Assembly: GCA_004297005.1 (NCBI GenBank)
Contig: SCVA01000002.1
Span: 1 to 64,000, forward strand
Length of the DNA stretch: 64,000 nucleotides
Reading direction: 5' to 3'
Source: Nevskiaceae bacterium
GTDB lineage: Bacteria; Pseudomonadota; Gammaproteobacteria; Nevskiales; Nevskiaceae
This document shows positions 1-64,000 of the stretch, in pieces. The notes beneath the pieces were generated by a model. The model ran no database searches. It was given only the letters and a program-made list of their open reading frames with translations, and was not told the DNA's origin. The translations under genes were made by a program, and so were the position numbers. Position 1 is the stretch's first letter. Every line of letters begins with the position of its first letter.

Positions 1-493
<493 letters not shown>

Positions 494-556
494 GGGTCTG
501 TACGCTTGGTCTTGTTGGGTTGGTAAAGCCGGGAAAGAAACCGCAGGTACCTATTG

Positions 557-958
557 TCATTCATCCAGCCAGCCCGTGGGCCAGGGACGCGGCTTAAATG
601 TGCCGACATCGACACAGGCCACCCGCACCCGGGCCGTAGCAAGCACCGCGCCGGGATCGCCGGCCCGATGCAGGGTCTGCGCAAATATCAGGCTGGCCCG
701 ACCGCGCTCGGCGACTTCCACCGTCGCGGTCAGCAGATCGTCCAGTCTCGCCGGGCGGCGGTAATCCACTTCCACCCGCGCCAGCGTGAATGCCGCGCCG
801 TGCTGCTCGGCCAGCACCCGGTGGCTGCGCCCCAGGGAGCGCAGCCATTCGCTGCGCGCACGCTCGAACCAGCGCAGGTAGTTCGCGTGGTAGGCGACAC
901 CGCTGGCGTCGGTATCCTCGTAATAGATGCGCACCGGCCAGCGGAAGATCTCGCTCAT
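557..958 (-). CDS. ybgC: YbgC, acyl-CoA thioesterase of the Tol-Pal cluster
   Basis: A 133-residue hotdog-fold thioesterase. The family signature YEDTDASGVAYHANYLRWFE is near the N-terminus, with the aspartate before the SGVAYH motif as the catalytic residue. YbgC hydrolyses acyl-CoAs and is linked to phospholipid metabolism at the inner membrane. I chose the ATG at 956-958, 7 bases after the ruvB stop. An in-frame GTG at 974-976 would add six residues and overlap ruvB by 11 bases. It sits between ruvB and tolQ as in many gammaproteobacteria and is probably cotranscribed with both. Confidence 0.95.
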   Translation of the reverse strand: MSEIFRWPVRIYYEDTDASGVAYHANYLRWFERARSEWLRSLGRSHRVLAEQHGAAFTLARVEVDYRRPARLDDLLTATVEVAERGRASLIFAQTLHRAGDPGAVLATARVRVACVDVGTFKPRPWPTGWLDE

Positions 959-965
959 CGCCGCT

Positions 966-1991
<1,026 letters not shown>

Positions 1992-2084
1992 GCGTAAAGG
2001 CGGCAAATCATCGGGTGGCGGCAGCGGTGGCGAACAACCGCTAGGCTTCAGGGATGCTCAGTGTCTCACACCGTGTCGCGACGA

Positions 2085-2693
2085 TCAGGCGCCCTCGCCC
2101 TGCACTGCGGCGGGCAGGGCCACGACCAGGCGCTCGAAGGCCTGCTGCAAGGCCTGCTGCATGGCGGCGACGCTGGCCTCGGGCGTGGCGGCGGCGGTGG
2201 GGACATCGGCGTCGAAGCGGCCGGTGCGGCTGGCCGCCTGGGCATGCCGGGCATAGGCCCAGCTGCCGCGCAGGCGTAGCACGCCGTCGCGGCCGGGCTC
2301 GAAGGCATCCAGGCTCAGCGACAGGGTGGCGTCGGGCGCGCGGCCATCCGGCGTGGTCAGCGCCAGCACCGCGTAGTCGGCGCGCCGCGCCGCCAGCGCC
2401 TGGGTCAGCCAACGGGTGACCGCCTTCGCCGGCCGCTCGGCCCATTCCACCTGCTCGTAATGGCGCAGCTCGACCCCCTCGGCACGATAGACCAGCTGCC
2501 GCCGGTCGAGGTAGTCGGGCACGGTCACCGCCCGCACCACCAGGCGCGGCCGCGCCAGCTCGCTCTGCGCGGGGGCCGGCCCCTCATAGCTCAGTAGCAG
2601 ACGCCGCGGCGGCGCGATCTGCGGGCCGGCGCAGGCGCTGGCCAGCAGGGCAAGGGCAAGGGCGGCAAGCAACTTGGGATTTGAGCTGGGCAT
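2085..2693 (-). CDS. PqiC-like auxiliary lipoprotein of an MCE transporter
   Basis: A 202-residue predicted lipoprotein: a hydrophobic leader ending in a relaxed lipobox (LLASAC, cysteine near residue 20), then the pattern of the PqiC/ABC-type transport auxiliary family, including RRLLLSYEGP, the VRAVTVPDYLDR stretch and AEGVELRHYEQVEWAERP. Such lipoproteins are thought to sit at the outer membrane as partners of MCE proteins moving lipids across the envelope. The ATG at 2691-2693 starts 10 bases after the stop of the MCE gene, so it is the last gene of the four-gene cassette. Family assignment is from pattern recognition. Confidence 0.85.
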   Translation of the reverse strand: MPSSNPKLLAALALALLASACAGPQIAPPRRLLLSYEGPAPAQSELARPRLVVRAVTVPDYLDRRQLVYRAEGVELRHYEQVEWAERPAKAVTRWLTQALAARRADYAVLALTTPDGRAPDATLSLSLDAFEPGRDGVLRLRGSWAYARHAQAASRTGRFDADVPTAAATPEASVAAMQQALQQAFERLVVALPAAVQGEGA

Positions 2694-2703
2694 GGGCGGC
2701 TCC

Positions 2704-3687
2704 TCAGTTGCCGAACACCAGGGCATTGGGATTGCGCTCGACGGTATCGGCGAAGCTGCGCAGGGACTCGGCGCTCGCGGCCAAGTCACGCAGGGCCTGT
2801 TCGAGATCGGCACGTAGGGGAGCGCCCGGCGCGGTCAATTCGGCGGTGTTGGCCAGCGTCTGTTCGGCTGCCCCCAGCGTCTGTTCGGCCCGGCTCAGCG
2901 CGGCCTCGGCGGAGGCCAGAGTCTTGCTCAGCTGCGGGCCGGCAACCTCGAGCGTGGCGCCGGCCTTGTCGGCAGTGTTGCGCACCGAGGCCATGGCGCT
3001 GTCCATGGTCGCCAGGGTGCGGTTGGCTTGATCCAGGGTCTTGCGGGCGCTGGCCGCCGTGCTCTGCAGCTCTTCGCCGAGCAGTCCCAGGGACCCATCG
3101 GCCCGCCGCGTCAGTTCGCTGATCGAGGCCACCAGCGTCTTCATGTCGTCGGCGATCTGCCGGAAGGGAATCTGGCTGAGCTGGTCGCGCAGCACATCGA
3201 AATCCGACTTCACGGTCGGGATCTCGGGGATCGAGGGATTCGGGCTGCCCACCAGCACCAGGGGCGTGTTCGGGCGAAAGTCGAGATCCACCCCCAGCTG
3301 GCCGGTGACGATGCTCTCCATGTTCAGCTTGGCGCGCAGGCCCTTCTCGATAAAGGCCTCGAAGGGGATGTCGAGATCCTCGCGGCTGACGCCCATCACC
3401 TGGATCTGGTTGGGCAGCAGGGTGAGATACACCGGGATGCGGGCATTGAGGGTGGCGGAATCGAACTGCAGCGCGATGCGGTCCACCGAACCCACTTTCA
3501 CGCCCCGGAAGTTCACCGGCGCCCCCACCACCAGGCCGTTGACATTGCCCTCGAAGAACACCACCGCCCGCTGCTTGGGCGTGAACAGCGCGGCGCCACC
3601 CAAGGTGATGATCGCCACCGCGACCAAGACCAGGGCGCCAAGCACGAAGGCGCCTATCGCGGTCGGATTCGCTTTACTCACTCCCAT
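2704..3687 (-). CDS. MCE-domain (MlaD-like) lipid-binding protein
   Basis: A 327-residue protein with an N-terminal membrane anchor (about 12-35), one MCE domain containing VNGLVVGAPVNFRGVKVGSV, and a long alanine-rich helical tail from about residue 170. MCE proteins form hexameric rings or tubes that carry phospholipids between the membranes. It is longer than E. coli MlaD (about 180 residues), so the tail may extend further across the periplasm. The ATG at 3685-3687 overlaps the ATPase gene by 14 bases, consistent with one operon. I leave the symbol blank because this cassette is not the classical mlaFEDCB set. Confidence 0.9.
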   Translation of the reverse strand: MGVSKANPTAIGAFVLGALVLVAVAIITLGGAALFTPKQRAVVFFEGNVNGLVVGAPVNFRGVKVGSVDRIALQFDSATLNARIPVYLTLLPNQIQVMGVSREDLDIPFEAFIEKGLRAKLNMESIVTGQLGVDLDFRPNTPLVLVGSPNPSIPEIPTVKSDFDVLRDQLSQIPFRQIADDMKTLVASISELTRRADGSLGLLGEELQSTAASARKTLDQANRTLATMDSAMASVRNTADKAGATLEVAGPQLSKTLASAEAALSRAEQTLGAAEQTLANTAELTAPGAPLRADLEQALRDLAASAESLRSFADTVERNPNALVFGN

Positions 3688-4468
3688 CGTTGACGCCCTC
3701 CGGTGGCACCTCACGCCGCAGGAAGGCGTGCACAAAGGGATGATCGCAGGATTCCAGCAGTTGTTTCGGCGCGCCACGGGCAATCGGTCGCTTGCTCTCC
3801 GCATCCAGGAAGATGCCGTCGTCGCCGATCGCGAACAGGCTGGGCAGTTCGTGGGTCACGACCACCACCGCCGCGCCGGTGCGCGCACGCAGGTCGAGGA
3901 TCAGCTCGTCGAGCTTGCGCGAGCTGATCGGGTCCAGGCCGGCCGAGGGTTCGTCGAGAAACAAGTATTCCGGCTCCAGCGCTAGCGCCCGCGCCAGGCC
4001 GGCGCGCTTCTTCATGCCGCCGCTGATTTCGTTGGGCAGGAGGTCGGCCGCCGCCGCCAGACCGACCAGCCCCAGCAGCTCCTCGGCACGCTCGCGCTGC
4101 TCGGCAGCGGTCTGCCGACGGTCGCCATTGAGCTTCATCGGCAGCATCACGTTTTCGGCCAGGGTCATGGTCGAGAACAGCGCCGAGCCCTGGAACAGCA
4201 CTCCGAAGCGGCGGCGGATCGCATCCTGGGCCACGCCCTCGGCCGCCCAGTAGTCGCTCTCGCCGTACAGCACCTGGCCCGCCGCTGGCGGATTCAATCC
4301 GATGAGGTGCTTGAGCAGGGTGCTTTTGCCGCAGCCGGAGCCGCCCATGATGATGAACACGCTGCCCTTGGCGACCTCGAAGCTGACCTGTTCCTGGATC
4401 AGCTTGCTGCCGTAGGCCATGCGCAGGCCGCGCACGACGATGGCGGGAGCCGCGGCGGAGGTGCTCAT
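3674..4468 (-). CDS. MlaF-like ABC ATPase
   Basis: A 264-residue cytoplasmic ATPase powering the MCE transporter. It has Walker A GGSGCGKST, a Q-loop (LFQGSALFSTMTLAENVMLP), signature ISGGMKKR and Walker B LFLDEPSAGLDP. The LFQ(G/S)xALFxxxT and SGGMKKRxxLARA patterns are typical of the MlaF group. The ATG at 4466-4468 overlaps the permease stop by four bases (ATGA). About 90 further in-frame codons upstream are shadow sequence across the permease gene. Confidence 0.95.
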   Translation of the reverse strand: MSTSAAAPAIVVRGLRMAYGSKLIQEQVSFEVAKGSVFIIMGGSGCGKSTLLKHLIGLNPPAAGQVLYGESDYWAAEGVAQDAIRRRFGVLFQGSALFSTMTLAENVMLPMKLNGDRRQTAAEQRERAEELLGLVGLAAAADLLPNEISGGMKKRAGLARALALEPEYLFLDEPSAGLDPISSRKLDELILDLRARTGAAVVVVTHELPSLFAIGDDGIFLDAESKRPIARGAPKQLLESCDHPFVHAFLRREVPPEGVNDGSE

Positions 4469-5283
4469 ATGTCGAGCGAGTAGGCACAGAGGGCGAACAC
4501 GGCGTCGATGACGATCACGCCGACGATGCCGCTGACCACCGCCCGGGTGGTGGCCTCGCCCACCGCGGCGGCATTGCGGCCGGCGCGCAGGCCGTGAAAG
4601 CACCCGGCGAAAGCCACCAGGAAGCCAAACGCCAGGCTCTTGCTCGCCCCCAGCACGAAGTGCGTGCCGGCCAGGGCGTCGGCGCTGCGGTCCCAGTAGA
4701 GATGGGTGGACAGATCGAGCATGCCGGCCGCCACCGCCCAACCACCCAAGAGGCCCACCGCGCAGGCATAGGCGTAGAGCAGCGGCGTCATCAGGGTCAA
4801 TGCCAGCACCCGTGGCAGCACCAGGAATTCCACCGGCGACACGCCTAAGGTCTTGAGCGCGTCGATTTCCTCATTGCCCTGCATGGTGGCGATGCGCGCC
4901 GCGAAAGCCGCACCGGTGCGGCCGGACAGAACCACGGCGGTGATCACCGCCGCCATCTCGCGCACGGTGGCGATGCTGACCAGATCGGCGACGAACATGC
5001 CGGCCCCGAATTTGAGCAGCTGCACGGCGCCGACAAAGGCGAGGATGGCGCCAACCAGCAGATTCACCAGACTCACCACGCCCAGGGCGCCGGCGCCGCT
5101 GGCCTGCACCACCGCCCAGGCATCGGCACGATCAAACCGCGCCCTGCCGCGCAGCAGTTGACCAAGCGCCAGAATCACTTCGCCCAGCAGGCTGGCCACC
5201 TCGCGCAGCACCGCGAACCGCGCCAGCGCGAGGCGGCCCAAGGCCGCCAGTGCCGCAATCCGCTCGCGGCGCCTGTGGATCAT
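4465..5283 (-). CDS. MlaE-like ABC permease
   Basis: A 272-residue multi-spanning inner-membrane protein of the MlaE family. Recognisable parts are the LLVGAILAFVGAVQL helix, the EMAAVITAVVLSGRTGAAFAA coupling region, the EIDALKTLGVSPVEFLVLPR stretch and the C-terminal GEATTRAVVSGIVGVIV segment. It would form the membrane channel with the ATPase and hand lipid to or from the MCE ring. The ATG at 5281-5283 shares ATGA with the ruvA stop, so the cassette is translationally coupled to ruvA. Confidence 0.93.
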   Translation of the reverse strand: MIHRRRERIAALAALGRLALARFAVLREVASLLGEVILALGQLLRGRARFDRADAWAVVQASGAGALGVVSLVNLLVGAILAFVGAVQLLKFGAGMFVADLVSIATVREMAAVITAVVLSGRTGAAFAARIATMQGNEEIDALKTLGVSPVEFLVLPRVLALTLMTPLLYAYACAVGLLGGWAVAAGMLDLSTHLYWDRSADALAGTHFVLGASKSLAFGFLVAFAGCFHGLRAGRNAAAVGEATTRAVVSGIVGVIVIDAVFALCAYSLDI

Positions 5284-5873
5284 CGCACCGCGCGCTTCAG
5301 GGCTTCGCGGATCAGCTGATCGGTGCTCATGCCTTCGGCCTTGACGGCATTGAGCAGCTTGTCGGCCTCGGCCGGCTTGTAGCCCAGCGCTTCCAGCGCC
5401 GAGCGCGCCTCCGCCAGCGGTGTCGCCGGCTGCGCACTGGCGCCGGCGCCGAGACTGGCCGGGCCATCGACGGCGCCGGCCTTCTCGCGCAGCTCCAGCA
5501 CCATGCGCTCGGCGGTCTTCTTGCCGATGCCGGGCAGCTTGGTCAGCCGTACCGCGTCGCCCGCCCGCACCAGAGCCCAGAACTCCTCGACGCTGACCCC
5601 GGAGAGCACCGCCAGCGCCAGCTTGGGGCCGACGCCGGAGAGCTTGATCAGCTCGCGGAACAAGGCCTTCTCGGCCAGGCTGGCAAAGCCGTAGAGCAGG
5701 TGCGCGTCCTCGCGCACGGTCAGATGGGTGTGCAGGCTCACCGCCTCGCCCAGCGCCGGCAGCTTGTAGAGGGTGGACATCGGCACTTCCAGCTCGTAGC
5801 CAACGCCGCCGACATCCACCAGCAGATGCGGCGGCGCCTTCAGCACCAGCTTGCCGCTGATTCGACCGATCAT
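5280..5873 (-). CDS. ruvA: RuvA, Holliday junction DNA-binding protein
   Basis: RuvA is a tetramer that holds Holliday junctions flat and loads RuvB. The 197-residue product has the N-terminal OB fold (MIGRISGKLVLKAPP), two helix-hairpin-helix motifs (LSGVGPKLALAVLSG and LPGIGKKTAERMVLEL), a flexible alanine-rich linker and the C-terminal RuvB-binding domain (ARSALEALGYKPAEADKLL). The ATG at 5871-5873 forms a TGATG overlap with the ruvC stop; GTG and TTG codons lie just upstream. It is followed without a gap by the lipid-transport cassette. Confidence 0.98.
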   Translation of the reverse strand: MIGRISGKLVLKAPPHLLVDVGGVGYELEVPMSTLYKLPALGEAVSLHTHLTVREDAHLLYGFASLAEKALFRELIKLSGVGPKLALAVLSGVSVEEFWALVRAGDAVRLTKLPGIGKKTAERMVLELREKAGAVDGPASLGAGASAQPATPLAEARSALEALGYKPAEADKLLNAVKAEGMSTDQLIREALKRAVR

Positions 5874-6472
5874 CACCAACTTCCCTTGAGTGCCGGATGT
5901 CCTTGCGTGATGGTGCCACGAACATGGGCGTGGCAGAGCGCCACCGCCAGGGCGTCGGTGGCGTCCTCGGAATGCGCGGCCTGCAGCTTCAGCAGCAGCT
6001 TCACCATCTGCGCGATCTGCTGCTTGTCGGCGCGGCCGTGACCGGCGATCGCCAGTTTCACCTGGGCGGCGGCGTATTCCGCGAACGGCAGACCGGTGCG
6101 GGCGGCAGCCAGCATGGCCACGCCGCGCGCCTGGCCCAGCACCAGCGCGCTCTGGGCATTGCTGCGGTTGACGAAGGTTTCCTCCAGCGCGATCTCGTCG
6201 GGGCAGTGCTCGGCGATCACCGCGCAGAGGCCATCGAATACGGTGAGCAGGCGCTCCAGCATGCTGCCCTGGGTGGAGACGATGCGTCCGGCGGCCAGAA
6301 ACTGGCTGCGCTGGCCCTGGCTCTCGAGCAGGCCCCAGCCGGTGTAGCGCGAGCCGGGATCAATACCGAGGATGCGAACCGGCTGCGCGCGCGCCGCGGG
6401 CTTGCGGGGCTCCACAAGCGCTTTCGCGGGCGGCCGGCGCAGTTCGTCGAGGGACTTCAGTCGGCGGGCCAT
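5873..6472 (-). CDS. ruvC: RuvC, Holliday junction resolvase
   Basis: RuvC cuts Holliday junctions symmetrically. Acidic catalytic residues are visible in GIDPGSRYTGWG, ALEETFVNRS and HSEDATDALAVALCHA, so the active site is complete. The ATG at 6470-6472 gives 199 residues, with about 31 residues before the usual RuvC beginning (ILGIDPGS). An internal GTG (at VEPRKP) would remove most of this extension, so the true start is uncertain. The gene is 27 bases after yebC and overlaps ruvA. Confidence 0.95.
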   Translation of the reverse strand: MARRLKSLDELRRPPAKALVEPRKPAARAQPVRILGIDPGSRYTGWGLLESQGQRSQFLAAGRIVSTQGSMLERLLTVFDGLCAVIAEHCPDEIALEETFVNRSNAQSALVLGQARGVAMLAAARTGLPFAEYAAAQVKLAIAGHGRADKQQIAQMVKLLLKLQAAHSEDATDALAVALCHAHVRGTITQGHPALKGSW

Positions 6473-6499
6473 GTCTGCTTGCCTGCCGGGCGCCTCCCG

Positions 6500-7210
6500 C
6501 TAGAGAGCCGCGTTGTGATAGACGTCCTGCACGTCGTCCAGGGCCTCCAGCGCGTCGAGCATCTTCTGCAGCTGCTCGGCGGCCTCGCCGACCACCGACA
6601 CGCGGTTGGCCGGGCGCATGGTCACTTCCGCCTGCAAGGGCTTCAGGCCCGCAGCCTCAAGGGCTTTCTTTACTCCCTCGAAAGCCGCCGGGGTGGTGAT
6701 GACGTCGCAATAGCCATCCTCGCTGACCACGTCGTCGGCGCCGGCTTCCAGGGCGATTTCGAGGATCTTCTCCTCGTTGGCCGCGCCGTCCAGCTCGAAG
6801 ATCAGCTCGCCGACCTCGGAGAACTGGAAGGCCACCGAGCCACTGGTGCCGACATTGCCTCCGTACTTGCTGAAGGCGTGACGAACATCGGCGATCGTGC
6901 GGGTGGGGTTGTCGGTCATGGTATCGACCATCACCGCCACGCCACCGACGCCATAGCCCTCGTAGCGAATCTCCTGCGTGGCGTCGGCACCCTCGCCGCT
7001 GGCGCGCTTGAGCGCCCGCTCGATGGTGTCCTTGGTCATGTTGGCGTCGAGCGCCTTGTCGATGGCGATGCGCAGCCGCGGGTTGGCGGCCGGATCGGCG
7101 CCGCCGGTGCGGGCGGCCATACCGATCTCGCGGATCAGCTTGGTGAAAACCTGGCCGCGCTTGGCGTCCTCTACGGCCTTGCGGCCGGCAATACTGGGTC
7201 CACGTCCCAT
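6500..7210 (-). CDS. yebC: YebC/PmpR family regulator or translation factor
   Basis: A 236-residue YebC-family protein with the conserved [15 protein letters not shown] block, [17 protein letters not shown], and [24 protein letters not shown]. Family members have been described as DNA-binding regulators and, more recently, as ribosome-associated factors relieving stalling. The N-terminus reads [11 protein letters not shown] rather than the common MAGHSKWANIQHRK, a variant I associate with Xanthomonadales. The ATG at 7208-7210 lies 16 bases after the YfaZ-like gene and upstream of ruvC, the common yebC-ruvC neighbourhood. Confidence 0.95.
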
Positions 7211-7226
7211 AGGGGTTCCGCTTGAT

Positions 7227-7832
7227 TTAGAAGTTGAGACGAAGGCCGATGTGACCGGAGGAATCGACCTCGCCGTCACCACCGGCCTCGGGCTTGAGAT
7301 TGACCAGACGATAGCCGGCGTAGACCGCCGCCGCACGCACCACCTCGAATTCGAGATCCAGCGCCACTTCGTGGTAGCTCTTCAGGTCGGAGAAGCTGGT
7401 GAGTTCGGGCGCGTACCAGCCGTAGCCGGTGACGCCGACGCGCTCATAGCCGGGCCAGCGGACGTCGAACTGACCACCGAAGGCGACCGCGCCACCGCTG
7501 GCGGAGTTGCCGGCCAGCTTGCGGTCGGCATAGATCAGCCGCGCGCCCAGACCGGCTGCCGCCTCGGTGCCACGGGCACCGACATCGCCGGTCGCCAGCA
7601 CACCGAAATGCGCGAGCTTGAGCTCGGCGTCCTTGGGATCGGCGGAACCGTCCTGGCCTTCCTTGTAGATGAAGCCGGTGTCGTACTGGCCGGAGAGATT
7701 GCCGGCCAGCCGCGACAGGGGGCCGGACAGAAAGCCACGGAAGCTGTCCGGCCCCAAGTTGAAGTCCACCGTCTCCGCCTGCGCGGTGCCGGCGGCAGCC
7801 ACGAGGCCGAGGGCAAAGCAAAGCTTGCGCAT
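7227..7832 (-). CDS. YfaZ-family outer-membrane protein
   Basis: A 201-residue exported protein: signal peptide [19 protein letters not shown], then alternating beta-strand sequence ending in GHIGLRLNF, whose terminal phenylalanine is the usual outer-membrane beta-barrel signature. The pattern ([37 protein letters not shown]) resembles the YfaZ family, whose function is not well defined. It starts 10 bases after the lpd stop and is probably cotranscribed with lpd, an unexpected pairing of a barrel protein with a dehydrogenase subunit. Confidence 0.8.
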
Positions 7833-7842
7833 GGGCGGCGCC

Positions 7843-9291
7843 CTACTTCTTTTTGTTCAGCGCGTGGATCGCGCGCCCATCGACCGCCAGATAGGCCTCG
7901 TGCAGGGCCTCCGCCAGGGTCGGATGGCCGTGCATGGTCAGCTGCAGGTCGGCGGTGGTGGCGCCGAATTCCAGCGCGACGATCACCGACTGCAGAACCT
8001 CCGAGACATAGGGGCCGACCATGTGCACGCCGAGGATGCGGTCGGTCTTGGCGTCGCTGATCACCTTGACGGTGCCCACCGCCGCTTCCAGCGCCTTGGC
8101 GCGGCCGTTGGCGGCGAACGGGCTGGTGCCGGTCTTCACCTCGTGGCCTTTAGCCTTGGCCTGCTCCTCGGTAAGACCTGCCCAGGCCACTTCCGGCGCG
8201 GTGTAGATCACGCTGGGGATGGCGTCGTAGTTGATCTCGGTCTTCTCGCCGTGCAGCTGCTCGACCAGGGCAATGCCCTCCTCGATCGCCTTGTGCGCCA
8301 GCATCAGGCCACCGATGACGTCGCCGCTGCCGTAGATGCCGGGGATGTTGGTCTTGTAGTGCTTGTCGACCTTGAGGAAGCCGCGCGCATCCAGCTCCAG
8401 GCCGATGCCCTCGGCGTTCAGGCCCTTGGTGTAGGGCCGGCGGCCGACGGCGACGATCAGCTTGTCGAAGGTCTCGGTCTTGATCGCGCCTTCCGACTCG
8501 AACTCCACCACCACTTCCTTGCCAACCACCTTGGCGCTCTGCACCTTGGCGCCGAGGCGGATGTCCAGGCCCTGCTTGGCAAACTGCCGCTGGGCGTCCT
8601 TGGCGATGGTGGCATCGACCATCGGCAGGAAGGTCGGCAGGGCTTCGAGGATGGTGACCTTGCTGCCCAGGCGCGCCCAGACGCTGCCCAGCTCGACGCC
8701 GATCACGCCGGCGCCGATGATGCCCAGACGCGCCGGCGGCTCGGTGAAGTCGAGCGCGTCCCAGCTGTCGCAGATGTACTGGTGGTCGAAGGGCGCGATC
8801 TTCAGCTCCACCGGCTCGGAGCCGGTGGCGACGATGATGTGCTTGGCCTTGAGCACCTGCTTTTCGCCGGCATGCGGGGTGTATTCCACCTGGCCGTTGC
8901 CGAGCAGCTTGGCGTAACCCTCCATGCCGACCACGCCATTGGCCTTGAACAGGCCGGTGATGCCGCTGGTGAGGCTGGAGCAGATCTTGGTCTTGCGCGA
9001 CTGCATGGTGGCGATGTCCATCGCCACGCCCTGCACCTTCACGCCGTGCAGCGCCAGCTCGTGGTTGGCCTTGTGGAACATCTCCGAGCTTTCCAGCAGC
9101 GCCTTGCTGGGAATGCAGCCAGCGTTGAGGCAGGTGCCGCCGTAGGCCGGCTTGCCGTCACGGTTGAGCCAGGCATTGATGCAGGCCACCTTCATGCCCA
9201 GCTGGCCGGCACGGATTGCCGCCGGATAGCCGCCGGTGCCGCCGCCGATCACCACTACATCCCACTCACCACTGCTGTCAGTCGCGCTCAC
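7843..9291 (-). CDS. lpd: Dihydrolipoyl dehydrogenase (E3)
   Basis: This FAD enzyme reoxidises dihydrolipoamide on E2, passing electrons to NAD+. The 482-residue product has the FAD-binding GGGTGGYPAAIRAG, the redox disulfide GGTCLNAGCIPSKALL, a second nucleotide-binding GAGVIGVELGSVWARLG, the GSGDVIGGLMLAHKA segment and the C-terminal H-x4-E pair in MHGHPTLAEA. The start is GTG at 9289-9291, supported by an AGGAG sequence 8-9 bases upstream. It lies downstream of sucA-sucB on the same strand, separated by a terminator and a porin gene, so it probably serves the 2-oxoglutarate dehydrogenase complex from its own transcript. Confidence 0.97.
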   Translation of the reverse strand: MSATDSSGEWDVVVIGGGTGGYPAAIRAGQLGMKVACINAWLNRDGKPAYGGTCLNAGCIPSKALLESSEMFHKANHELALHGVKVQGVAMDIATMQSRKTKICSSLTSGITGLFKANGVVGMEGYAKLLGNGQVEYTPHAGEKQVLKAKHIIVATGSEPVELKIAPFDHQYICDSWDALDFTEPPARLGIIGAGVIGVELGSVWARLGSKVTILEALPTFLPMVDATIAKDAQRQFAKQGLDIRLGAKVQSAKVVGKEVVVEFESEGAIKTETFDKLIVAVGRRPYTKGLNAEGIGLELDARGFLKVDKHYKTNIPGIYGSGDVIGGLMLAHKAIEEGIALVEQLHGEKTEINYDAIPSVIYTAPEVAWAGLTEEQAKAKGHEVKTGTSPFAANGRAKALEAAVGTVKVISDAKTDRILGVHMVGPYVSEVLQSVIVALEFGATTADLQLTMHGHPTLAEALHEAYLAVDGRAIHALNKKK

Positions 9292-9341
9292 GTTGTTTCA
9301 CTCCTCGCTTCGATGCCGCGCATTGTAACGGCGGCCACTAC

Positions 9342-10445
9342 CTATTCCGCAGCCGCCTCGCCGTCCCCGCCACCAAAGGAGAAGGGATAGAGCTTGAAGT
9401 CGAAGTTCACGCTCACGCCGGCCGCGATGGTGCTGCTGTCCCCACCGGTATCCAGCGACACCTGGCGGGCGGCGACATAGGCGTTCACGCTCTCGCCGAA
9501 CTTGCGGAACAGGCCCAGGCTGTAGCCCTCGCCGGACAGCTCCGGGCTGCCCGGCTTGAAGTCCAGGTAGCCGAAGCTGCCGGCCAGACGCAGGGTCTCG
9601 CTCAGCGCATAGGTGCCGGCCAGGTAGTAGTAGTGGCGGGCATCCGGCTCGGAGGCGACGTCGACGTTCTCGAAGGAGAAGCCGACGCTGTACTTGGGTG
9701 CCGCATAGGCCGCATAGGCGCGGTAGCTGGTGGAAACCCCCGGCGAGCCGGCAACCGCCAGCAACTCGTTGCGGCCGGCGTCGCCAGCGACAAAGGCGGC
9801 GACGTTCTCGATCTTCAGGTACTGCGCGCCCACCGTCGCCTGGGTGCCCTCGACGAGCCCGGGCACGGTGAGCGAGCCACCGGCGCTGTAGTCCATCTCG
9901 TCGTTGGGCGCGTCCTTGTCGTTCAGGAACACCGCCGCGTTGAGCCGAACCTGGTCATACAGATTCGGCGTGCTGTAGGCGATCATGTTGCGCGAATAGC
10001 CATTGCTCAGATTGGACAGACCGTAGCTGGCGCCCTCGCTCAACGCGCGGCCGTTGAAGCCGGCGATGCTGGTGTCGTAGAAGGGGTCGATGCGCTCGCC
10101 GCTCAGGCGGTATTCGCTGGCCTTCTTGCCGGCCAGCAGCTGGCCATAGGCGGTATCCAGGCCGAAATAGATCTGCCGCTCCGGCTCGATGCCGGCCTTG
10201 TCGTTGCGCAGGCCGCGATCGTAGACACCGAACAGGCGCGCGTAGTCGTTCTTGACGCTGCCCTTGAGGCTCAGCCGCGAGGCATTGTTGGTGCCCTCGA
10301 ACTGGTCTTCATCGGGCTCGAAGTCGGACTCCAGATAGCGCAGCGAGCCGGCCAAATAGGTATTGAGGTTGAGTTCGGGCTCCAGGGCCTGGGCGGGCAC
10401 GGCGACCGCGGACAGCATCAGGGCGGCGGGGGCTAGACGGCGCAT
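9342..10445 (-). CDS. Gram-negative general porin
   Basis: A 367-residue outer-membrane beta barrel with signal peptide MRRLAPAALMLSAVAVPAQA. The mature part has porin-like strands (SRLSLKGSVKNDYARLFGVYDRG, RQIYFGLDTAYGQLLAGKK, GRALSEGASYGLSN, RNMIAYSTPN) typical of Porin_4-type trimeric porins. The C-terminus departs from the usual aromatic end: after FDFKLYPFSF comes GGGDGEAAAE, an acidic tail beyond the last strand. A good ribosome-binding site (AAGGAG) precedes the ATG. It sits between the sucB terminator and lpd. Confidence 0.85.
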   Translation of the reverse strand: MRRLAPAALMLSAVAVPAQALEPELNLNTYLAGSLRYLESDFEPDEDQFEGTNNASRLSLKGSVKNDYARLFGVYDRGLRNDKAGIEPERQIYFGLDTAYGQLLAGKKASEYRLSGERIDPFYDTSIAGFNGRALSEGASYGLSNLSNGYSRNMIAYSTPNLYDQVRLNAAVFLNDKDAPNDEMDYSAGGSLTVPGLVEGTQATVGAQYLKIENVAAFVAGDAGRNELLAVAGSPGVSTSYRAYAAYAAPKYSVGFSFENVDVASEPDARHYYYLAGTYALSETLRLAGSFGYLDFKPGSPELSGEGYSLGLFRKFGESVNAYVAARQVSLDTGGDSSTIAAGVSVNFDFKLYPFSFGGGDGEAAAE

Positions 10446-10490
10446 TCTTCCTCTCCTTTGAACGATGGCTGATTGTGACCGGCGCGCAAC

Positions 10491-10522
10491 AAAAAAGCGC
10501 GCCCCACGGGGCGCGCTTTATC
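10491..10522 (-). terminator. Intrinsic terminator after sucB
   Basis: A perfect inverted repeat AAAGCGCGCCCC / GGGGCGCGCTTT (arms 10494-10505 and 10508-10519, tip bases forming the loop). On the minus strand it is followed by a run of six T (complement of 10491-10496), a standard intrinsic terminator 18 bases beyond the sucB stop. It should separate sucAB from the porin and lpd genes. Confidence 0.88.
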
Positions 10523-10539
10523 TTGCACGGCGGCTCTGC

Positions 10540-11778
10540 TTACAAATTGAGCAGCAGGCGGGCGGGATCTTCCAGGCACTCCTTGATGGTGCGCAGGAAC
10601 AGCACCGCCTCGCGGCCGTCGATGATGCGGTGATCGTAGGAGAGGGCGAGATACATCATCTTCCCCTTCTTCAGACGCTTCACCGTGCCGTCGGCGTTCA
10701 ACTCGACATCGAGCAGGCGCTCGTTGATGCCGTGCATGCCGAGGATCGCGCTCTGCGGCGGGTTGAGGATGGGCGTCGAGATCAGCGAACCGAACACGCC
10801 ACCATTGGTGATCGAGAAGGTGCCGCCAGTCAGGTCTTCGAGCGAGAGCTTGTTGTCCTTGGCCTTGGTGCCGAAGGCACCGATGGCCTTCTCGACCCCG
10901 GCGAGCCCGAGCAGGTCGGCGTCCTTGAGGATGGGCACCACCAGGCCGCGCGGCGAGCTCACCGCGATGCCGATGTCGTAGTAGTTGTGATAGACGATGT
11001 CGCTGCCGTCGATGGAGGCGTTCACCGCCGGGAACTTCTTCAGCGCCTCGACCGCCGCGCGTACGAAGAAGCTCATGTAGCCCAGCTTGACTCCGTGGGT
11101 CTTCTCGAACTGGTCCTTGTACTTGCCGCGGATCACGTCGACCGCCGACAGGTCCACCTCGTTGAAGGTGGTGAGCATGGCGGCGGTGTTCTGCGCCTCC
11201 TTCAGGCGCTCGGCGATGCGGGCGCGGATGCGGGTCATCGGCACCCGCTCCTCGCTGCGCGGGGCGGCCGCTGCGGCGACCACTGCCGCGGGTGTGGGAG
11301 CCGGCGCCTTGGGGGCGGCGACCGGCTTGCTGGCGGCGTAGGCCTTGACGTCCTCGACGGTCAGGCGACCGCCACGGCCGCTGGCGGGGATGCCCTCGGC
11401 CGACAGGCCCAACTCGGCGAGCAGCTTGCGCACCGCCGGGCCCTGCACGTCCTCAGCGCTGGCGGCGCTGGTCGCCGCCTCGGCCTTAACCGGGGCGGCA
11501 GCGGCAGCCACCGGCGCCGCGGGCTGGGCAGCGGCCGCGGCGCCCTCGATGAGGATGCCGATCACATCGCCGGCCTGCACCGTCGCGCCCGGCTGGATGC
11601 GGATTTCGGTGAGCACGCCGTCGGCGGTGGCCGGCACTTCCAGCATCACCTTGTCGGTTTCCAGATCCACCAGATTCTGCTCGCGCTTGACCGCGTCGCC
11701 GGCCTTGACGTGCCAGGTGGCAACCGTCGCCGAGGACACCGATTCCGGCAGGTTGGGGACTTTGATTTCGATGGCCAT
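10540..11778 (-). CDS. sucB: Dihydrolipoyl succinyltransferase (E2 of 2-oxoglutarate dehydrogenase)
   Basis: E2 transfers succinyl groups from E1 to CoA and forms the 24-mer core. The 412 residues show an N-terminal lipoyl domain with the lipoylated lysine in [11 protein letters not shown] (K43), an Ala/Pro-rich linker, a peripheral subunit-binding domain ([19 protein letters not shown]), a second flexible linker and the catalytic domain ending in [14 protein letters not shown] (active His about 383, Asp about 387). It starts 49 bases after sucA and ends at a terminator. Confidence 0.98.
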
Positions 11779-11827
11779 GTGGCGCTGTTCTCCGACGTGT
11801 TTGTTTGGCTGGTTATGCGATTGAGGC

Positions 11828-14668
11828 TCAGACCGTCTTGCCGCCGGTCAGTGCCGCGGCGATGACTTCCGCCTGTTCCTTGTTGTGCACCTTCAGATAG
11901 CCGACCGCGGTGGTCGAGGTGCCGGCGCGAGTGGCGTAGAGCAGTTCGTGCTGTTCGCCCAGATAGGCGGCCAGGCGATGCTTGATCTGGTACCAGGCGC
12001 CCTGGTTCTCCGGTTCTTCCTGCGCCCAGACCACCTGCTTGGCCTTGGGGTAGGCGGCGAGAGCGGCCTCGTACTCGGCGCGCGGGAAGGGATAGAGCTG
12101 CTCGACGCGGACGATGGCGACGTCCTTCAAGCCTTCCTTCGCGCGGGCGGTGACCAGTTCGAAGTAGAGCTTGCCGGAGCAGAACACGATGCGCTTGACC
12201 TTCTTGGCATCGAGCGCCTCGGTCTCCGGGATGATCGGCAGGAAGCGGCCCTTGGTGAGGTCGTCGAGCGTCGACACCGACTGCGGATGGCGCAGCAGCG
12301 ACTTCGGCGTCATCACGATCAGCGGCAGGCGCAGGCTGCGCTTCATCTGCCGGCGCAGCATATGGAACATCTGCGCCGGGGTGGAGGGCACACAGACCTG
12401 CATGTTGTTGCCGGCGCACAACTGGAGATAACGCTCCAGGCGACCGGAGGAGTGCTCCGGGCCCTGCCCTTCGTAGCCGTGCGGCAGGAACATCACCAGA
12501 CCGCAGAGCCGCGCCCACTTGGCGTAGCCGGCGGCGATGAACTGGTCCACCACCACCTGCGCGCCGTTGGCAAAGTCGCCGAACTGCGCTTCCCAGATCA
12601 CCAGCGAGTCCGGGTCGGTGGTCGAGTAGCCGTACTCGAAGCCGAGCACGCCCTCTTCCGACAGCAGGGTGTCGTTGATGATGAATTTGTTCTTGTCGCT
12701 GTGCAGATGGCGCAGCGGGGTCATCCGCTCGCCGGTCTTGGCGTCGTGGATGGTGGCGTGACGATGGAAGAAGGTGCCACGGCGCACGTCCTGGCCGGTG
12801 ATGCGCACCGCGAAGCCCTCGTTGACCAGGGTGGCGTAGGCCATGGTCTCGCCGAAACCCCAGTCCATGGCCAGCTCGCCGGCGGCCATCTTGGCGCGGT
12901 CGTCCATGATCTTGGCGACGCGCGGATGCAGGCTGAAGCCCTCCGGCAGCGTCAGCAGCTTGCCGGCGAGCATGCGGATGCTGTCCAGCGACACCGAGGT
13001 ATCGACCGGGTCGCTCCATTCACCCTTGCCGTACAGCGACCAGTTGACCGTGTACTGGTTGCCGACGAAGCCCAGGGTGGCGCGGGCGATGTTCTCGCCC
13101 TTGTCGAGGCCGTCGCGGTAGGCGCGGATCAGCTTTTCCGGCTCGTCGGCGGCGACCACCTTCTCACCCACCAGCTTCTGGCCGTAGAGCGTCAGGGTGG
13201 TCGGCAGCTTCTTGATGGTGTCGTACATCACCGGGCTGGTGACGCTGGGCTCGTCGGCCTCGTTGTGGCCGAGGCGGCGGTAGCAGCAGATGTCGACGAT
13301 GACGTCCTTGTGGAAGGCGTTGCGGAAGTCCATCGCCAGGCGGGTGACGAACACCACCGCGTCCGGATCGTCGCCGTTCACATGGAATACCGGCGCTTCC
13401 AGCATCTTCGCGAGATCGGTGCAGTAGCGGCTGGTGCGCGCCTCGTGGCCGGGGTTGGCCTCGATCGGATTCGGGGTAGTGAAGCCGATCTGGTTGTTGA
13501 CGATCACATGCAGGGTACCGCCGGTGGAGTAGCCCTTGCTGTGGCTGAGCTGCAGGGTTTCCATCACCACGCCCTGGCCGGCGAAGGCGGCGTCGCCGTG
13601 GATCAGGATCGGCACGATCTTCTGGCCGACCTCGTCGTGGCGGCGGGTCTGGCGCGCCTTGACGCTGCCTTCCACCACCGGGTTGACGATCTCCAGGTGC
13701 GAGGGATTGAAGGCCAGCACCAGGTGCAGGCGCTTGCCGGCCACCTCCACGTCGGTGGAGAAGCCCTGGTGGTACTTCACGTCGCCGGCGCGGGTCAGGC
13801 TCTCGGCGGAGTACTTGCCCTCGAATTCCGCGAACAGATCCTTGGGCGACTTGCCGAGGATGTTGATCAGTACATTGAGGCGGCCACGGTGGGCCATGCC
13901 AATCACCATCTCCTCGGCGCCGGCCTCGGCGCTGGCGCGCATGGCCTCGTCGAGCGCCGGGATCATCGCCTCGCCGCCTTCCAGCGAGAAGCGCTTCTGG
14001 CCGACGTACTTGTTGTGCAGATAGCGCTCCAGCCCCTCGGCGGCGGTCATCTGCAGCAGCACTTCCTTGCGGCGCTCCGGCGGCAGCTTGGGCTGATAGA
14101 CCTGGGCTTCGAGACGCTTCTGGATCCAGCGCTTCTGCGCCGTCTCGGTGATGTACATGTACTCGGCGCCGATGGTGTCGGTGTACACCGCCTTCATCAG
14201 CTTGATGATCTCGCGCAACGGCAGGCGGTCGGCATAGGCCAGGGAGCCGGTGTTAAACACCGTGTCCATGTCCTGCGGGCCGAGGCCGTGGAAGTTGGGA
14301 TCAAGGTCCTGCAGAGCCGGCGTCGGCGCCAGGCCGAGCGGATCGAGCTTGGCCGCCTGGTGACCACGCACGCGGTAGTAGTTGATCAGGCGCAGCACGC
14401 CGGCCTGCTTTTCGGCCGCCACCGCGTCCATCGAGGTGGCCGGAGCCACCACCGTCTTCGGCTGCTGAGCCAGCGCCTCGAAGCGCGCCCGCACCGGGCC
14501 GTGCGGCACATCGCCGGCGCCGTTCAGGCTGCGAAAGTAGTTACGCCAGGACTCATCGACCGAATTCGGGTCTTCGAGAAAGCGCTCGTAAGCCTCTTCC
14601 ACATACACGGCGTTGCCGCCGGAAATCGAGGAAGTGGCGACCAGGGTGTTGTACTTGCTACCGCTCAT
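11828..14668 (-). CDS. sucA: 2-oxoglutarate dehydrogenase E1 component
   Basis: A 946-residue thiamine diphosphate enzyme decarboxylating 2-oxoglutarate in the TCA cycle. It has the E1o N-terminal peptide [24 protein letters not shown], the family blocks [11 protein letters not shown] and [18 protein letters not shown], and [10 protein letters not shown] with [14 protein letters not shown]. Length is normal. The ATG at 14666-14668 follows a GGGAG ribosome-binding site. It begins the sucAB operon, 100 bases downstream of galU. Confidence 0.98.
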
Positions 14669-14768
14669 GCATTCTCCCGCCGGGATGTGATCGTTCGGGG
14701 CTCAGGCCGCTGAAAGCCAGCCTCGAAACGATTTGCGCCGCCCGGCGGCGGCGCTGTTGTGGTTTTGC

Positions 14769-15677
14769 TTACTTCTTGGCCTTTTCGGCCTTCTCGGGCT
14801 TCTTCCAGTCACCCGTCAGCTCACCGAGGTAGTCGCGGAACTCGCCAGCCAGCTCCGGATGCTTGAGGCCGAACTCGACGTTCGCCTTCAGGTAGCCGAG
14901 CTTGCTGCCACAGTCGTAGCGGGTGCCCTCGAATTCATAGGCCAGCACCGTCTGCTCCTGGATCATCTGGCTGATCGCGTCGGTGAGCTGAATCTCACCG
15001 CCGGCGCCGCGCTGGGTGCGCTCCAGGAGCTTGAAGATGCGGGGGGTCAAGATGTAACGGCCGACCACCGCCAGATTGCTGGGGGCGTCTTCCTTTTTCG
15101 GCTTTTCGACGATGCGGCGGATCTCGCCCAGGCCCGGGGCCACCGGCTGGGTTTCGACCACGCCATAGCTGCTGATCTCGTCCATCGGCACCCGCTGGGT
15201 GGCGATCACGCTGGTGCCGTATTCCTGGTAGACGCGCTGCATCTGCGCCAGGCAGGGCCGCAGCTTGCCGTCGATCAGGTCGTCCGCCAGGATCACCGAG
15301 AAGTCCTCGTCGCCCACCGCCGGCCAGGCGCAGAGCACGGCATGGCCCAGGCCCAGGGCTTCGGCCTGACGGATGTAGATGCAGGTGATCCCGGGCGGCA
15401 GGATTTCCTGCACGGTCTCCAGCAGCTTGGCCTTGTTGCGGGCGGCCAGCTCGGCTTCCAGCTCATAGGCCTTGTCGAAGTGATCCATGATCGAGTTCTT
15501 CGAGCGGCCGGTGACGAAGATCAGCTCCTCGGCTCCGGCGGAGATCGCCTCCTGCACGGCGTACTGGATCAGCGGCTTGTCGACCACCGGCAGCATTTCC
15601 TTGGCCGAGGCCTTGGTGGCCGGAAGGAAACGGGTGCCGAGACCGGCGACCGGAAACACCGCTTTGCGAATCCGCAT
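14769..15677 (-). CDS. galU: UTP-glucose-1-phosphate uridylyltransferase
   Basis: GalU makes UDP-glucose, the precursor for lipopolysaccharide, exopolysaccharide and, through Ugd (encoded at 37.7 kb), UDP-glucuronate. The 302-residue product begins with the nucleotidyltransferase signature RKAVFPVAGLGTRFLPATKASAKEM and has the PLIQYAVQEA and ILADDLIDG blocks. A GGAG ribosome-binding site lies 7 bases before the ATG at 15675-15677. The lysine-rich C-terminus (KKPEKAEKAKK) is low in complexity. Confidence 0.97.
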   Translation of the reverse strand: MRIRKAVFPVAGLGTRFLPATKASAKEMLPVVDKPLIQYAVQEAISAGAEELIFVTGRSKNSIMDHFDKAYELEAELAARNKAKLLETVQEILPPGITCIYIRQAEALGLGHAVLCAWPAVGDEDFSVILADDLIDGKLRPCLAQMQRVYQEYGTSVIATQRVPMDEISSYGVVETQPVAPGLGEIRRIVEKPKKEDAPSNLAVVGRYILTPRIFKLLERTQRGAGGEIQLTDAISQMIQEQTVLAYEFEGTRYDCGSKLGYLKANVEFGLKHPELAGEFRDYLGELTGDWKKPEKAEKAKK

Positions 15678-15745
15678 GAAAAGCTCCGTAAGTAGTTCGT
15701 TGTGGCCGGGCCGCGCCGGCCTCCCAATTGATTGCGGCGCGTACT

Positions 15746-16621
15746 TTACTTCAGGCTGCCGTCCAGGCGGCCACTCAAATGCAGCTTTCCACCCTCGCGA
15801 GCCAGTAGATCAAAGTCGAATCCCTGGTTGCGAGCCTGAAACTTGAGGGTGACCCGGCTGGGCAGCAGCAGCGGCTGCTTGAAGCGCACTTCCAGCCGCG
15901 AGGGCGCGTGGTCCAGTTGCGGCAGCAGCTCGCCCAGGCAGCGGGCAACACTCCACATGCCGTGGGCGATGGCGCGGGGGAAGCCGAAAGCCTTGGCGGT
16001 GAGTGCGTAGAGGTGGATGGGGTTGTAGTCCTTGGACACCGGGGCATAGCGACGACCGATGTCCTCAGGCACGCTGAACGGCCGGTACTGGGCGGCAGTG
16101 GCCGGCGGCGCCGGCGGCGGCGACTTGCGCGCCCCCGGCTTGCCCGGCAGGCGGTGCAGCACCGTGGTCACCGCGCTCCACACCGGCTCGGCGCCGGCCA
16201 GCAGCTCGGTGCGCAGGTCCACCTCGATGCCCTGCGGCACCCGGCGGCTCTCGCCCACCTGCACGCGCAGGTCGTAGCGGGCGTCGAGGTCGATGGCGGC
16301 CTTCTGCTCGATGACATTGGCGATATGCACCATGCCCAGCAGCGGGAAGGGGTAATTGGGCTGGATCAGCACGTGCATGTGCAGCGGTGCGGCCAGCACC
16401 TGCGGGTAGGTGAGCGCGAACGTAGCTTCCGGCAGGCCGCAGACCGCGTTGTAGGCGGCGATGTGCTTGGGATCGAAGCGCAGGCCGCGCAGGGTGACGG
16501 CGTTGGCCGGGATGCCGGAGCTGGGCTTGCCCTTGCGGCGGGCGGTCAGGGCGGCGCGGCCGAACAGCGGGCCGGTCTTGGGCAGGGCGGTCAGGTCAGG
16601 CAGGACGAGGGCAGCGGTCAT
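15746..16621 (-). CDS. MaoC-family (double hotdog) enoyl-CoA hydratase-like protein
   Basis: A 291-residue cytoplasmic protein with a C-terminal MaoC hydratase motif (DYNPIHLYALTAKAFGFPRA IAHGMW, with the catalytic Asp and His five apart) and an N-terminal hotdog-like half (LTYPQVLAAPLHMHVL). MaoC-type enzymes hydrate trans-2-enoyl-CoA or act as dehydratases in fatty-acid or PHA metabolism. The substrate cannot be told here. It is followed by galU 68 bases later, with a GC-rich hairpin in the gap, and is divergent from the GTPase gene across 100 bases. Confidence 0.85.
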   Translation of the reverse strand: MTAALVLPDLTALPKTGPLFGRAALTARRKGKPSSGIPANAVTLRGLRFDPKHIAAYNAVCGLPEATFALTYPQVLAAPLHMHVLIQPNYPFPLLGMVHIANVIEQKAAIDLDARYDLRVQVGESRRVPQGIEVDLRTELLAGAEPVWSAVTTVLHRLPGKPGARKSPPPAPPATAAQYRPFSVPEDIGRRYAPVSKDYNPIHLYALTAKAFGFPRAIAHGMWSVARCLGELLPQLDHAPSRLEVRFKQPLLLPSRVTLKFQARNQGFDFDLLAREGGKLHLSGRLDGSLK

Positions 16622-16721
16622 CGGGCGCGGGCGGGGTCTATTGGCAACCAGGGCGGCGATGATAACCCTTAGTGCCCCTTAAACTACGTACCCTTTTCGG
16701 GCTACCCGCAGGCATTCACGC

Positions 16722-18134
16722 ATGGCGTCCAAGATTCCAGTCACCGTCCTTACCGGCTTTCTCGGCGCCGGCAAGACCACCTTGCTCAACCGCATCCTCA
16801 GCGAGGAGCACGGCCAGCGCATCGCGGTGATCGAGAACGAATTCGGCGAAATCGGCATCGACCAGGCCTTGGTCATCAATGCCGACGAAGAAATCTTCGA
16901 GATGAACAACGGCTGCATCTGCTGCACGGTACGCGGCGATCTGATCCGCATCCTCGGCCAGCTGCTGAAGCGGCGTGACAAGTTCGACCGGATATTGGTG
17001 GAAACCACCGGCATGGCCGACCCCGGCCCGGTGGCGCAGACCTTCTTCATGGACGAGGACATGAAGGCGCAGTTCGCCCTCGACGGCCTGGTCACCGTGG
17101 TCGACGCCAAGCACCTGCTGCTGCACCTGGACGACAGCGAGGAGGCCCAGAAGCAGGTCGCCTTCGCCGACCTGATCCTGCTCAACAAGTGCGATCTGGT
17201 AACGGAGGACGAGCTGGATACGGTCGAGCGCCGGGTGCGCGGCATCAATGCCATGGCCAAGCTGATCCGCACCACCAATGCCGACGCGCCCATCGCCTCG
17301 GTGCTGGATGTCGGTGGCTTTGACCTCTCCCGCGCGCTGGAGCTCAACCCCGAATTCCTGGCCCCCGAATATCCCTTCGAGTGGGCCGGCCTGTACAAGA
17401 TCGAGTCCGGCGCCGAGCTGGTCGCCGGCGCCTGCGGCCACGATCATCACCACCACGGGCATGAACACGGTCACGACGACCACCACCACGGCCACGAGCA
17501 CGACGCCCAGGCCCTGACCCTGGCCCTGCTGCCGGTGCCGGCCAGCGGCGAAGACGCCCTCAACAGCGCCGCCGACAAGGCAGTGCGGGCATTCGCCAAC
17601 AAGCCCGAGTCGCGCGCGCCCGGCAGTCCGCTGGAACCCTCGATGACGCCCTGGAAGCTTGATCTCTCCGGCGACCACGCCCACTTCCCCATCCGCGTGC
17701 CGGCCGCCGGCCATTACGTACTGCTCACCGAGCACGCACCGGAGGAGCATCACCTGAGCCTGAAGAAGCCCGACGGCAGCCCGCTGCGGCCGGTGCTCAG
17801 CAAGCACTACGAACACAGCCACGAGCACGAGGCCGGCGTGGCCAGCGTCGGCATCCGCCTCGACGGCCAAGTCGATCCCAGCCTGTTCAGCGGCTGGATG
17901 AGCGCCGTGCTCTCCACCCAGGGCAATGACATCTTCCGCAGCAAGGGCATCCTCAACGTCGCCGGCCGCGACCGCCGCTACGTGTTCCAGGGCGTGCACA
18001 TGGTCATGGACGGCCGCGAGGACGCCCCCTGGGGCAGCGCCGAGCGCAGCAACACCCTGGTGTTCATCGGCCGCAATCTCGACCGCGAGAAGCTCACCGA
18101 CGGCTTCAAGGCCTGCCTGCGCCAGCCCGCATGA
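16722..18134 (+). CDS. COG0523 (CobW/ZNG-type) metallochaperone GTPase
   Basis: A 470-residue G3E-family GTPase with P-loop GFLGAGKT (12-19), the metal-binding CICC motif (cysteines 65, 67, 68), [13 protein letters not shown] and the guanine-specificity motif LNKCD. A histidine-rich segment (about 238-263) has 13 His within some 26 residues, and a further His cluster lies near residue 365. A long insertion separates the two halves of the C-terminal CobW_C domain. Such proteins insert zinc or cobalt into client proteins and are often induced by zinc starvation; I saw no clear Zur site upstream. The stop overlaps the WD40 gene (ATGA). Confidence 0.93.
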
Positions 18135-19138
18135 GCAGCGCCCTCAACCCCGCCTGGCAGGCGACGCTCGACGACTACCCCACCGCCCTCGCCGCCTCCC
18201 GCGACGGCAGCCTGATCGCCGCCGGCACCGCCAGCGGCAAGGTCTTCGTATTCGACGCCAGCGCCGGTGACCTGCTGCACATGCTGGATGCCCACGCCAA
18301 CGGCGTGCTGAGCCTGGCCTGGGGCCGCAAATGGCTGGCCAGCGCCGGCCAGGACGGCCGAGCCCGGCTCTGGGACGCCCGCCAGGGCCAGCCCCTGGCC
18401 GAGCTGCCCGGCAAGTCCGCCTGGGTGCAGCACCTGGCCTGGACGCCGGACGGCAAGCGCCTCGCCAGCGCCGGCGGCAAGACCGCCCGGCTCTGGGACG
18501 AGAGCGGCACGCAATTGCAGGAGTTCACCGCCCCGGCCGGCATCAACGGCCTGGGCTGGAACGGCGTCGGCGGTCTGCTCGCCGCCGCCGCCGGCGGCGA
18601 GGTGCTGGTCTGGCGCGCCGTCGACGGTGGCCTGGACCGCACGCTGAAATGGGCCAGCACCCTGCTCAACCTGAGCTGGAGCCCGGACGGCAAGATCATC
18701 GCCTGCGGCTGCCTGGACAAGTCCGTGCACTTCTGGCGCGCCGGCCCCTGGATCGACTCGCGCATGGGCGGCTACGCCCGCAAGCCCCAGGCCCTGGCCT
18801 GGAGCGGCGACGGCAAGCAGCTCGCCACCACCGGCGAGGACGCGATCATCGTCTGGAGCTTCGTCGGCAAGGGCCCGGAAGGCAGCCGCCCGCTGCAGCT
18901 GCTGCACCACCTGCGGCCGCCGGAAGTGCTGGCCGCCCATCCCAAGAAACCCCTGCTGCTCTCCGGCGGCCCCGACCGCGCCGTGCTGCTGTGGAGCCTC
19001 AAGAACGAGCAGCGTCCGCTGGGCCTGGACCGGCTCGGCGACAGCGTTGCCAGCCTCGCCTTCAACCCGGTCGCCAGCCTGGCCTATGCCGCCGGCGCCG
19101 ACGGCCAGTTGCACGCCTACTGGATCGACACGCCATGA
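18131..19138 (+). CDS. WD40-repeat beta-propeller protein
   Basis: A 335-residue protein with about seven WD-like repeats. Clear blade ends include [55 protein letters not shown] and [14 protein letters not shown]. No signal peptide or membrane segment is visible, so it is probably cytoplasmic. It overlaps the COG0523 GTPase by ATGA and the hydrolase by ATGA, so all three are translationally coupled. A scaffolding role for the metallochaperone or its client is plausible but is my inference. Confidence 0.93.
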
Positions 19139-19842
19139 GCTTCCCCAAGCCCACCGTCCCTAGCCCGCTCGCCCCGCCCTCGCCCTGGCTGCTGTTGGCC
19201 GAGGCCACGGTCGGCCTGGAGTTTGTGCGCGGCCTGATCGGCTCCACCCGCGGCCTGCCGCGCGGCCAGGGGCCGGTACTGGTGGTGCCCGGCTTTCAGG
19301 CCAGCGACCGCGAAACCCTGCTGCTGCGCCACAAGCTCTCCGCGCTCGGCTACACCGTCTACGGCTGGGGCCAGGGCCGCAACCACGGCAAGACCGGCAA
19401 ACTGCTGCCACCGCTGGTGCAGCGCGTGCGCGAGCTGGCGGCCCGGCATGCGCTGCCGGTGAAACTGGTCGGCTGGAGCCTGGGCGGCGTGCTCGCCCGC
19501 GACGTCGCCCGCGAAGCGCCGGAGGCGGTGGCGCAGGTCGTGACCCTGGGCTCGCCCATCGTCGGCGGCCCCAAGTACACGGTGTTCGCCAAGGGCTACC
19601 GCAAGCAGGGGATGGACGTGGAGCAGCTTGCCAGCAAGGCCGACGCCCGCGAAGCCAGCCGCCCGCTGCCCTGCCCGGTCACCGCCATCTACACCCGCCG
19701 CGACGGCATCGTCGCCTGGGGCAGTTGCATCGACCCCAACCACGCGGTCGAGCACCGCGAGACGGCCGCCAGCCACTTCGGCCTGCCGTTTCATCCGCAG
19801 ACGCTAAGGCTGATTGCGCAGGCTTTGGCGGTTAGGGCGTAG
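19135..19842 (+). CDS. Alpha/beta hydrolase, lipase/acyltransferase-like
   Basis: A 235-residue alpha/beta hydrolase with nucleophile elbow GWSLGG (Ser about 115), likely Asp 190 in TRRDGIV and His 214 in AASHFGL, giving a full triad. VLVVPGFQASDRETLLLRHKL near the N-terminus is the oxyanion-side strand seen in triacylglycerol-lipase-like and PGAP1-like proteins. No clear secretion signal is present. The ATG at 19135-19137 overlaps the WD40 stop (ATGA), making it the third gene of the coupled set. Substrate unknown. Confidence 0.88.
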   Translation: MSFPKPTVPSPLAPPSPWLLLAEATVGLEFVRGLIGSTRGLPRGQGPVLVVPGFQASDRETLLLRHKLSALGYTVYGWGQGRNHGKTGKLLPPLVQRVRELAARHALPVKLVGWSLGGVLARDVAREAPEAVAQVVTLGSPIVGGPKYTVFAKGYRKQGMDVEQLASKADAREASRPLPCPVTAIYTRRDGIVAWGSCIDPNHAVEHRETAASHFGLPFHPQTLRLIAQALAVRA

Positions 19843-20126
19843 GGCCGCAGCCACCTCGGGTTGGGACTACAACCCCGCACCGAACCGGGGTTCCGCCCGG
19901 GATCGCGGCAGACCCGCGACAAGCCCTCATTGCCGCCCTACCGCAGGCGAAACACGAGTCGCCGACAAGGCGTTGGACGGCGGAAGCAGGCTTCCATTAG
20001 GCTGCTCGCAAAGCGCGGGTGGGACCGCGCCAATTCATCAAACGAGAGGATTGCGGGGAGGAGATAAATCCACTGACGCATGGCTTCAGCGAGGCCAAAT
20101 GCCGTTCAGAACAGCCTGTTTTTTTG

Positions 20127-20150
20127 GTCAGACACTTGCCTGACTTTTTT
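20127..20150 (+). terminator. Probable intrinsic terminator
   Basis: GTCAG (20127-20131) and CTGAC (20140-20144) form a short stem with an 8-base loop, directly followed by six T (20145-20150). The stem is short but the T-run is good. It would end transcription from the GTPase-WD40-hydrolase operon about 290 bases downstream of its last stop. Confidence 0.5.
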
Positions 20151-20215
20151 GACCGTTTTTCGCGTCACCCGCCGTCGGATTAGCCATCTCTGGCAGCGGA
20201 TTATGCGTCTCGACT

Positions 20216-20222
20216 GAGGTGG
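20216..20222 (+). promoter_or_regulatory. Strong ribosome-binding site choosing a GTG start
   Basis: GAGGTGG lies 6 bases before the GTG at 20229. It supports that GTG over the in-frame ATG at 20247, which has only AAGG two bases upstream. Confidence 0.6.
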
Positions 20223-20228
20223 CTAATA

Positions 20229-20594
20229 GTGAGTGGTCATAAGGCAATGGAAGAGAACCCGATAACCCAGAGATACCATTGCGCGCACTGCGTTGGCACC
20301 GGCACGTGCATCATTGCCAACGGTGCTTCTTGCGGAACCTGTATCAAGAACGCAAAGGTCGCGAAGCAGTACACCATTGTTCGTTGTGGCGTATGCATGG
20401 GGTTCGGCCAAGCTGAGCCCACTACGCAACGCTTCATAGGGCGTATGCCCGTATTCGTAGTGATGACAGTCTTGGCGGTGTTCTACCTTTTTGTGGCATT
20501 CAATGCAGACAACGAGGCTCGCTTCGACCAAATATTCCCTCTAGTTGGATCCCTCACGACCATGATCGTGACCTTCTACTTTTCCAAAAAATAG
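20229..20594 (+). CDS. Small membrane protein with DnaJ-like CxxCxGxG cysteine motifs
   Basis: I do not recognise the family. The 121-residue product has an N-terminal cysteine-rich part with two CxxCxGxG motifs of the DnaJ zinc-finger type (CAHCVGTG at 18-25, CGVCMGFG at 53-60) plus CGTC at 35-38, so it could bind one or two zinc ions. Two hydrophobic segments follow (about 73-92 and 101-118), ending in SKK. The GTG start is supported by the GAGGTGG site upstream. Codon use is visibly less GC-biased than the neighbours, and it stands alone between a terminator and a REP-like repeat, suggesting transfer. Confidence 0.75.
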   Translation: MSGHKAMEENPITQRYHCAHCVGTGTCIIANGASCGTCIKNAKVAKQYTIVRCGVCMGFGQAEPTTQRFIGRMPVFVVMTVLAVFYLFVAFNADNEARFDQIFPLVGSLTTMIVTFYFSKK

Positions 20595-20606
20595 AGAAAA
20601 GCCAGC

Positions 20607-20671
20607 GTAGCCCGGACGCAATCCGCGGCTTTCATCGGCACTAGCACAACCCCGGATTGCATCCGGACTAC
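20607..20671. repeat. REP-like imperfect inverted repeat
   Basis: The left arm begins GTAGCCCGGACGCAATCCG (from 20607) and the right arm ends CGGATTGCATCCGGACTAC (to 20671). The arms match at about 19 of 22 positions around a 21-base centre. This GTAGcCCGGAtGCAATCCG type of dispersed inverted repeat is familiar from many proteobacterial intergenic regions. It lies between convergent genes and may also stop transcription. Confidence 0.75.
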
Positions 20672-20710
20672 CGTCGGCAGTCACGCGACCAGGTTCGTTC
20701 ACCCCCGCCT

Positions 20711-22048
20711 CTAACTGCCCCGCAAGGCGCTGGCAGCCGATGCTAGATCCAGCGCGCTGTTGTAAACATGGCTACAAAGCCTTATCGCCAGCGCCGGTTC
20801 GCCTTCGACAGGCACCGGCACATCGCAGAGTACGTGGTTGTCGTGCACATAGGCCGCATACAGGCCGTGCTGCTCGTACAGATTGCGGAAGGCGGCGACT
20901 GCCTTCGCGGGCTCGGGGATTTTGATCACGCTGATACCCAGCGCAAAGCGCTCGTCCTCGGGCGTGCGCAGCTCAAACCCGGCGGCGCGCAGTTGCTGGC
21001 GCAGGCTTTTACCCAGCTCGTGTATGCGTGCCTCGACGGTAGCCGGGCCTAGGGCCAGATGGAACTCCAGGGCCGCGCTCAGAGCGGGGAACAGCGCGTC
21101 GTTGCGCTGCCCCAGGCACTCGAAGCGCGCGGCGCCCGCGGGCAGGCCCGCTTCCGGGTAGTTGAACTCGTAGTCGTAGCCCACCGTGTGCGGCTGCAAC
21201 TCGCCGGCGCGCTCCGGGCGCAGGTAGAGGATGCCCAGCTCGCGCGGGCCCATCAGCCACTTGTGGGCGCTGCTGGAATAGCTGTCGCAGTCCATCGCCC
21301 GCAGGTCGAGCGCGGTCGCGCCCCAGGTCTGGGCGCCGTCGACGTGCACGAACACCTCCGGTCGCGCGGCGTGGATGGCCTTGCACAGGGCTGCCGCGGG
21401 CAAGCGCAGGCCGCTGATGTTGGATAGCTCGCTAAAACTCACCACCCGCGTGCGCGGCGTCAGCGCGGCGAGGAAGGGTTCGATCAGCTCCTGCTCGCTG
21501 CGCGGCTGCTCGGGCAGTTGCACCACCTTGCAGACGAAGGGCCGGCGGGCACGGCGATAGCCCCAACTGCGGTTGTTGGTGTGGTGGTTGTGGTCCCAAA
21601 GCACCACCTCGTCGTCGGGTGCGAAGTCAAAGCCATTGACCACGGTGGCATTGGCCTCGCTGGTGTTGCGTACCAGGGCGACGTCGCGGCCATCGGCCAG
21701 GCCCAGGTGCTGCGCCAGCAGGCCGCGCAGGCGGGCCAGCTCGGTTTGCAGGAACAGCGCGCGGTGATGGAAAGAAACATCCGCCGCCAGCCGCGCGCTG
21801 GCCTCGGCATAGGCCTGCTGCACGCGCCGCAGGGGCGGCGTGAGGTTGGCGGCGTTGAGCGGAATCTTCGGCGCCGCGGCCTCGGCGAAGGCGAACTCAC
21901 GGCGCACCGCCGGCCAGTCGCCGGGCGTGGGCAGCGGTGTGGATGTCTGCGCGCTTTCGGGCGCAAGGCCGGCTTGCAGCAGGCGGCCACCGGTGGCGGC
22001 GGCGAGGCCGGCACCACCGAGGGCGAGCAGACGGCGGCGGCTGATCAT
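20711..22048 (-). CDS. Tat-exported PLP-dependent aminotransferase class V-fold protein
   Basis: A 445-residue protein beginning MISRRRLLALGGAGLAAATGG, a twin-arginine signal. The rest is a class V fold (isopenicillin N epimerase / cysteine desulfurase-like): RNTSEANATVVNG phosphate-binding region, HVDGAQTWG (Asp 237 for the PLP ring nitrogen) and SSSAHKW (PLP lysine 263). Folding with cofactor before export fits the Tat route. Pseudomonas PvdN is a known periplasmic PLP enzyme of this type, but no siderophore genes are nearby, so the substrate is unknown. The start forms an ATGA overlap with the upstream membrane protein gene. Confidence 0.88.
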   Translation of the reverse strand: MISRRRLLALGGAGLAAATGGRLLQAGLAPESAQTSTPLPTPGDWPAVRREFAFAEAAAPKIPLNAANLTPPLRRVQQAYAEASARLAADVSFHHRALFLQTELARLRGLLAQHLGLADGRDVALVRNTSEANATVVNGFDFAPDDEVVLWDHNHHTNNRSWGYRRARRPFVCKVVQLPEQPRSEQELIEPFLAALTPRTRVVSFSELSNISGLRLPAAALCKAIHAARPEVFVHVDGAQTWGATALDLRAMDCDSYSSSAHKWLMGPRELGILYLRPERAGELQPHTVGYDYEFNYPEAGLPAGAARFECLGQRNDALFPALSAALEFHLALGPATVEARIHELGKSLRQQLRAAGFELRTPEDERFALGISVIKIPEPAKAVAAFRNLYEQHGLYAAYVHDNHVLCDVPVPVEGEPALAIRLCSHVYNSALDLASAASALRGS

Positions 22049-22440
22049 GCGCGCGCTCCCGTCGCCGGACGGCGCCACAGCGACCACAACAGCAGCGGGC
22101 CAGCCACCAGCAGCAGGCCGAGGCCCAACTGGCTCAACAGCTCGAACAGCGCGCGACGCAGGCCGACAGTCAGCACCGCATCAGCGGTGTATGGCGCGGC
22201 GCGGTAGCCGAGCAGGATCAGCGCCGCCAGCAGCAGGCTCAGCAGCCAGGCCAGCGTCTGGGCGCTGCGCTTGCCGATGTGGCCTTTGCGGCTACCTGGC
22301 TCAGTGCCGGCGCCCAGCCAGAGCAGGGCCAGCAACACGCCCAGTGCCACCCCCAGCGCGGCTGGCAACACCGAGAGCTGCGCGGCGGCGAATACGGTTT
22401 CCCACTGCCTTGCCATCCACCAGGCCTGCATCGGCTCCAC
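22045..22440 (-). CDS. Small three-helix membrane protein coupled to the Tat PLP enzyme
   Basis: I do not recognise this 131-residue protein. It has three hydrophobic segments (about 16-44, 60-83 and 98-122) with basic residues between them and an arginine-containing C-terminus. Its stop overlaps the PLP enzyme start by ATGA, which supports a real gene and coupled translation. It could anchor or assist the exported enzyme, but that is inference. The ATG is at 22438-22440. Confidence 0.7.
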   Translation of the reverse strand: MEPMQAWWMARQWETVFAAAQLSVLPAALGVALGVLLALLWLGAGTEPGSRKGHIGKRSAQTLAWLLSLLLAALILLGYRAAPYTADAVLTVGLRRALFELLSQLGLGLLLVAGPLLLWSLWRRPATGARA

Positions 22441-22659
22441 TCCCTAGGTTGCGTGTCGGTCGCCAGGGAGTATCGACAGCGGGCGGAGTGGCTCCAACTA
22501 GTAAATGCAGTCTTCCTCGGGGCGGCCGCTCGGCGCGGATGGCGAACACCCCGTTCGTCAGCGCCTTGGATGCGCCCCCGCTCGCGGGAAAGGATCAGTC
22601 GACCCTGGAACGGAAGCCTTTTGCCGGCGAGCGAGCCTCACGGCCGGCAGAGAAGGCGC

Positions 22660-23307
22660 CTAGAAGCGCGGCCGGCCCGGACTCGGCAGGCTGATGGCCG
22701 GCGCCGACATCGGCACCTCCCTGCGCGGCGCGGCGGGCGCCGGGCTGGACAAGGCACCGGTAGGGGCGGCTGGTTCGCGCCGCACGTAGTACACCGGGTA
22801 GGCGTAGTAGTAGGGGTAGCCGTAGAGGAAGTCCGCACCCACCACCACCTGCTCGGGCGAGGGCTTGGGCCAGAGGTAGACCTCGGTCGCCGCGACCTTG
22901 GGGTACTGGTACGGGTACTCGCCGATCTGGCGCGACTCGCTGCCGCTGAGCGTGCCGACCACGGTCACTTCGCGGCCGCCCTCGTAGGCCTTGGGGTCGC
23001 GGAAGCCGGGAATGCAGGCCAGGAAGCGGCCGTCGTTGCGGTCGCTCTGCTTCGGACGCGAGCTGGAATCCAGCGGCCGGGCGAGGATCTCGAAGCAGCT
23101 CTGCTCGGCCTTGTTGTCCATCGACAGCACCACCCCGCCCCAGCGGACCTTCTGCCCTTCCGGCGGTGCCTTCAGCGCGCTGGCCTCGGTCGGAGTCAGC
23201 TTGGGGAACTCGCCACGCAGCGCCTGCGGCGGCGCACAGGCGCCGAGCAGCAGACTCAATCCCAGGACGGGGCCGGTGCGGGAAGAAAGAAAACGCGGGT
23301 ATTGCAT
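22660..23307 (-). CDS. Slp-family outer-membrane lipoprotein
   Basis: A 215-residue lipoprotein with lipobox LLLGAC (Cys about 24) and the Slp-family core RWGGVVLSMDNKAEQSCFEILARPLDSSSRP, then GRFLACIPGFRDPKAYEGGREVTVVGTLSG and YPKVAATEVYLWP. Slp proteins are starvation- or acid-inducible outer-membrane lipoproteins of unclear function. The C-terminus has a tyrosine-rich patch (YGYPYYYAYPVYY) and a Pro/Ala-rich tail. The ATG is at 23305-23307. Confidence 0.9.
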   Translation of the reverse strand: MQYPRFLSSRTGPVLGLSLLLGACAPPQALRGEFPKLTPTEASALKAPPEGQKVRWGGVVLSMDNKAEQSCFEILARPLDSSSRPKQSDRNDGRFLACIPGFRDPKAYEGGREVTVVGTLSGSESRQIGEYPYQYPKVAATEVYLWPKPSPEQVVVGADFLYGYPYYYAYPVYYVRREPAAPTGALSSPAPAAPRREVPMSAPAISLPSPGRPRF

Positions 23308-23607
23308 GGGAATTCGGCAGCGATCAGAGGGATGGCCGCCCGGGGCCGATGCTTGGCGCGGCAGGGCGGGTCACGGCACTAGCCGCTGCGCCACGCACCT
23401 GGGCTGGCCAGGGCGTGCACAAGGCGTTGTGCGGACCTTGCCAATAACGCGGCAGCAGGCTCGACGCTGACACAGCGTTCACCAGGGTGGCCGCGGCGCA
23501 ACCGGCTTGCGCGGCTGCGAAAGGTCGCAGCGCTGAGCCTGAAAGTCTCGATGCCGCCGAGTAGCCCGCCGCCCATCCACGTCGAGCGGGGCAGCACCCC
23601 TAAGAAT
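23308..23607. other. 300-base gap between Slp and ccmI, no gene seen
   Basis: GC-rich sequence between the minus-strand Slp and ccmI genes. No convincing ORF, RNA or terminator was found. It should hold the Slp promoter. Confidence 0.5.
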
Positions 23608-24861
23608 TCAGCCGCCGACCCGCTCGCGGATCACCAGGGTCTGCGGCTGGCCCGCCGCTTCGCGGCCGAGTTGCAGGCTGCCTTGCAGGTCGCCGGGCTG
23701 GGCCTGGGCGCCGCCGGACTGCGAGAGCCGGGCGGTGATGGTCCAGCGGTCGAACTGCGAGAGCTTCATCGCCGGCGTCATGCCCATGCTGTCGTCCAGC
23801 CTCACCGTCAGCGGCAGACGCGCGCCCGGCAGGCGCTGCACGGCCAGCGGCATCGGCGGGCCGGAGGCGGCCTTGGCGAACACGAACAGCACCGCGCCCG
23901 CGGGCACCTGCGCGGCCAGGGCCGGGTCCAGCTCCACGGTGATGCTCAGGCTCAGGCCCTGGGTGGCGGCGCCCTGGCTGCCGGACGCTTCCGTCGCAGA
24001 CGGCGCGGCAGCCGTCATCCGCGCCCCACCCTGCAACTGGCGCAACTCGTCCAGGCGCTGCACGACAGCGGCGCGGATGTCCTCGGGCAATTCCTGCTTG
24101 AGCAGTTGCTCGAACCGCGCCTGCGCCTGGGCGTAGTCCTTGGCCTGGGCGTTGGCGAGGCCGGCATACCAGAGCGTCTTGCCGTCGTCCGGGGCCAGCT
24201 TGAGAGCGGCCTCGAACAGCTGCTGCGGCTTGCCGAGCAGATCGCGGTCGCGCGCCATCGCCAGCGCCTCGCCCTCGCCGGTGAGCAGCGCCGGGTTGTT
24301 GTTGCCCGACAGCTCGTTGGCCTTGGCGTAGGCGCTGGCGGACTCGGCGTAGCGCTCCATCACGAAATAGGAGCGGCCGAGCATGGTCCAGCCTTCCACG
24401 TCGCCCGGTTCGGCCTGCAGGCGCGCTTCCAGCTTGGCGACCATGGCGCTGATGTCCGGCGCCTGGCCATTGGCGGGCGCGGCCGGGCCTTGGGCGATCT
24501 GCTCGGCGGTGCGCCAACTGCCGGCCTGCACATACCAGACCGCGCCGCCGACCATGAACAGCACCGCCAGCAACAGCGCCGGCGCCAGCTTGCGCGGGCT
24601 CTCGGCACTGCCGGCCTCCTGCACTTCCGCCTCGCCAAGTAGACGCTGGTCCAGCTCGCGCTTGAGATTGCTGGCCTCTTCGGCGTTGAGCAGGCCGGTG
24701 GTCTGCTCGTTTTCCAGCTCCGCCAGCCGCGTGCGGTAGGCGGCGATGTTGGCGGCACGGCGGCGCTGGGCGGTGGGCAGGCGCGCCTGCCAGAACGGCC
24801 GGGTCAGCCAGAACGCGGCGATCAGGGCGAGGATCGCCATCGGCAAAACAGACATGCTCAT
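23608..24861 (-). CDS. ccmI: CcmI, cytochrome c maturation TPR protein
   Basis: CcmI holds apocytochrome c for heme ligation by CcmF/CcmH. The 417 residues include two N-terminal membrane helices (about 5-20 and 92-110) separated by a cytoplasmic coiled region (RRRAANIAAYRTRLAELENEQ), a periplasmic TPR part (DVEGWTMLGRSYFVMERYAESASAYAKA, then DDGKTLWYAGLANAQAKDYAQAQARFEQLL) and a C-terminal beta domain. Its start overlaps the ccmH stop by ATGA. It is the last gene of the ccm operon. Confidence 0.95.
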   Translation of the reverse strand: MSMSVLPMAILALIAAFWLTRPFWQARLPTAQRRRAANIAAYRTRLAELENEQTTGLLNAEEASNLKRELDQRLLGEAEVQEAGSAESPRKLAPALLLAVLFMVGGAVWYVQAGSWRTAEQIAQGPAAPANGQAPDISAMVAKLEARLQAEPGDVEGWTMLGRSYFVMERYAESASAYAKANELSGNNNPALLTGEGEALAMARDRDLLGKPQQLFEAALKLAPDDGKTLWYAGLANAQAKDYAQAQARFEQLLKQELPEDIRAAVVQRLDELRQLQGGARMTAAAPSATEASGSQGAATQGLSLSITVELDPALAAQVPAGAVLFVFAKAASGPPMPLAVQRLPGARLPLTVRLDDSMGMTPAMKLSQFDRWTITARLSQSGGAQAQPGDLQGSLQLGREAAGQPQTLVIRERVGG

Positions 24862-25349
24862 TCCTTAGGGTTGCGCGCGGGCGCGTCCTGCGCGGCCAAG
24901 GCGGCCTGGGTCTCGGCCAGCAGGCGCTGCACGGCCTCGGGGTCCACCGGCTTCTCCGTCGCCGCCGCTGGCCGGCGGGTGCCGCGCACATAGCGCAGCG
25001 CCCACACCAGCCCGCCCAAGAGCAGCAGGAAGGGGCCGAGCCAGAGCAGCGCGGTGCTGGCCTTGAACGGCGGCCGGTACAGCACGAAGTCGCCATAGCG
25101 CTCGGTGAGATAGCCGACGATCTCGGCCTGGCTGCGGCCGGCGACGATCTGAGTCTTCACCTGGTTGCGCAGGTCCACCGCCAGCGGCGCATTGGACTCG
25201 GCAATCGTCTGGTTCTGGCAGACCAGGCAGCGCAGCTCGGCGATCAGTGCCTGGTAGCGCGCCTCCTGCTGCGCATCGAGGCCATCGACGTCGGCCAGTA
25301 CCACGCTGCTGAGTAGCAGCAGCAACGCCGCCAAGTAGTTACGCCTCAC
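24858..25349 (-). CDS. ccmH: CcmH, apocytochrome thiol reductant
   Basis: A 163-residue protein with signal peptide, the redox motif LRCLVC (Cys 41 and 44) and a single membrane helix (about 98-116). CcmH reduces or holds the CxxCH cysteines of apocytochrome c. Only the CcmH N-terminal-type domain is present, with CcmI separate, as in Pseudomonas rather than the E. coli fusion. The start is GTG at 25347-25349, within a short GTGAGGC tandem repeat four bases before the ccmG stop region. Confidence 0.96.
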   Translation of the reverse strand: MRRNYLAALLLLLSSVVLADVDGLDAQQEARYQALIAELRCLVCQNQTIAESNAPLAVDLRNQVKTQIVAGRSQAEIVGYLTERYGDFVLYRPPFKASTALLWLGPFLLLLGGLVWALRYVRGTRRPAAATEKPVDPEAVQRLLAETQAALAAQDAPARNPKE

Positions 25350-25352
25350 GCC

Positions 25353-25877
25353 TCACCCCTCTCGCCTTACGCCCAGCAGCGGCCGGATCTTGGTTTCCCA
25401 GGCTTCCGGCGTCATCGGCCCGATCTGCTTAAAGAGGATGCTGCCATCCGGGCCGACCACGAAGGTCTCCGGCACGCCGTAGACGCCCCAGTCGAGCCCA
25501 GCGCTGCCGGCGTTGTCGGCGATGACGCTGCGGTAGGGATTGCCGTGGCGGTCCAGCCAGGCCTGGGTGTCGGCGTCGGCGTCCTTGTAGGCGAGGCCAA
25601 TGATCTCCACGCCCTGCTCGTGCGCCAACTGCATCAGCAGCGGGTGCTCGACGCGGCAGCCGGCGCACCAGCTCGCGAAGTAGTTGACCAGCACGGTGCG
25701 GCCGCGCCAGTCGGCGGGTGTCACCCGCGCCGGCGTGCCGCCCAGGCCAGGCAGCGCGAAGGCCGGCGCCGGCTTGCCGACCAGGGGGCTGGGCACCTCG
25801 CGCGGGTCGCGGGTGAGGCCGACCGCGAACAGCGCGATCAGGCCCAGCAGCACGGCGATGGGGACGAGATATTTCAT
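25353..25877 (-). CDS. ccmG: CcmG (DsbE), thiol:disulfide interchange protein
   Basis: A membrane-anchored periplasmic thioredoxin that supplies reductant for cytochrome c maturation. The 174 residues have an N-terminal anchor (about 3-20) and redox motif WCAGC (Cys 71, 74) in VLVNYFASWCAGCRVEHP, with YGVPETFVVGPDG carrying the cis-proline loop. The ATG at 25875-25877 is 10 bases after ccmF. Confidence 0.97.
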   Translation of the reverse strand: MKYLVPIAVLLGLIALFAVGLTRDPREVPSPLVGKPAPAFALPGLGGTPARVTPADWRGRTVLVNYFASWCAGCRVEHPLLMQLAHEQGVEIIGLAYKDADADTQAWLDRHGNPYRSVIADNAGSAGLDWGVYGVPETFVVGPDGSILFKQIGPMTPEAWETKIRPLLGVRREG

Positions 25878-25887
25878 CGCGTCGGCA

Positions 25888-27906
25888 TCAGGCGGCGAGT
25901 GTCGCGGCCGGCAGCGGCGCGGCGGCACGCGCGCTCAGCCGGTAGCGGCGGTCGCTGAGCGCGATCAGGCCGCCGAAGAACATCAGCACCCCACCCAGCC
26001 AGACCAGCCGGATCGCCGGCTTGTAGTACAGGCGCAGGCTCCAGTCGCCATTCGGGTTCTGCGGGTCCAGGGCCTCGCCCAGCGCCACGTAGAGGTCGCG
26101 ATGCAGACGGGCATCAACGCCGGACTCGGTCATGACGCTGCGCTGCGAGGGGTAGAAGCGCTTTTCCGGCACCAGATCAGCCACCAAGCGACCGGCGCGC
26201 GTCACCTGCACATGGGCGGTGTCGGCGGTGAAGTTCGGGCCCTGCGACTCGCGCACGCCCTCGAAGGCGAATTCGTAGCCGGCGAGATCGGCGCTGGCAC
26301 CCGGCGAGAGCCGCACGTCGCGCTCCACGCCATAGCCGGTGACATAGGCGACCCCCAGCATCCACAGCCCCAGGCCCAGGTGCGAAAGCGTCATGCCCCA
26401 GGCTCCGGCCGGCACGCTGGCCAGGGCGGCGGCGGTGGCGACGCCGTGCTGGCGCTTGGAGCGCAGCCGCTGCCAGACCTCCAGGCCCGCCGAGCCGAGC
26501 GTGAACAGCGCCAGCCAGGTGGCGACCGCCACCGTCAGCTTGCTGCCGAAGCTGGCGCTCACCGGCGCCAGCCACAGCGCCAGGCCGGGCAACACCAGGG
26601 CGACCGCGAGCGCCAGCAAGGCCGGGCCGCGCAGGCGGCGCAGCGCGGCGCGCCACTCGCCCTTCTTCCAGGGGGTCACCGCGCCGACCGCAACCAGCAC
26701 GAACAAGGGCGCGATCAGCGGGAAGAAGATGGCGTTGAAGTAGGGCGGGCCCACCGAGATCTTGCCCAGCGCCAGGGCATCCACCACCAGCGGGTAGAGG
26801 GTGCCGAGCAGCACACCGAAGCAGGCGGTGACCAGGAAGACGTTGTTGAGCAGCAGCAGGCCTTCGCGGGAATACAGCCGCAGCTCGCCGTCAGTCGCCA
26901 GCTTCGGCGCCCGCCAGGCGTAGAGGCTCAGGGCCGAGCCGATCACCACCGCCAGGAAGCCAAGGATGAACACGCCGCGCGCCGGGTCGCTGGCGAAGGC
27001 GTGCACCGACACCAGCACGCCGGAGCGGACCAGGAAGGTGCCGAGCAGCGACAGCGCGAAGGCGAGGATGGCCAGCAGCACCGTCCAGCTCTTCAAGAGG
27101 CCGCGCTTCTCGGTGACCGCCAGCGAGTGGATCAGCGCGGTGCCGGCCAGCCAGGGCATGAAGCTGGCGTTCTCGACCGGGTCCCAGAACCACCAGCCGC
27201 CCCAGCCCAGCTCGTTGTAGGCCCACCAGCTGCCGAGGGTGATGCCCATGGTCAGGAAGGCCCAGGCGGCGGTGGTCCAGGGCCGCGTCCAGCGCACCCA
27301 GGCGGCGTCGAGCTTGCCGGTGATCAGCGCGGCGATGGCGTAGGCGAAGGCGACGCTGAAGCCGACATAGCCCATGTAGAGCATGGGCGGATGGATGATC
27401 AGCCCCGGGTCCTGCAGCAGCGGATTGAGGTCGCGCCCTTCCAGCGGCACCGGATACATCCGCGCGAAGGGGTTGGAGGTGATCAACATGAACAGCAGAA
27501 AGCCGGTGGCGACCGCACCCAGCACCGCCAGCGCGGTGGCCGAGAGCTCCGCCGGCAGGCGGCGGTTGAACAGCGACACCGCCAGCGTCCAGCCCGAGAG
27601 CATCAGCCCCCAGAGCAGCAGCGAGCCCTCGTGGGCGCCCCAGACCGCCGAGATGCGGTAGACCAGGGGCAGCTTGGAGTGGCTGTTGTCGGCGACATAG
27701 GCCACCGAGAAATCCTTCTGGATGAAGGCCCAGGTGAGCGCCGCGAACGACACCGCCATCAGCAGGAACTGCGCCTGCGCCGCCGAGCTGGCGACGGCCT
27801 GGGCGCGGGCATTGCCCTTCCACAGGCCCCAGGCGGGAACCAGGGTCTGGGCCAGCGCCGCGATCAGGGCGAGGATGAGGGCGAAGTGACCGAGTTCGGG
27901 GGTCAT
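25888..27906 (-). CDS. ccmF: CcmF, cytochrome c heme lyase subunit
   Basis: CcmF is a large inner-membrane protein that ligates heme from CcmE to apocytochrome c. The 672 residues have many membrane segments and the periplasmic WWD domain (GWGGWWFWDPVENASFMPWL), with YKPAIRLVWLGGVLMFFGG near the C-terminus. The start is the ATG at 27904-27906 (MTPELGHFALIL). A very long open frame on the opposite strand here is only a shadow. Confidence 0.98.
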   Translation of the reverse strand: MTPELGHFALILALIAALAQTLVPAWGLWKGNARAQAVASSAAQAQFLLMAVSFAALTWAFIQKDFSVAYVADNSHSKLPLVYRISAVWGAHEGSLLLWGLMLSGWTLAVSLFNRRLPAELSATALAVLGAVATGFLLFMLITSNPFARMYPVPLEGRDLNPLLQDPGLIIHPPMLYMGYVGFSVAFAYAIAALITGKLDAAWVRWTRPWTTAAWAFLTMGITLGSWWAYNELGWGGWWFWDPVENASFMPWLAGTALIHSLAVTEKRGLLKSWTVLLAILAFALSLLGTFLVRSGVLVSVHAFASDPARGVFILGFLAVVIGSALSLYAWRAPKLATDGELRLYSREGLLLLNNVFLVTACFGVLLGTLYPLVVDALALGKISVGPPYFNAIFFPLIAPLFVLVAVGAVTPWKKGEWRAALRRLRGPALLALAVALVLPGLALWLAPVSASFGSKLTVAVATWLALFTLGSAGLEVWQRLRSKRQHGVATAAALASVPAGAWGMTLSHLGLGLWMLGVAYVTGYGVERDVRLSPGASADLAGYEFAFEGVRESQGPNFTADTAHVQVTRAGRLVADLVPEKRFYPSQRSVMTESGVDARLHRDLYVALGEALDPQNPNGDWSLRLYYKPAIRLVWLGGVLMFFGGLIALSDRRYRLSARAAAPLPAATLAA

Positions 27907-27931
27907 GGGGACGCGAGTAGCGTGGAGGGAC

Positions 27932-28399
27932 TCATGGCGCCGAGGCAGTGGTGCTCTTGAACTCGCCGCAGGAGTGCTTGCCACCCTGCTCCTTCAGCGA
28001 GGCGGCGAGGTCGGGCGAGATGTAGTTTTCGTCGTGCTTGGCCAGCACCTCGTCGGCGACGAACACCCCGTCGGCCGCCAGCGCACCGGTGGCGACGATG
28101 CCCTGCCCCTCGCGGAACAGGTCGGGCAGGATGCCCTCGTAGCGCACGCCGATGACCTTCGCGCAGTCGGCGAGGCGGAATTGCACCAGGAGACCCTGGC
28201 CACGCTGCACGCTGCCCTTCTCGACCAGACCGCCCAGGCGCACCTTGGCACCCACCGGCGACTTGCCGGCGACCAGGTCGGAGGGCGTCTGGAAATACAT
28301 CATGTTCTTGCGGAAGGCGGTAAAGCCCAGCGCCGCCGCCAGGCCCACGCCCAGTACCAGGGCGGCCACCGCCGCCATCCGCTTCTGCCGCTTGGTCAT
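27932..28399 (-). CDS. ccmE: CcmE, heme chaperone
   Basis: A 155-residue periplasm-facing heme chaperone with an N-terminal anchor (about 9-26) and an OB-fold domain. The covalent heme ligand His 122 and Tyr 126 are in LAKHDENY. It passes heme from CcmC/CcmD to CcmF. Its ATG overlaps the ccmD stop (ATGA), and 25 bases separate it from ccmF. Confidence 0.97.
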   Translation of the reverse strand: MTKRQKRMAAVAALVLGVGLAAALGFTAFRKNMMYFQTPSDLVAGKSPVGAKVRLGGLVEKGSVQRGQGLLVQFRLADCAKVIGVRYEGILPDLFREGQGIVATGALAADGVFVADEVLAKHDENYISPDLAASLKEQGGKHSCGEFKSTTASAP

Positions 28400-28554
28400 G
28401 CTTCGCCGCTCCGCTCGGATTCGTCTTCCGCCCGCTCAGACAGGCGCTGCCGCAATTCGTTGCGCGCCGATCGGGGCGACCACAGGTTCCAGACCACGAC
28501 CAGCGCGGTCAGGCCATAACTGGCCCAGATGAACAGGGCATAGCGCGGGTCCAT
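28396..28554 (-). CDS. ccmD: CcmD, small heme exporter subunit
   Basis: A 52-residue single-span protein (MDPRYALFIWASYGLTALVVVW, then a basic and acidic cytoplasmic tail). CcmD helps release holo-CcmE from the CcmABCD complex. It is supported by size, sequence pattern and tight overlaps: TGATG with ccmC upstream and ATGA with ccmE downstream. Confidence 0.93.
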   Translation of the reverse strand: MDPRYALFIWASYGLTALVVVWNLWSPRSARNELRQRLSERAEDESERSGEA

Positions 28555-29306
28555 CAGCGTGGGGCCTCCATGAGTTCGCGCACCCAGGCCGCGCGGCGTT
28601 CGCGCTCCAGCAGGATGTTCTGCATGCGCCGCAGCAGGGCGGCACCGAACAGCAGATAGAAGCCAGCCAGGCTGGCCAGCAGCGGCCAGAGCATGGGCGT
28701 GGACATCTTCGGGTTCTTCATGCCTTCCATCGACAGCAGGGTGGAGCCCTGATGCAGGGAGTTCCACCAGTCCACCGAGAACTTGACGATGGGCACGTTG
28801 ACCACGCCGACCAAGGCCAGCCAGGCGCAGGCGCGGGCGGCGGCGCGCGGGTCGTTGAAGGCGCTGTTGAGGGCGATCACGCCGATGTAGAGGAACAGCA
28901 GCACCAGTTCGGAGGTGAGCCGCGCGTCCCAGACCCAGTAGGCGCCCCACATCGGCTTGCCCCAGAGCATGCCGGTGACGAGGGCCACCACGGTGAAGCT
29001 AGCGCCAATGGGCGCGGCGGCCACCACCGCCACCTCGGCCAGCTTCATGCGCCAGATCAGCGCGATGGCGCCGGCCACCGCCATCAGCGCGTAGATCGAC
29101 AGCGAGATCGCCGCCGTGGGCACATGCACGTAGATGATGCGGAAGGCATCGCCCTGCTGGTAGTCGGGCGGCGCCAGATAAAGGCCGGCGTAGCAGGCGG
29201 CGGCGATCAGCAGCAACGACAGGCCGGCCAGCCAGGGCGCGAGGCGCTCGGCGAAGCGGAAGAAGCTCGGTGGCGAGCCCAGGCGGTGGAACCAGGTCCA
29301 GTTCAT
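28554..29306 (-). CDS. ccmC: CcmC, heme handling protein
   Basis: A 250-residue six-span inner-membrane protein that loads heme onto CcmE. It has the WWD-type domain WGKPMWGAYWVWDARLTSELVLLFLY and flanking conserved histidines (IYVHVPTAA, WWNSLHQGST). The ATG at 29304-29306 is unusually far (149 bases) from the ccmB stop, with a palindrome in the gap. Confidence 0.97.
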   Translation of the reverse strand: MNWTWFHRLGSPPSFFRFAERLAPWLAGLSLLLIAAACYAGLYLAPPDYQQGDAFRIIYVHVPTAAISLSIYALMAVAGAIALIWRMKLAEVAVVAAAPIGASFTVVALVTGMLWGKPMWGAYWVWDARLTSELVLLFLYIGVIALNSAFNDPRAAARACAWLALVGVVNVPIVKFSVDWWNSLHQGSTLLSMEGMKNPKMSTPMLWPLLASLAGFYLLFGAALLRRMQNILLERERRAAWVRELMEAPR

Positions 29307-29378
29307 CGGTTTTCGGAACTCGCGTAGGAATCGTCGCGAGCAAGCTCCAGCGCAAGGAATAGCAGCGGAGCAAGCGCA

Positions 29379-29394
29379 GCGCACTTAAGTGCGC
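29379..29394. repeat. 16-bp perfect palindrome in the ccmB-ccmC gap
   Basis: GCGCACTTAAGTGCGC is a perfect palindrome inside the 149-base gap. The gap also holds several CTCGCG/CGCGAG motifs, for example near 29318-29338. It may form a hairpin in the ccm transcript or be part of an inserted repeat. No good T-run follows, so I do not call it a terminator. Confidence 0.6.
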
Positions 29395-29455
29395 GAGCAT
29401 TGCGAGCAGCGCATGACGCGGCGATTGGGCTGCGCAGTAGATTCATTCGCGAGTT

Positions 29456-30133
29456 TCAGCTTTCGAGGGCGTTGCGCAGGGCGGCGGCGGCGGCGAAGGG
29501 GACCAGCGTCAGGCTCAAGGCCAGCAAGGCGGCGAGGAAGTATAGCGGCGCGGTCGGGTCCAGCCCCTGCGCGGCGGCGCGGGCGGCGCCAGCGCCGAAG
29601 ATCAGCACCGGGCTGAGCATGGGCAGTACCAGGATGGGCAGCAGCACGCCGGCGCGCGGCAGGCCGACGGTGAGTGCCGCCGCGAAGCCGCCCAACAGCA
29701 CCAGGGTCGGCGTGCCCAGCAGCAAGGCGAGGGTCAGGGCGCGGCCGGCGGCGGCGTCCAGGCCCAGGCCGGCGGCCAGCAACGGTGCCACCAGCACCAG
29801 CGGCAGGCCACCCAGCAGCCAGTGCGCGGCCAGCTTGGCCAGCACCGACAGCGGCAACGGCAGCGGCGCCAGCGCCAACTGCTCCAGGCTGCCGTCCTCG
29901 TAATCGTTGCGGAACACCCGCTCCAGGGTCATCAGGGTGGCGAGCAGGGCGGCGATCCAGACCAGGGCCGGCGCGTAGACCGGCAGGCTGGGCTCGTTGG
30001 GCGCCACCCCGAGCGGGAACAGCGCCACCACCAGGGCGTAGAACAGCAGCGGCTGCGCCGCCTCGGCCGGCGCGCGCGCGGCCAGCCGCAGCTCGCGGCC
30101 GACGACGGCGCCCAGGGCGCGGACCAGGCTCAC
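29456..30133 (-). CDS. ccmB: CcmB, heme exporter permease
   Basis: A 225-residue six-span permease partnering CcmA. Typical features are the early basic segment GRELRLAARAPAEAAQPLLFYALVV, FPLGVAPNE, FRNDYEDGSLEQLAL and the long hydrophobic C-terminal half. The start is GTG at 30131-30133 (VSLVRALGAVVGREL), sharing GTGA with the ccmA stop. Long upstream sequence in this frame is a shadow of ccmA. Confidence 0.95.
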   Translation of the reverse strand: MSLVRALGAVVGRELRLAARAPAEAAQPLLFYALVVALFPLGVAPNEPSLPVYAPALVWIAALLATLMTLERVFRNDYEDGSLEQLALAPLPLPLSVLAKLAAHWLLGGLPLVLVAPLLAAGLGLDAAAGRALTLALLLGTPTLVLLGGFAAALTVGLPRAGVLLPILVLPMLSPVLIFGAGAARAAAQGLDPTAPLYFLAALLALSLTLVPFAAAAALRNALES

Positions 30134-30720
30134 CGCAGGCTCCAGTGCCGCACCGGCAGGTGCTCTTCCGGCAAGGCCTGATGCGAGGTGACCACCGCGC
30201 CACCGCCGGCCGCACAGTGCTCGGCCAAGAGGCCCGCGAGCAGGGCCGCGCCCTCGACATCGAGACCGGCCAGGGGCTCGTCCAGCAGCCACCAGGGCCG
30301 GCGCTGCAGCAGCAGCCGCGCCAGGGCGCTGCGCCGCTTCTGGCCGGTGGAGAGCGTCCGCACCGGCCGCTGGCGGGCGGCCTTGAGCTGCAGACGGTCG
30401 AGCGCGGCGGAGATGCCGGCCGGGTCGGCGCCATGCAGGCCGCACCAGGCTTCGAGGTTCTCCACCGCCGACAGGGCCGGATGCAGGGCGTTCTTGTGGC
30501 CGATCCAGTGCAGTTGCTCGGGCTCGGGGCCGCTGAAGCGCCCGGCCTCGGGCGTGCGCAGGCCGGCCAGCACTTCCAAGAGCGAGGTCTTGCCGGCGCC
30601 GTTGCGGCCCTGCAGGTGCAGCACCTCGCCGGGCGCGATGCGCAGGTCCAGACGCTCGAACAGGACGCGATCGCCACGGGCGACGGCGAGGGAGTCGAGG
30701 ACGAGCGGGGCGGCGTTCAT
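30130..30720 (-). CDS. ccmA: CcmA, heme exporter ATPase
   Basis: A 196-residue ABC ATPase driving release of holo-CcmE. It has Walker A GRNGAGKTS, signature LSTGQKRR and Walker B WWLLDEPLAGLD, with the characteristic IGHKNALHPALSAVENLEAW segment. It is the first gene of ccmABCDEFGHI. The operon promoter must lie in the 94 bases shared with the divergent toxin-antitoxin genes. Confidence 0.97.
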   Translation of the reverse strand: MNAAPLVLDSLAVARGDRVLFERLDLRIAPGEVLHLQGRNGAGKTSLLEVLAGLRTPEAGRFSGPEPEQLHWIGHKNALHPALSAVENLEAWCGLHGADPAGISAALDRLQLKAARQRPVRTLSTGQKRRSALARLLLQRRPWWLLDEPLAGLDVEGAALLAGLLAEHCAAGGGAVVTSHQALPEEHLPVRHWSLR

Positions 30721-30760
30721 GGGCCGCGAAGTTTAACGGCCAAGGCAGCCCGTTGCGGTC

Positions 30761-30790
30761 TTGTGAGCAAGCGGGTGCAGCTCGTATACT
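30761..30790 (+). promoter_or_regulatory. Probable yefM-yoeB promoter
   Basis: TTGTGA (30761-30766) and TATACT (30785-30790) are separated by 18 bases, a reasonable sigma-70 promoter about 24 bases before the yefM ATG. The palindrome GTATAC overlaps the -10, and TTGT/ACAA half-sites flank the start region. These could be where the antitoxin represses its own promoter, as known for YefM-YoeB. Confidence 0.55.
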
Positions 30791-30814
30791 TGTGCAATCT
30801 ACTGGACAACTTAC

Positions 30815-31069
30815 ATGCGCGTCGTCAACTTCTCCGAAGCCCGCAACAACCTCAAGGCGGTCATTGACGGCGTGGTCGAAGACGCCGACTACGCGGTGAT
30901 CTCGCGCCGTGACGCGCCGGATGCGGTGCTGATGTCGCTGGATACCTACAACAGCCTGATGGAAACCGTGTACCTGTTGAAGTCGCCCGCCAACGCTGCC
31001 CATCTGCAGCGCTCCGTCGAGCAGTTGCGCGCGGGCAAGGCCAAACCACAGCCTCTGGCCGATGCCTAA
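30815..31069 (+). CDS. yefM: YefM-type antitoxin (Phd/YefM family)
   Basis: An 84-residue antitoxin with the Phd/YefM N-terminal DNA-binding fold (VVNFSEARNNLKAVIDGVVEDADYAVISRRDAPDAVLMS) and a C-terminal segment (TVYLLKSPANAAHLQRSVEQL) that wraps the toxin. It neutralises YoeB and represses the operon. It overlaps yoeB by 8 bases. Confidence 0.95.
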   Translation: MRVVNFSEARNNLKAVIDGVVEDADYAVISRRDAPDAVLMSLDTYNSLMETVYLLKSPANAAHLQRSVEQLRAGKAKPQPLADA

Positions 31070-31325
31070 ACGCATCGTCTGGACCGCCGCCGCCTGGGAA
31101 GACTACCTCTACTGGCAGACACAGGACCGCAAGACCCTCAAGCGCATCAACCTGCTGATTCAGGACGCCTTGCGCGAACCTTTCGCCGGAATCGGCAAGC
31201 CCGAACCCTTGAAGGAAAATCTCGCGGGCTTCTGGTCCCGCCGCATAGACGATACCCATCGGCTGGTCTACTGCATCGAGAACGGCGACCTCGCAATCGT
31301 CGCCTGCCGCTACCATTACGAATGA
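31062..31325 (+). CDS. yoeB: YoeB-type mRNA interferase toxin
   Basis: An 87-residue ribosome-dependent endoribonuclease of the RelE/YoeB family. Residues matching the E. coli YoeB active site are present: Glu 48 in KPEPLK, Arg 67 in THRLVY and the C-terminal His 85-Tyr 86 (CRYHYE). DYLYWQTQD is the usual N-terminal block. The toxin therefore looks intact. Its stop overlaps the folD start by ATGA. Confidence 0.95.
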
Positions 31326-32176
31326 CCGCACAATTGATAGACGGCAAAGCCGTCGCCGCTAGTGTTCAGGCCCGCGTCGCCGCGGCGGTCGCTGCCCGCG
31401 TTGCCGCCGGCAAGCGCGCGCCCTCGCTGGCCACCATCCTGGTCGGCGCCGACCCGGCCTCCCAGGTCTATGTGCGCAACAAGCGCCTGGCCTGCGAGAA
31501 GACCGGCATCCGCTCCATTCCGCTGGAATTCGCCCCCGAACTGGGCGAGGCCGCGCTGCTGGCCGAGATCGACCGCCTGAACGCCGACCCGAACGTGGAC
31601 GGCATCCTGGTGCAGATGCCCCTGCCCGCCCAGATCGACCCCGAGAAGGTGGTCGAGCGCATCCACCCGGACAAGGACGTCGACGGCTTTCACCCCAGCA
31701 ACATCGGCCGCCTCGCCTGCCGCGCGCCGCGTCTGCGGCCCTGCACGCCCTACGGCGTGATGGAGCTGCTGAAGAGCGTCGGCGAGCCCTTCAAGCGCCG
31801 CACCGCGGTGGTGGTGGGCGCCAGCAACCACGTCGGCCGGCCGATGATGCTGGAGCTGATGCTGGCCGGCGCCACCGCCACCTGCTGCCACCGCTTCACC
31901 GCCGACGTTGCCGCCGAAGTCGGCCGCGCCGACATCCTGGTGGTCGCGGTCGGCAAGCCGGGCCTGGTCAAGGGCGAATGGATCAAGCCCGGCGCCACCG
32001 TCATCGACGTCGGCATCAATCGCCTCGCCGACGGCAAGCTGGTCGGCGACTGCGACTTCGAGTCCGCCCGCCAGCGCGCCGCCTACATCACCCCGGTGCC
32101 GGGGGGCGTCGGGCCGATGACGGTCGCCATGCTGATGCAGAACACCCTGACCGCCGCCGAACTGCGCGGCGCCTAG
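31322..32176 (+). CDS. folD: FolD, methylenetetrahydrofolate dehydrogenase/cyclohydrolase
   Basis: This bifunctional cytoplasmic enzyme interconverts methylene-, methenyl- and formyl-tetrahydrofolate for purine and one-carbon metabolism. The 284 residues include the [14 protein letters not shown] lysine motif, GILVQMPLP, the [11 protein letters not shown] block, the NADP site [13 protein letters not shown] and the C-terminal [18 protein letters not shown]. Its ATG overlaps the yoeB stop by ATGA, so this important housekeeping gene is translationally coupled to the toxin gene. Confidence 0.98.
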
Positions 32177-32253
32177 CGCGCCTTACCCAGGCGCCGACAC
32201 TCCCTAGAAAGCAGACGATGCGCCCGCGACCCGGGCGCCAAGAGACGTACGAC

Positions 32254-35142
32254 ATGAGCGAAATGGAAAAAACCTACGAGCCGGGCGCCATCGAGGCACG
32301 CTGGCGCGAGGCCTGGGAACAGGGCGGCTGGTTTGCCGCCGGCCAGCACACGCCAGGCGATGGCGAAGGCTACGCGGTGATGATCCCGCCGCCGAACGTC
32401 ACCGGCACCCTGCACATGGGCCACGCCTTCCAGCACACCATCCAGGACGCGCTGATCCGCCACGCCCGCATGTCCGGCAAGGACACGCTCTGGCAGATGG
32501 GCACCGACCACGCCGGTATCGCCACGCAGATGGTGGTGGAGCGCAATCTCAAGCTGGCCGGCGAGCCCAGCCGCGCCGAGCTGGGCCGTGAGAAGTTTCT
32601 GGAAAAGGTCTGGGAGTGGAAGAAGTATTCGGCCGGCACCATCGGCCAGCAGATCCGCCGCATGGGCTCCTCGGTGGACTGGAGCCGCGAGGCCTTCACC
32701 ATGGACCCGGCCTACAACGAGGCGGTGATCGAGCACTTTGTAAAACTCTACGAAGATGGTCTGATCTATCGCGGCAAGCGCCTGGTGAACTGGGACCCGG
32801 TGCTGCAGACCGCGATCTCGGACCTGGAAGTGGTCAGCGAGGACGAGAACGGCAAGCTCTGGCATCTGCGCTATCCGCTTGCCGACGGTAGCGGCCAGTA
32901 CCTGATCGTCGCCACCACCCGTCCTGAGACCCTGCTCGGCGACACCGCGGTGGCGGTACACCCGGAGGATGAGCGCTACCAGCACCTGATCGGCAAGACC
33001 GTGCTGCTACCGCTCGCGAATCGCGAGATTCCGATCATTGCCGACGATTTTGTCGATCGCGAGTTCGGAACCGGCGTGGTGAAGATCACGCCGGCGCATG
33101 ACTTCAATGACTATCAGGTTGGGCAGCGCCACAAGCTGGCGCTGATCAACGTGCTGACGAAGGACGCGAAGATCGCCGAGGGTTTCCCCTACGCCGGCCT
33201 CGACCGCTACGCCGCGCGCAAGCAGATGGTCGCCGACCTCGAAGCCGCCACCGGCCTCGCCTGCGCACCGGCCAGCCAGAACGAGGACGGCAAGCCGCTC
33301 TACCCGCGCGGTCTGGTCGAGAAGATCGAGGACCACAAGCTCAAGGTGCCGCGCGGCGACCGCAGTGGTGCGGTGCTGGAGCCCTACCTCACCGACCAGT
33401 GGTTCGTGGACCTGACCAACACCGGTCCCAAGGGCGGCTACACCCGCATCACCAAACCGGCCATCGACGCGGTGGAATCCGGCCGCATCCGCTTCGTGCC
33501 GGACAACTGGAAGACCACCTACTTCCACTGGCTCAACAACATCCAGGACTGGTGCATCTCGCGCCAGCTCTGGTGGGGCCATCGCATCCCGGCCTGGTAC
33601 GACGCGCAGGGCAAGGTCTACGTCGGTCGTGACGAGACCGAGGTGCGCGCCAAGCACGGCCTCGCCGCCGAGGTGGCGTTGACGCAAGACAACGACGTCT
33701 TCGACACCTGGTTTAGCTCCGACATCTGGCCGTTCGCGACCCTGGGCTGGCCACAGCAGACGCCGGAACTGAAGAAGTACTACCCGGGCGCGGTGCTGGT
33801 CACCGGCTTCGACATCATCTTCTTCTGGGTCGCCCGCATGGTGATGATGGGCTGCTACTTCCAGCAGGAGGTGCCGTTCAAGGACGTGTTCATCACCGGC
33901 CTGGTGCGCGACCCGGAAGGCAACAAGATGTCGAAGTCCAAGGGCAATGTGCTGGACCCGCTGGACGTGGTCGACGGCATCGCGCTGGAAGAGCTGGTGA
34001 AGAAGCGCACCACCGGCCTGATGAAGCCGGAGACGGCGCCAAAGATCGAGGCCAAAACCCGCAAGGACTACCCCAAGGGCATCGCGCCGGTGGGTGTGGA
34101 TGCGCTGCGCTTCACCTTTGCCGCGCTCGCCACCAACGGCCGCGACGTGCGCTTCGACGCCGGCCGCGCCGAGGGCTACCGCAACTTCTGCAACAAGATC
34201 TGGAACGCCTCGCGCTTTGTGCTGATGAATCTCGGCGCCATCGACGCCGAGACCGGCGCCGCGCTCACCCCGCCCTCGCTGGACGGCGAAGCGACGCTCA
34301 GCACCGCCGACCGCTGGATCATCTCCACCCTGCAACGCGTCGAGGTCGAGGCGGCGCAGCACTACGCCGACTACCGCTTCGACCTGTTGGCGCAGACGCT
34401 CTACCAGTTCATCTGGAACGAGTACTGCGACTGGTACCTGGAACTCTCCAAGCCCGCCCTGCTCAACGGCTCGGACCCACAGAAGCGCGGCACCCGCCGC
34501 ACCCTGGTGCGCGTGCTGGAAGCCTGGCTGCGCCTGCTGCATCCGCTGATGCCCTTCCTCACCGAGGAAATCTGGCAGAAGGTGGCGCCGCTGGCCGGCA
34601 AGACCGGCCCCAGCATCATGGTGCAGCCCTATCCGGTCTCGCAGCCGGAAAAGATCGACGCGGCGGCCGAAGCCGACATCGAATGGCTCAAATCCCTGAT
34701 CCTCGGCGTGCGCCAGATCCGCGCGCAGATGGACATCTCGCCGGGCAAGGTGCTGCCGCTGCTGATCCAGAACGCCAGCGCCTCCGACCGCGAACGCCTG
34801 ACGCGCCTGAGCGACAGCGTAGTGTTCCTGGCCCGCGTTGAAGCGCCGAAGCTGCTGGCCGCCGACGAGACCGCGCCGGAGTCCTCCACCGCCCTGCTGG
34901 GCGAGGCCAAGCTGCTGGTGCCGATGGCCGGGCTGATCGACAAGAACGCCGAGCTGGCGCGGCTGGCCAAGCAGATCGCCAAGCTGGAGGCCGACCTGGT
35001 GCTCACCAACGGCCGCGTCGCCAACCCCAACTTCGGCAAGGCGCCGGAAGCGGTGCAGCAGAAGACCCGTGACCTGATCGCCCAGCAGGAACGCGACCTC
35101 GCCGCCTTGAAGGCGCAGTCGGCGCGCATCGAGGCGCTTTAG
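32254..35142 (+). CDS. valS: Valyl-tRNA synthetase
   Basis: A class I synthetase of 962 residues, normal length. It has the HIGH motif as HMGH (54-57, in [12 protein letters not shown]), the CP1 editing domain ([20 protein letters not shown]), KMSKS at 558-562, an anticodon-binding domain and the C-terminal coiled coil ([25 protein letters not shown]). Start candidates are ATG 32254 (chosen), 32263 and 32218; MEKTYEPG at 32263 is closest to the E. coli N-terminus. The stop TAG (35140-35142) is the first three bases of a palindromic repeat. Confidence 0.97.
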
Positions 35143-35421
35143 GGTGTGTCTCCCATTGCTAACTCGCTGCGTTGCTGGTCAAAACCGCGCAGTGCGAGGC
35201 GCGAGACGTAGCGCAGGCTGGAGCCTGTGCATGTCTCGCAACGAAGCAATGCGCGCCAAGCAGTTTGTTCAGGGCCGCAACCCTTCGGGGCCGGACTGTT
35301 TTGGCGCATCGCGGCGTCAGCGAGTCCTTCGATGGGGTCAACCATCGCGCGGCCTCACTTCCTTGCGCTGCGCCAAAACAGCCTTCGGCCGCAGCGAGTT
35401 AGCAATGGGAGACACACCCTA
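35140..35421. mobile_element. Palindromic MITE-like element, copy A
   Basis: A 282-base element with perfect 32-bp terminal inverted repeats (35140-35171 and 35390-35421). They begin TAGGGTGTGTCTCCC and end inward with TCGCTGCG. The interior holds hairpins such as AGGCTGGAGCCT (35215-35226) and a block GCAACCCTTCGGGG (35277-35290) shared with copy B. It encodes no protein. TA at both ends would fit a TA target duplication of the IS630/mariner type, but the palindrome makes this impossible to prove here. The left end forms the valS stop codon and the right end abuts the fxsA ATG. Confidence 0.88.
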
Positions 35422-35832
35422 ATGCCATTCTTGTTGCTGGCGATTCTGGTCGGGGTGGAAACCTACGGCATCCTGCAGGCGATCAAGCTGATCGGCGGCT
35501 GGTACACGCTGCTATGGCTGCTGGGCGCGATGGCCGCCGGCAGCTATGTGATCACCCATGGCGGCATCACCGCCCTGCGTCGCATCCAGTTGGCGGTGGC
35601 GCGCGGCGAGCTGCCGGCGGCGGAGCTGTTCAGCGGCCTGGTCACCGCCTTCGCCGGCCTGCTGCTGATCCTGCCCGGCTTCGTCACCGACGCCATCGCG
35701 ATCAGTCTGCTGCTGGGCGGCGGGCGCATTCGCAAGCGCCTGGGCGAGAAGCTCTCGGGCCAGATGGCGCAGGCGCGCCCCGACCTCAAGCGGCCGGTAA
35801 CGCTGGACGGCGAGTACCGCCGCCGTCCCTAG
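35422..35832 (+). CDS. fxsA: FxsA-family cytoplasmic membrane protein
   Basis: A 136-residue membrane protein of the FxsA family, known in E. coli for relieving F-plasmid exclusion of phage T7; the cellular role is unclear. It has three or four hydrophobic segments (MPFLLLAILVGVETYGILQ, GGWYTLLWLLGAMAAGSYVI and ELFSGLVTAFAGLLLILPGFVTDAIAISLLL), with the typical LPGFVTDAI motif, then a basic tail. The ATG directly abuts the end of palindromic copy A. GGGAG at 35407-35411, inside the repeat, is the best ribosome-binding site, 10 bases upstream. Confidence 0.93.
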   Translation: MPFLLLAILVGVETYGILQAIKLIGGWYTLLWLLGAMAAGSYVITHGGITALRRIQLAVARGELPAAELFSGLVTAFAGLLLILPGFVTDAIAISLLLGGGRIRKRLGEKLSGQMAQARPDLKRPVTLDGEYRRRP

Positions 35833-35848
35833 CCCCGCGGCGCTGCGC

Positions 35849-36118
35849 TAGGGCCTGTTAACGCTACGGGGATCGCTGCGTTGCCGGTCAAAAGCGCGTC
35901 AGGCAAGGCGCGAGCTGACGCAAAGGCTGGAGCCTTTGCTAAGCGAGCAACGCCGCATGACGCGCTTTTGGCCAGCAACCCTTCGGGGCGGGACGGTTTT
36001 GGGGCATTGCGGCGTCAGCAAGAGTTTCAATAGACCCACTATTGCGCACTCTTGCTTCCTTGCACTGCCCCAAAACCGCCTTCCGCCGCAGCGATTCCCG
36101 TAGCGTTAACAGGCCCTA
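35849..36118. mobile_element. Palindromic MITE-like element, copy B
   Basis: A 270-base element related to copy A, with 32-bp terminal inverted repeats (35849-35880 and 36087-36118) matching at 31 of 32 positions. They begin TAGGGCCTGTTAACGC and end TCGCTGCG. Inner hairpins include GCAAAGGCTGGAGCCTTTGC (35920-35939) and TTTTGGGG / CCCCAAAA. The block GCAACCCTTCGGGG (35975-35988) is identical to copy A, while the middle of the terminal arm differs completely. The right end supplies the TAG stop of the minus-strand patatin gene. Confidence 0.88.
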
Positions 36119-37588
36119 GTCGCGGCGGCTGACCACCCGCAGGCGCGCCTTCTTGCCCGGCAGCTCCGGGTTGTCGGCGACGCGGCCGGAGGGCCGGCTT
36201 TCCAGCTCGATCAGGCAGTTCTCCAACGTCTGGCTGATCACCGTCTGGTTGCGGATCATCTCCATCCGTGACCAGGTGGCGCGCTCGCCTTCGAGCATGA
36301 AGCGCACCACCGAATCCTGGCTGGGATTGCGGGTGATGTTGGCGTAGCGCCATAGGCTCACCTCGGGAACGATATTGATGTTGCCGCGATAGTCCTGGTC
36401 GAGCAGGCCGGCAGCGGTATCGAGGCCCTGGCGCACACCGGCGAACGGCATGTTGGCGCGGGCGAAGTTGAGCACGCCGCTGGCCAGCCCGCGGCCGGTG
36501 GAATACGCCGCCTGCCGGCTGGCATTGATCAGGCCGCGACCGTCGTTGTCGCGACGGCTGACAAAGGGCAGCACATGCGGATTGGTCTGGCTGACGATGA
36601 AGTGGTTGACGTTGTGCAGGCGGCGCAGGCGCAGCATCGGCAGATCGGACTTCAGCGAGCCGTCGTTCCAGCGCAGCAGCGGCATGTAGGGCGTGCGCTC
36701 GCCGTCGTCGCTCTTGGTCATCAGCATCACCGGCGGGAACAAGACCGGCACCGCGCAGGAAGCGAGCACCGCCTCGCGCACGTAGAGGTAGGGAAAGGTC
36801 AGGTGGTTGAGCAGCTTGGGCGGCTGGTTGAAGCCGGCCGGCGACACCGTGATGTTGACGATGCGGCCCGAGAGCTTGTGCGCCTCTTCGAAGGTGAGGT
36901 CGCGGATATTGGTGGCGATGGCGCGCTTGAGCTGGTTCTGGTCCATCACCGCGCGGCGCAGCAGCATCATCTTCGGCGGCAGCACCTTCCAGAAGTGGTA
37001 GTAGGCCTTCTCCGGGTCCAGTAGTTCTTCGGCCTCGTGCGGCGCGCGGGTGCCCACGGTGGCGGCCACCACCGAACCGGCCGAAGAGCCGGAGAGCACG
37101 GTCGGCAACAAGCCCTCGCGGAACAGCGCCTTGACCACGCCGACATGGAACAGGCCCAGGGTGGCGCCACCCGAGAGCATCAGCGCCGAACGGCCGTAGG
37201 ACAGGGCCACGTTCTGGAAGAAATTCAGCTTTTCGGGATAAGGGAACTCGGCATCCGGCAGGTCGCGGATGAACTCCAGCGCCTCGCAGACCTCGCGCAG
37301 ATAGTCGGTGACCAGCTTCTTGGTGCCGACCCGGGTGTAGGTATAGAGCTGGGTGTTGCCGAGATTGCCCAGGTTCCAGTGCAGGCCCTGGCGCAGGTGG
37401 TGAATCAGCTTGCTGTGCTGCCGCTCGGCGCGGTACTGCCTAATCTGCCGCAGGCGCGAGCGGATCAGCCGCCAGTCGTAATCCTCACAGGCGTCGTCCT
37501 CTTTCCAGGCGTCGGCGCCCTGGTGGCGGTCCAGCTCCAGCGCCGCCTCGCGCCAGCCGGCGTAGTCACTGGCTCGCTTCATCGCCAT
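36116..37588 (-). CDS. Patatin-like phospholipase with DUF3336 N-terminus
   Basis: A 490-residue protein: an N-terminal DUF3336-type helical region (about 1-130, including DYDWRLIRSRLRQIRQYRAE) followed by a patatin domain. The oxyanion-hole glycines are in SGGATLGLFHVG (139-150), the nucleophile Ser 169 in GSSAGS, and the catalytic Asp in WNDGS. Proteins with this architecture include eukaryotic triacylglycerol lipases such as yeast Tgl3-5 and plant SDP1, so a lipid hydrolase or transacylase role is likely. ATGs at 37588 and 37582 are both possible starts; neither has a strong ribosome-binding site. The stop TAG is formed by the end of palindromic copy B. Confidence 0.9.
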   Translation of the reverse strand: MAMKRASDYAGWREAALELDRHQGADAWKEDDACEDYDWRLIRSRLRQIRQYRAERQHSKLIHHLRQGLHWNLGNLGNTQLYTYTRVGTKKLVTDYLREVCEALEFIRDLPDAEFPYPEKLNFFQNVALSYGRSALMLSGGATLGLFHVGVVKALFREGLLPTVLSGSSAGSVVAATVGTRAPHEAEELLDPEKAYYHFWKVLPPKMMLLRRAVMDQNQLKRAIATNIRDLTFEEAHKLSGRIVNITVSPAGFNQPPKLLNHLTFPYLYVREAVLASCAVPVLFPPVMLMTKSDDGERTPYMPLLRWNDGSLKSDLPMLRLRRLHNVNHFIVSQTNPHVLPFVSRRDNDGRGLINASRQAAYSTGRGLASGVLNFARANMPFAGVRQGLDTAAGLLDQDYRGNINIVPEVSLWRYANITRNPSQDSVVRFMLEGERATWSRMEMIRNQTVISQTLENCLIELESRPSGRVADNPELPGKKARLRVVSRRD

Positions 37589-37732
37589 CAGGCAATCACG
37601 CTCGACTCTGTCCACCGGCAATCTCCTCGCTATATATCGTCGGTATGGTGGGGTAGCCCCCAAGCCGCGGCAAGCTTCCGACGGCGTGTTCGGCAATAAT
37701 TGGCGGATTAGCGAAAATTCTTGGGGCATTGC

Positions 37733-39061
37733 ATGAACATCACCATTTTCGGCTCGGGCTACGTCGGTCTGGTCACCGCGGTCTGCTTTGCCGATGTCGG
37801 CAACGACGTGCTGTGCGTGGACGTGGACGAGCGTAAGGTGGCCATGCTGCGCAAGGGTGAATCGCCGATCTACGAACCGGGGCTGTCGGAACTGCTGAAG
37901 AGCAATTACGAGGCCGGTCGCATCCGCTTCACCACCTCGGCCGAGGAAGGCGCCAAGCACGGCCTCTACCAGTTCATCGCCGTCGGCACCCCGCCCAACG
38001 AGGATGGTTCGGCGGACATGCAGTACGTGCTGGCGGTGGCCAAGTCGATTGGCCAGTACATCGACGGCTATCGGGTGGTGATCAGCAAGTCCACGGTACC
38101 GGTGGGCACCGCCGACCGGGTGCGCGCGGCGGTGGCGGCGGAGCTCAAGGCCAGGGGCGCCAGCCACGAATTCGATGTGGTGAGCAATCCGGAATTCCTC
38201 AAGGAAGGTGCGGCGATCGCCGACTTCACCAAGCCCGACCGCATCGTGGTGGGCTCCGACAGCCCGCGCGCGACCGAGCACATGCAGCAACTCTACGCGC
38301 CGTTCAACCGCAACCACGACCGGGTGGTGGTGATGGACGTGCGGTCCTCGGAAATGACCAAGTACGCCGCCAACGCCATGCTGGCGACCAAGATCAGCTT
38401 CATGAACGAGATGGCCAATCTGGCCGAGAAGCTCGGGGCAGACATCGAGAAGGTGCGCATCGGCATCGGGTCGGATCCGCGCATCGGCTACCAGTTCATC
38501 TACCCAGGCTGCGGCTATGGCGGCTCCTGCTTCCCCAAGGACGTCAAGGCGCTCATTCATATGGCCGACGAGGTCGGCTTCGGGGCCTCGGTGCTGCAGG
38601 GCGTGGAAGAGGTCAACAACAAGCAGAAGGGCGTGCTGTTCGAGAAGATCAGCGCCCATTTCGGCGGCGATCTGGCCGGCAAGACCATCGCCCTCTGGGG
38701 CCTGGCCTTCAAGCCACGCACCGACGACATGCGCGAGGCGCCCAGCCGCACCCTGATGGAGGCCCTGTGGGCGGCCGGCGCCAAGGTACGTGCCTACGAC
38801 CCGGTGGCGACCCACGAAACCCAGCGCATCTACGGCGAGCGCAGCGACCTGCACTACGCCAAGTCGCCGGAAGACGCCGCCGACGGCGCAGATGCCCTGG
38901 CCCTGGTCACCGAATGGAAGGTGTTTGCCTCGCCCAATTTCGGCAACCTGGCCAAGCTGTTGAAGCAGCCGGTGATCTTCGACGGCCGTAACCAGTACGA
39001 TCCCGTCCACCTGCGCAAGGCCGGCTACAGCTACTACAGCATCGGCCGCAAACCGGCCTGA
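37733..39061 (+). CDS. ugd: UDP-glucose 6-dehydrogenase
   Basis: This enzyme oxidises UDP-glucose (made by GalU) to UDP-glucuronate for capsule, exopolysaccharide or lipid A modification. The 442 residues have the NAD-binding [57 protein letters not shown], the catalytic cysteine in [12 protein letters not shown], and the C-terminal [18 protein letters not shown]. The ATG at 37733-37735 fits the family start. It is divergent from the patatin gene across 144 bases. Confidence 0.97.
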
Positions 39062-39066
39062 AAGCG

Positions 39067-39095
39067 TTGACGCAAGGGGGCGGGCTCACTACTAT
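39067..39095 (+). promoter_or_regulatory. Strong sigma-70 promoter for tRNA-Val
   Basis: TTGACG (39067-39072), a 17-base spacer and TACTAT (39090-39095), with the tRNA starting 13 bases after the -10. Near-consensus hexamers and ideal spacing are typical of stable RNA promoters. Confidence 0.8.
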
Positions 39096-39108
39096 TCGCA
39101 CCCCTGAC

Positions 39109-39183
39109 GGACAGTTAGCTCAGTGGTAGAGCATCGCCTTCACACGGCGGGGGTCACAGGTTCAAGCCCTGTACTGTCCACCA
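39109..39183 (+). tRNA. tRNA-Val (anticodon CAC), CCA encoded
   Basis: A complete cloverleaf. The acceptor stem GGACAGT pairs with ACTGTCC; the D arm is GCTC/GAGC. The anticodon stem TCGCC/GGCGG (one G-U pair) carries loop TTCACAC with anticodon CAC, reading GUG. The T arm is ACAGG-TTCAAGC-CCTGT. The discriminator A and CCA (39181-39183) are encoded. It has its own promoter and terminator, so it is a single-tRNA transcription unit. Confidence 0.96.
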
Positions 39184-39193
39184 AATTCAAAAT

Positions 39194-39219
39194 AGCCCGC
39201 CTAGTGCGGGCTTTTTTTT
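39194..39219 (+). terminator. Intrinsic terminator of tRNA-Val
   Basis: AGCCCGC (39194-39200), loop CTAGT, GCGGGCT (39206-39212) and a run of eight T. It lies 10 bases after the tRNA 3' end. Confidence 0.93.
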
Positions 39220-39264
39220 GGCCGCGCCGCAGCCACCGCCCAGGTCCGCGGTCCAGCCGCCCGG

Positions 39265-40395
39265 CTATTTCGGCACATAGGGGCCGGGGCCGGTCGCCGC
39301 CACCGTGAGCGATGGCGCCTCGGCGGTGGTGTGGTATTCCGACAGCCGGATGCGCAGCGCCAGATCGGTGTGGGAATCGGCGTTGCGCAGCGCCTCCTCC
39401 AGGCTGATGCGACCAGCCTTGAACAGCTGGAACAGCGATTGATCGAAGGTGTGCATGCCGAACTCGTTGCCGCGGCCCATCGCCTCCTTGATCTCGTCCA
39501 CCCGCCCCTTCTGGATCAGCTCCGCCACGTAACCGGACAGCAGCAGCACCTCGGTAGCCAGGGCCCGCTTGCCATCCATGGCCGGCACCAGCCGCTGCGA
39601 GACCACACCCTTGAGGTTGAGCGAGAGGTCCATGAACAGCTGGTGGTGCGCCTGTTCGGGGAAGAAGTTGATGATGCGCTCGATCGCCTGGTTGGCATTG
39701 TTGGCGTGCAGGGTGGACACGCACAGATGCCCGGTCTCGGCGTAGGCAATGGCGTGGTGCGCGGTTTCCTCGTCGCGGATCTCGCCGATCATGATGACGT
39801 CCGGCGCCTCGCGCAGGGCATTGCGCAGGGCGTCGCCAAAGCTGTGGGTATCGATACCGACCTCGCGCTGATCCACCAGCGCCAGGCCGTGGCTGAACTG
39901 GAATTCGATCGGATCCTCGATGGTCAGGATATGACCGTCGGCCATGGCGGCGCGATAGCCAATCATCGCCGCCATCGAAGTGCTCTTGCCGGAACCCGCG
40001 GAACCGACAAATAGCACCAACCCACGCTTGAGCATGGCCAGTTGCGCGCACTGGGCCGGCAACCCCAGTTGCTCGAAGCTCGGAATCTTCGCCTTGATAA
40101 GCCGCACCACCATGGCCACTTCGCCACGCTGCCAGTAGATATTGATGCGGAAACGCCCGACTCCCTCCAGCGAGAGCGAGAGGTTGGCCTCCAGACTGTC
40201 TTCGAACGCCGCGCTCTGACGCTCGGTCATCAGGCTGTGCGCCAGTTCCTTGACCTCGCCGGACTTGAACGCGGGCAGCTTGATCGGGTGGCTGACCCCT
40301 TCGATCTTGATATGTGGCGGCGCCCCGCAGGTGAGGAACAGGTCGGAGGCGCCCTGATCGGCCATCAGCTTCAGCATCGCATGTATGTCGACCAT
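39265..40395 (-). CDS. pilU: PilU-type twitching motility ATPase
   Basis: A 376-residue hexameric ATPase of the PilT/PilU retraction family. It has Walker A VGSAGSGKST, the Asp box EDPIEF, Walker B APDVIMIGEIRDEETA and the His box TGHLCVSTLHANNANQAIERI. PilU rather than PilT is suggested by the sequence pattern and the long C-terminal tail beyond the motor domain. PilU assists PilT-dependent retraction of type IV pili. No pilT lies beside it here, although pilT-pilU are usually adjacent. The ATG is at 40393-40395, divergent from the MshEN ATPase. Confidence 0.9.
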   Translation of the reverse strand: MVDIHAMLKLMADQGASDLFLTCGAPPHIKIEGVSHPIKLPAFKSGEVKELAHSLMTERQSAAFEDSLEANLSLSLEGVGRFRINIYWQRGEVAMVVRLIKAKIPSFEQLGLPAQCAQLAMLKRGLVLFVGSAGSGKSTSMAAMIGYRAAMADGHILTIEDPIEFQFSHGLALVDQREVGIDTHSFGDALRNALREAPDVIMIGEIRDEETAHHAIAYAETGHLCVSTLHANNANQAIERIINFFPEQAHHQLFMDLSLNLKGVVSQRLVPAMDGKRALATEVLLLSGYVAELIQKGRVDEIKEAMGRGNEFGMHTFDQSLFQLFKAGRISLEEALRNADSHTDLALRIRLSEYHTTAEAPSLTVAATGPGPYVPK

Positions 40396-40473
40396 CGCCA
40401 GGCTCCGGCTGCTCCCGAATAGCCCGACTCTAAGCCCGAACGCGCCTAGCCACTAGGGACCACGGCACCGCGC

Positions 40474-40487
40474 CTGATCTAGGTCAA
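40474..40487. promoter_or_regulatory. Possible FNR/ANR-type site between pilU and the MshEN ATPase
   Basis: CTGATCTAGGTCAA matches the FNR consensus TTGAT-N4-ATCAA at 8 of 10 fixed positions. It lies 68 bases before the ATPase start and 79 before pilU. An oxygen-responsive control would fit, but this rests on sequence resemblance only. Confidence 0.35.
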
Positions 40488-40554
40488 TGCCGCCCTGCGG
40501 CCAGGCCCTAGCTTAAGATCGGTTCACTTCTGAGTACCGGTTCCAGCGTCCACC

Positions 40555-43011
40555 ATGACCACGCCTACCGTCGCAGATCCGCTGTTCCGCTGGCCCAAGC
40601 CGCCATTCTTCGACGTGGTGGCCGACCCGCCCAGTGGTCACAGCGGCGAATGCAGCGTGGAGTTGCTCGATGGACAGGTGGTCGCCGGCAAGCTGGTGCC
40701 GGTCGCGAGCGGAACCGCCCAGGCCTCGCTCCGCCTGAGCCTAGACAATCAGAACGAGCCCGCCGACCTCAGTCAGGTGCGCATCGTCCGGCTGCTGGTC
40801 CCGTTGACGCTGACCCGCAGTCAGGCCGTCATGCACGACCTGGGCGCCGACGACGGCGCGGTGGCCAGCGAGAAGCCGTTCGTCGTTCACTACCGTGACG
40901 GCAAGGAGTGGAGCGGCCGCACGCGCGGGTTCGTCCGCAACCACCATGGACTGTTCCTCTACCTCATCCAGGCCGACGAGACCAAGACCGTCGCCTGCTA
41001 CATCCCCGCCGCTCAGTTGCAGGACATCACCATCGGTCCGCCGCTGGGACAGTCACTGGAACAGCAGCACGCCATCAGCAGCAAGGCGTTGGCGGCGGCG
41101 CTCAACCGCCAGGTCGAACTCCGCGAGGAGCGCCTGGGCGAATACCTGGCCACCCGCGCCATCGTCACCGCCGCCGACCTGAGTCATGCGCTGAAGTCGC
41201 AGGAGCTGCGTCCCACTATCAAGCTCGGCGAATTCCTGGTTCAGGAAAAGCTGATCACGCCCGAACAACTGGAGCAGGCGCTGATCGCGCAGAAACAGAA
41301 TCGCCAGCGCCGCCTAGGCGACATCCTGGTCGAATACGGCCTGGTCACCAAGCGTCAGATTCAACTCGCCCTTTCCGACAAGCTGGGCATCCCGTTTGTC
41401 GACGCGCGCCACTTCGCGATTGACCCGCTAACCCTGCGGCTGATTCCGGACGCCTTCGCCGTCGTTCACCAGGTCCTGCCGTTACTGCATAGCGGCGACA
41501 TGCTGGTGGTGGCGGTGGAAAACCCGCTGACCATGGAATACGTCAAGGAACTGCAGTTCCTGACCGGGCTCACCATCGTGCCGGCTATCGCCAACCCTGA
41601 CGACCTCAAGCTGCGCATCGCGCAGGAATACACCAACAACTACACGCGCGAAGCCTGGGGTCCGGTCGGTGGGGAGGACGCCGAGGAGCGCGGCGGCGGC
41701 GAAAAGCTCAATGTCTCGGAACTGGCCACCGAGTTGGCCAAGGACGTACTCCCGGTCGCCCGGGCGACACGGCAGAGCGAATCGCATGTGATGGACAACG
41801 TGCTGGTCCGCCTGGTCAACAAGATCATCGTCGAGGCGCATTCCCAGGGCGCCTCGGACATCCACATCGAAAGCAATCCGCGCAATCTCAACACCCACAT
41901 CCGCTTCCGCAAGGACGGCGACATGTGCGACTACCTGGAGTTGCTGCCTGCGTTCCGCAGCATCCTGGTTTCCCGCATCAAGATCATGGCCGGCCTGGAC
42001 ATCGCAGAGCATCGCCACGCGCAGGACGGCAAGATCGAATTCGGTCGCTTCGGCCCGATCGCCATCGAATTGCGGGTGGCGGTGATCCCCACCAGCAATG
42101 GCCTGGAAGACGTGGTGATGCGCATCCTCGGCGGCGTCGAGCCGCTGCCGATCGACAAGCTTGGGCTGCACGACAGCGACCTTAGCGCGCTTGAGCGGAT
42201 GGTCGCCCGCAATCACGGGCTGATCCTGGTCTGCGGCCCAACCGGCTCCGGCAAGACCACCACCCTGCATTCGGTGCTGCGCCACATCAACCGGCCGGAC
42301 ATGAAGATCTGGACCGCGGAAGACCCCATCGAGATCACCCAGCCCGGCCTGCGCCAGGTACAGATCAACACCAAAATCGGCTGGACCTTCGCCGAAGCGA
42401 TGCGCTCCTTCCTGCGCGCCGACCCGGACGTGATCATGGTCGGCGAGATGCGCGACGCCGAAACCGCCAAGATCGGCATTGAGGCCTCGCTCACCGGCCA
42501 TCTGGTGCTCTCTACGCTGCACACCAACAGCGCCGCCGAGAGCATCGTCCGCCTGCTGGACCTGGGCATGGATCCGTTCAACTTCGCCGATGCCCTGGTC
42601 GGCGTGCTGTCACAGCGACTGGCGCGCAAGCTTTGTCCGACCTGCAAGAAGGCGCACGCCGCAAGCGAGACCGAGATCGCCGAGCTAGCACAGGAATACT
42701 GCGCGGACACCCCGCTCAAGCCAGCCACGGTGGTCGAGCAATGGCGTCGGGCGGCGGCTGGCGGTCAGGTTCTGCTGTACGAAGCGGTCGGCTGCCACGC
42801 CTGCAAGGACGGCTATCGAGGCCGCATGGGCGTCTATGAACTGCTGCCGGGCACCGCCAGGATTCGGCACCTGGTTCGCAGCCGGGGCACCGTTCCGCAG
42901 TTGGTCGAAGCGGCGATGGAGGCCGGCATGCGGCTACTCAAGCAGGATGCCCTCGACAAGGTGCTGTCCGGACTTCTGGACCTGCCCAGTGCCCGGGCGG
43001 CATCGAGTTGA
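40555..43011 (+). CDS. GspE/PilB-type secretion ATPase with MshEN-like c-di-GMP-binding repeats
   Basis: An 818-residue assembly ATPase. Residues 1-170 form an N-terminal region I do not recognise. From about 185 to 285 come tandem MshEN-like repeats (RLGEYLATRAIVTAADL, KLGEFLVQEKLITPEQL, RLGDILVEYGLVTKRQI) leading into LGIPFVD; MshEN domains bind c-di-GMP. The motor domain has Walker A GPTGSGKTTT (561-570), Asp box AEDPIEI, Walker B DPDVIMVGEMRDAETA and His box TGHLVLSTLHTNSA. The cysteine pairs CPTC and CHAC match the zinc site of GspE/PilB. It likely drives pilus or pseudopilus assembly under c-di-GMP control; no other pilus genes flank it except pilU. Confidence 0.92.
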   Translation: MTTPTVADPLFRWPKPPFFDVVADPPSGHSGECSVELLDGQVVAGKLVPVASGTAQASLRLSLDNQNEPADLSQVRIVRLLVPLTLTRSQAVMHDLGADDGAVASEKPFVVHYRDGKEWSGRTRGFVRNHHGLFLYLIQADETKTVACYIPAAQLQDITIGPPLGQSLEQQHAISSKALAAALNRQVELREERLGEYLATRAIVTAADLSHALKSQELRPTIKLGEFLVQEKLITPEQLEQALIAQKQNRQRRLGDILVEYGLVTKRQIQLALSDKLGIPFVDARHFAIDPLTLRLIPDAFAVVHQVLPLLHSGDMLVVAVENPLTMEYVKELQFLTGLTIVPAIANPDDLKLRIAQEYTNNYTREAWGPVGGEDAEERGGGEKLNVSELATELAKDVLPVARATRQSESHVMDNVLVRLVNKIIVEAHSQGASDIHIESNPRNLNTHIRFRKDGDMCDYLELLPAFRSILVSRIKIMAGLDIAEHRHAQDGKIEFGRFGPIAIELRVAVIPTSNGLEDVVMRILGGVEPLPIDKLGLHDSDLSALERMVARNHGLILVCGPTGSGKTTTLHSVLRHINRPDMKIWTAEDPIEITQPGLRQVQINTKIGWTFAEAMRSFLRADPDVIMVGEMRDAETAKIGIEASLTGHLVLSTLHTNSAAESIVRLLDLGMDPFNFADALVGVLSQRLARKLCPTCKKAHAASETEIAELAQEYCADTPLKPATVVEQWRRAAAGGQVLLYEAVGCHACKDGYRGRMGVYELLPGTARIRHLVRSRGTVPQLVEAAMEAGMRLLKQDALDKVLSGLLDLPSARAASS

Positions 43012-43173
43012 GACTCGGGCCGGAACCTGACAAGATCAATTGTAGGACTGATCTCCGCCCCTGTAGGCGACAGGACCCTCCCCAAGTCTGAGGAGCCTTG
43101 TGGGAACCTGCCTCCGTCATCCCTGACGGTGCAGGTACATCCGCTGGCGCACAAACGGTCGAGGACAAAGCCG

Positions 43174-44400
43174 GTGACCATCAGAGGATTCCAGGCAATG
43201 TCGGCGGTTTTGGCCATGCTGGCCCTACCGCTCCCGTGCGCGGCGGAGGAGGCCAGTCCTTGGCGCCTGACTCCCGGAGTGTTTGGCACGCTGGGCGCGG
43301 TCTACAACGCGACCGATCAGGTCGAGTTCCGCCGCGACGTTTCCCAGACGCACGGCGCCGAAGGCGGCAATCTGAGCTTCGCCACCGATTCCCTGCTCGG
43401 CCTGCAGCTTAATGTCGGCTACGGCAAGCAGTTGGAGTTTGTCGGCCAGGTGGTCAGCAAGCTCAACGAGGACAATGGCTGGGAGCCCAAGCTGAGCCGC
43501 GGTTTTGTCCGCTATGTGCCGGACGAGTCCCTGCGGCTGCGCGTCGGCCGCATTCCGCAGCAGTTTTACCTGCGCCTGGACTCGCGCGACGTCGGCTACT
43601 CCTACCGGACCATACGCCCCCCGGTGGACGTCTACGGCTTCGCCTCCAACGACACGCTGGACGGCGCCGATCTGGTATGGACCAAAGCCTGGAAGGACGC
43701 CCTGTGGAACCTCACGCTGACCGGTGGGAACACCCAGTTCGCCGTCGCCGGCGTATCGGATACCCCCAAGTTGCTTCTGGGCGGGCTCGTGGTGGACCTG
43801 TACTACCGGGATTGGCAGTTCCGCCTGGCCGGCACGCTGGTAACCACCCGCGAGCCGGGGCGGGTTAACCCCGTGGTTGCGCCGCTGCGCGCTACTGGCG
43901 AACCCCAGGCGGTCCAGCTCGCCGACCTGCTGGCGAATCCGGGCGACCACTACAACCAGGTGCTGCTGGCCGTGGTCTACGACCACGGGCCGCTGCTGGT
44001 CGAAACCCTGGCGCAGCGCATCACCAACAACCAGGCCGTGGGTGTCGCCTTCGACAACGGTTATGCCACCCTGGGCTACCAGTTGGGCAAGTTCGCGCCC
44101 TATATCTCGTTCGCGATGATGGACAGTCACAACGACCTCATCGACACCGGCTTGAGCGACCCCGCCTACGCCCAGCTCAATCGGGCCGCCCGCGCTGCCC
44201 AGGTGCGGGCCGGCCAGGTCAGCGACCAGCACAGCCTGTCACTGGGCCTGCGCTACGACCTGGCACGGCATTTCGACCTCAAGCTCCAGATCGATCAGGT
44301 GTGGGTGGACAACAGCCAACTGATCATCGACAACCGCCCCGACCCGACTCCGAACATCGACATGACGGTGATCGGGCTGGCGCTGGATTTCGCTTTCTGA
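43174..44400 (+). CDS. Outer-membrane porin-like beta barrel
   Basis: A 408-residue exported protein with mature sequence after PCAAEEA. Beta-barrel strands alternate through the protein, it includes LRVGRIPQQFYLRLDSRDVGYSY as in porins, and it ends VIGLALDFAF with a terminal Phe. I chose GTG 43174 (MTIRGFQAMSAVLAM) because it gives the signal peptide a basic residue; ATG 43198 is an alternative. It lies 162 bases after the ATPase and 8 bases before the small binding-protein gene, suggesting an operon that brings a ligand into the periplasm for sensing. Confidence 0.83.
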   Translation: MTIRGFQAMSAVLAMLALPLPCAAEEASPWRLTPGVFGTLGAVYNATDQVEFRRDVSQTHGAEGGNLSFATDSLLGLQLNVGYGKQLEFVGQVVSKLNEDNGWEPKLSRGFVRYVPDESLRLRVGRIPQQFYLRLDSRDVGYSYRTIRPPVDVYGFASNDTLDGADLVWTKAWKDALWNLTLTGGNTQFAVAGVSDTPKLLLGGLVVDLYYRDWQFRLAGTLVTTREPGRVNPVVAPLRATGEPQAVQLADLLANPGDHYNQVLLAVVYDHGPLLVETLAQRITNNQAVGVAFDNGYATLGYQLGKFAPYISFAMMDSHNDLIDTGLSDPAYAQLNRAARAAQVRAGQVSDQHSLSLGLRYDLARHFDLKLQIDQVWVDNSQLIIDNRPDPTPNIDMTVIGLALDFAF

Positions 44401-44408
44401 GCCCCACC

Positions 44409-44840
44409 ATGACCAAGGCCCTCGTCCTAGCCGCCAGCCTGCTGCTGTCGGCGCCACTGGCGGCACTCGCCGACAAGCTGGTGGTGATCGTGAATCCGGC
44501 CAGTGGCGTCGAACGACTCAGTAGCGACGAAGCCGTCAATATCTTCATGGGACGGTATCGCAAGCTGCCCTCCGGCCTCAGCGCCATGCCCATCGACATC
44601 GGCAAGGACAGCCCGGAGCGACGCGAGTTCTACCAGCGCCTGGTGCGCAAGGATCTGGCGGCCATCGACTCCTACTGGGCACGGTTGGTGTATTCCGGCG
44701 CCACCTCGCCGCCCCTACGCGCGCCCAATGCCGCCACGGCGGTGGAAATCGTCGCCGACAACGTTGCCGCCATCGCCTATATCTATGCCGCGCGGGCCGA
44801 CGCGCGGGTGAAAGTGGTGCTCGAACTCGATGATCACTAA
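44409..44840 (+). CDS. Small PstS-like periplasmic binding protein
   Basis: A 143-residue protein with signal peptide MTKALVLAASLLLSAPLAALA and a short domain resembling the start of PstS-type phosphate-binding proteins (KLVVIVNPASGVERLSSDEAVNIFMGRYRKLPSG, then the FYQRLVRKDLAAIDSYWARLVYSG segment and AVEIVADNVAAIAYI). It is about half the length of true PstS, so it holds only one lobe or acts as a sensor rather than a transporter component. It overlaps the diguanylate cyclase by 11 bases, suggesting it signals to that receptor. Confidence 0.85.
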   Translation: MTKALVLAASLLLSAPLAALADKLVVIVNPASGVERLSSDEAVNIFMGRYRKLPSGLSAMPIDIGKDSPERREFYQRLVRKDLAAIDSYWARLVYSGATSPPLRAPNAATAVEIVADNVAAIAYIYAARADARVKVVLELDDH

Positions 44841-46434
44841 GCCGCTGATGAACCTGGCCCGGACACTGATGCCGGACAGCATCGTCGGTCGCGCCGCGAT
44901 GCTGATCCTGAGCATCGCCCTGCTGCTGTCGGCGGTTTTCGCCGGCGCCGCCGCCCAGCTACTGCAACGCAACGAAGCGGCGCGTCTCAACACCGAATTG
45001 CAGGATCTGCTGTCCACGGTCGAAAGCACGGTGAGCATCGCCTGCTTTGTGAAGGACCGTCAGCTCGCCGAGGAAATCTCCCGAGGCCTGCTGCGCAGCA
45101 GCATGGTCGCCAGTGTCCGCATCGGCGCCGGCGACGAAGTGCTCTACGACGCGCCCATGGCGCTCGCTGCTGGCGACGTAGTAGTCATTTCCCGTGACGT
45201 CGCCTCACCATTCAAGGCCGAGGAGAAAATCGGCCGAATCACCTTGCTGGCCTCGCAGACCGAGATCCAGTCCAAGGCCTGGGCCTATGTCCGCGCCATG
45301 CTGATCATGCTGGCACTGCAGGCCCTACTGGTCGCCACTGGCGTGGCCTGGGTGGTCTCCAACCTGATCACCAAGCCGATCAAGAGCATCTCCGACGATC
45401 TGCACCGTCTGGAACTGCGCACCGGCATGCAGTTGCGGGTACCGCCGATCAACCGCCAGGACGAAATCGGCCGCCTGGTGTCCGACGTCAATTCCATGAT
45501 CGGCAAGCTCACCGATCTGGTCGACACCGAACGCCGGCTGCGCCTGGAGCGCGAACGCAGCGAGCGCAAGCTGAGTCTGATTTTCGAGCGCGCCGACACG
45601 GGCATCTTCGTGGCCGACAGGCAGGGCAACCTGCTGTCTTGGAACCCCGCCTTCGCGCGCATGCTGCCCAAGGTCAGTGACGAGAAACCGAGGCTGCAGA
45701 ACCTGCTGGCTCCGGACCAGTCGCGGGCCGAGGCGCTGATGGAACGCGCCGCGAACAGCCCGGACGGCGCTGCCGACGAGTTCGAATTGCAGCCCGGGTC
45801 CGGCGAGCCGCTCTGGCTGCAGGCCTCGATCGATCTCGTCGACGACGATCAGTTCGAAGGCGTGATCAACGACATCAGCACGCACAAGCGCGCCGAGGCG
45901 GCGGCGCAGCAACTCGCCTCGCACGACCCGCTGACCGGACTGTTGAACCGGCGCGGCCTGCAGGCCCAGCTCACCGCGCGAAAGATCCACCCGGTGGGCG
46001 CGACAACCGTGACCACCGCCCTGCTGATGATGGATCTGGACTATTTCAAGAAGGTCAACGACAACTACGGACATGCGGTCGGCGACCAAGTACTGCTGCA
46101 TGTCTCGAAACTGCTGCAACAGACCGTCCGCCGCACCGATCTGGTGGCGCGTCTGGGCGGCGACGAATTCGTGATCGCCCTGGTCGGCATCGACTCCGTG
46201 GCGACCGCCGAGTCCATCGCCAAGGACATCATCGACGCCATCCGCCAGCCGATACCGATCGCCGCCGAAATCACCGCCAGTATCGGCGCCAGCATCGGAC
46301 TGGCCATCGTGAGCACCGGCGACAGTACGCTGGAAGCAGCGCTGGAGCGTGCCGATCAGGCCCTGTACGCGGTCAAGCAGAGCGGCCGCGGACGGGTACA
46401 ACTCGCCACCCCGCCTGGGGCGCTATCGGACTAG
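44830..46434 (+). CDS. Membrane diguanylate cyclase (periplasmic sensor-HAMP-PAS-GGDEF)
   Basis: A 534-residue inner-membrane receptor. Membrane helix 1 is at about 20-46, followed by a periplasmic loop to about 155, helix 2 (about 156-180), HAMP (NLITKPIKSISDDLHRLE), a short coiled coil, PAS (SLIFERADTGIFVADRQGNLLSWNPAF) and GGDEF. The catalytic motif GGDEF (443-447) is intact and RRTD (434-437) five residues before it is the inhibitory I-site. It should make c-di-GMP in response to a periplasmic cue, perhaps through the overlapping PstS-like protein. Confidence 0.95.
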   Translation: MITKPLMNLARTLMPDSIVGRAAMLILSIALLLSAVFAGAAAQLLQRNEAARLNTELQDLLSTVESTVSIACFVKDRQLAEEISRGLLRSSMVASVRIGAGDEVLYDAPMALAAGDVVVISRDVASPFKAEEKIGRITLLASQTEIQSKAWAYVRAMLIMLALQALLVATGVAWVVSNLITKPIKSISDDLHRLELRTGMQLRVPPINRQDEIGRLVSDVNSMIGKLTDLVDTERRLRLERERSERKLSLIFERADTGIFVADRQGNLLSWNPAFARMLPKVSDEKPRLQNLLAPDQSRAEALMERAANSPDGAADEFELQPGSGEPLWLQASIDLVDDDQFEGVINDISTHKRAEAAAQQLASHDPLTGLLNRRGLQAQLTARKIHPVGATTVTTALLMMDLDYFKKVNDNYGHAVGDQVLLHVSKLLQQTVRRTDLVARLGGDEFVIALVGIDSVATAESIAKDIIDAIRQPIPIAAEITASIGASIGLAIVSTGDSTLEAALERADQALYAVKQSGRGRVQLATPPGALSD

Positions 46435-46448
46435 ACCCATCAAGCACG

Positions 46449-49361
46449 CTAGCCGGAAAACTTGAACTTTCGCTCGGCGAACAGTCGCAGGCAGACATCA
46501 ACGACCGCAGGGTCATATAGGCGGCCGCGTTGCTCGGAAATTTCACGCAATGCCGAGTCGGGTGGCTGGGCGGGACGATAGGGCCGGTGCGAGGACATCG
46601 CCTCGACCACATCGGCGACCGCCAGCACTCGCGCCTCGATGATGATGTCCTCGCCCTTCAGGCCGCGGGGGTAGCCGGAGCCATCCAGGCGCTCGTGGTG
46701 CTGCAGGATCATCTGCGCCAGCGGCCAGGGAAAGCTGACATCCTTGACGATGTCGTAGCCCACCTGGGGATGGGTCTTGATCAGCTCGAACTCGGCCGTG
46801 GTCAACCGTCCAGGGCGGTTCAGAATCTCCGCCGGTACGTAGATCTTGCCAATGTCGTGGATGGTGGCGCCCAGGCGCAGGCCGTCCAGGCGATCAGGGT
46901 CCAGACCCAGCTCGCGGCCGATCGCGACACTGAGCTCCGCCACCCGCTGCTGGTGGCCGGCGGTATAGGGGTCTCGCTTCTCCACCGTCATGGCGATGGC
47001 CCCGATGGCGTCGCTGAGCGCCGCTTTCAGGCGCTGGCTACTCTTGAGATCGGCCTCCGCCAGCCGGGCGTGCTCGGCACGCGTGCGCAGGGTGAGCATC
47101 CCGTAGGCAGTGTCCTCGCTCAGCTCCTGCAGAAGGGCCATTTCCTCGGTGTCAAAGGCGTCTTTCTCCGCGGCGTAGATATTCAGCACGGCGAACACCG
47201 CGCCATCGGCCGACTTCATCGGCAGCGCCAGGCTGGACGCATAGCCGGCCCGTAGCGCCCTTTCGCGCCATTGGGCGTACTGGGGATCGTGCTGGATGTC
47301 TCGGACCACCTGCGGCGCGCCACTACGCACCGCGCGTCCGGTAGGCCCCTGACCGCCCGCATCATCGCCCCAACGGACGTCCAGATTGTCCAGATAGCCG
47401 GAGGTATCGCCGGCTTGCGCGAGCGGACGCACCCGCTTGCCCTCGTCGTTCTCCACCAGTCCAACCCAGGCCATGATGTAACCGGCCTTCTCGACGATGA
47501 CCTCGCACATGTCACCGAGCAGTCCGGCCTCTGTCTCGGCCTTGACCAGCACGGCGTTGCCGGCGGACAAGGCCTTGAGCGCACGGTTGCTCTTGACCAG
47601 CGCGGCCATGCTCTGCAGACGGGCCTGATGAACAAAGGCGAGACCGAACTTGTCTGCCAACTGACAAGCAAAGCTGATCTCGTCCGGCTCCCAATGGTGC
47701 GGCTTCCCGACATGCTCGACGCAGAGCAGACCGACGTGCTCGCCAGAAATCTGCACCACCGCACCGAGCATGGCGGTAATACCCAGGGGCTTCAGATGAC
47801 TCTCGGCAAAACCAGCGGTGCGCGGATCAGTAAGAGCGTCATCAGCATCCACATAGCGACCACGCTTGATGGCCTCGAACTCCGCCGCGAATTCGCGCTG
47901 GCTCAGCACCGTATCGGCGCTATGGCGACCTGCGGCGGGTTCGTAGAGATCGATACAGCGCAACTCGGATTCGTCCTCGTTGAACAACCAGATATTGGCT
48001 CTCTCGACGCCAAAGGCGGTGGCCGCCAGCTCGGTCAGCTCGCGCGCGTAGCCGACAACATCACCAGCCAGCATCGCCGCCGAAGAGGTCGCCTTGTCGG
48101 CGGCCCACATCTGCCGCTGGCGCCGCTCATAGGCCGCGGCACGCTCCTGCTCGCCGCGCTTGTGGGCGGTGATGTCGTCATAGATTCCGAGCAGCGCGAA
48201 GACCTTGCCGCCGCTGTCGTGCAAGGGAACCTTGGATGTCCGCAGCCAGATGGGCTGCCCATCCGCGGTGGTCTGCGGCTCCTCGTAGTCGAGCTTGGGT
48301 GCGTCGGTGCCGATCACCTGCCGGTCATCGGCGCGGTAGAGCTCCGCCTGCTCGTGCCAGCCGAGTTGGAAGTCATCCTTGCCCAACAGGTCCCGCGGTG
48401 CCCTCACACCGGCATCGCGTGCGAACAGCGTGTTGCAGCCGAGGTAGCGCAACTCGAGATCCTTCCAGAACACCCGCATGGGGATGTTCTCGATGACGAC
48501 CTGCAACAGATCCCGCGAGGCATGCAGGGCCTCGTCGGCGCGCTTGCGCGCGGTGATGTCCAGCGAAAATACCGCGACCCCCTCGGGGACTACCTGCATG
48601 GCCACCGCGAACCAGGCGCTGCTTCCGTCGGGATAAAAAAACTCAGTTTCCAGCTCTCGCGGTTGACGCGTTCGCAGACAGATCTGCAGCGTGGTGAACA
48701 ATCCGGTCTGCTCGATGCCGGGAAATGCCTCCGCCATCGTCCGCCCCAGAAGCTGCTCGCGCGGACGACGCGCGTGCGCTACGGCCGCGTCGTTCAGGTA
48801 GAGATAGCGCCACGCGTGGTCGATGATCTGGCAGCCTTCCAGCATGCCGTCGAGCACGCCTCTGAATCGTGCCTCGCTCTCGCGCAGCGCCTGCTCGCCA
48901 CGGCGCTCGGCGCTGATGTCTTCGAGAATATGGATGGAATGCAGGTATTCGCCCTTTTCACCTCGAATGGCGTAGGCCCGAGAGGCATAGACCTCTCCCG
49001 ACTCCAGGACGACCTCGTCGCTCGTCTCGACTCCGTCGGTGACCGCCCGTTCCTGATGCCCGACGCAGCCCGGCAAAGGCCCACTACGCTTGGGGAAGAC
49101 CTGCCAATAGGGCTTGCCGATGAGGTCGCGAATCGGCATCCCCGCGGCCTTCGCGTAGGCGAGATTGGCGCGCACGATGCGCATGTCACGGTCGTGCAGA
49201 AAGACGGGCGCGCTGACGGCGTCGAAAGCCTCGTTCCATTCCCGCCGAGCCCGCTCGATCTGCCCCTGGGTGGCCTCCATGCCGGAAAGCGCGGAACGCA
49301 AGCGGGCGACCTCCGCGCGCAACTCGGCGATAGTCCGCTCCGCGTCGGCCGTGGCGCTCAC
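46449..49361 (-). CDS. PAS-GAF-HD-GYP c-di-GMP phosphodiesterase
   Basis: A 970-residue protein without membrane segments. It has an N-terminal coiled coil, three PAS domains (about 40-150, 160-275, 285-405), two GAF domains (about 430-590 and 610-760) and a C-terminal HD-GYP domain. The HD pair is in TIHDIGK (835-836), and HHERLDGSGYPRGL holds the GYP motif, so catalysis should be intact. HD-GYP enzymes hydrolyse c-di-GMP. Start GTG at 49359-49361. It converges on the diguanylate cyclase with only 14 bases between them and is the probable off switch of that module. Confidence 0.94.
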   Translation of the reverse strand: MSATADAERTIAELRAEVARLRSALSGMEATQGQIERARREWNEAFDAVSAPVFLHDRDMRIVRANLAYAKAAGMPIRDLIGKPYWQVFPKRSGPLPGCVGHQERAVTDGVETSDEVVLESGEVYASRAYAIRGEKGEYLHSIHILEDISAERRGEQALRESEARFRGVLDGMLEGCQIIDHAWRYLYLNDAAVAHARRPREQLLGRTMAEAFPGIEQTGLFTTLQICLRTRQPRELETEFFYPDGSSAWFAVAMQVVPEGVAVFSLDITARKRADEALHASRDLLQVVIENIPMRVFWKDLELRYLGCNTLFARDAGVRAPRDLLGKDDFQLGWHEQAELYRADDRQVIGTDAPKLDYEEPQTTADGQPIWLRTSKVPLHDSGGKVFALLGIYDDITAHKRGEQERAAAYERRQRQMWAADKATSSAAMLAGDVVGYARELTELAATAFGVERANIWLFNEDESELRCIDLYEPAAGRHSADTVLSQREFAAEFEAIKRGRYVDADDALTDPRTAGFAESHLKPLGITAMLGAVVQISGEHVGLLCVEHVGKPHHWEPDEISFACQLADKFGLAFVHQARLQSMAALVKSNRALKALSAGNAVLVKAETEAGLLGDMCEVIVEKAGYIMAWVGLVENDEGKRVRPLAQAGDTSGYLDNLDVRWGDDAGGQGPTGRAVRSGAPQVVRDIQHDPQYAQWRERALRAGYASSLALPMKSADGAVFAVLNIYAAEKDAFDTEEMALLQELSEDTAYGMLTLRTRAEHARLAEADLKSSQRLKAALSDAIGAIAMTVEKRDPYTAGHQQRVAELSVAIGRELGLDPDRLDGLRLGATIHDIGKIYVPAEILNRPGRLTTAEFELIKTHPQVGYDIVKDVSFPWPLAQMILQHHERLDGSGYPRGLKGEDIIIEARVLAVADVVEAMSSHRPYRPAQPPDSALREISEQRGRLYDPAVVDVCLRLFAERKFKFSG

Positions 49362-49531
49362 GGCGCCCTGCCTGCGTCAAGCCAGTCCCGCGCAGAGCAA
49401 GCAACGACGCGGAGTAAGGCCCTCCGACCCCGGCTGTCACCACCGAGGCCGAGCACGTGGCCCGAACAGTTCATATCGTCACCTCGCCTTCCCGGTACTC
49501 GGAAGCCTGATCAGCATTGCTGCGCTTTGCA

Positions 49532-49545
49532 CTGACCCTAGTCAA
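49532..49545 (-). promoter_or_regulatory. Possible FNR/ANR-like site upstream of the HD-GYP gene
   Basis: On the minus strand this reads TTGACTAGGGTCAG, similar to the site at 40474-40487 read the same way (TTGACCTAGATCAG). It lies about 170 bases before the HD-GYP start, in a 250-base gap with no gene. The match to the FNR consensus is weaker than that of the first site. Confidence 0.25.
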
Positions 49546-49611
49546 TCCGAAACCGACTGCCGAGCCAACGCAACTGATCGCCAGCCAGGGCTCGCCGCCG
49601 CCCCCCGGGGC

Positions 49612-51258
49612 TTAGCCGCGAGGCAAGGCGCGGCTAAGCAGGCGCTCAAAATCCACCGACGCCGGCAGGGTGCCGAAGACCAATCCCTGCTGGCCGCCCA
49701 GCCGGGTCAGGCAGAAGGCCTCCGCTACCGCCGCGTCGCCACCGCGCAACAGGACCGAAGCCTGCAAGGCCAGCGCCATGCGCTCCACCACATGGCGGGC
49801 ACGCAGCTCCAGCGTCGCAGCATCGTCGAAGGCGTGGGCCAGCCAGTTGAGCTCGCGGTCGTAGTCAGGATGCGCGCCGCGCAGGGCCGCCAGCTCGGTG
49901 AGATAGGCTTCGCGGGTTTCCGGCTCGCGCGACAGGGCGCGCAGCACGTCCAGGCACTGGATGTTGCCGCTGCCTTCCCAGATCGAGTTCAGCGGCGCCT
50001 GCCGGTACAGGCGCGGCAGATTGGTCTCCTCGACATAGCCGGCGCCGCCCAGGCATTCCTGCGCCTCGTTGACGAAGGCCGGGGCGCGCTTGCACACCCA
50101 GTACTTGCCGAGCGCGGTGGCCAGCCGCGCCATCGCCGCCTCGTGGGGATCGCGCTCGCTGGCGTCCACCGCGCGGGCGACGCGGAAGGTCAGCGCGGTG
50201 GCCGCCTCCGACTCCAGCGCCAGGTCGGCGAGCACATTGCGCATCAGCGGCTGCTCGATCAGCCGCTTGCCGAAAGCCTTGCGGTAGCTGGCATGGTGCA
50301 GGGCCTGCACCAGCGCCTGCCGCATCAGCGAGGAAGAGCCGATCATGCAGTCCAGGCGGGTGAGCGCGACCATTTCCAGGATGGTGGCGATGCCACGGCC
50401 TTCCGGCCCCACACGCTGGGCCCAGGCGCCCTGGAACTCGACCTCCGAGGAGGCATTGCTCCAGTCACCCAGCTTGTCCTTGAGGCGCTGCACGCGGATG
50501 GCGTTGCGCGCGCCGTCCGGCTTCATCTTCGGCGCCAGGAAGCAGGTGATGCCGGTATCGGTGTAGGCCAGCACCAGCCAGGCGTCGCACATCGGTGCGG
50601 AGAAGAACCACTTGTGACCGACGATCTCGTAGGTTCCATCGTCCTGCGCATACGCCTTGGTGGTATTGCTGCGCACATCCGAACCGCCCTGCTTCTCGGT
50701 CATGCCCATGCCGATGGTCAGCGTGCTCTTGGCCAGCGCCGGCTTCACCACCGGGTCGTAGTCGGTGCCCGCGACGCGCGGCACGTAGTCCTTGGCCAGC
50801 GCCGGCTCGTGCTGAAGCGCGGCGACACAGGCATAGGTCATGGTCAAGGGGCAGCTCGTGCCCTGATCGGCCTGATTGTGCAGATAAGCGAAGCCGGCGC
50901 GGGCGACATGCGCGCCCGGCTTGCCGGCATGGCGCCAGGCGTAGCCCGCCACGCCATGCTTCAAACCCAGGGCCATGATGCGGTGGTAGGCCGGGTGGAA
51001 CTCGGCCTCGTCCAGCCGGTTGCCGTAGCGGTCGAACAGCTTGAGCTTGGGCTTGTTCTCGTTGGCCGTGTAACCCAGCTCCATCAGCTCGCCACCGGCG
51101 ATGGCGCCATAGACCTCGAGATCGGCCGCGCCCCAGCCGCCGCCTTCACGGGCGATGGCCTCGCGCAGGGCGAGATCGCTGGTGTAGAGATTGAGGTTCC
51201 GCAGCGGCGGCACCTGATTGTCGACACTGTGGGTGAGAAAGCGCTCGGCCTGGCTCAT
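49612..51258 (-). CDS. AidB-like acyl-CoA dehydrogenase
   Basis: A 548-residue flavoprotein of the AidB branch. The sequence begins THSVDNQVPPLRNLNLYTSD, a block characteristic of AidB, with GMGMTEKQGGSDVRSN (FAD/substrate region), VGHKWFFSAPMCDA, CFLAPK and YRKAFGKRLIEQPLM. In E. coli AidB is induced by alkylating agents and protects DNA, with low isovaleryl-CoA dehydrogenase activity. No ada or alkB is beside it. The ATG at 51256-51258 is divergent from mfd, sharing a 91-base promoter region. Confidence 0.92.
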   Translation of the reverse strand: MSQAERFLTHSVDNQVPPLRNLNLYTSDLALREAIAREGGGWGAADLEVYGAIAGGELMELGYTANENKPKLKLFDRYGNRLDEAEFHPAYHRIMALGLKHGVAGYAWRHAGKPGAHVARAGFAYLHNQADQGTSCPLTMTYACVAALQHEPALAKDYVPRVAGTDYDPVVKPALAKSTLTIGMGMTEKQGGSDVRSNTTKAYAQDDGTYEIVGHKWFFSAPMCDAWLVLAYTDTGITCFLAPKMKPDGARNAIRVQRLKDKLGDWSNASSEVEFQGAWAQRVGPEGRGIATILEMVALTRLDCMIGSSSLMRQALVQALHHASYRKAFGKRLIEQPLMRNVLADLALESEAATALTFRVARAVDASERDPHEAAMARLATALGKYWVCKRAPAFVNEAQECLGGAGYVEETNLPRLYRQAPLNSIWEGSGNIQCLDVLRALSREPETREAYLTELAALRGAHPDYDRELNWLAHAFDDAATLELRARHVVERMALALQASVLLRGGDAAVAEAFCLTRLGGQQGLVFGTLPASVDFERLLSRALPRG

Positions 51259-51349
51259 GACTTCACCATGTGAGGATTTGGATCGCGCGATTCTGGCATG
51301 TGTGGGTTTACGGGCGGATAATCCACGCCCTTTTTACCCACCGCCGCTC

Positions 51350-54300
51350 ATGGCCCTGCCGACGCTGCCCACCCTGCCCGCCGCCGCCACCGCGGTTCGC
51401 AGCCTGCCGCCCGGTGCCCAGGCCCTGGCCGTGGCCAGCCGGGTGCAGCAGTACCAGGGTCTGGTGGTGGCGGTGGCTGGCGACGAGCAGCAGGCCTATC
51501 GGCTGGAAGCCGAGCTGCGCTTCTTCCTGGGCAAGGACTGGCCGGTGGTGCATCTGCAGGACACCGAAACCCTGCCCTTCGACCCCTACTCGCCGCATCA
51601 GGAGATCCTCTCCGAGCGCCTGGCCGCGCTGCACCGGCTGCCGGATACCCCGCGCGGCGCGCTGATCGTCACCGCCGACGCCCTGCTGCAACGCCTGCCG
51701 CCGGTGGCCTGGCTGCAGGGGCGCAGTTTCTTTTTGAAGACCGGCCAGAAGCTCAACCCGCACACGCTGCGCGAGCGCCTGGTCTCGGCCGGCTACCAGA
51801 GCGTCAGCCAGGTGCAGAGCCAGGGCGAATTCGCGCTGCGCGGCTCGCTGCTGGACCTCTTCCCCATGGGCTCGGCCAGCGCCTACCGGCTGGACTGGTT
51901 CGACGACGAGATCGAGGCCATCCGCAGCTTCGACCCGGAAACCCAGCGCTCGCAGGACAAGGTTGCCGAGGTGCGCCTGCTGCCGGCGCGCGAGTTCCCC
52001 ACCGACAAGGACGGCATCGAGACCTTCCGCCGCAACTACCGCGAATACTTCCCCGGCGATCTCAGCCGCTCGCGGGTGTACGCCGAGGTGAGCAAGAACC
52101 TGATGCCGGGCGGCATCGAGGCCTATCTGCCGCTGTTCTTCCCCCAGCGCGAGACCGCGGTGCTGGCCGACTACCTGCCGGCCAACGCGCTGTGGCTGGT
52201 GCTCGACGATCTCGACGCGCGGCTGGAAGCCGACTGGAAGCAGATTGTCGAACGCCGCGAGCGCTACGACGGCAATCTGGAGCGGCCGCTGATGGCCGCC
52301 GCTGACGTCTTTCTCAACCCCACGCAGGCCCGCGAACAGTTGCAGTACTACCCGCTGGAGCGGGTCGGCATCGCGCCGGGCGGCAGCTATCCAGTGGAGG
52401 CCCTGCCGGCCGGGCCGGAGGCGGTGAAAGCCCTGCTGGCCAACCCCGACGAGCGTCTGCTGTTCGTCGCCGAGTCCGCCGGCCGCCGCGAGGCGGTGGT
52501 GCACTGGCTCAAGCCGCTGGGCGTGGCGCCACGCCTGCACGAGACCTTCGAGCAGTTCCTGAGCGACCGCAACAAGGTCGGCCTGGTGCTGGGGCCGATC
52601 CAGGAAGGCCTGCGCCTGCCCGGCGCCTGCATCGTCGCCGAGGCGCAGATCTTCGGCCTCACCGCGCCGCAGGCCCAGCTCAAGCGCCGGCAGCGCGCCC
52701 GCGACCCGGAGACGATCCTGCGCGATCTCTCCAGCCTCGCCATCGACAGCCCGGTGGTGCATGTCGAACACGGCGTCGGCCGCTACAAGGGCCTGCAAAC
52801 CTTGGATGCCGGCGGCGTCGCCAACGAGTACCTGGTGCTCGAATACTCCGGCGGCGACAAGCTCTACGTGCCGGTCGGCTCGCTGTCGCTGATCCACCGC
52901 TACACCGGCGCCGAGGAGCAAGCCGCGCCCCTGCACTCGCTGGGCAACGAGCGCTGGGAAAAAGCGCAGGCCAAGGCGCGCGAGAAAGCCCACGACGTCG
53001 CCGCCGAGCTGCTCAAGATTCAGGCCCGTCGCGCCGCCAAGCCCGGCCTCAAGCTCGACCTCAACGACGAGGACTACCAGGCCTTCATCGCCCAGTTCCC
53101 GTTCACCACCACGCCCGACCAGCAGAGCGCCATCGACGCGGTGCTCGCCGACCTGCAACTGGAAAAGCCGATGGACCGCGTGGTCTGCGGCGACGTCGGC
53201 TTCGGCAAGACCGAGGTGGCGCTGCGCGCAACCTTCGCGGTGGCGCGCGCCGGGCGCCAGGTCTGCGTGCTGGCGCCCACCACCCTGCTCGCTGAGCAGC
53301 ATGCGAAGAATTTCTCCGACCGCTTCGCCGGCTGGCCGATCCGCGTCGCGGCGCTGTCGCGACTGCGCACGACCAAGGAGCAGAACGCCGCGCTCAAGCA
53401 GCTCGAGGAGGGCTCGCTGGACGTAGTGATCGGCACCCATCGTCTGTTGCAGCCGGACATCAAGTTCAAGGACCTGGGCCTGGTGGTGGTCGACGAGGAG
53501 CACCGCTTCGGCGTGCGCCACAAGGAGCGCCTGAAGAACCTGCGCGCCGAGGTGGACATGCTCACCCTCACCGCCACGCCGATCCCGCGCACGCTCAATA
53601 TGAGCCTGGCCGGCCTGCGCGATCTCTCGATCATCGCCACCCCGCCGCCATCGCGGCAGGCGATCAAGACCACGGTGGCGGAGTGGGACAACGGCCTGGT
53701 CTACGAGGCCTGCCTGCGCGAGTTGAAGCGCGGCGGCCAGATCTACTTCATGCACAACGAGGTGAAGGACATCGAGGTCTTCGCCGCCAAGATCCAGGAG
53801 CTGGTACCCGAGGGCAAGGTGCGCTTTGCGCACGGCCAGATGCGCGAGCGCGAGTTGGAGCAGGTGATGCTCGACTTCTACCACAACCGCTTCAACATCC
53901 TGGTCTGTACCACCATCATCGAGTCCGGCATCGACGTGCCGAGCGCCAACACCATCCTCATCGACCGCGCCGATGCCCTGGGCCTGGCCCAGTTGCACCA
54001 GTTGCGCGGCCGCGTCGGCCGCAGCCATCACCGCGCCTACGCCTATCTGCTGGTGCCGTCGAAGCGCGCGCTGACGCCGGACGCCGAGAAGCGTCTGGAA
54101 GCCATCGAAACCCTGGGCGAGCTGGGCTCGGGCTTCGCGCTCGCCACCCACGACCTGGAAATCCGCGGTGCCGGCGAGCTGCTGGGCGACGAGCAGAGCG
54201 GCCAGATCGAGGAGGTCGGCTTCACGCTTTACTCCGAGCTGCTAGCGCGCGCGGTGCGGGCGATCCAGAAGGGCAAGCTCGACGACGAGCCCTTCGGCCA

Positions 54301-54739
54301 CACCGCCTGCGAGGTCGATCTTGGCGTCTCGGCGCTGATCCCCTCCGACTACGTACCCGACATCGCCACCCGCCTGGCGCTTTACAAGAGGGTCGCCGAG
54401 GCGACCGGCGAGGACGCGCTACGTGAGCTGCAGGTGGAATTCATCGACCGCTTCGGCCTGCTGCCGCCGGCCGCCGAACGGCTGTTCGATCAGGCGCAGC
54501 TGCGCACGCTGGCCGAGCCGCTGGGCATCCGCAAGCTGCGCGCGCACGCCAAGGGCGCGGTGCTGGAATTCGGTCCGCAGCCGAAGGTGGACACCATGAA
54601 GCTGATCGGACTGATCCAGAAACAACCCAAGGTCTATCGTCTGGAAGGCCAGAAGAAGCTGCACATCAGCGCCGAGCTGGCCGCCATCGACCTCAGGATC
54701 GATAGCCTCGCCAAGCTCTTGGCTACACTCAGCGGATGA
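51350..54739 (+). CDS. mfd: Mfd, transcription-repair coupling factor
   Basis: Mfd removes RNA polymerase stalled at lesions and recruits UvrABC. The 1129 residues cover the UvrB-like N-terminus (LPFDPYSPHQEILSERLAALH), the CarD-like polymerase interaction domain (DSPVVHVEHGVGRYKGLQT), the RecG-like motor with Walker A GDVGFGKTE (614-622) and DEEH box (715-718, DEEHRFGVRHKERLK), and the TRCF C-terminal domain. The ATG at 51350 is favoured by homology. The stop overlaps csiV by ATGA. Confidence 0.98.
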   Translation: MALPTLPTLPAAATAVRSLPPGAQALAVASRVQQYQGLVVAVAGDEQQAYRLEAELRFFLGKDWPVVHLQDTETLPFDPYSPHQEILSERLAALHRLPDTPRGALIVTADALLQRLPPVAWLQGRSFFLKTGQKLNPHTLRERLVSAGYQSVSQVQSQGEFALRGSLLDLFPMGSASAYRLDWFDDEIEAIRSFDPETQRSQDKVAEVRLLPAREFPTDKDGIETFRRNYREYFPGDLSRSRVYAEVSKNLMPGGIEAYLPLFFPQRETAVLADYLPANALWLVLDDLDARLEADWKQIVERRERYDGNLERPLMAAADVFLNPTQAREQLQYYPLERVGIAPGGSYPVEALPAGPEAVKALLANPDERLLFVAESAGRREAVVHWLKPLGVAPRLHETFEQFLSDRNKVGLVLGPIQEGLRLPGACIVAEAQIFGLTAPQAQLKRRQRARDPETILRDLSSLAIDSPVVHVEHGVGRYKGLQTLDAGGVANEYLVLEYSGGDKLYVPVGSLSLIHRYTGAEEQAAPLHSLGNERWEKAQAKAREKAHDVAAELLKIQARRAAKPGLKLDLNDEDYQAFIAQFPFTTTPDQQSAIDAVLADLQLEKPMDRVVCGDVGFGKTEVALRATFAVARAGRQVCVLAPTTLLAEQHAKNFSDRFAGWPIRVAALSRLRTTKEQNAALKQLEEGSLDVVIGTHRLLQPDIKFKDLGLVVVDEEHRFGVRHKERLKNLRAEVDMLTLTATPIPRTLNMSLAGLRDLSIIATPPPSRQAIKTTVAEWDNGLVYEACLRELKRGGQIYFMHNEVKDIEVFAAKIQELVPEGKVRFAHGQMRERELEQVMLDFYHNRFNILVCTTIIESGIDVPSANTILIDRADALGLAQLHQLRGRVGRSHHRAYAYLLVPSKRALTPDAEKRLEAIETLGELGSGFALATHDLEIRGAGELLGDEQSGQIEEVGFTLYSELLARAVRAIQKGKLDDEPFGHTACEVDLGVSALIPSDYVPDIATRLALYKRVAEATGEDALRELQVEFIDRFGLLPPAAERLFDQAQLRTLAEPLGIRKLRAHAKGAVLEFGPQPKVDTMKLIGLIQKQPKVYRLEGQKKLHISAELAAIDLRIDSLAKLLATLSG

Positions 54740-55308
54740 AACCCAGGCTCCACAAAACCGCACTGTCGCTGGCGCTACTGCTGGCACCGCTGTCCGCCCA
54801 GGCCGACCGTTACCGGGTCGAAGCCTTGGTCTTTCTCAACCCGCCACCGGCGGAGTCCGGCCACGCCCCGCAGCAGCCTGAACTGGCGCGGGCCTATGCA
54901 CTAGATGACAGCAACGGCCTGGCCAGTGCCGGCATCAATCTGCAAGCCGACAGTGCCAGCGTGCTGAGTGCGGAATGGGCCAATCTGCGCGCCGCCAAGC
55001 GCTACCAGCCCTTGCTGCGTCTGGCCTGGACTCAAGACAGTCCGCCGGCCGCCAATGGCCCGGCGCTAAGGCTGTACGCGCCGGCCGGCGACGGCGTCAG
55101 CGGCCTCGATGGCTGGCTGCGGCTGTCGGCGGGCCGCTATCCGCACATCGAAGCGGACCTGGAGTACGTGCAGAGCCACGAAGGACAGCCGCAGGGCTAC
55201 CGTCTGCGCGAGCAGCGCAAGACTCCGAATGCGAACCTGCAATACCTGGATAGTGCCCGCCTGGGCCTGCTAGTGCGGGTGGTCAAGCTGGAAGCGCCGA
55301 AGCCCTGA
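54736..55308 (+). CDS. csiV: CsiV-like periplasmic protein
   Basis: A 190-residue exported protein: signal peptide ending LSAQA, mature start DRYRVEALVFLNPPP, and a C-terminal half (GWLRLSAGRYPHIEADLEYVQ, YRLREQRKTPNANLQYLDSARLGLLVRV) typical of CsiV, a peptidoglycan-associated protein usually encoded just after mfd. It overlaps mfd by ATGA. The symbol rests on this gene order and the C-terminal pattern. Confidence 0.83.
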   Translation: MKPRLHKTALSLALLLAPLSAQADRYRVEALVFLNPPPAESGHAPQQPELARAYALDDSNGLASAGINLQADSASVLSAEWANLRAAKRYQPLLRLAWTQDSPPAANGPALRLYAPAGDGVSGLDGWLRLSAGRYPHIEADLEYVQSHEGQPQGYRLREQRKTPNANLQYLDSARLGLLVRVVKLEAPKP

Positions 55309-55333
55309 GCATCCCGGGCCGGCGTGGCGGCGA

Positions 55334-56617
55334 TCAGGACGGCCGCAGCACCCAGATGCCACGCACGCCCAGCTTGTTCTGGATCTCGTTGGCGGCAGCC
55401 TTGGCGTCCTGCTGCGAGGCATAGCCCGGCACCTGCACCCGCCACCAAGACTTGCCGTTGACCGTCGCCGGCTGCACCACCACCGGGTAGCCGGCATCGC
55501 GCAGGCGCTGCACCTGCTGCTCGGCCGAGGCAGCGTCGGCATAGGAGGCGATGTTCAGGGCCCACTCCGATCCCCCCGACCTGGCCGGCGCGGTCGGCTT
55601 GACCGCCGGCGACTCCGTCGGGGGAGCAGACCGCGCCAAGGCAACTGCGTTCGCCGATGCCGGTTCGATCGCCACCGGCGCGCTGAGCCCAACCTTCGGG
55701 GCCGGAGTCGGACTCGGCAACACCGGCGCCGCGCTGACCGGCCCGGAGCGGGAGACCACGTTGGAGCGCGCGCTGGCGTCAGGCAGCGGCGCGGCGCCAA
55801 GAATCACATCCAGTACGGTGGGCTCGCGTGCGGGCACGGAAGTGGGCACCGGCACCGTCGCGGCTTTCTGTGCCAGCGCGGCGGCGGTCGCCACGGGAGC
55901 TGGCGGCGCTGGAGGGTTCGGTGACGCGGTGACTACCGGGGCGCTGACCGTCGCTTCGGCGGTGCCCAGTCGCGCCAACTGGCTGGCGTCGGCATGCAGG
56001 TCATAGGCGCGACGCACCGCGATCCAGTCGTCGGGATTGCGCGGCTTGGTCTGCGGCGGCAGGCCGGGGATGAGCCGGGTGCAGGCCGGCGGGCGCACGG
56101 TTTCCACACCGTCGGCGCCGACCGCCTGCAGGGCCAGTTGCCCGGCGGCGGTGCAGGCCAGTTGCTCGTTGCCGTCGTGCTGGAAGAAGAACTCACCGCT
56201 GGTGAGACTGATGCGGTGACCGCTCATGTAGATGAACAGCGGCCAACTGGTGGAGATCTGCGGATGCTTCCACACCACCCGCAGATAGCCGCGCGAGAGG
56301 CTGAAGATGCTTTTCAGGTCCTTGGCATAGGCGGCGAACGGCAGACGTTCGACCCCGGCCTCGGTATCGGGACCAATGTCGACGAAGCCATGCCGGGCAA
56401 AGCGCAGGGTGAGATGACCACCGGCGCCGGTCTGAATGAGGTCCTGCTCCTGCAGCGCGTCACCCAGTTGCAGCGGCAGTTGCTTGCCGTCGCGCTGCAC
56501 AGTCACCGCACCACTGACGGTGTCGACCGTCAGCACCGCGTCCTCGGCGCGCGCGGTAACGGCGACCAGGGACAGCGCGATCAGGGCAAACAGCAGGCGC
56601 ATGGGGGCAGCGGTCAT
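55334..56617 (-). CDS. FecR-like and SPOR domain periplasmic protein
   Basis: A 427-residue protein: signal peptide (MTAAPMRLLFALIALSLVAVTARA), a FecR-like N-terminal domain (VDTVSGAVTVQRDGKQLPLQLGDALQEQDLIQTGAGGHLTLRF) to about residue 200, a Pro/Ala-rich linker (about 200-345), and a C-terminal SPOR domain (EWALNIASYADAASAEQQVQRLRDAGYPV). SPOR domains bind denuded peptidoglycan at division sites. It lies between csiV and the MTI phosphorylase and is convergent to csiV with a 25-base gap. An ATG at 56602 is an alternative start. Confidence 0.85.
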   Translation of the reverse strand: MTAAPMRLLFALIALSLVAVTARAEDAVLTVDTVSGAVTVQRDGKQLPLQLGDALQEQDLIQTGAGGHLTLRFARHGFVDIGPDTEAGVERLPFAAYAKDLKSIFSLSRGYLRVVWKHPQISTSWPLFIYMSGHRISLTSGEFFFQHDGNEQLACTAAGQLALQAVGADGVETVRPPACTRLIPGLPPQTKPRNPDDWIAVRRAYDLHADASQLARLGTAEATVSAPVVTASPNPPAPPAPVATAAALAQKAATVPVPTSVPAREPTVLDVILGAAPLPDASARSNVVSRSGPVSAAPVLPSPTPAPKVGLSAPVAIEPASANAVALARSAPPTESPAVKPTAPARSGGSEWALNIASYADAASAEQQVQRLRDAGYPVVVQPATVNGKSWWRVQVPGYASQQDAKAAANEIQNKLGVRGIWVLRPS

Positions 56618-56779
56618 GGAAAAACGGCGAGGTTTCGGACTTCCGGGGCGACTGACAGCACCAGTCACACTAGAGAAATTTACAGGAATATTCACGGGAT
56701 AGCGCAATAGTCTCATCCCAACTGCGAAGTTGCTCCCAGACGCCCGCCACGGTTTTCGTCGCCGGCGAGCGGCGGCAAC

Positions 56780-57529
56780 TCAAACCAGGCCGGGCAGCGC
56801 GCGCTCCAGAATCGCCCGCACCTTGGCCATGCCGGCCTCGATGGAGGCATGGATCTCGTCGTGGATGCCGGCGCCGGCCGGCGACAGCCCCGCCGCCCAG
56901 TTCACCGATACCGCCAGACAGGCGTAGTCCAGGCCCAGCTCGCGGGCCAGGGCGGCCTCGGGCATGCCGGTCATGCCGACCATGTCGCAGCCCTCGCGCT
57001 GCAAGGCGCGGATCTCCGCCGGAGTTTCCAGACGCGGCCCCTGGGTCACCGCCATCACGCCCTGCCCGCCGACGCTGACGCCGGCCGCAGCGGCGGCCGT
57101 CAGCAGCGCCTCGCGCAACGTCGGGGTGTAGGGATGGGTGAACTCGACATGCGCCAGCACCGAGCCCGGGCTGCCATCGGAATAGCTGTGCTCGCGGCCC
57201 CAGGTGTGGTCGATGAGATCGTCCGGCACCGCCACCTCGCCGGGCGCGAACCAGGGCGCGATCGCGCCCACCGCGGCGATGGCGATCACCCGCTGCACGC
57301 CGGCCTCGGCCAGAGCCTTGAGGTTGGCGCGGTAGTTGATGGCATGCGGCGGCAGCTTGTGGCCTTCGCCGTGGCGCGCCAGGAAGATCGCCTCCACGCC
57401 GTAGACCCGTCCGCGCAGCAGCGGCGCACTGGGCTTGCCGTAAGCAGTGTCGGCGTCGACGCGCGCCAGCACTTCCAGGCCCGGCCAGGTGTTCATGCCG
57501 GTACCGCCGATGACCGCGATCTTGCTCAT
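56780..57529 (-). CDS. S-methyl-5'-thioinosine phosphorylase-like purine nucleoside phosphorylase
   Basis: A 249-residue enzyme of the MTAP/PNP family (MSKIAVIGGTGMNTWPGLE, LARHGEGHKLPPHAINYRANLKAL, AAVGAIAPW, GMTGMPEAALARELGLDYACLAVSVNWAAGL). Gene order mfd-csiV...this gene...nagZ matches P. aeruginosa, where the homologue acts on 5'-methylthioinosine rather than methylthioadenosine. Substrate is inferred from synteny. It begins 12 bases after the HPRT gene. Confidence 0.87.
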   Translation of the reverse strand: MSKIAVIGGTGMNTWPGLEVLARVDADTAYGKPSAPLLRGRVYGVEAIFLARHGEGHKLPPHAINYRANLKALAEAGVQRVIAIAAVGAIAPWFAPGEVAVPDDLIDHTWGREHSYSDGSPGSVLAHVEFTHPYTPTLREALLTAAAAAGVSVGGQGVMAVTQGPRLETPAEIRALQREGCDMVGMTGMPEAALARELGLDYACLAVSVNWAAGLSPAGAGIHDEIHASIEAGMAKVRAILERALPGLV

Positions 57530-57540
57530 ACCCTGTCCTG

Positions 57541-58089
57541 CTAAAGATTGGCTGCGTAGATGGCAGGCAACTGCCGCCAGTACTCTTTGACATCCATGCC
57601 GCAGCCGAACACATAGCGGTCCGGAAGCGACAGGCCGATGTACTCGGCATAAGCGTCGGCGGCGCGGCGCTCGTGCAGCTTCTCCGAGAGCACCGCCACC
57701 TTCAGCGAGGCGGGATTGAATTCCAGCAGCGCCTTGCGGATCGCCACCAGGGTGTGGCCCTCGTCGAGAATGTCGTCGATCACCAGCAGATGGCGACCGC
57801 CCATGGCGGTATCCGGCTGGCGTTTCCACAGCAGACCTCCGCCCTGGGTGGCGCCGCGATAGCGGGTGGCGTGCAGGTAGTCCAGCTCGAAGGGGATGCC
57901 CAGACGGCGGGTGATCTCGGCGGTGGCGTAGAGCCCGCCGTTCATCACGCACAGCACCAGCGGCAGGCGGCCTCCATAGTCGGCGGCGATGCGCAGCGCC
58001 AGGCGGTCGTAGGCGGCATCGACCTCGGCGGCGCTGACCAGCAACTCCGCCTCGCGCAGGATGCGCTGGGCCTCCTCGGCGCGGCTCAC
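57541..58089 (-). CDS. hpt: Hypoxanthine-guanine phosphoribosyltransferase
   Basis: A 182-residue purine salvage enzyme with the PRPP-binding signature VIDDILDEGHT (103-113), LVLCVMNGGLYATAEITRRL and YVFGCGMDVKEYWRQLP. It converts hypoxanthine, including that released by the downstream MTI phosphorylase, to IMP, so the two genes make sense together. Start GTG at 58087-58089, overlapping the nagZ stop (GTGA). Confidence 0.92.
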   Translation of the reverse strand: MSRAEEAQRILREAELLVSAAEVDAAYDRLALRIAADYGGRLPLVLCVMNGGLYATAEITRRLGIPFELDYLHATRYRGATQGGGLLWKRQPDTAMGGRHLLVIDDILDEGHTLVAIRKALLEFNPASLKVAVLSEKLHERRAADAYAEYIGLSLPDRYVFGCGMDVKEYWRQLPAIYAANL

Positions 58090-59063
58090 GGCGTCGCCAC
58101 CGGGCGGCGGTACAGACGCTTCAGGCGCGCGCTCGACAAGCGGTTGGGCTTGTGGCCGCGCAGGGCTTCCAGCACCCGCAGGGCGCCGTTACGGTCGTTG
58201 CAGACCGGGATCATGTCGCAACCGGCCTCCAGCGCCAGCTTGGCACGCTCTTCCAGCGTGCCGGCGACGGCGGCGCCGCCCATCGACAGGTCGTCGCAGA
58301 AGATCGCGCCGTTGTACTTCCACTGCCGGCGGACGATGCCGCGTATCCACTTTTCCGACAGCGAGGCCGGCGTGGGATCGACGGCGGTGTAGCGCACGTG
58401 GGCCATCATGATCGACTCCAGGCCTTCGTCCATCAGCGCCTTGAACGGCTGCATGTCGGCTTCCAGCGCCGACAACTGGCGGCGGTCCACCGGCAGCTCG
58501 ACGTGGGAGTCGGCGGTGACCGCGCCATGCCCTGGGAAATGCTTGCCGGTGGCCGAGAGGCCGGCAGCGTTGAGGCCCTGCCAGAACGAGCGCGCCAGCT
58601 CGGTGAGGGTGGCGGTATCGCTGGCGAAGGCGCGGTCGCCGATGATCTGGCTGACCTCGCAGTCGCGGTCCAGCACTGGCGCGAATGGCAGGTCGAAGCC
58701 GAAGGCGCCCAGCTCCTGGCCGATCAGCTCGCCGCAGCGGCGCGCCTCCTCGTGGGCCTTGGCCGGCGACTCCTCGTAGAGCTTGCCCAGGGTGCGCATC
58801 GCCGGAACGCGCGAGAAGCCGACGCGGAAGCGCTGCACCCGCCCGCCCTCGTGGTCCACCGCCAGCAGCGGCCGAGGTTTTTTGATCGCCAGGATGTCGT
58901 CGCAGAGCCGCTTGAGCTGCTCGGGATCGCGATAGTTGCGGGTGAACAGCAGCACCCCACCGACCAGCGGATGGGCGATGACCTCGCGGTCCTCGGCGGT
59001 GAGTTCCTGACCGGCGATGTCGAGCATCACCGGACCAATCAGATTGCTGCTGGTATTACTCAT
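58086..59063 (-). CDS. nagZ: NagZ, beta-N-acetylglucosaminidase
   Basis: A cytosolic GH3 enzyme removing GlcNAc from anhydro-muropeptides during peptidoglycan recycling. The 325 residues have LLAVDHEGGRVQRFR, the KHFPGHG loop with the general acid/base His, and the nucleophile Asp in FCDDLSMGG. It lacks a signal peptide, as expected. Its start overlaps the YkuD gene by 8 bases. Confidence 0.97.
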   Translation of the reverse strand: MSNTSSNLIGPVMLDIAGQELTAEDREVIAHPLVGGVLLFTRNYRDPEQLKRLCDDILAIKKPRPLLAVDHEGGRVQRFRVGFSRVPAMRTLGKLYEESPAKAHEEARRCGELIGQELGAFGFDLPFAPVLDRDCEVSQIIGDRAFASDTATLTELARSFWQGLNAAGLSATGKHFPGHGAVTADSHVELPVDRRQLSALEADMQPFKALMDEGLESIMMAHVRYTAVDPTPASLSEKWIRGIVRRQWKYNGAIFCDDLSMGGAAVAGTLEERAKLALEAGCDMIPVCNDRNGALRVLEALRGHKPNRLSSARLKRLYRRPVATP

Positions 59064-59547
59064 GCAGTTCCACTTCCGTCCCTACCGGGATCAGGTCAAA
59101 GAGTTCGATCACGTCGGCATCGCGCATGCGGACGCAACCATGGGAGGCCGGCCGCCCCAGCGTATCGACATGAGGCGTGCCATGGATGTAGATGTAGCGT
59201 CGCATGCTGTCGACACAAGCCAGGCGGTTGCGGCCAGGCTCCAGGCCGGACAGCCAGAGGATGCGGCTGGTGATCCAGTCCCGCCCTGGAAAACGCGCGG
59301 CGGCCTCGGGCGTATACAGCGGCGTCTCGGCGGCCACCCGGCGGGCACGGAACACGGTGCCGGCCGGCGCGCCGGCGCCGATCTTGGCGCGGATGCGGTG
59401 CCGCCCGCGCGGTGTGCAGCCGGACCCCTCGATCTCGCCCGGGCCGTTGGCCGCGGTCGATACCGGGTAGTGACGGCTGGCGCGCTCACCGTCCCAGACG
59501 GTCAGGCGCTGCGCGGTGAGATCCACGGTCAGGCGGAGAATCCCCAA
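59056..59547 (-). CDS. Cytosolic YkuD-fold protein, probable L,D-carboxypeptidase or transpeptidase
   Basis: A 163-residue YkuD-domain protein with the full active-site pattern IHGTPH (His 122) and SHGCVRM (His 136, Cys 138). It has no signal peptide or membrane segment, so it should be cytosolic. The 8-base overlap with nagZ suggests it trims recycled tetrapeptides to tripeptides, as reported for the cytosolic YkuD protein ElsL (LdtK) of Acinetobacter. The only in-frame early start I see is TTG at 59545-59547, after a GGGA sequence; a GTG seven codons later is possible. Confidence 0.88.
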   Translation of the reverse strand: MGILRLTVDLTAQRLTVWDGERASRHYPVSTAANGPGEIEGSGCTPRGRHRIRAKIGAGAPAGTVFRARRVAAETPLYTPEAAARFPGRDWITSRILWLSGLEPGRNRLACVDSMRRYIYIHGTPHVDTLGRPASHGCVRMRDADVIELFDLIPVGTEVELHE

Positions 59548-59551
59548 AACA

Positions 59552-60022
59552 TCATTCCCAGTTCTTGTAGGGGGTCACGGACAGCGCGTGATTGTAATAG
59601 CGGCGGTCGTCGCTGACCTCCCTGCCAAGCCATTCAGGTCGCTCGAAGGCCTCGTCCTCGCTGCAAAGCTCGATCTCCGCCACCACCAGGGGCGCGTTGT
59701 CGCCCTCGAAGACATCGATCTCCCAGAGGTGCCCGCCGTGGTTCACGTAATGCCGGGTCTTCAGGATGATGCCGGTGCAGAGGGTGTTGATCATCTCCTC
59801 CGCTTCGGCGGCGGGAATCTCGTACTCGTACTCGGCGCGGCTGATGCCGACCTTGGCCGCCTTGATGTTGAGCTTGCCGACCGTGCCCTCCACCCGCACC
59901 CGCACGCTGGCGGCGGCACCCAACGGCGCCAGATAGCCGTGGCGCATCGGCACCGAGGCATGCGCGGCGGCGCGCCAGTGGTCGTTGGCAACCAGGAATT
60001 TGCGTTCGATTTCGATGGCCAT
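59552..60022 (-). CDS. CYTH-domain triphosphate tunnel metalloenzyme
   Basis: A 156-residue protein of the CYTH/TTM fold. The opening IEIERKFLV is the signature EIERKF motif for metal-triphosphate binding, followed by VRVRVEGTVGKLNIKAAK, ISRAEYEYEIP, and VVAEIELCSEDEAF. Bacterial members hydrolyse inorganic triphosphate. The stop lies 4 bases before the TTG start of the YkuD gene. No clear ribosome-binding site; three CCCTCACAGC repeats lie upstream. Confidence 0.93.
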   Translation of the reverse strand: MAIEIERKFLVANDHWRAAAHASVPMRHGYLAPLGAAASVRVRVEGTVGKLNIKAAKVGISRAEYEYEIPAAEAEEMINTLCTGIILKTRHYVNHGGHLWEIDVFEGDNAPLVVAEIELCSEDEAFERPEWLGREVSDDRRYYNHALSVTPYKNWE

Positions 60023-60040
60023 GGCAGGTGAGGTCGCTAC

Positions 60041-60098
60041 GCTGTGAGGGCGCCGCGCGGCGCGCGGCTGTGAGGGCGCGCCTGCGGCGCTGTGAGGG
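60041..60098. repeat. Three direct repeats GCTGTGAGGG upstream of the CYTH gene
   Basis: Identical 10-mers at 60041-60050, 60067-60076 and 60089-60098, spaced 26 and 22 bases apart, between rlmD and the CYTH gene. The GCGCGC-rich spacers also pair internally. This may be a regulatory array or a small repeat expansion. Confidence 0.6.
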
Positions 60099-60132
60099 GA
60101 AGAAAAGTACTGCTGGTGCGGTGCGCCGGTCC

Positions 60133-61452
60133 TTAGCGGCCGCGCTCGAACAGCGCCATGCTTTCGACATGCGCGGTGTGCGGGAACATGTCCATTGCCC
60201 CGACCTTGACCAGCCGGTATCCGCCCTCGACCAGAAGGCCGGCGTCGCGCGCCAGGGTGGCGGGATGGCAGGACACATAGACGATGCGACGGGGCTTCTT
60301 GGCGATCAGCACCGGCATCATCTCCAAGGCACCGGCGCGCGGGGGGTCGAGCAGCACCGCGTCGTAACGCTCGCTTAAGTAGGGCGCCTTGGGATCGGGC
60401 TTGAACAGGTCCGCGCCCTGCCAGCGCACCTCCGGAAAGCCATTGGCGGCACAGTTGGCGGCGCCGCGCGCGACCAGACCCTTGTCGCCTTCCACCGCCA
60501 TCACCTTGGCGCCGGTCTTGGCCAGCGGCAGGGTGAAATTGCCCAGACCGGCGAACAGCTCCAGCACCGATTCGCCGGGCTGCGCCGCCAGCCAGTCCAG
60601 CGACTGCCGCACCATCGCCTGCGAGAGCGCGCCATTGACCTGGATGAAGTCGGCGGGCTCGAACGCGAGTCGTGAGTCGCTGCCGTCCGGCGAGTAGCTG
60701 AGCGGCCAGCGCTCGCCCGAGAGCGGCAGGATGCTGTCCAGCCCTCCCGGTTGCAGAAGAATTTCAAAGCCGTGCTCTTCGCCAAACGCGGCAAGGATGG
60801 CGCGGTCCTCGACGCCGGGGTTCTGCAGCACCCGGAACACCAGACAGACATGATCGCCGGCGGCCATCTCGATCTGCGGAATCGCCTGGCGGATCGCCAG
60901 CCGGTCGATCATCCGCGCGAGCTCCTTGAGCTTGAGGCCCACCCGCGGGTCGAGCACCACGCAGGACTCCAGGGTGGCGAGAAAGGAGCAGCCGCGTTCG
61001 CGAAAGCCAACCAGCGTGCCGCTCTTGCTGAGAACGAACTTCACGCCCAGGCGCGCGCGGCGACGATAGCCCTGCGAAGCACCCACCAGCGGCGGCAGCA
61101 ATTCTTCAGGCTCGACCTTGCCGATGCGGCGCAGGGCGTTGAGCAACTCGTCCTGCTTCCAGAGAATCTGTTTCTCCGGCGCCAGATGTTGCAGGGCGCA
61201 GCCGCCGCAGACACCGAAGTGGGCGCAGGGCGGAGTCACCCGGTCCGGACTGGCGACTTTCACCGCCGTCACTTGGCCTTCGTCGTGATCGCGCGAGCAG
61301 GCGGTGTAGCGGAACTCCACGGTCTCGCCCGGCAGCGCATCGGCGATGAAGGTGACCTTGCCGGCCACGCGGGCGACGCCCCGGCCCTCGTGGTCGAGGC
61401 CGCTGACTTCGGCGGTATGGATGCCTTGCGGCAATACCCGGCGACGCACCAT
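60133..61452 (-). CDS. rlmD: RlmD, 23S rRNA (uracil-1939-C5)-methyltransferase
   Basis: A 439-residue enzyme using an Fe-S cluster and SAM. It has a TRAM domain (about 8-65), Fe-S ligands Cys 76, 82, 85 (PCAHFGVCGGCALQH) and a fourth near 165 (LESCVVLD), the SAM site VLELFAGLGNFTLPLA, LLDPPRAGA and nucleophile Cys in VYVSCHPATLARD (about 397). Full length and intact. Start ATG 61450-61452, 4 bases after the upstream gene. Confidence 0.96.
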   Translation of the reverse strand: MVRRRVLPQGIHTAEVSGLDHEGRGVARVAGKVTFIADALPGETVEFRYTACSRDHDEGQVTAVKVASPDRVTPPCAHFGVCGGCALQHLAPEKQILWKQDELLNALRRIGKVEPEELLPPLVGASQGYRRRARLGVKFVLSKSGTLVGFRERGCSFLATLESCVVLDPRVGLKLKELARMIDRLAIRQAIPQIEMAAGDHVCLVFRVLQNPGVEDRAILAAFGEEHGFEILLQPGGLDSILPLSGERWPLSYSPDGSDSRLAFEPADFIQVNGALSQAMVRQSLDWLAAQPGESVLELFAGLGNFTLPLAKTGAKVMAVEGDKGLVARGAANCAANGFPEVRWQGADLFKPDPKAPYLSERYDAVLLDPPRAGALEMMPVLIAKKPRRIVYVSCHPATLARDAGLLVEGGYRLVKVGAMDMFPHTAHVESMALFERGR

Positions 61453-61456
61453 CGCT

Positions 61457-62161
61457 TCAGGGACTCCAGCGGCTGCGGAAGGCCCGCCAGTGCGGCGCGG
61501 TCTGGCGTTCCAGCCAGCCGGCGACGCGGCGGCGCTCGGCGAGCAGGGATTCCGCCGTGCGCAGGCCGGTGCTGTGCTCCAGCGCCAGGCTCAGCAGATA
61601 AGCGATCAACGCGTCGGCGCCGCTGCCGGCCAGCAACCGGGCACGATCCCCGGCGGCCAGCGCCTGCTCGCACTCGGCCTCGCGCAGACCGAGGTCGTGG
61701 GGCAGATCGTGCACTGCCGCCAGTTCCCAGAGCGACGCCAGTCCGGGCGCAAAACCGAATTGTTCGACCAGACTGCGCGGCCCGCCCTGCGCCAGGAGCC
61801 GCGGCAGCGCCAGATCGCCGGCCAGCGCCCGGGCTAGCAGGAGGCTGCGGATCTGTGCCTCGGCGTCCCAGCTCCACAGCGGCTCGGCGGCAGCCGCCAC
61901 CGCCTGCTCCAGCGCGCTCAGCAAAGCCGGCTCGCCACCGCTGCTGTTGAACTCGTGCAACTCGAACTGCTCGGGTCCGGCCTGCAACAACACCGCAGCC
62001 GCCACCTTGCGTAGCGGTGGCGGCTGCCCGGCGGGCTGCTGGCGAGCGACCCGCAGCGTGGTCAGCGCCAGCACCGCCTCGGCGTCGGAGAACGGCTCCA
62101 GCGCCAGCAGACGCTTGGCCGCCGCCGGATCCGGCACGGTCTTCAGGTCGAGGATGAGCAT
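61457..62161 (-). CDS. Degenerate PolB-like 3'-5' exonuclease family protein
   Basis: A 234-residue protein whose layout matches the predicted PolB-type 3'-5' exonuclease often encoded between cysM and rlmD. The catalytic DxE of motif I (usually DIETVPD) reads DLKTVPD, so Glu is Lys 7. The motif II region, usually SWNxxxFDLP, reads SWDAEAQI, losing its Asp. Only a motif III-like Asp (about 183, GADALIAYL) is kept. It is therefore probably not a nuclease, though the frame is intact. Family call is by eye. Confidence 0.65.
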   Translation of the reverse strand: MLILDLKTVPDPAAAKRLLALEPFSDAEAVLALTTLRVARQQPAGQPPPLRKVAAAVLLQAGPEQFELHEFNSSGGEPALLSALEQAVAAAAEPLWSWDAEAQIRSLLLARALAGDLALPRLLAQGGPRSLVEQFGFAPGLASLWELAAVHDLPHDLGLREAECEQALAAGDRARLLAGSGADALIAYLLSLALEHSTGLRTAESLLAERRRVAGWLERQTAPHWRAFRSRWSP

Positions 62162-62169
62162 GTCGGGCT

Positions 62170-63060
62170 CTAGGCCGGAAAGACGCCGGTGGAGATGTAG
62201 CGGTCGCCGCGATCACAGACGATGCTGACGATCACCGCGTTCTCGACTTCCTTGCAGAGTTGCAGGGCGCTCCACAGCGCGCCGCCGGAGGAAGGCCCGC
62301 AGAACAGGCCTTCCAGCCGCGCCGCCTCGCGCATGGTGTGCTCGGCGTTGGCAGAGCTCACCTCGATGATGCGGTCCACCCGCGAGCGGTCGAAGATCTT
62401 CGGCAGATAGGCCTCCGGCCATTTGCGGATGCCGGGGATGCTGCTCTCGCCGTCCGGCTGTACGCCGATGATCTGCACCTTGGGGTTCTGCTCCTTGAGA
62501 TAACGCGAGCTGCCCATGATGGTGCCGGTGGTGCCCATGCTCGATACGAAGTGGGTAATGCTGCCCTCGGTATCGCGCCAGATTTCCGGGCCGGTGGTCT
62601 CGTAATGGGCGCGCGGATTGTCTGGATTGGCGAACTGGTTGAGCACCCGCCCCTGCCCTTTGCGCTCCATTTCGTCGGCGAGATCACGGGCGCCTTCCAT
62701 GCCCTGCTCCTTGCTGACCAGGATCAGCTCGGCACCGAAGGCCTTCATCACCGCGCGGCGTTCCACCGACAGGTGCTCGGGCATGATCAGCAGCATGCGG
62801 TAGCCGAGGGCTGCCGCCGCCATCGCCAGCGCGATGCCGGTGTTGCCGCTGGTGGCCTCGATCAGGGTATCGCCGGGCTTGATTTCGCCGCGCTCCTGGG
62901 CGCCACGGATCATCAGGTAGGCGGGCCGGTCCTTGACCGAACCGGCGGGGTTGTTGCCTTCCAGCTTGGCCAGCAGGATGTTGCTGCCGATGCCGGGCAG
63001 CCGACTGAGCCGGACCAGGGGAGCGTTGCCGATGGTCTCGGCGAGGGTGAGCGCGTGCAT
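62170..63060 (-). CDS. cysM: Cysteine synthase B
   Basis: A 296-residue PLP enzyme condensing O-acetylserine with sulfide or thiosulfate. It has LEGNNPAGSVKDRPA with the PLP lysine 43, the substrate loop EATSGNTGIALAMAAA, SSMGTTGTIMGSSRYLKEQNP and GLFCGPSSGGAL. CysM rather than CysK is suggested by the short length and sequence pattern. It is 9 bases after acpS and 8 bases before the exonuclease-like gene. Confidence 0.95.
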   Translation of the reverse strand: MHALTLAETIGNAPLVRLSRLPGIGSNILLAKLEGNNPAGSVKDRPAYLMIRGAQERGEIKPGDTLIEATSGNTGIALAMAAAALGYRMLLIMPEHLSVERRAVMKAFGAELILVSKEQGMEGARDLADEMERKGQGRVLNQFANPDNPRAHYETTGPEIWRDTEGSITHFVSSMGTTGTIMGSSRYLKEQNPKVQIIGVQPDGESSIPGIRKWPEAYLPKIFDRSRVDRIIEVSSANAEHTMREAARLEGLFCGPSSGGALWSALQLCKEVENAVIVSIVCDRGDRYISTGVFPA

Positions 63061-63069
63061 GCCGCTATT

Positions 63070-63453
63070 TTACGGCGCGCGCTCCAGCACCACGAACGCC
63101 AGCACCCGGCCATCCTCGTCGCTGAGCGAAACCTGACCATTGACGATGCCCAGCGCCGCCAGCCGCGCCTGCATCGCCGCGCTGTAGACCAGACTCGGCC
63201 GACCGTTGGCGGCCTGCACGAAACCGGCGTCGTGATGCGTGATGCCCTCGCGGAAGCCGGTTCCCAGCGCCTTCACGAATGCCTCCTTGACTGCGAAGCG
63301 CTTGGCCAGGAAGTTGCCCGGTTTGCGGCCCGCGTCAAACTGGGCGCGCTCCTCCGGCATCAGGATCTTGTCGAGAAAGTGCTCGCCGTACTTCAGCCAC
63401 AGCCGTTCGACGCGAGAGATCAGCAACAAGTCGGTGCCAACACCGTGGATCAT
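63070..63453 (-). CDS. acpS: AcpS, holo-ACP synthase
   Basis: A 127-residue phosphopantetheinyl transferase activating acyl carrier protein. Metal ligands are Asp 8 (GVGTDLLLISRV) and Glu 57 (FAVKEAFVKALGTG). ATG at 63451-63453 overlaps the pdxJ stop by ATGA, the common pdxJ-acpS pair. Confidence 0.97.
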   Translation of the reverse strand: MIHGVGTDLLLISRVERLWLKYGEHFLDKILMPEERAQFDAGRKPGNFLAKRFAVKEAFVKALGTGFREGITHHDAGFVQAANGRPSLVYSAAMQARLAALGIVNGQVSLSDEDGRVLAFVVLERAP

Positions 63454-64000
63454 CGGGCGTGGCGCACTTCGAGCATGCGCCGGCGCATCTCCGCCACCGC
63501 CGCCGGCAGACCAACAAACACCGAACGGGCAATCAGGGAGTGGCCGATGTTTAGTTCGACGATCTCGGGAATGGCGGCGATGGGTCCGACGTTCTCGACC
63601 GTCAGACCGTGGCCGGCGTGCACCTCGATACCCGCCCCCTGCGCCGCCTCGGCGAAATTGCGGATGTAGCTCAACTCCAGCGCCCGCTCGGCATCGGTGC
63701 TGGCGTCGGCGTAGCGTCCGGTGTGGATTTCCAGATGCGGCACCCCGATGCGCATCGCCGCCGCCAACTGCCGCGGGTCGGGGTCTAGAAACAACGCCAC
63801 CTGGATGCCCGCCTCGCCCATGCGCTGGCAGGCGACCTTCACCACCGACTCGATCATGCCGGCATCCAGCCCGCCCTCGGTGGTCTTTTCCTCGCGCTTC
63901 TCCGGCACCAGGCAGACGTAGCGAGGCTTGATCGCGCAGGCGAAATCGACCATCTCCTTGGTCACCGCCATCTCCAGATTCACCGGCGCCGGACAGCGGG
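63450..64000 (-). CDS. pdxJ: PdxJ, pyridoxine 5'-phosphate synthase (partial, N-terminus off the right edge)
   Basis: PdxJ closes the ring of vitamin B6. The visible C-terminal part of about 182 residues begins before NLEMAVTKEMV and includes ACAIKPRYVCLVPEKREEKTTEGGLD, FLDPDPRQLAAA, VPHLEIHTGRYAD, EVHAGHGLTVENV and ELNIGHSLIARSVF. The frame is open through base 64000, so the first quarter of the protein lies outside. Its product PLP is the cofactor of cysM and the 20.7-kb enzyme, though that link is generic. Confidence 0.97.
   Translation of the reverse strand, partial: RCPAPVNLEMAVTKEMVDFACAIKPRYVCLVPEKREEKTTEGGLDAGMIESVVKVACQRMGEAGIQVALFLDPDPRQLAAAMRIGVPHLEIHTGRYADASTDAERALELSYIRNFAEAAQGAGIEVHAGHGLTVENVGPIAAIPEIVELNIGHSLIARSVFVGLPAAVAEMRRRMLEVRHAR

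Follow-up and report, generated by a model that had tools for sequence, protein, structure and literature searches.

How diverging transposon ends stay matched to one another is an open question, since a single mutation in either end breaks the pair. Two palindromic elements in a 64,000-nucleotide stretch of contig SCVA01000002.1 from a Nevskiaceae bacterium (assembly GCA_004297005.1; this whole stretch is referred to as the window) bear on it. The initial annotation had placed copy A at 35140-35421 and copy B at 35849-36118, described TAGGG, TCGCTGCG, internal hairpins and GCAACCCTTCGGGG as common to both, and reported that the arms of each copy match (32/32 in A, 31/32 in B) whilst positions 11-24 differ between the copies; all of this was reproduced, the coordinates to the base, and A and B are identical at only 2 of those 14 positions (Table 1). 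Both are full-length copies of a ca. 270 bp MITE-like element (short, geneless, with inverted-repeat ends) and contain short open-reading frames only. From sequence comparisons we consider it likely that this non-autonomous element is moved into TA by IS5-type transposases, and that its arms are matched by a shared transposase together with correction of the palindrome at the DNA level. With dozens of copies, many arm types and one conserved body, the element allows paired, unpaired and mirrored changes to be counted directly.

Table 1. Parts of copies A and B, in window positions.
Feature	Position	Strand	Description
Copy A left arm	35140..35163	+	target TA plus 22 bases
Copy A inner stem	35164..35171	+	TCGCTGCG
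Copy A left hairpin	35172..35281	+	long imperfect palindrome
Copy A mini-hairpin	35282..35290	+	inside GCAACCCTTCGGGG
Copy A right hairpin	35291..35389	+	
Copy A inner stem	35390..35397	+	CGCAGCGA
Copy A right arm	35398..35421	+	second TA at its end
Copy B left arm	35849..35872	+	TA plus 22 bases
Copy B inner stem	35873..35880	+	TCGCTGCG
Copy B left hairpin	35881..35979	+	
Copy B mini-hairpin	35980..35988	+	inside GCAACCCTTCGGGG
Copy B right hairpin	35989..36086	+	
Copy B inner stem	36087..36094	+	CGCAGCGA
Copy B right arm	36095..36118	+	second TA at its end

The search of this genome and its relatives for inverted arm pairs that the initial annotation had proposed returned many dispersed copies. 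The pattern TAGGG-N15..25-TCGCTGCG matched 31 times in this genome and once when reversed as a control (of the 31, two that have other spacing and no partner are probably chance), and a single motif on its own is unremarkable, as TCGCTGCGTTG with up to one mismatch occurs four times in the window against 3.1 expected. Matches were found in all five genomes of the genus, this one included, and of 369 gammaproteobacterial genomes sampled, 20 (this one again counted), belonging to 17 families, carry the end pattern. Sites without the element, also sought at the annotation's suggestion, were recovered: the gene junctions holding A and B are element-free in all four congeners. We processed 80 genus loci, taken from a longer list of matches that is itself a lower bound, dropping ten that lacked one automatic boundary (L005, L043, L047, L048, L049, L159, L176, L177, L179 and L180) and L033, which resolved to copy A itself; the remaining 69 plus copy B give 70 full copies. 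Sixty-one of these span 259-282 bp and form the alignment used below, from which the nine copies longer than 300 bases (321-371 bp, with extra modules) were left out. Copies elsewhere in the class measure 266-283 bp among the matches listed, and their alignment omits L365 (orientation unclear) and L357 (no good right arm). The element is thus short and dispersed, with terminal inverted repeats, target-site duplication and empty sites and no transposase gene, all features of MITEs, and is apparently mobile; its movement would probably be in trans. No named family was found for it in the literature searched, in line with the initial annotation, which knew of none, and phage sequences gave no match at E 1e-5. 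The systematic search covered the Gammaproteobacteria; beyond that class one match came to light, on a Variovorax plasmid, along with a 25-base match in Thioclava that is probably chance.

TA stands at the left end of 55, the right end of 52 and both ends of 45 of the 70 extracted copies (counts in which L198 is shifted one base out of register), so that most copies have TA at one end or more, mostly in a CTA/TAG context. Insertion at the TA of a stop codon leaves the gene intact, because TA followed by the first G of the element makes TAG again. For example, the valS stop codon TAG (35140-35142) overlaps the left arm of copy A, the fxsA start codon ATG follows the right arm directly at 35422, and the TAG stop of a patatin-like gene on the minus strand (36118-36116) lies at the end of the right arm of copy B. 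A coding-like frame takes its stop codon from the element in 42 of 70 copies. Applied to sites in the window, the same phase test gave 20 of 37 for CTAG (Fisher p 0.68) and 35 of 76 for YTAR (p 0.10); counted per end, the element scores 61 of 106, CTAG 23 of 50 (p 0.23) and YTAR 39 of 103 (p 0.006). Stop-codon targeting as an adaptation was rejected: the insertions are real, but not clearly commoner than at CTAG generally. The choice of CTAG accounts for most of them, which leaves room for a mild additional preference for stop codons.

The maintained pairing noted in A and B extends to the other copies, far above chance. In the 61-copy alignment pairing holds in 1180 of the 1218 arm cells and 34 copies are free of mismatch, and this although arm cores are ca. 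50% different between copies. The structure as a whole is 97.6% paired, whereas shuffles reach 82.2% and slid controls 36-42%, and its covariation stands at 0.395 against 0.107. On a minimum spanning tree the arms have undergone 157 paired and 52 unpaired changes, where independent change would give 13.0 paired (maximum of 26 in 1000 simulations); column 25/266, just inside the arm, has no pairing tendency. A core change in one arm without the opposite arm, which the initial annotation regarded as fatal to co-variation, is rare in the genus and was found at inner positions of the element in genome G018, from another genus, whose arms differ there consistently among the matches listed. Arms are also uncoupled from the interior: the correlation is r=0.95 between distances of the left arm and of the right, and r=0.25 between arm and interior distances, and among 64 pairs of copies with interiors at least 93% identical the arms are at most 60% identical in 35 and at least 90% identical in 12, with interiors of 98.7% identity able to bear arms of 56%. 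Interiors may have been swapped between copies through ordinary recombination.

A search for insertion sequences with the same ends, likewise proposed at the outset, found IS5-family elements in related genomes, and in several genomes these share the outer ca. 18 bases of the element. In G185 the IS5-family element (best model NF033580) has ends TAGGGCGTGTTAACACTAAT in all five copies, and the same genome holds the element with arms TAGGGCCTGTTAACACTATCC; TAGGG/TAGAG-type ends occur on IS5-family elements in G002, G022, G024, G041 and G061, as well as in G064, where one end was seen. The two families (the IS5 side being NF033580 transpos_IS5_3, DUF4096 and DDE_Tnp_1) are alike in outer ends and in TA on both sides, and in several instances share a genome or a genus, yet the IS elements are 808-860 bp with a two-frame transposase, and in the cases read their ends are identical over 18-20 bases at most (20 in G185, 18 in G041, TA counted) and no palindromic body was seen. 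Because of the shared outer bases, IS5-type transposases are the likely movers of the element, probably acting in trans at TA sites, and the arm types would be fits to different IS5 subfamilies. The suggestion of several subfamilies made in the initial annotation is therefore borne out in that different IS5-family elements end in the outer ca. 18 bases of several of the arm types. The match is not uniform: DUF4096 elements in G008 and G018 have different ends, the IS end type in G041 differs from the arm type of that genome's own element copies, and a matching transposase is co-resident with the element in G185 and G024. In this genome, G001, G003 and G004 no IS5 or IS630 transposase scored above cut-off, which leaves these four without a recognised resident mobiliser, and a DUF4096 match was absent from 18 of 25 copy-bearing genomes searched; draft genomes can lose insertion sequences at contig ends. 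G003 has one DDE_Tnp_1 match below cut-off.

That a single transposase has to bind both arms is one probable reason why they stay matched, and the foremost alternative takes this as the whole cause, with IS5 subfamilies setting the arm types and neither arm being copied from the other. We regard this as quite possible, if short of probable. IS5-family ends vary at the same positions, the arms are better matched than the left hairpin (63 paired to 114 unpaired changes) or the right hairpin (8 to 21), the ratio of paired to unpaired changes falls inward from 62:25 in arm columns 12-19 to 28:17 in columns 20-24, inner mismatch is tolerated in the G018 arms, and in 7 of 20 class copies the first arm mismatch lies inside the outer 22 bases. 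Recognition alone fits less well with the depth of the pairing, as the arms in the genus pair across 23 bases (the A of TA counted) plus the inner stem and uninterrupted arm runs reach 23-33 bases in 13 of 20 class copies, past the 18-20 bases shared by the two ends of the IS elements; nor does it fit with co-variation in internal stems that are not ends (the 63 paired changes of the left hairpin compare with 5.8 expected), or with L198, in which left and right arm both fall a single base short of those in the copies closest to it. Pairing that is usually deeper than the IS ends, together with the co-varying internal stems, suggests DNA-level correction between arms in addition to recognition, which could work through gene conversion or template switching while the palindrome is folded; conversion between arms, also raised in the initial annotation, is plausible. 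The paired changes are unclustered (p=0.21 over 13 tree edges) and thus support single-site mirroring only; copying in multi-base tracts was rejected. More tentatively, the folded element may copy one arm onto the other in DNA throughout the class and so mirror changes, a self-correcting palindrome. If true, a transposon relic would be able to retool both ends jointly and hop between IS5 transposase lineages, with its conserved cloverleaf body kept throughout.

The remaining option of the initial annotation, selection for a stem, found no support in the arms when taken as a single RNA strand. It is improbable that the element is a structured RNA (a terminator or regulatory RNA) under compensatory selection on the transcript, even though its fold is very stable (RNA folding z-scores of -12.8 for A and -17.8 for B, and -15.2 for B folded as DNA, with 0 of 200 shuffles equally stable in each case), its cloverleaf folding potential is conserved across the class, where 71 of 87 pairs show double changes, and it sits at gene ends. 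Arm mismatches include 12 G-T and 18 A-C, and G-T being no commoner than A-C speaks against the arms having been selected as a single RNA strand; across the class, arms and interior together give 53 of each, and transversion pairs are about as frequent as transition pairs (51:56, tree edges up to 12 differences). RNA structure was rejected as the cause of arm pairing for want of any wobble excess in the arms or class-wide. Interior stems in the genus do lean towards G-T (46 to 10 in the left hairpin, or 17 to 9 when only pairs that are 85% or more Watson-Crick are counted; 10 to 3 in the right hairpin; 10 to 5 in the inner stem), counts that are favoured by predicting the fold on the strand scored for G-T, and these stems might act as a single strand. 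At gathering scores Rfam matched only a tRNA (39109-39180) in the window and left the element unmatched, and a simple scan of 34900-36400 returned no promoter- or terminator-like site.

Two other mobilisers were rejected. An IS630-type transposase is a very unlikely mover. Such enzymes share the TA target within CTAG, and IS630-type elements in G018 and G064 likewise start in CTAG, but PF13358 counts are zero in all five genus genomes and 29 of 30 IS630 loci lack a TAGGG-type end pair, the exception (L092) reading as an IS630 inserted within a copy of the element. That the element is a REP/REPIN-type repeat moved by a resident RAYT (REP-associated tyrosine transposase) is scarcely credible. 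It is an intergenic palindrome, and all five genus genomes have a Y1_Tnp match (below cut-off in this one), but its ends are of IS5 type with TA on either side, and RAYT flanks hold other repeats. Of five RAYT-type loci read, four bear palindromes unlike the element (CGTAGGGTGGGC.. in G000 and G002, and further GTAG-type ones in G003 and G004), whereas G001 showed none, and 30 RAYT loci gave weak short matches to the element only (best E 0.017).

REP/REPIN-RAYT, ERIC, Correia and RUP are all small dispersed palindromes, several of which duplicate TA. The REP end sequences differ from those of the element, as compared at the RAYT loci, and those of ERIC, Correia and RUP differ too. Bacterial MITEs, as reviewed in PMC10969869, resemble the element in being short, non-autonomous and intergenic, with inverted-repeat ends, a stable fold and target duplication; they are typically AT-rich, unlike this GC-rich element, which further differs from MITEs in general in its class-shared, conserved multi-hairpin body and independently varying arms. 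In Wolbachia, PMC3004938 describes inversion of ISWpi1 with end conversion, a parallel in that the terminal repeats of a copy can become identical by recombining with each other, although that case concerns two loci and a full IS, whereas here there are dozens of copies and many arm types. Template-switch hairpin maintenance (PMC8794818) is a further parallel, as a DNA-level process yielding paired stem changes; it is described for RNA genes, and the main text contains no word beginning 'transpos'. Mirrored end evolution was not found described for any mobile element in the literature searched. For annotation, the element represents a ca. 270 bp structured target, located at the ends of genes in various gammaproteobacteria, where it could be misread as a terminator or an RNA gene.

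The initial annotation had reported two palindromes in the window, and both lie where it placed them (see table); they are full-length copies, A and B, of a ca. 270-bp MITE-like element consisting of two outer arms, an inner stem and an interior of left hairpin, mini-hairpin and right hairpin. As also described there, the arms match within each copy, and arm positions 11-24 diverge between copies; we count agreement at 2 of 14. Folded as RNA, both are far more stable than shuffled sequence (z = -12.8 for A, -17.8 for B; -15.2 for B folded as DNA), and Rfam gave no family for either at gathering scores. The proposed search for further inverted pairs bore out a repeat family: the genome (3.57 Mb) holds 31 matches to TAGGG-N15..25-TCGCTGCG and one to the reversed control (two of those 31 matches, spaced differently, are probably chance), and BLAST with B matched in all five genomes of the genus, this one included. 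ValS relatives place the genome near Nevskia (72% identity) and Fontimonas (70%). Across 37 genomes of the family the end pattern totalled 319 against 72 for the control, whilst in 24 genomes from other families of the order it stood at chance level (16 vs. 48). In a wider survey of 369 gammaproteobacterial genomes for two outer arms 225-255 bases apart, 20 genomes (own included) in 17 families were positive, one family (f144) through a single locus, L365, of unsettled orientation; the control pattern matched in one genome alone (G096). Plasmid copies occur in Azotobacter (two, one without a good right arm), Halomonas and Variovorax, and phage records gave no match to the element.

Coordinates of the element copies and neighbouring features
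Feature	Position	Remarks
Copy A	35140-35421	arms match at 32/32
Copy B	35849-36118	arms match at 31/32
Alignment column 25/266 in B	35872/36095	base adjoining TCGCTGCG
Two short overlapping genes	30815-31325, + strand	resemble a YefM/YoeB-type toxin-antitoxin pair
Partial copy (L180), own genome	G000:C24:64229-64307	229 bases past the right end of the window
RAYT-like gene (L314), own genome	G000:C26:24797-25147	Y1_Tnp match under cut-off; own CGTAGGGTGGGC palindromes on flanks; upstream segment duplicated

The paired evolution of the arms is unusually clear. Among 61 aligned copies without extra modules, 1180 of 1218 arm cells form Watson-Crick pairs and 34 copies have no arm mismatch; pairing reaches 97.6% over the whole structure, whereas column shuffles give 82.2% and slid controls 36-42%, and covariation is 0.395 against 0.107. 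All four pair types occur in many of the arm columns, as in column 13/278 (AU 27, GC 23, CG 8, UA 3, no broken pairs). On a minimum spanning tree the arms underwent 157 paired and 52 unpaired changes, where independence predicts 13.0 paired changes (maximum 26 over 1000 simulations). Compared with its nearest relatives, one copy (L198) is short of one base in each of the two arms. The internal stems also co-change above expectation, yet less cleanly: the left hairpin shows 63 paired and 114 unpaired changes (5.8 paired expected), the right hairpin 8 and 21 (0.1 paired expected). In 55 of 61 copies column 25/266, whose neighbours pair almost perfectly, has a purine in its left and a pyrimidine in its right position, yet it shows no pairing (AC 16, GT 15, GC 13, AT 11, CG 4, CC 2).

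Selection on one RNA strand should make G-U better tolerated than A-C. The arms contain 12 G-T and 18 A-C, and a class-wide alignment of 23 elements (two from the own genome, 18 from other genomes, three from plasmids), which yields a common cloverleaf of 87 pairs with double changes in 71, contains 53 of each over arms and interior; paired transversions and transitions number 51 vs. 56 on tree edges with up to 12 differences. These figures speak for DNA rather than RNA. In the opposite direction, within the genus G-T exceeds A-C in the left hairpin (46 vs. 10 for all pairs, 17 vs. 9 for pairs at least 85% Watson-Crick), the right hairpin (10 vs. 3) and the inner stem (10 vs. 5), a lean which is hard to weigh because the structure was predicted on that same strand, favouring G-T; it is conceivable that the interior acts as a single strand.

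Arms and interior behave as separate modules, with a distance correlation of 0.95 between left and right arms and 0.25 between arms and interior. Interior identity reaches at least 93% in 64 copy pairs, among which the arms are no more than 60% identical in 35 and 90% or more identical in 12; in the extreme pair, from one genome, the interior shares 98.7% and the arms 56% (L161/L162). The opposite was seen once, between two species (L149/L196: left arm at least 95%, interior only 67%). The interior is a mosaic, and ordinary recombination swapping interiors between copies would account for this pattern. Palindromic extra modules sit at fixed spots in several species: a third hairpin of 99 bases at the mini-hairpin in copies from the own genome, G003 and G004 (L002, L046, L155-L158, L178), and a 50-base module inside the right hairpin in copies from G001 and G002 (L194, L200).

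Empty sites, which had been suggested as a check, exist for both copies: the valS/fxsA and fxsA/patatin-like gene junctions lack the element in all four congeners (G001-G004). In G004 (FxsA 99% identical) the valS-fxsA overlap reads TGATG; here A interrupts an apparent TAATG in the order TA, element, TA and remaining ATG context, so that the valS stop codon is TA plus the element's first G and the fxsA start codon is unaltered, whilst on the minus strand the patatin-like gene takes its TAG stop from B. Among 70 full copies TA flanks the left end in 55, the right in 52 and both in 45, and in 42 at least one end supplies the stop codon of an open, coding-like frame. Coding-like ends fall into phases as 61, 15 and 30 (137 ends tested). 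In the same test background sites in the window, A and B excluded, were positive at 20 of 37 CTAG and 35 of 76 YTAR sites, phase 0 there being itself a stop codon; the element does not differ significantly from CTAG (p = 0.68 by sites, 0.23 by ends) and differs from YTAR by ends (p = 0.006), not by sites (p = 0.10). The tie to stop codons thus mainly follows from a CTAG target.

Searches for IS630 (PF13358), DDE_Tnp_1, DDE_Tnp_1_2 and DUF4096 transposases gave no matches in the own genome, G001 or G004, and a single DDE_Tnp_1 match below cut-off in G003. Insertion sequences with ends of the element's type, a check proposed in the annotation, were found in several related genomes as IS5-type elements. 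The congener G002 carries a decayed one bounded by TAGGGAGCGTTGACAATTG and by a related sequence at its right end, and DUF4096 is present in 8 of 41 family genomes, with ends of the same kind in G022 and G024 (one end TAGGGCCTGTTAACACTAAC and TAGGGCCTGTTAACAATT, respectively, with a closely similar sequence at the other), G061 (GAGGGTGTTGCCATAAT) and G064 (TAGGGCCTGTCATCAATTG, single end seen), related ends in G027 (CTGTTAACAATCA) and ends of other kinds in G008 and G018. In another family, G185 has perfect IS ends TAGGGCGTGTTAACACTAAT in five of five copies and also the element, ~269 bases long, with arms TAGGGCCTGTTAACACTATCC; IS ends in G041 are TAGGGCGTGTTGCCGTTT, its own element arms are of a different type, and element arms in G044, of the same genus, are TAGGGCCTGTTGCCGTTTC. 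The G185, G041 and G024 transposases are best modelled by the NCBI IS5 family NF033580 (two G185 frames each falling just under cut-off alone). These shared ends and model matches identify the arms as IS5-type ends, and the element is a new, widespread, structured variant of a MITE with such ends. The variable arm core, at least its outer part, is the region in which IS5 elements also differ among themselves, and an IS5-type transposase is the likely mobiliser. In G018 an IS630 element has apparently inserted within a copy of the palindromic element (L092).

Arm pairing usually runs deeper than the IS ends, which are identical over 20 bases in G185 and 18 in G041: in the genus, pairing of the element arms covers 23 bases and the inner stem as well, and uninterrupted arm runs of 23-33 bases occur in 13 of 20 class copies and are absent in seven. 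Because of this depth and the co-varying internal stems we add a DNA-level correction between arms, which would keep both matched; published work reports TIR-TIR conversion for Wolbachia IS elements (PMC3004938) and, in the hairpins of RNA genes, template switching (PMC8794818). Arm correction is a hypothesis with counter-evidence too: paired changes show no tract clustering, column 25/266 is unpaired, and G018 has inner arm mismatches. Among the matches listed for this genome of another genus, two alternative inner arm ends, ..TTGGCGCA and ..TTGCCGTA, are found in single copies, one at either end, so that spread there seemingly does not need identical inner arms. Outer-arm mismatches in seven of the 20 class copies further weaken the correction reading and strengthen the alternative that both arms match solely through recognition by one transposase, with no arm-to-arm copying, an account we regard as possible but rather doubtful. 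An IS5-mobilised element whose arms are kept matched by a shared transposase together with DNA-level correction seems to us reasonably probable.

We found no earlier description of such an element in the non-subscription literature searched, and a prior name is possible; in a prokaryotic MITE review (PMC10969869) both word-start IS5 matches are IS50. A string search also pointed to PMC4776018 and PMC4810273. In PMC12457610 the arm string TAGGGTCTGTTGAC lies within primers for a Legionella pneumophila locus, and TTTAGGGTCTGTTGAC, found in a primer adjoining lpg2920-21, may mark where a related element ends in that species.
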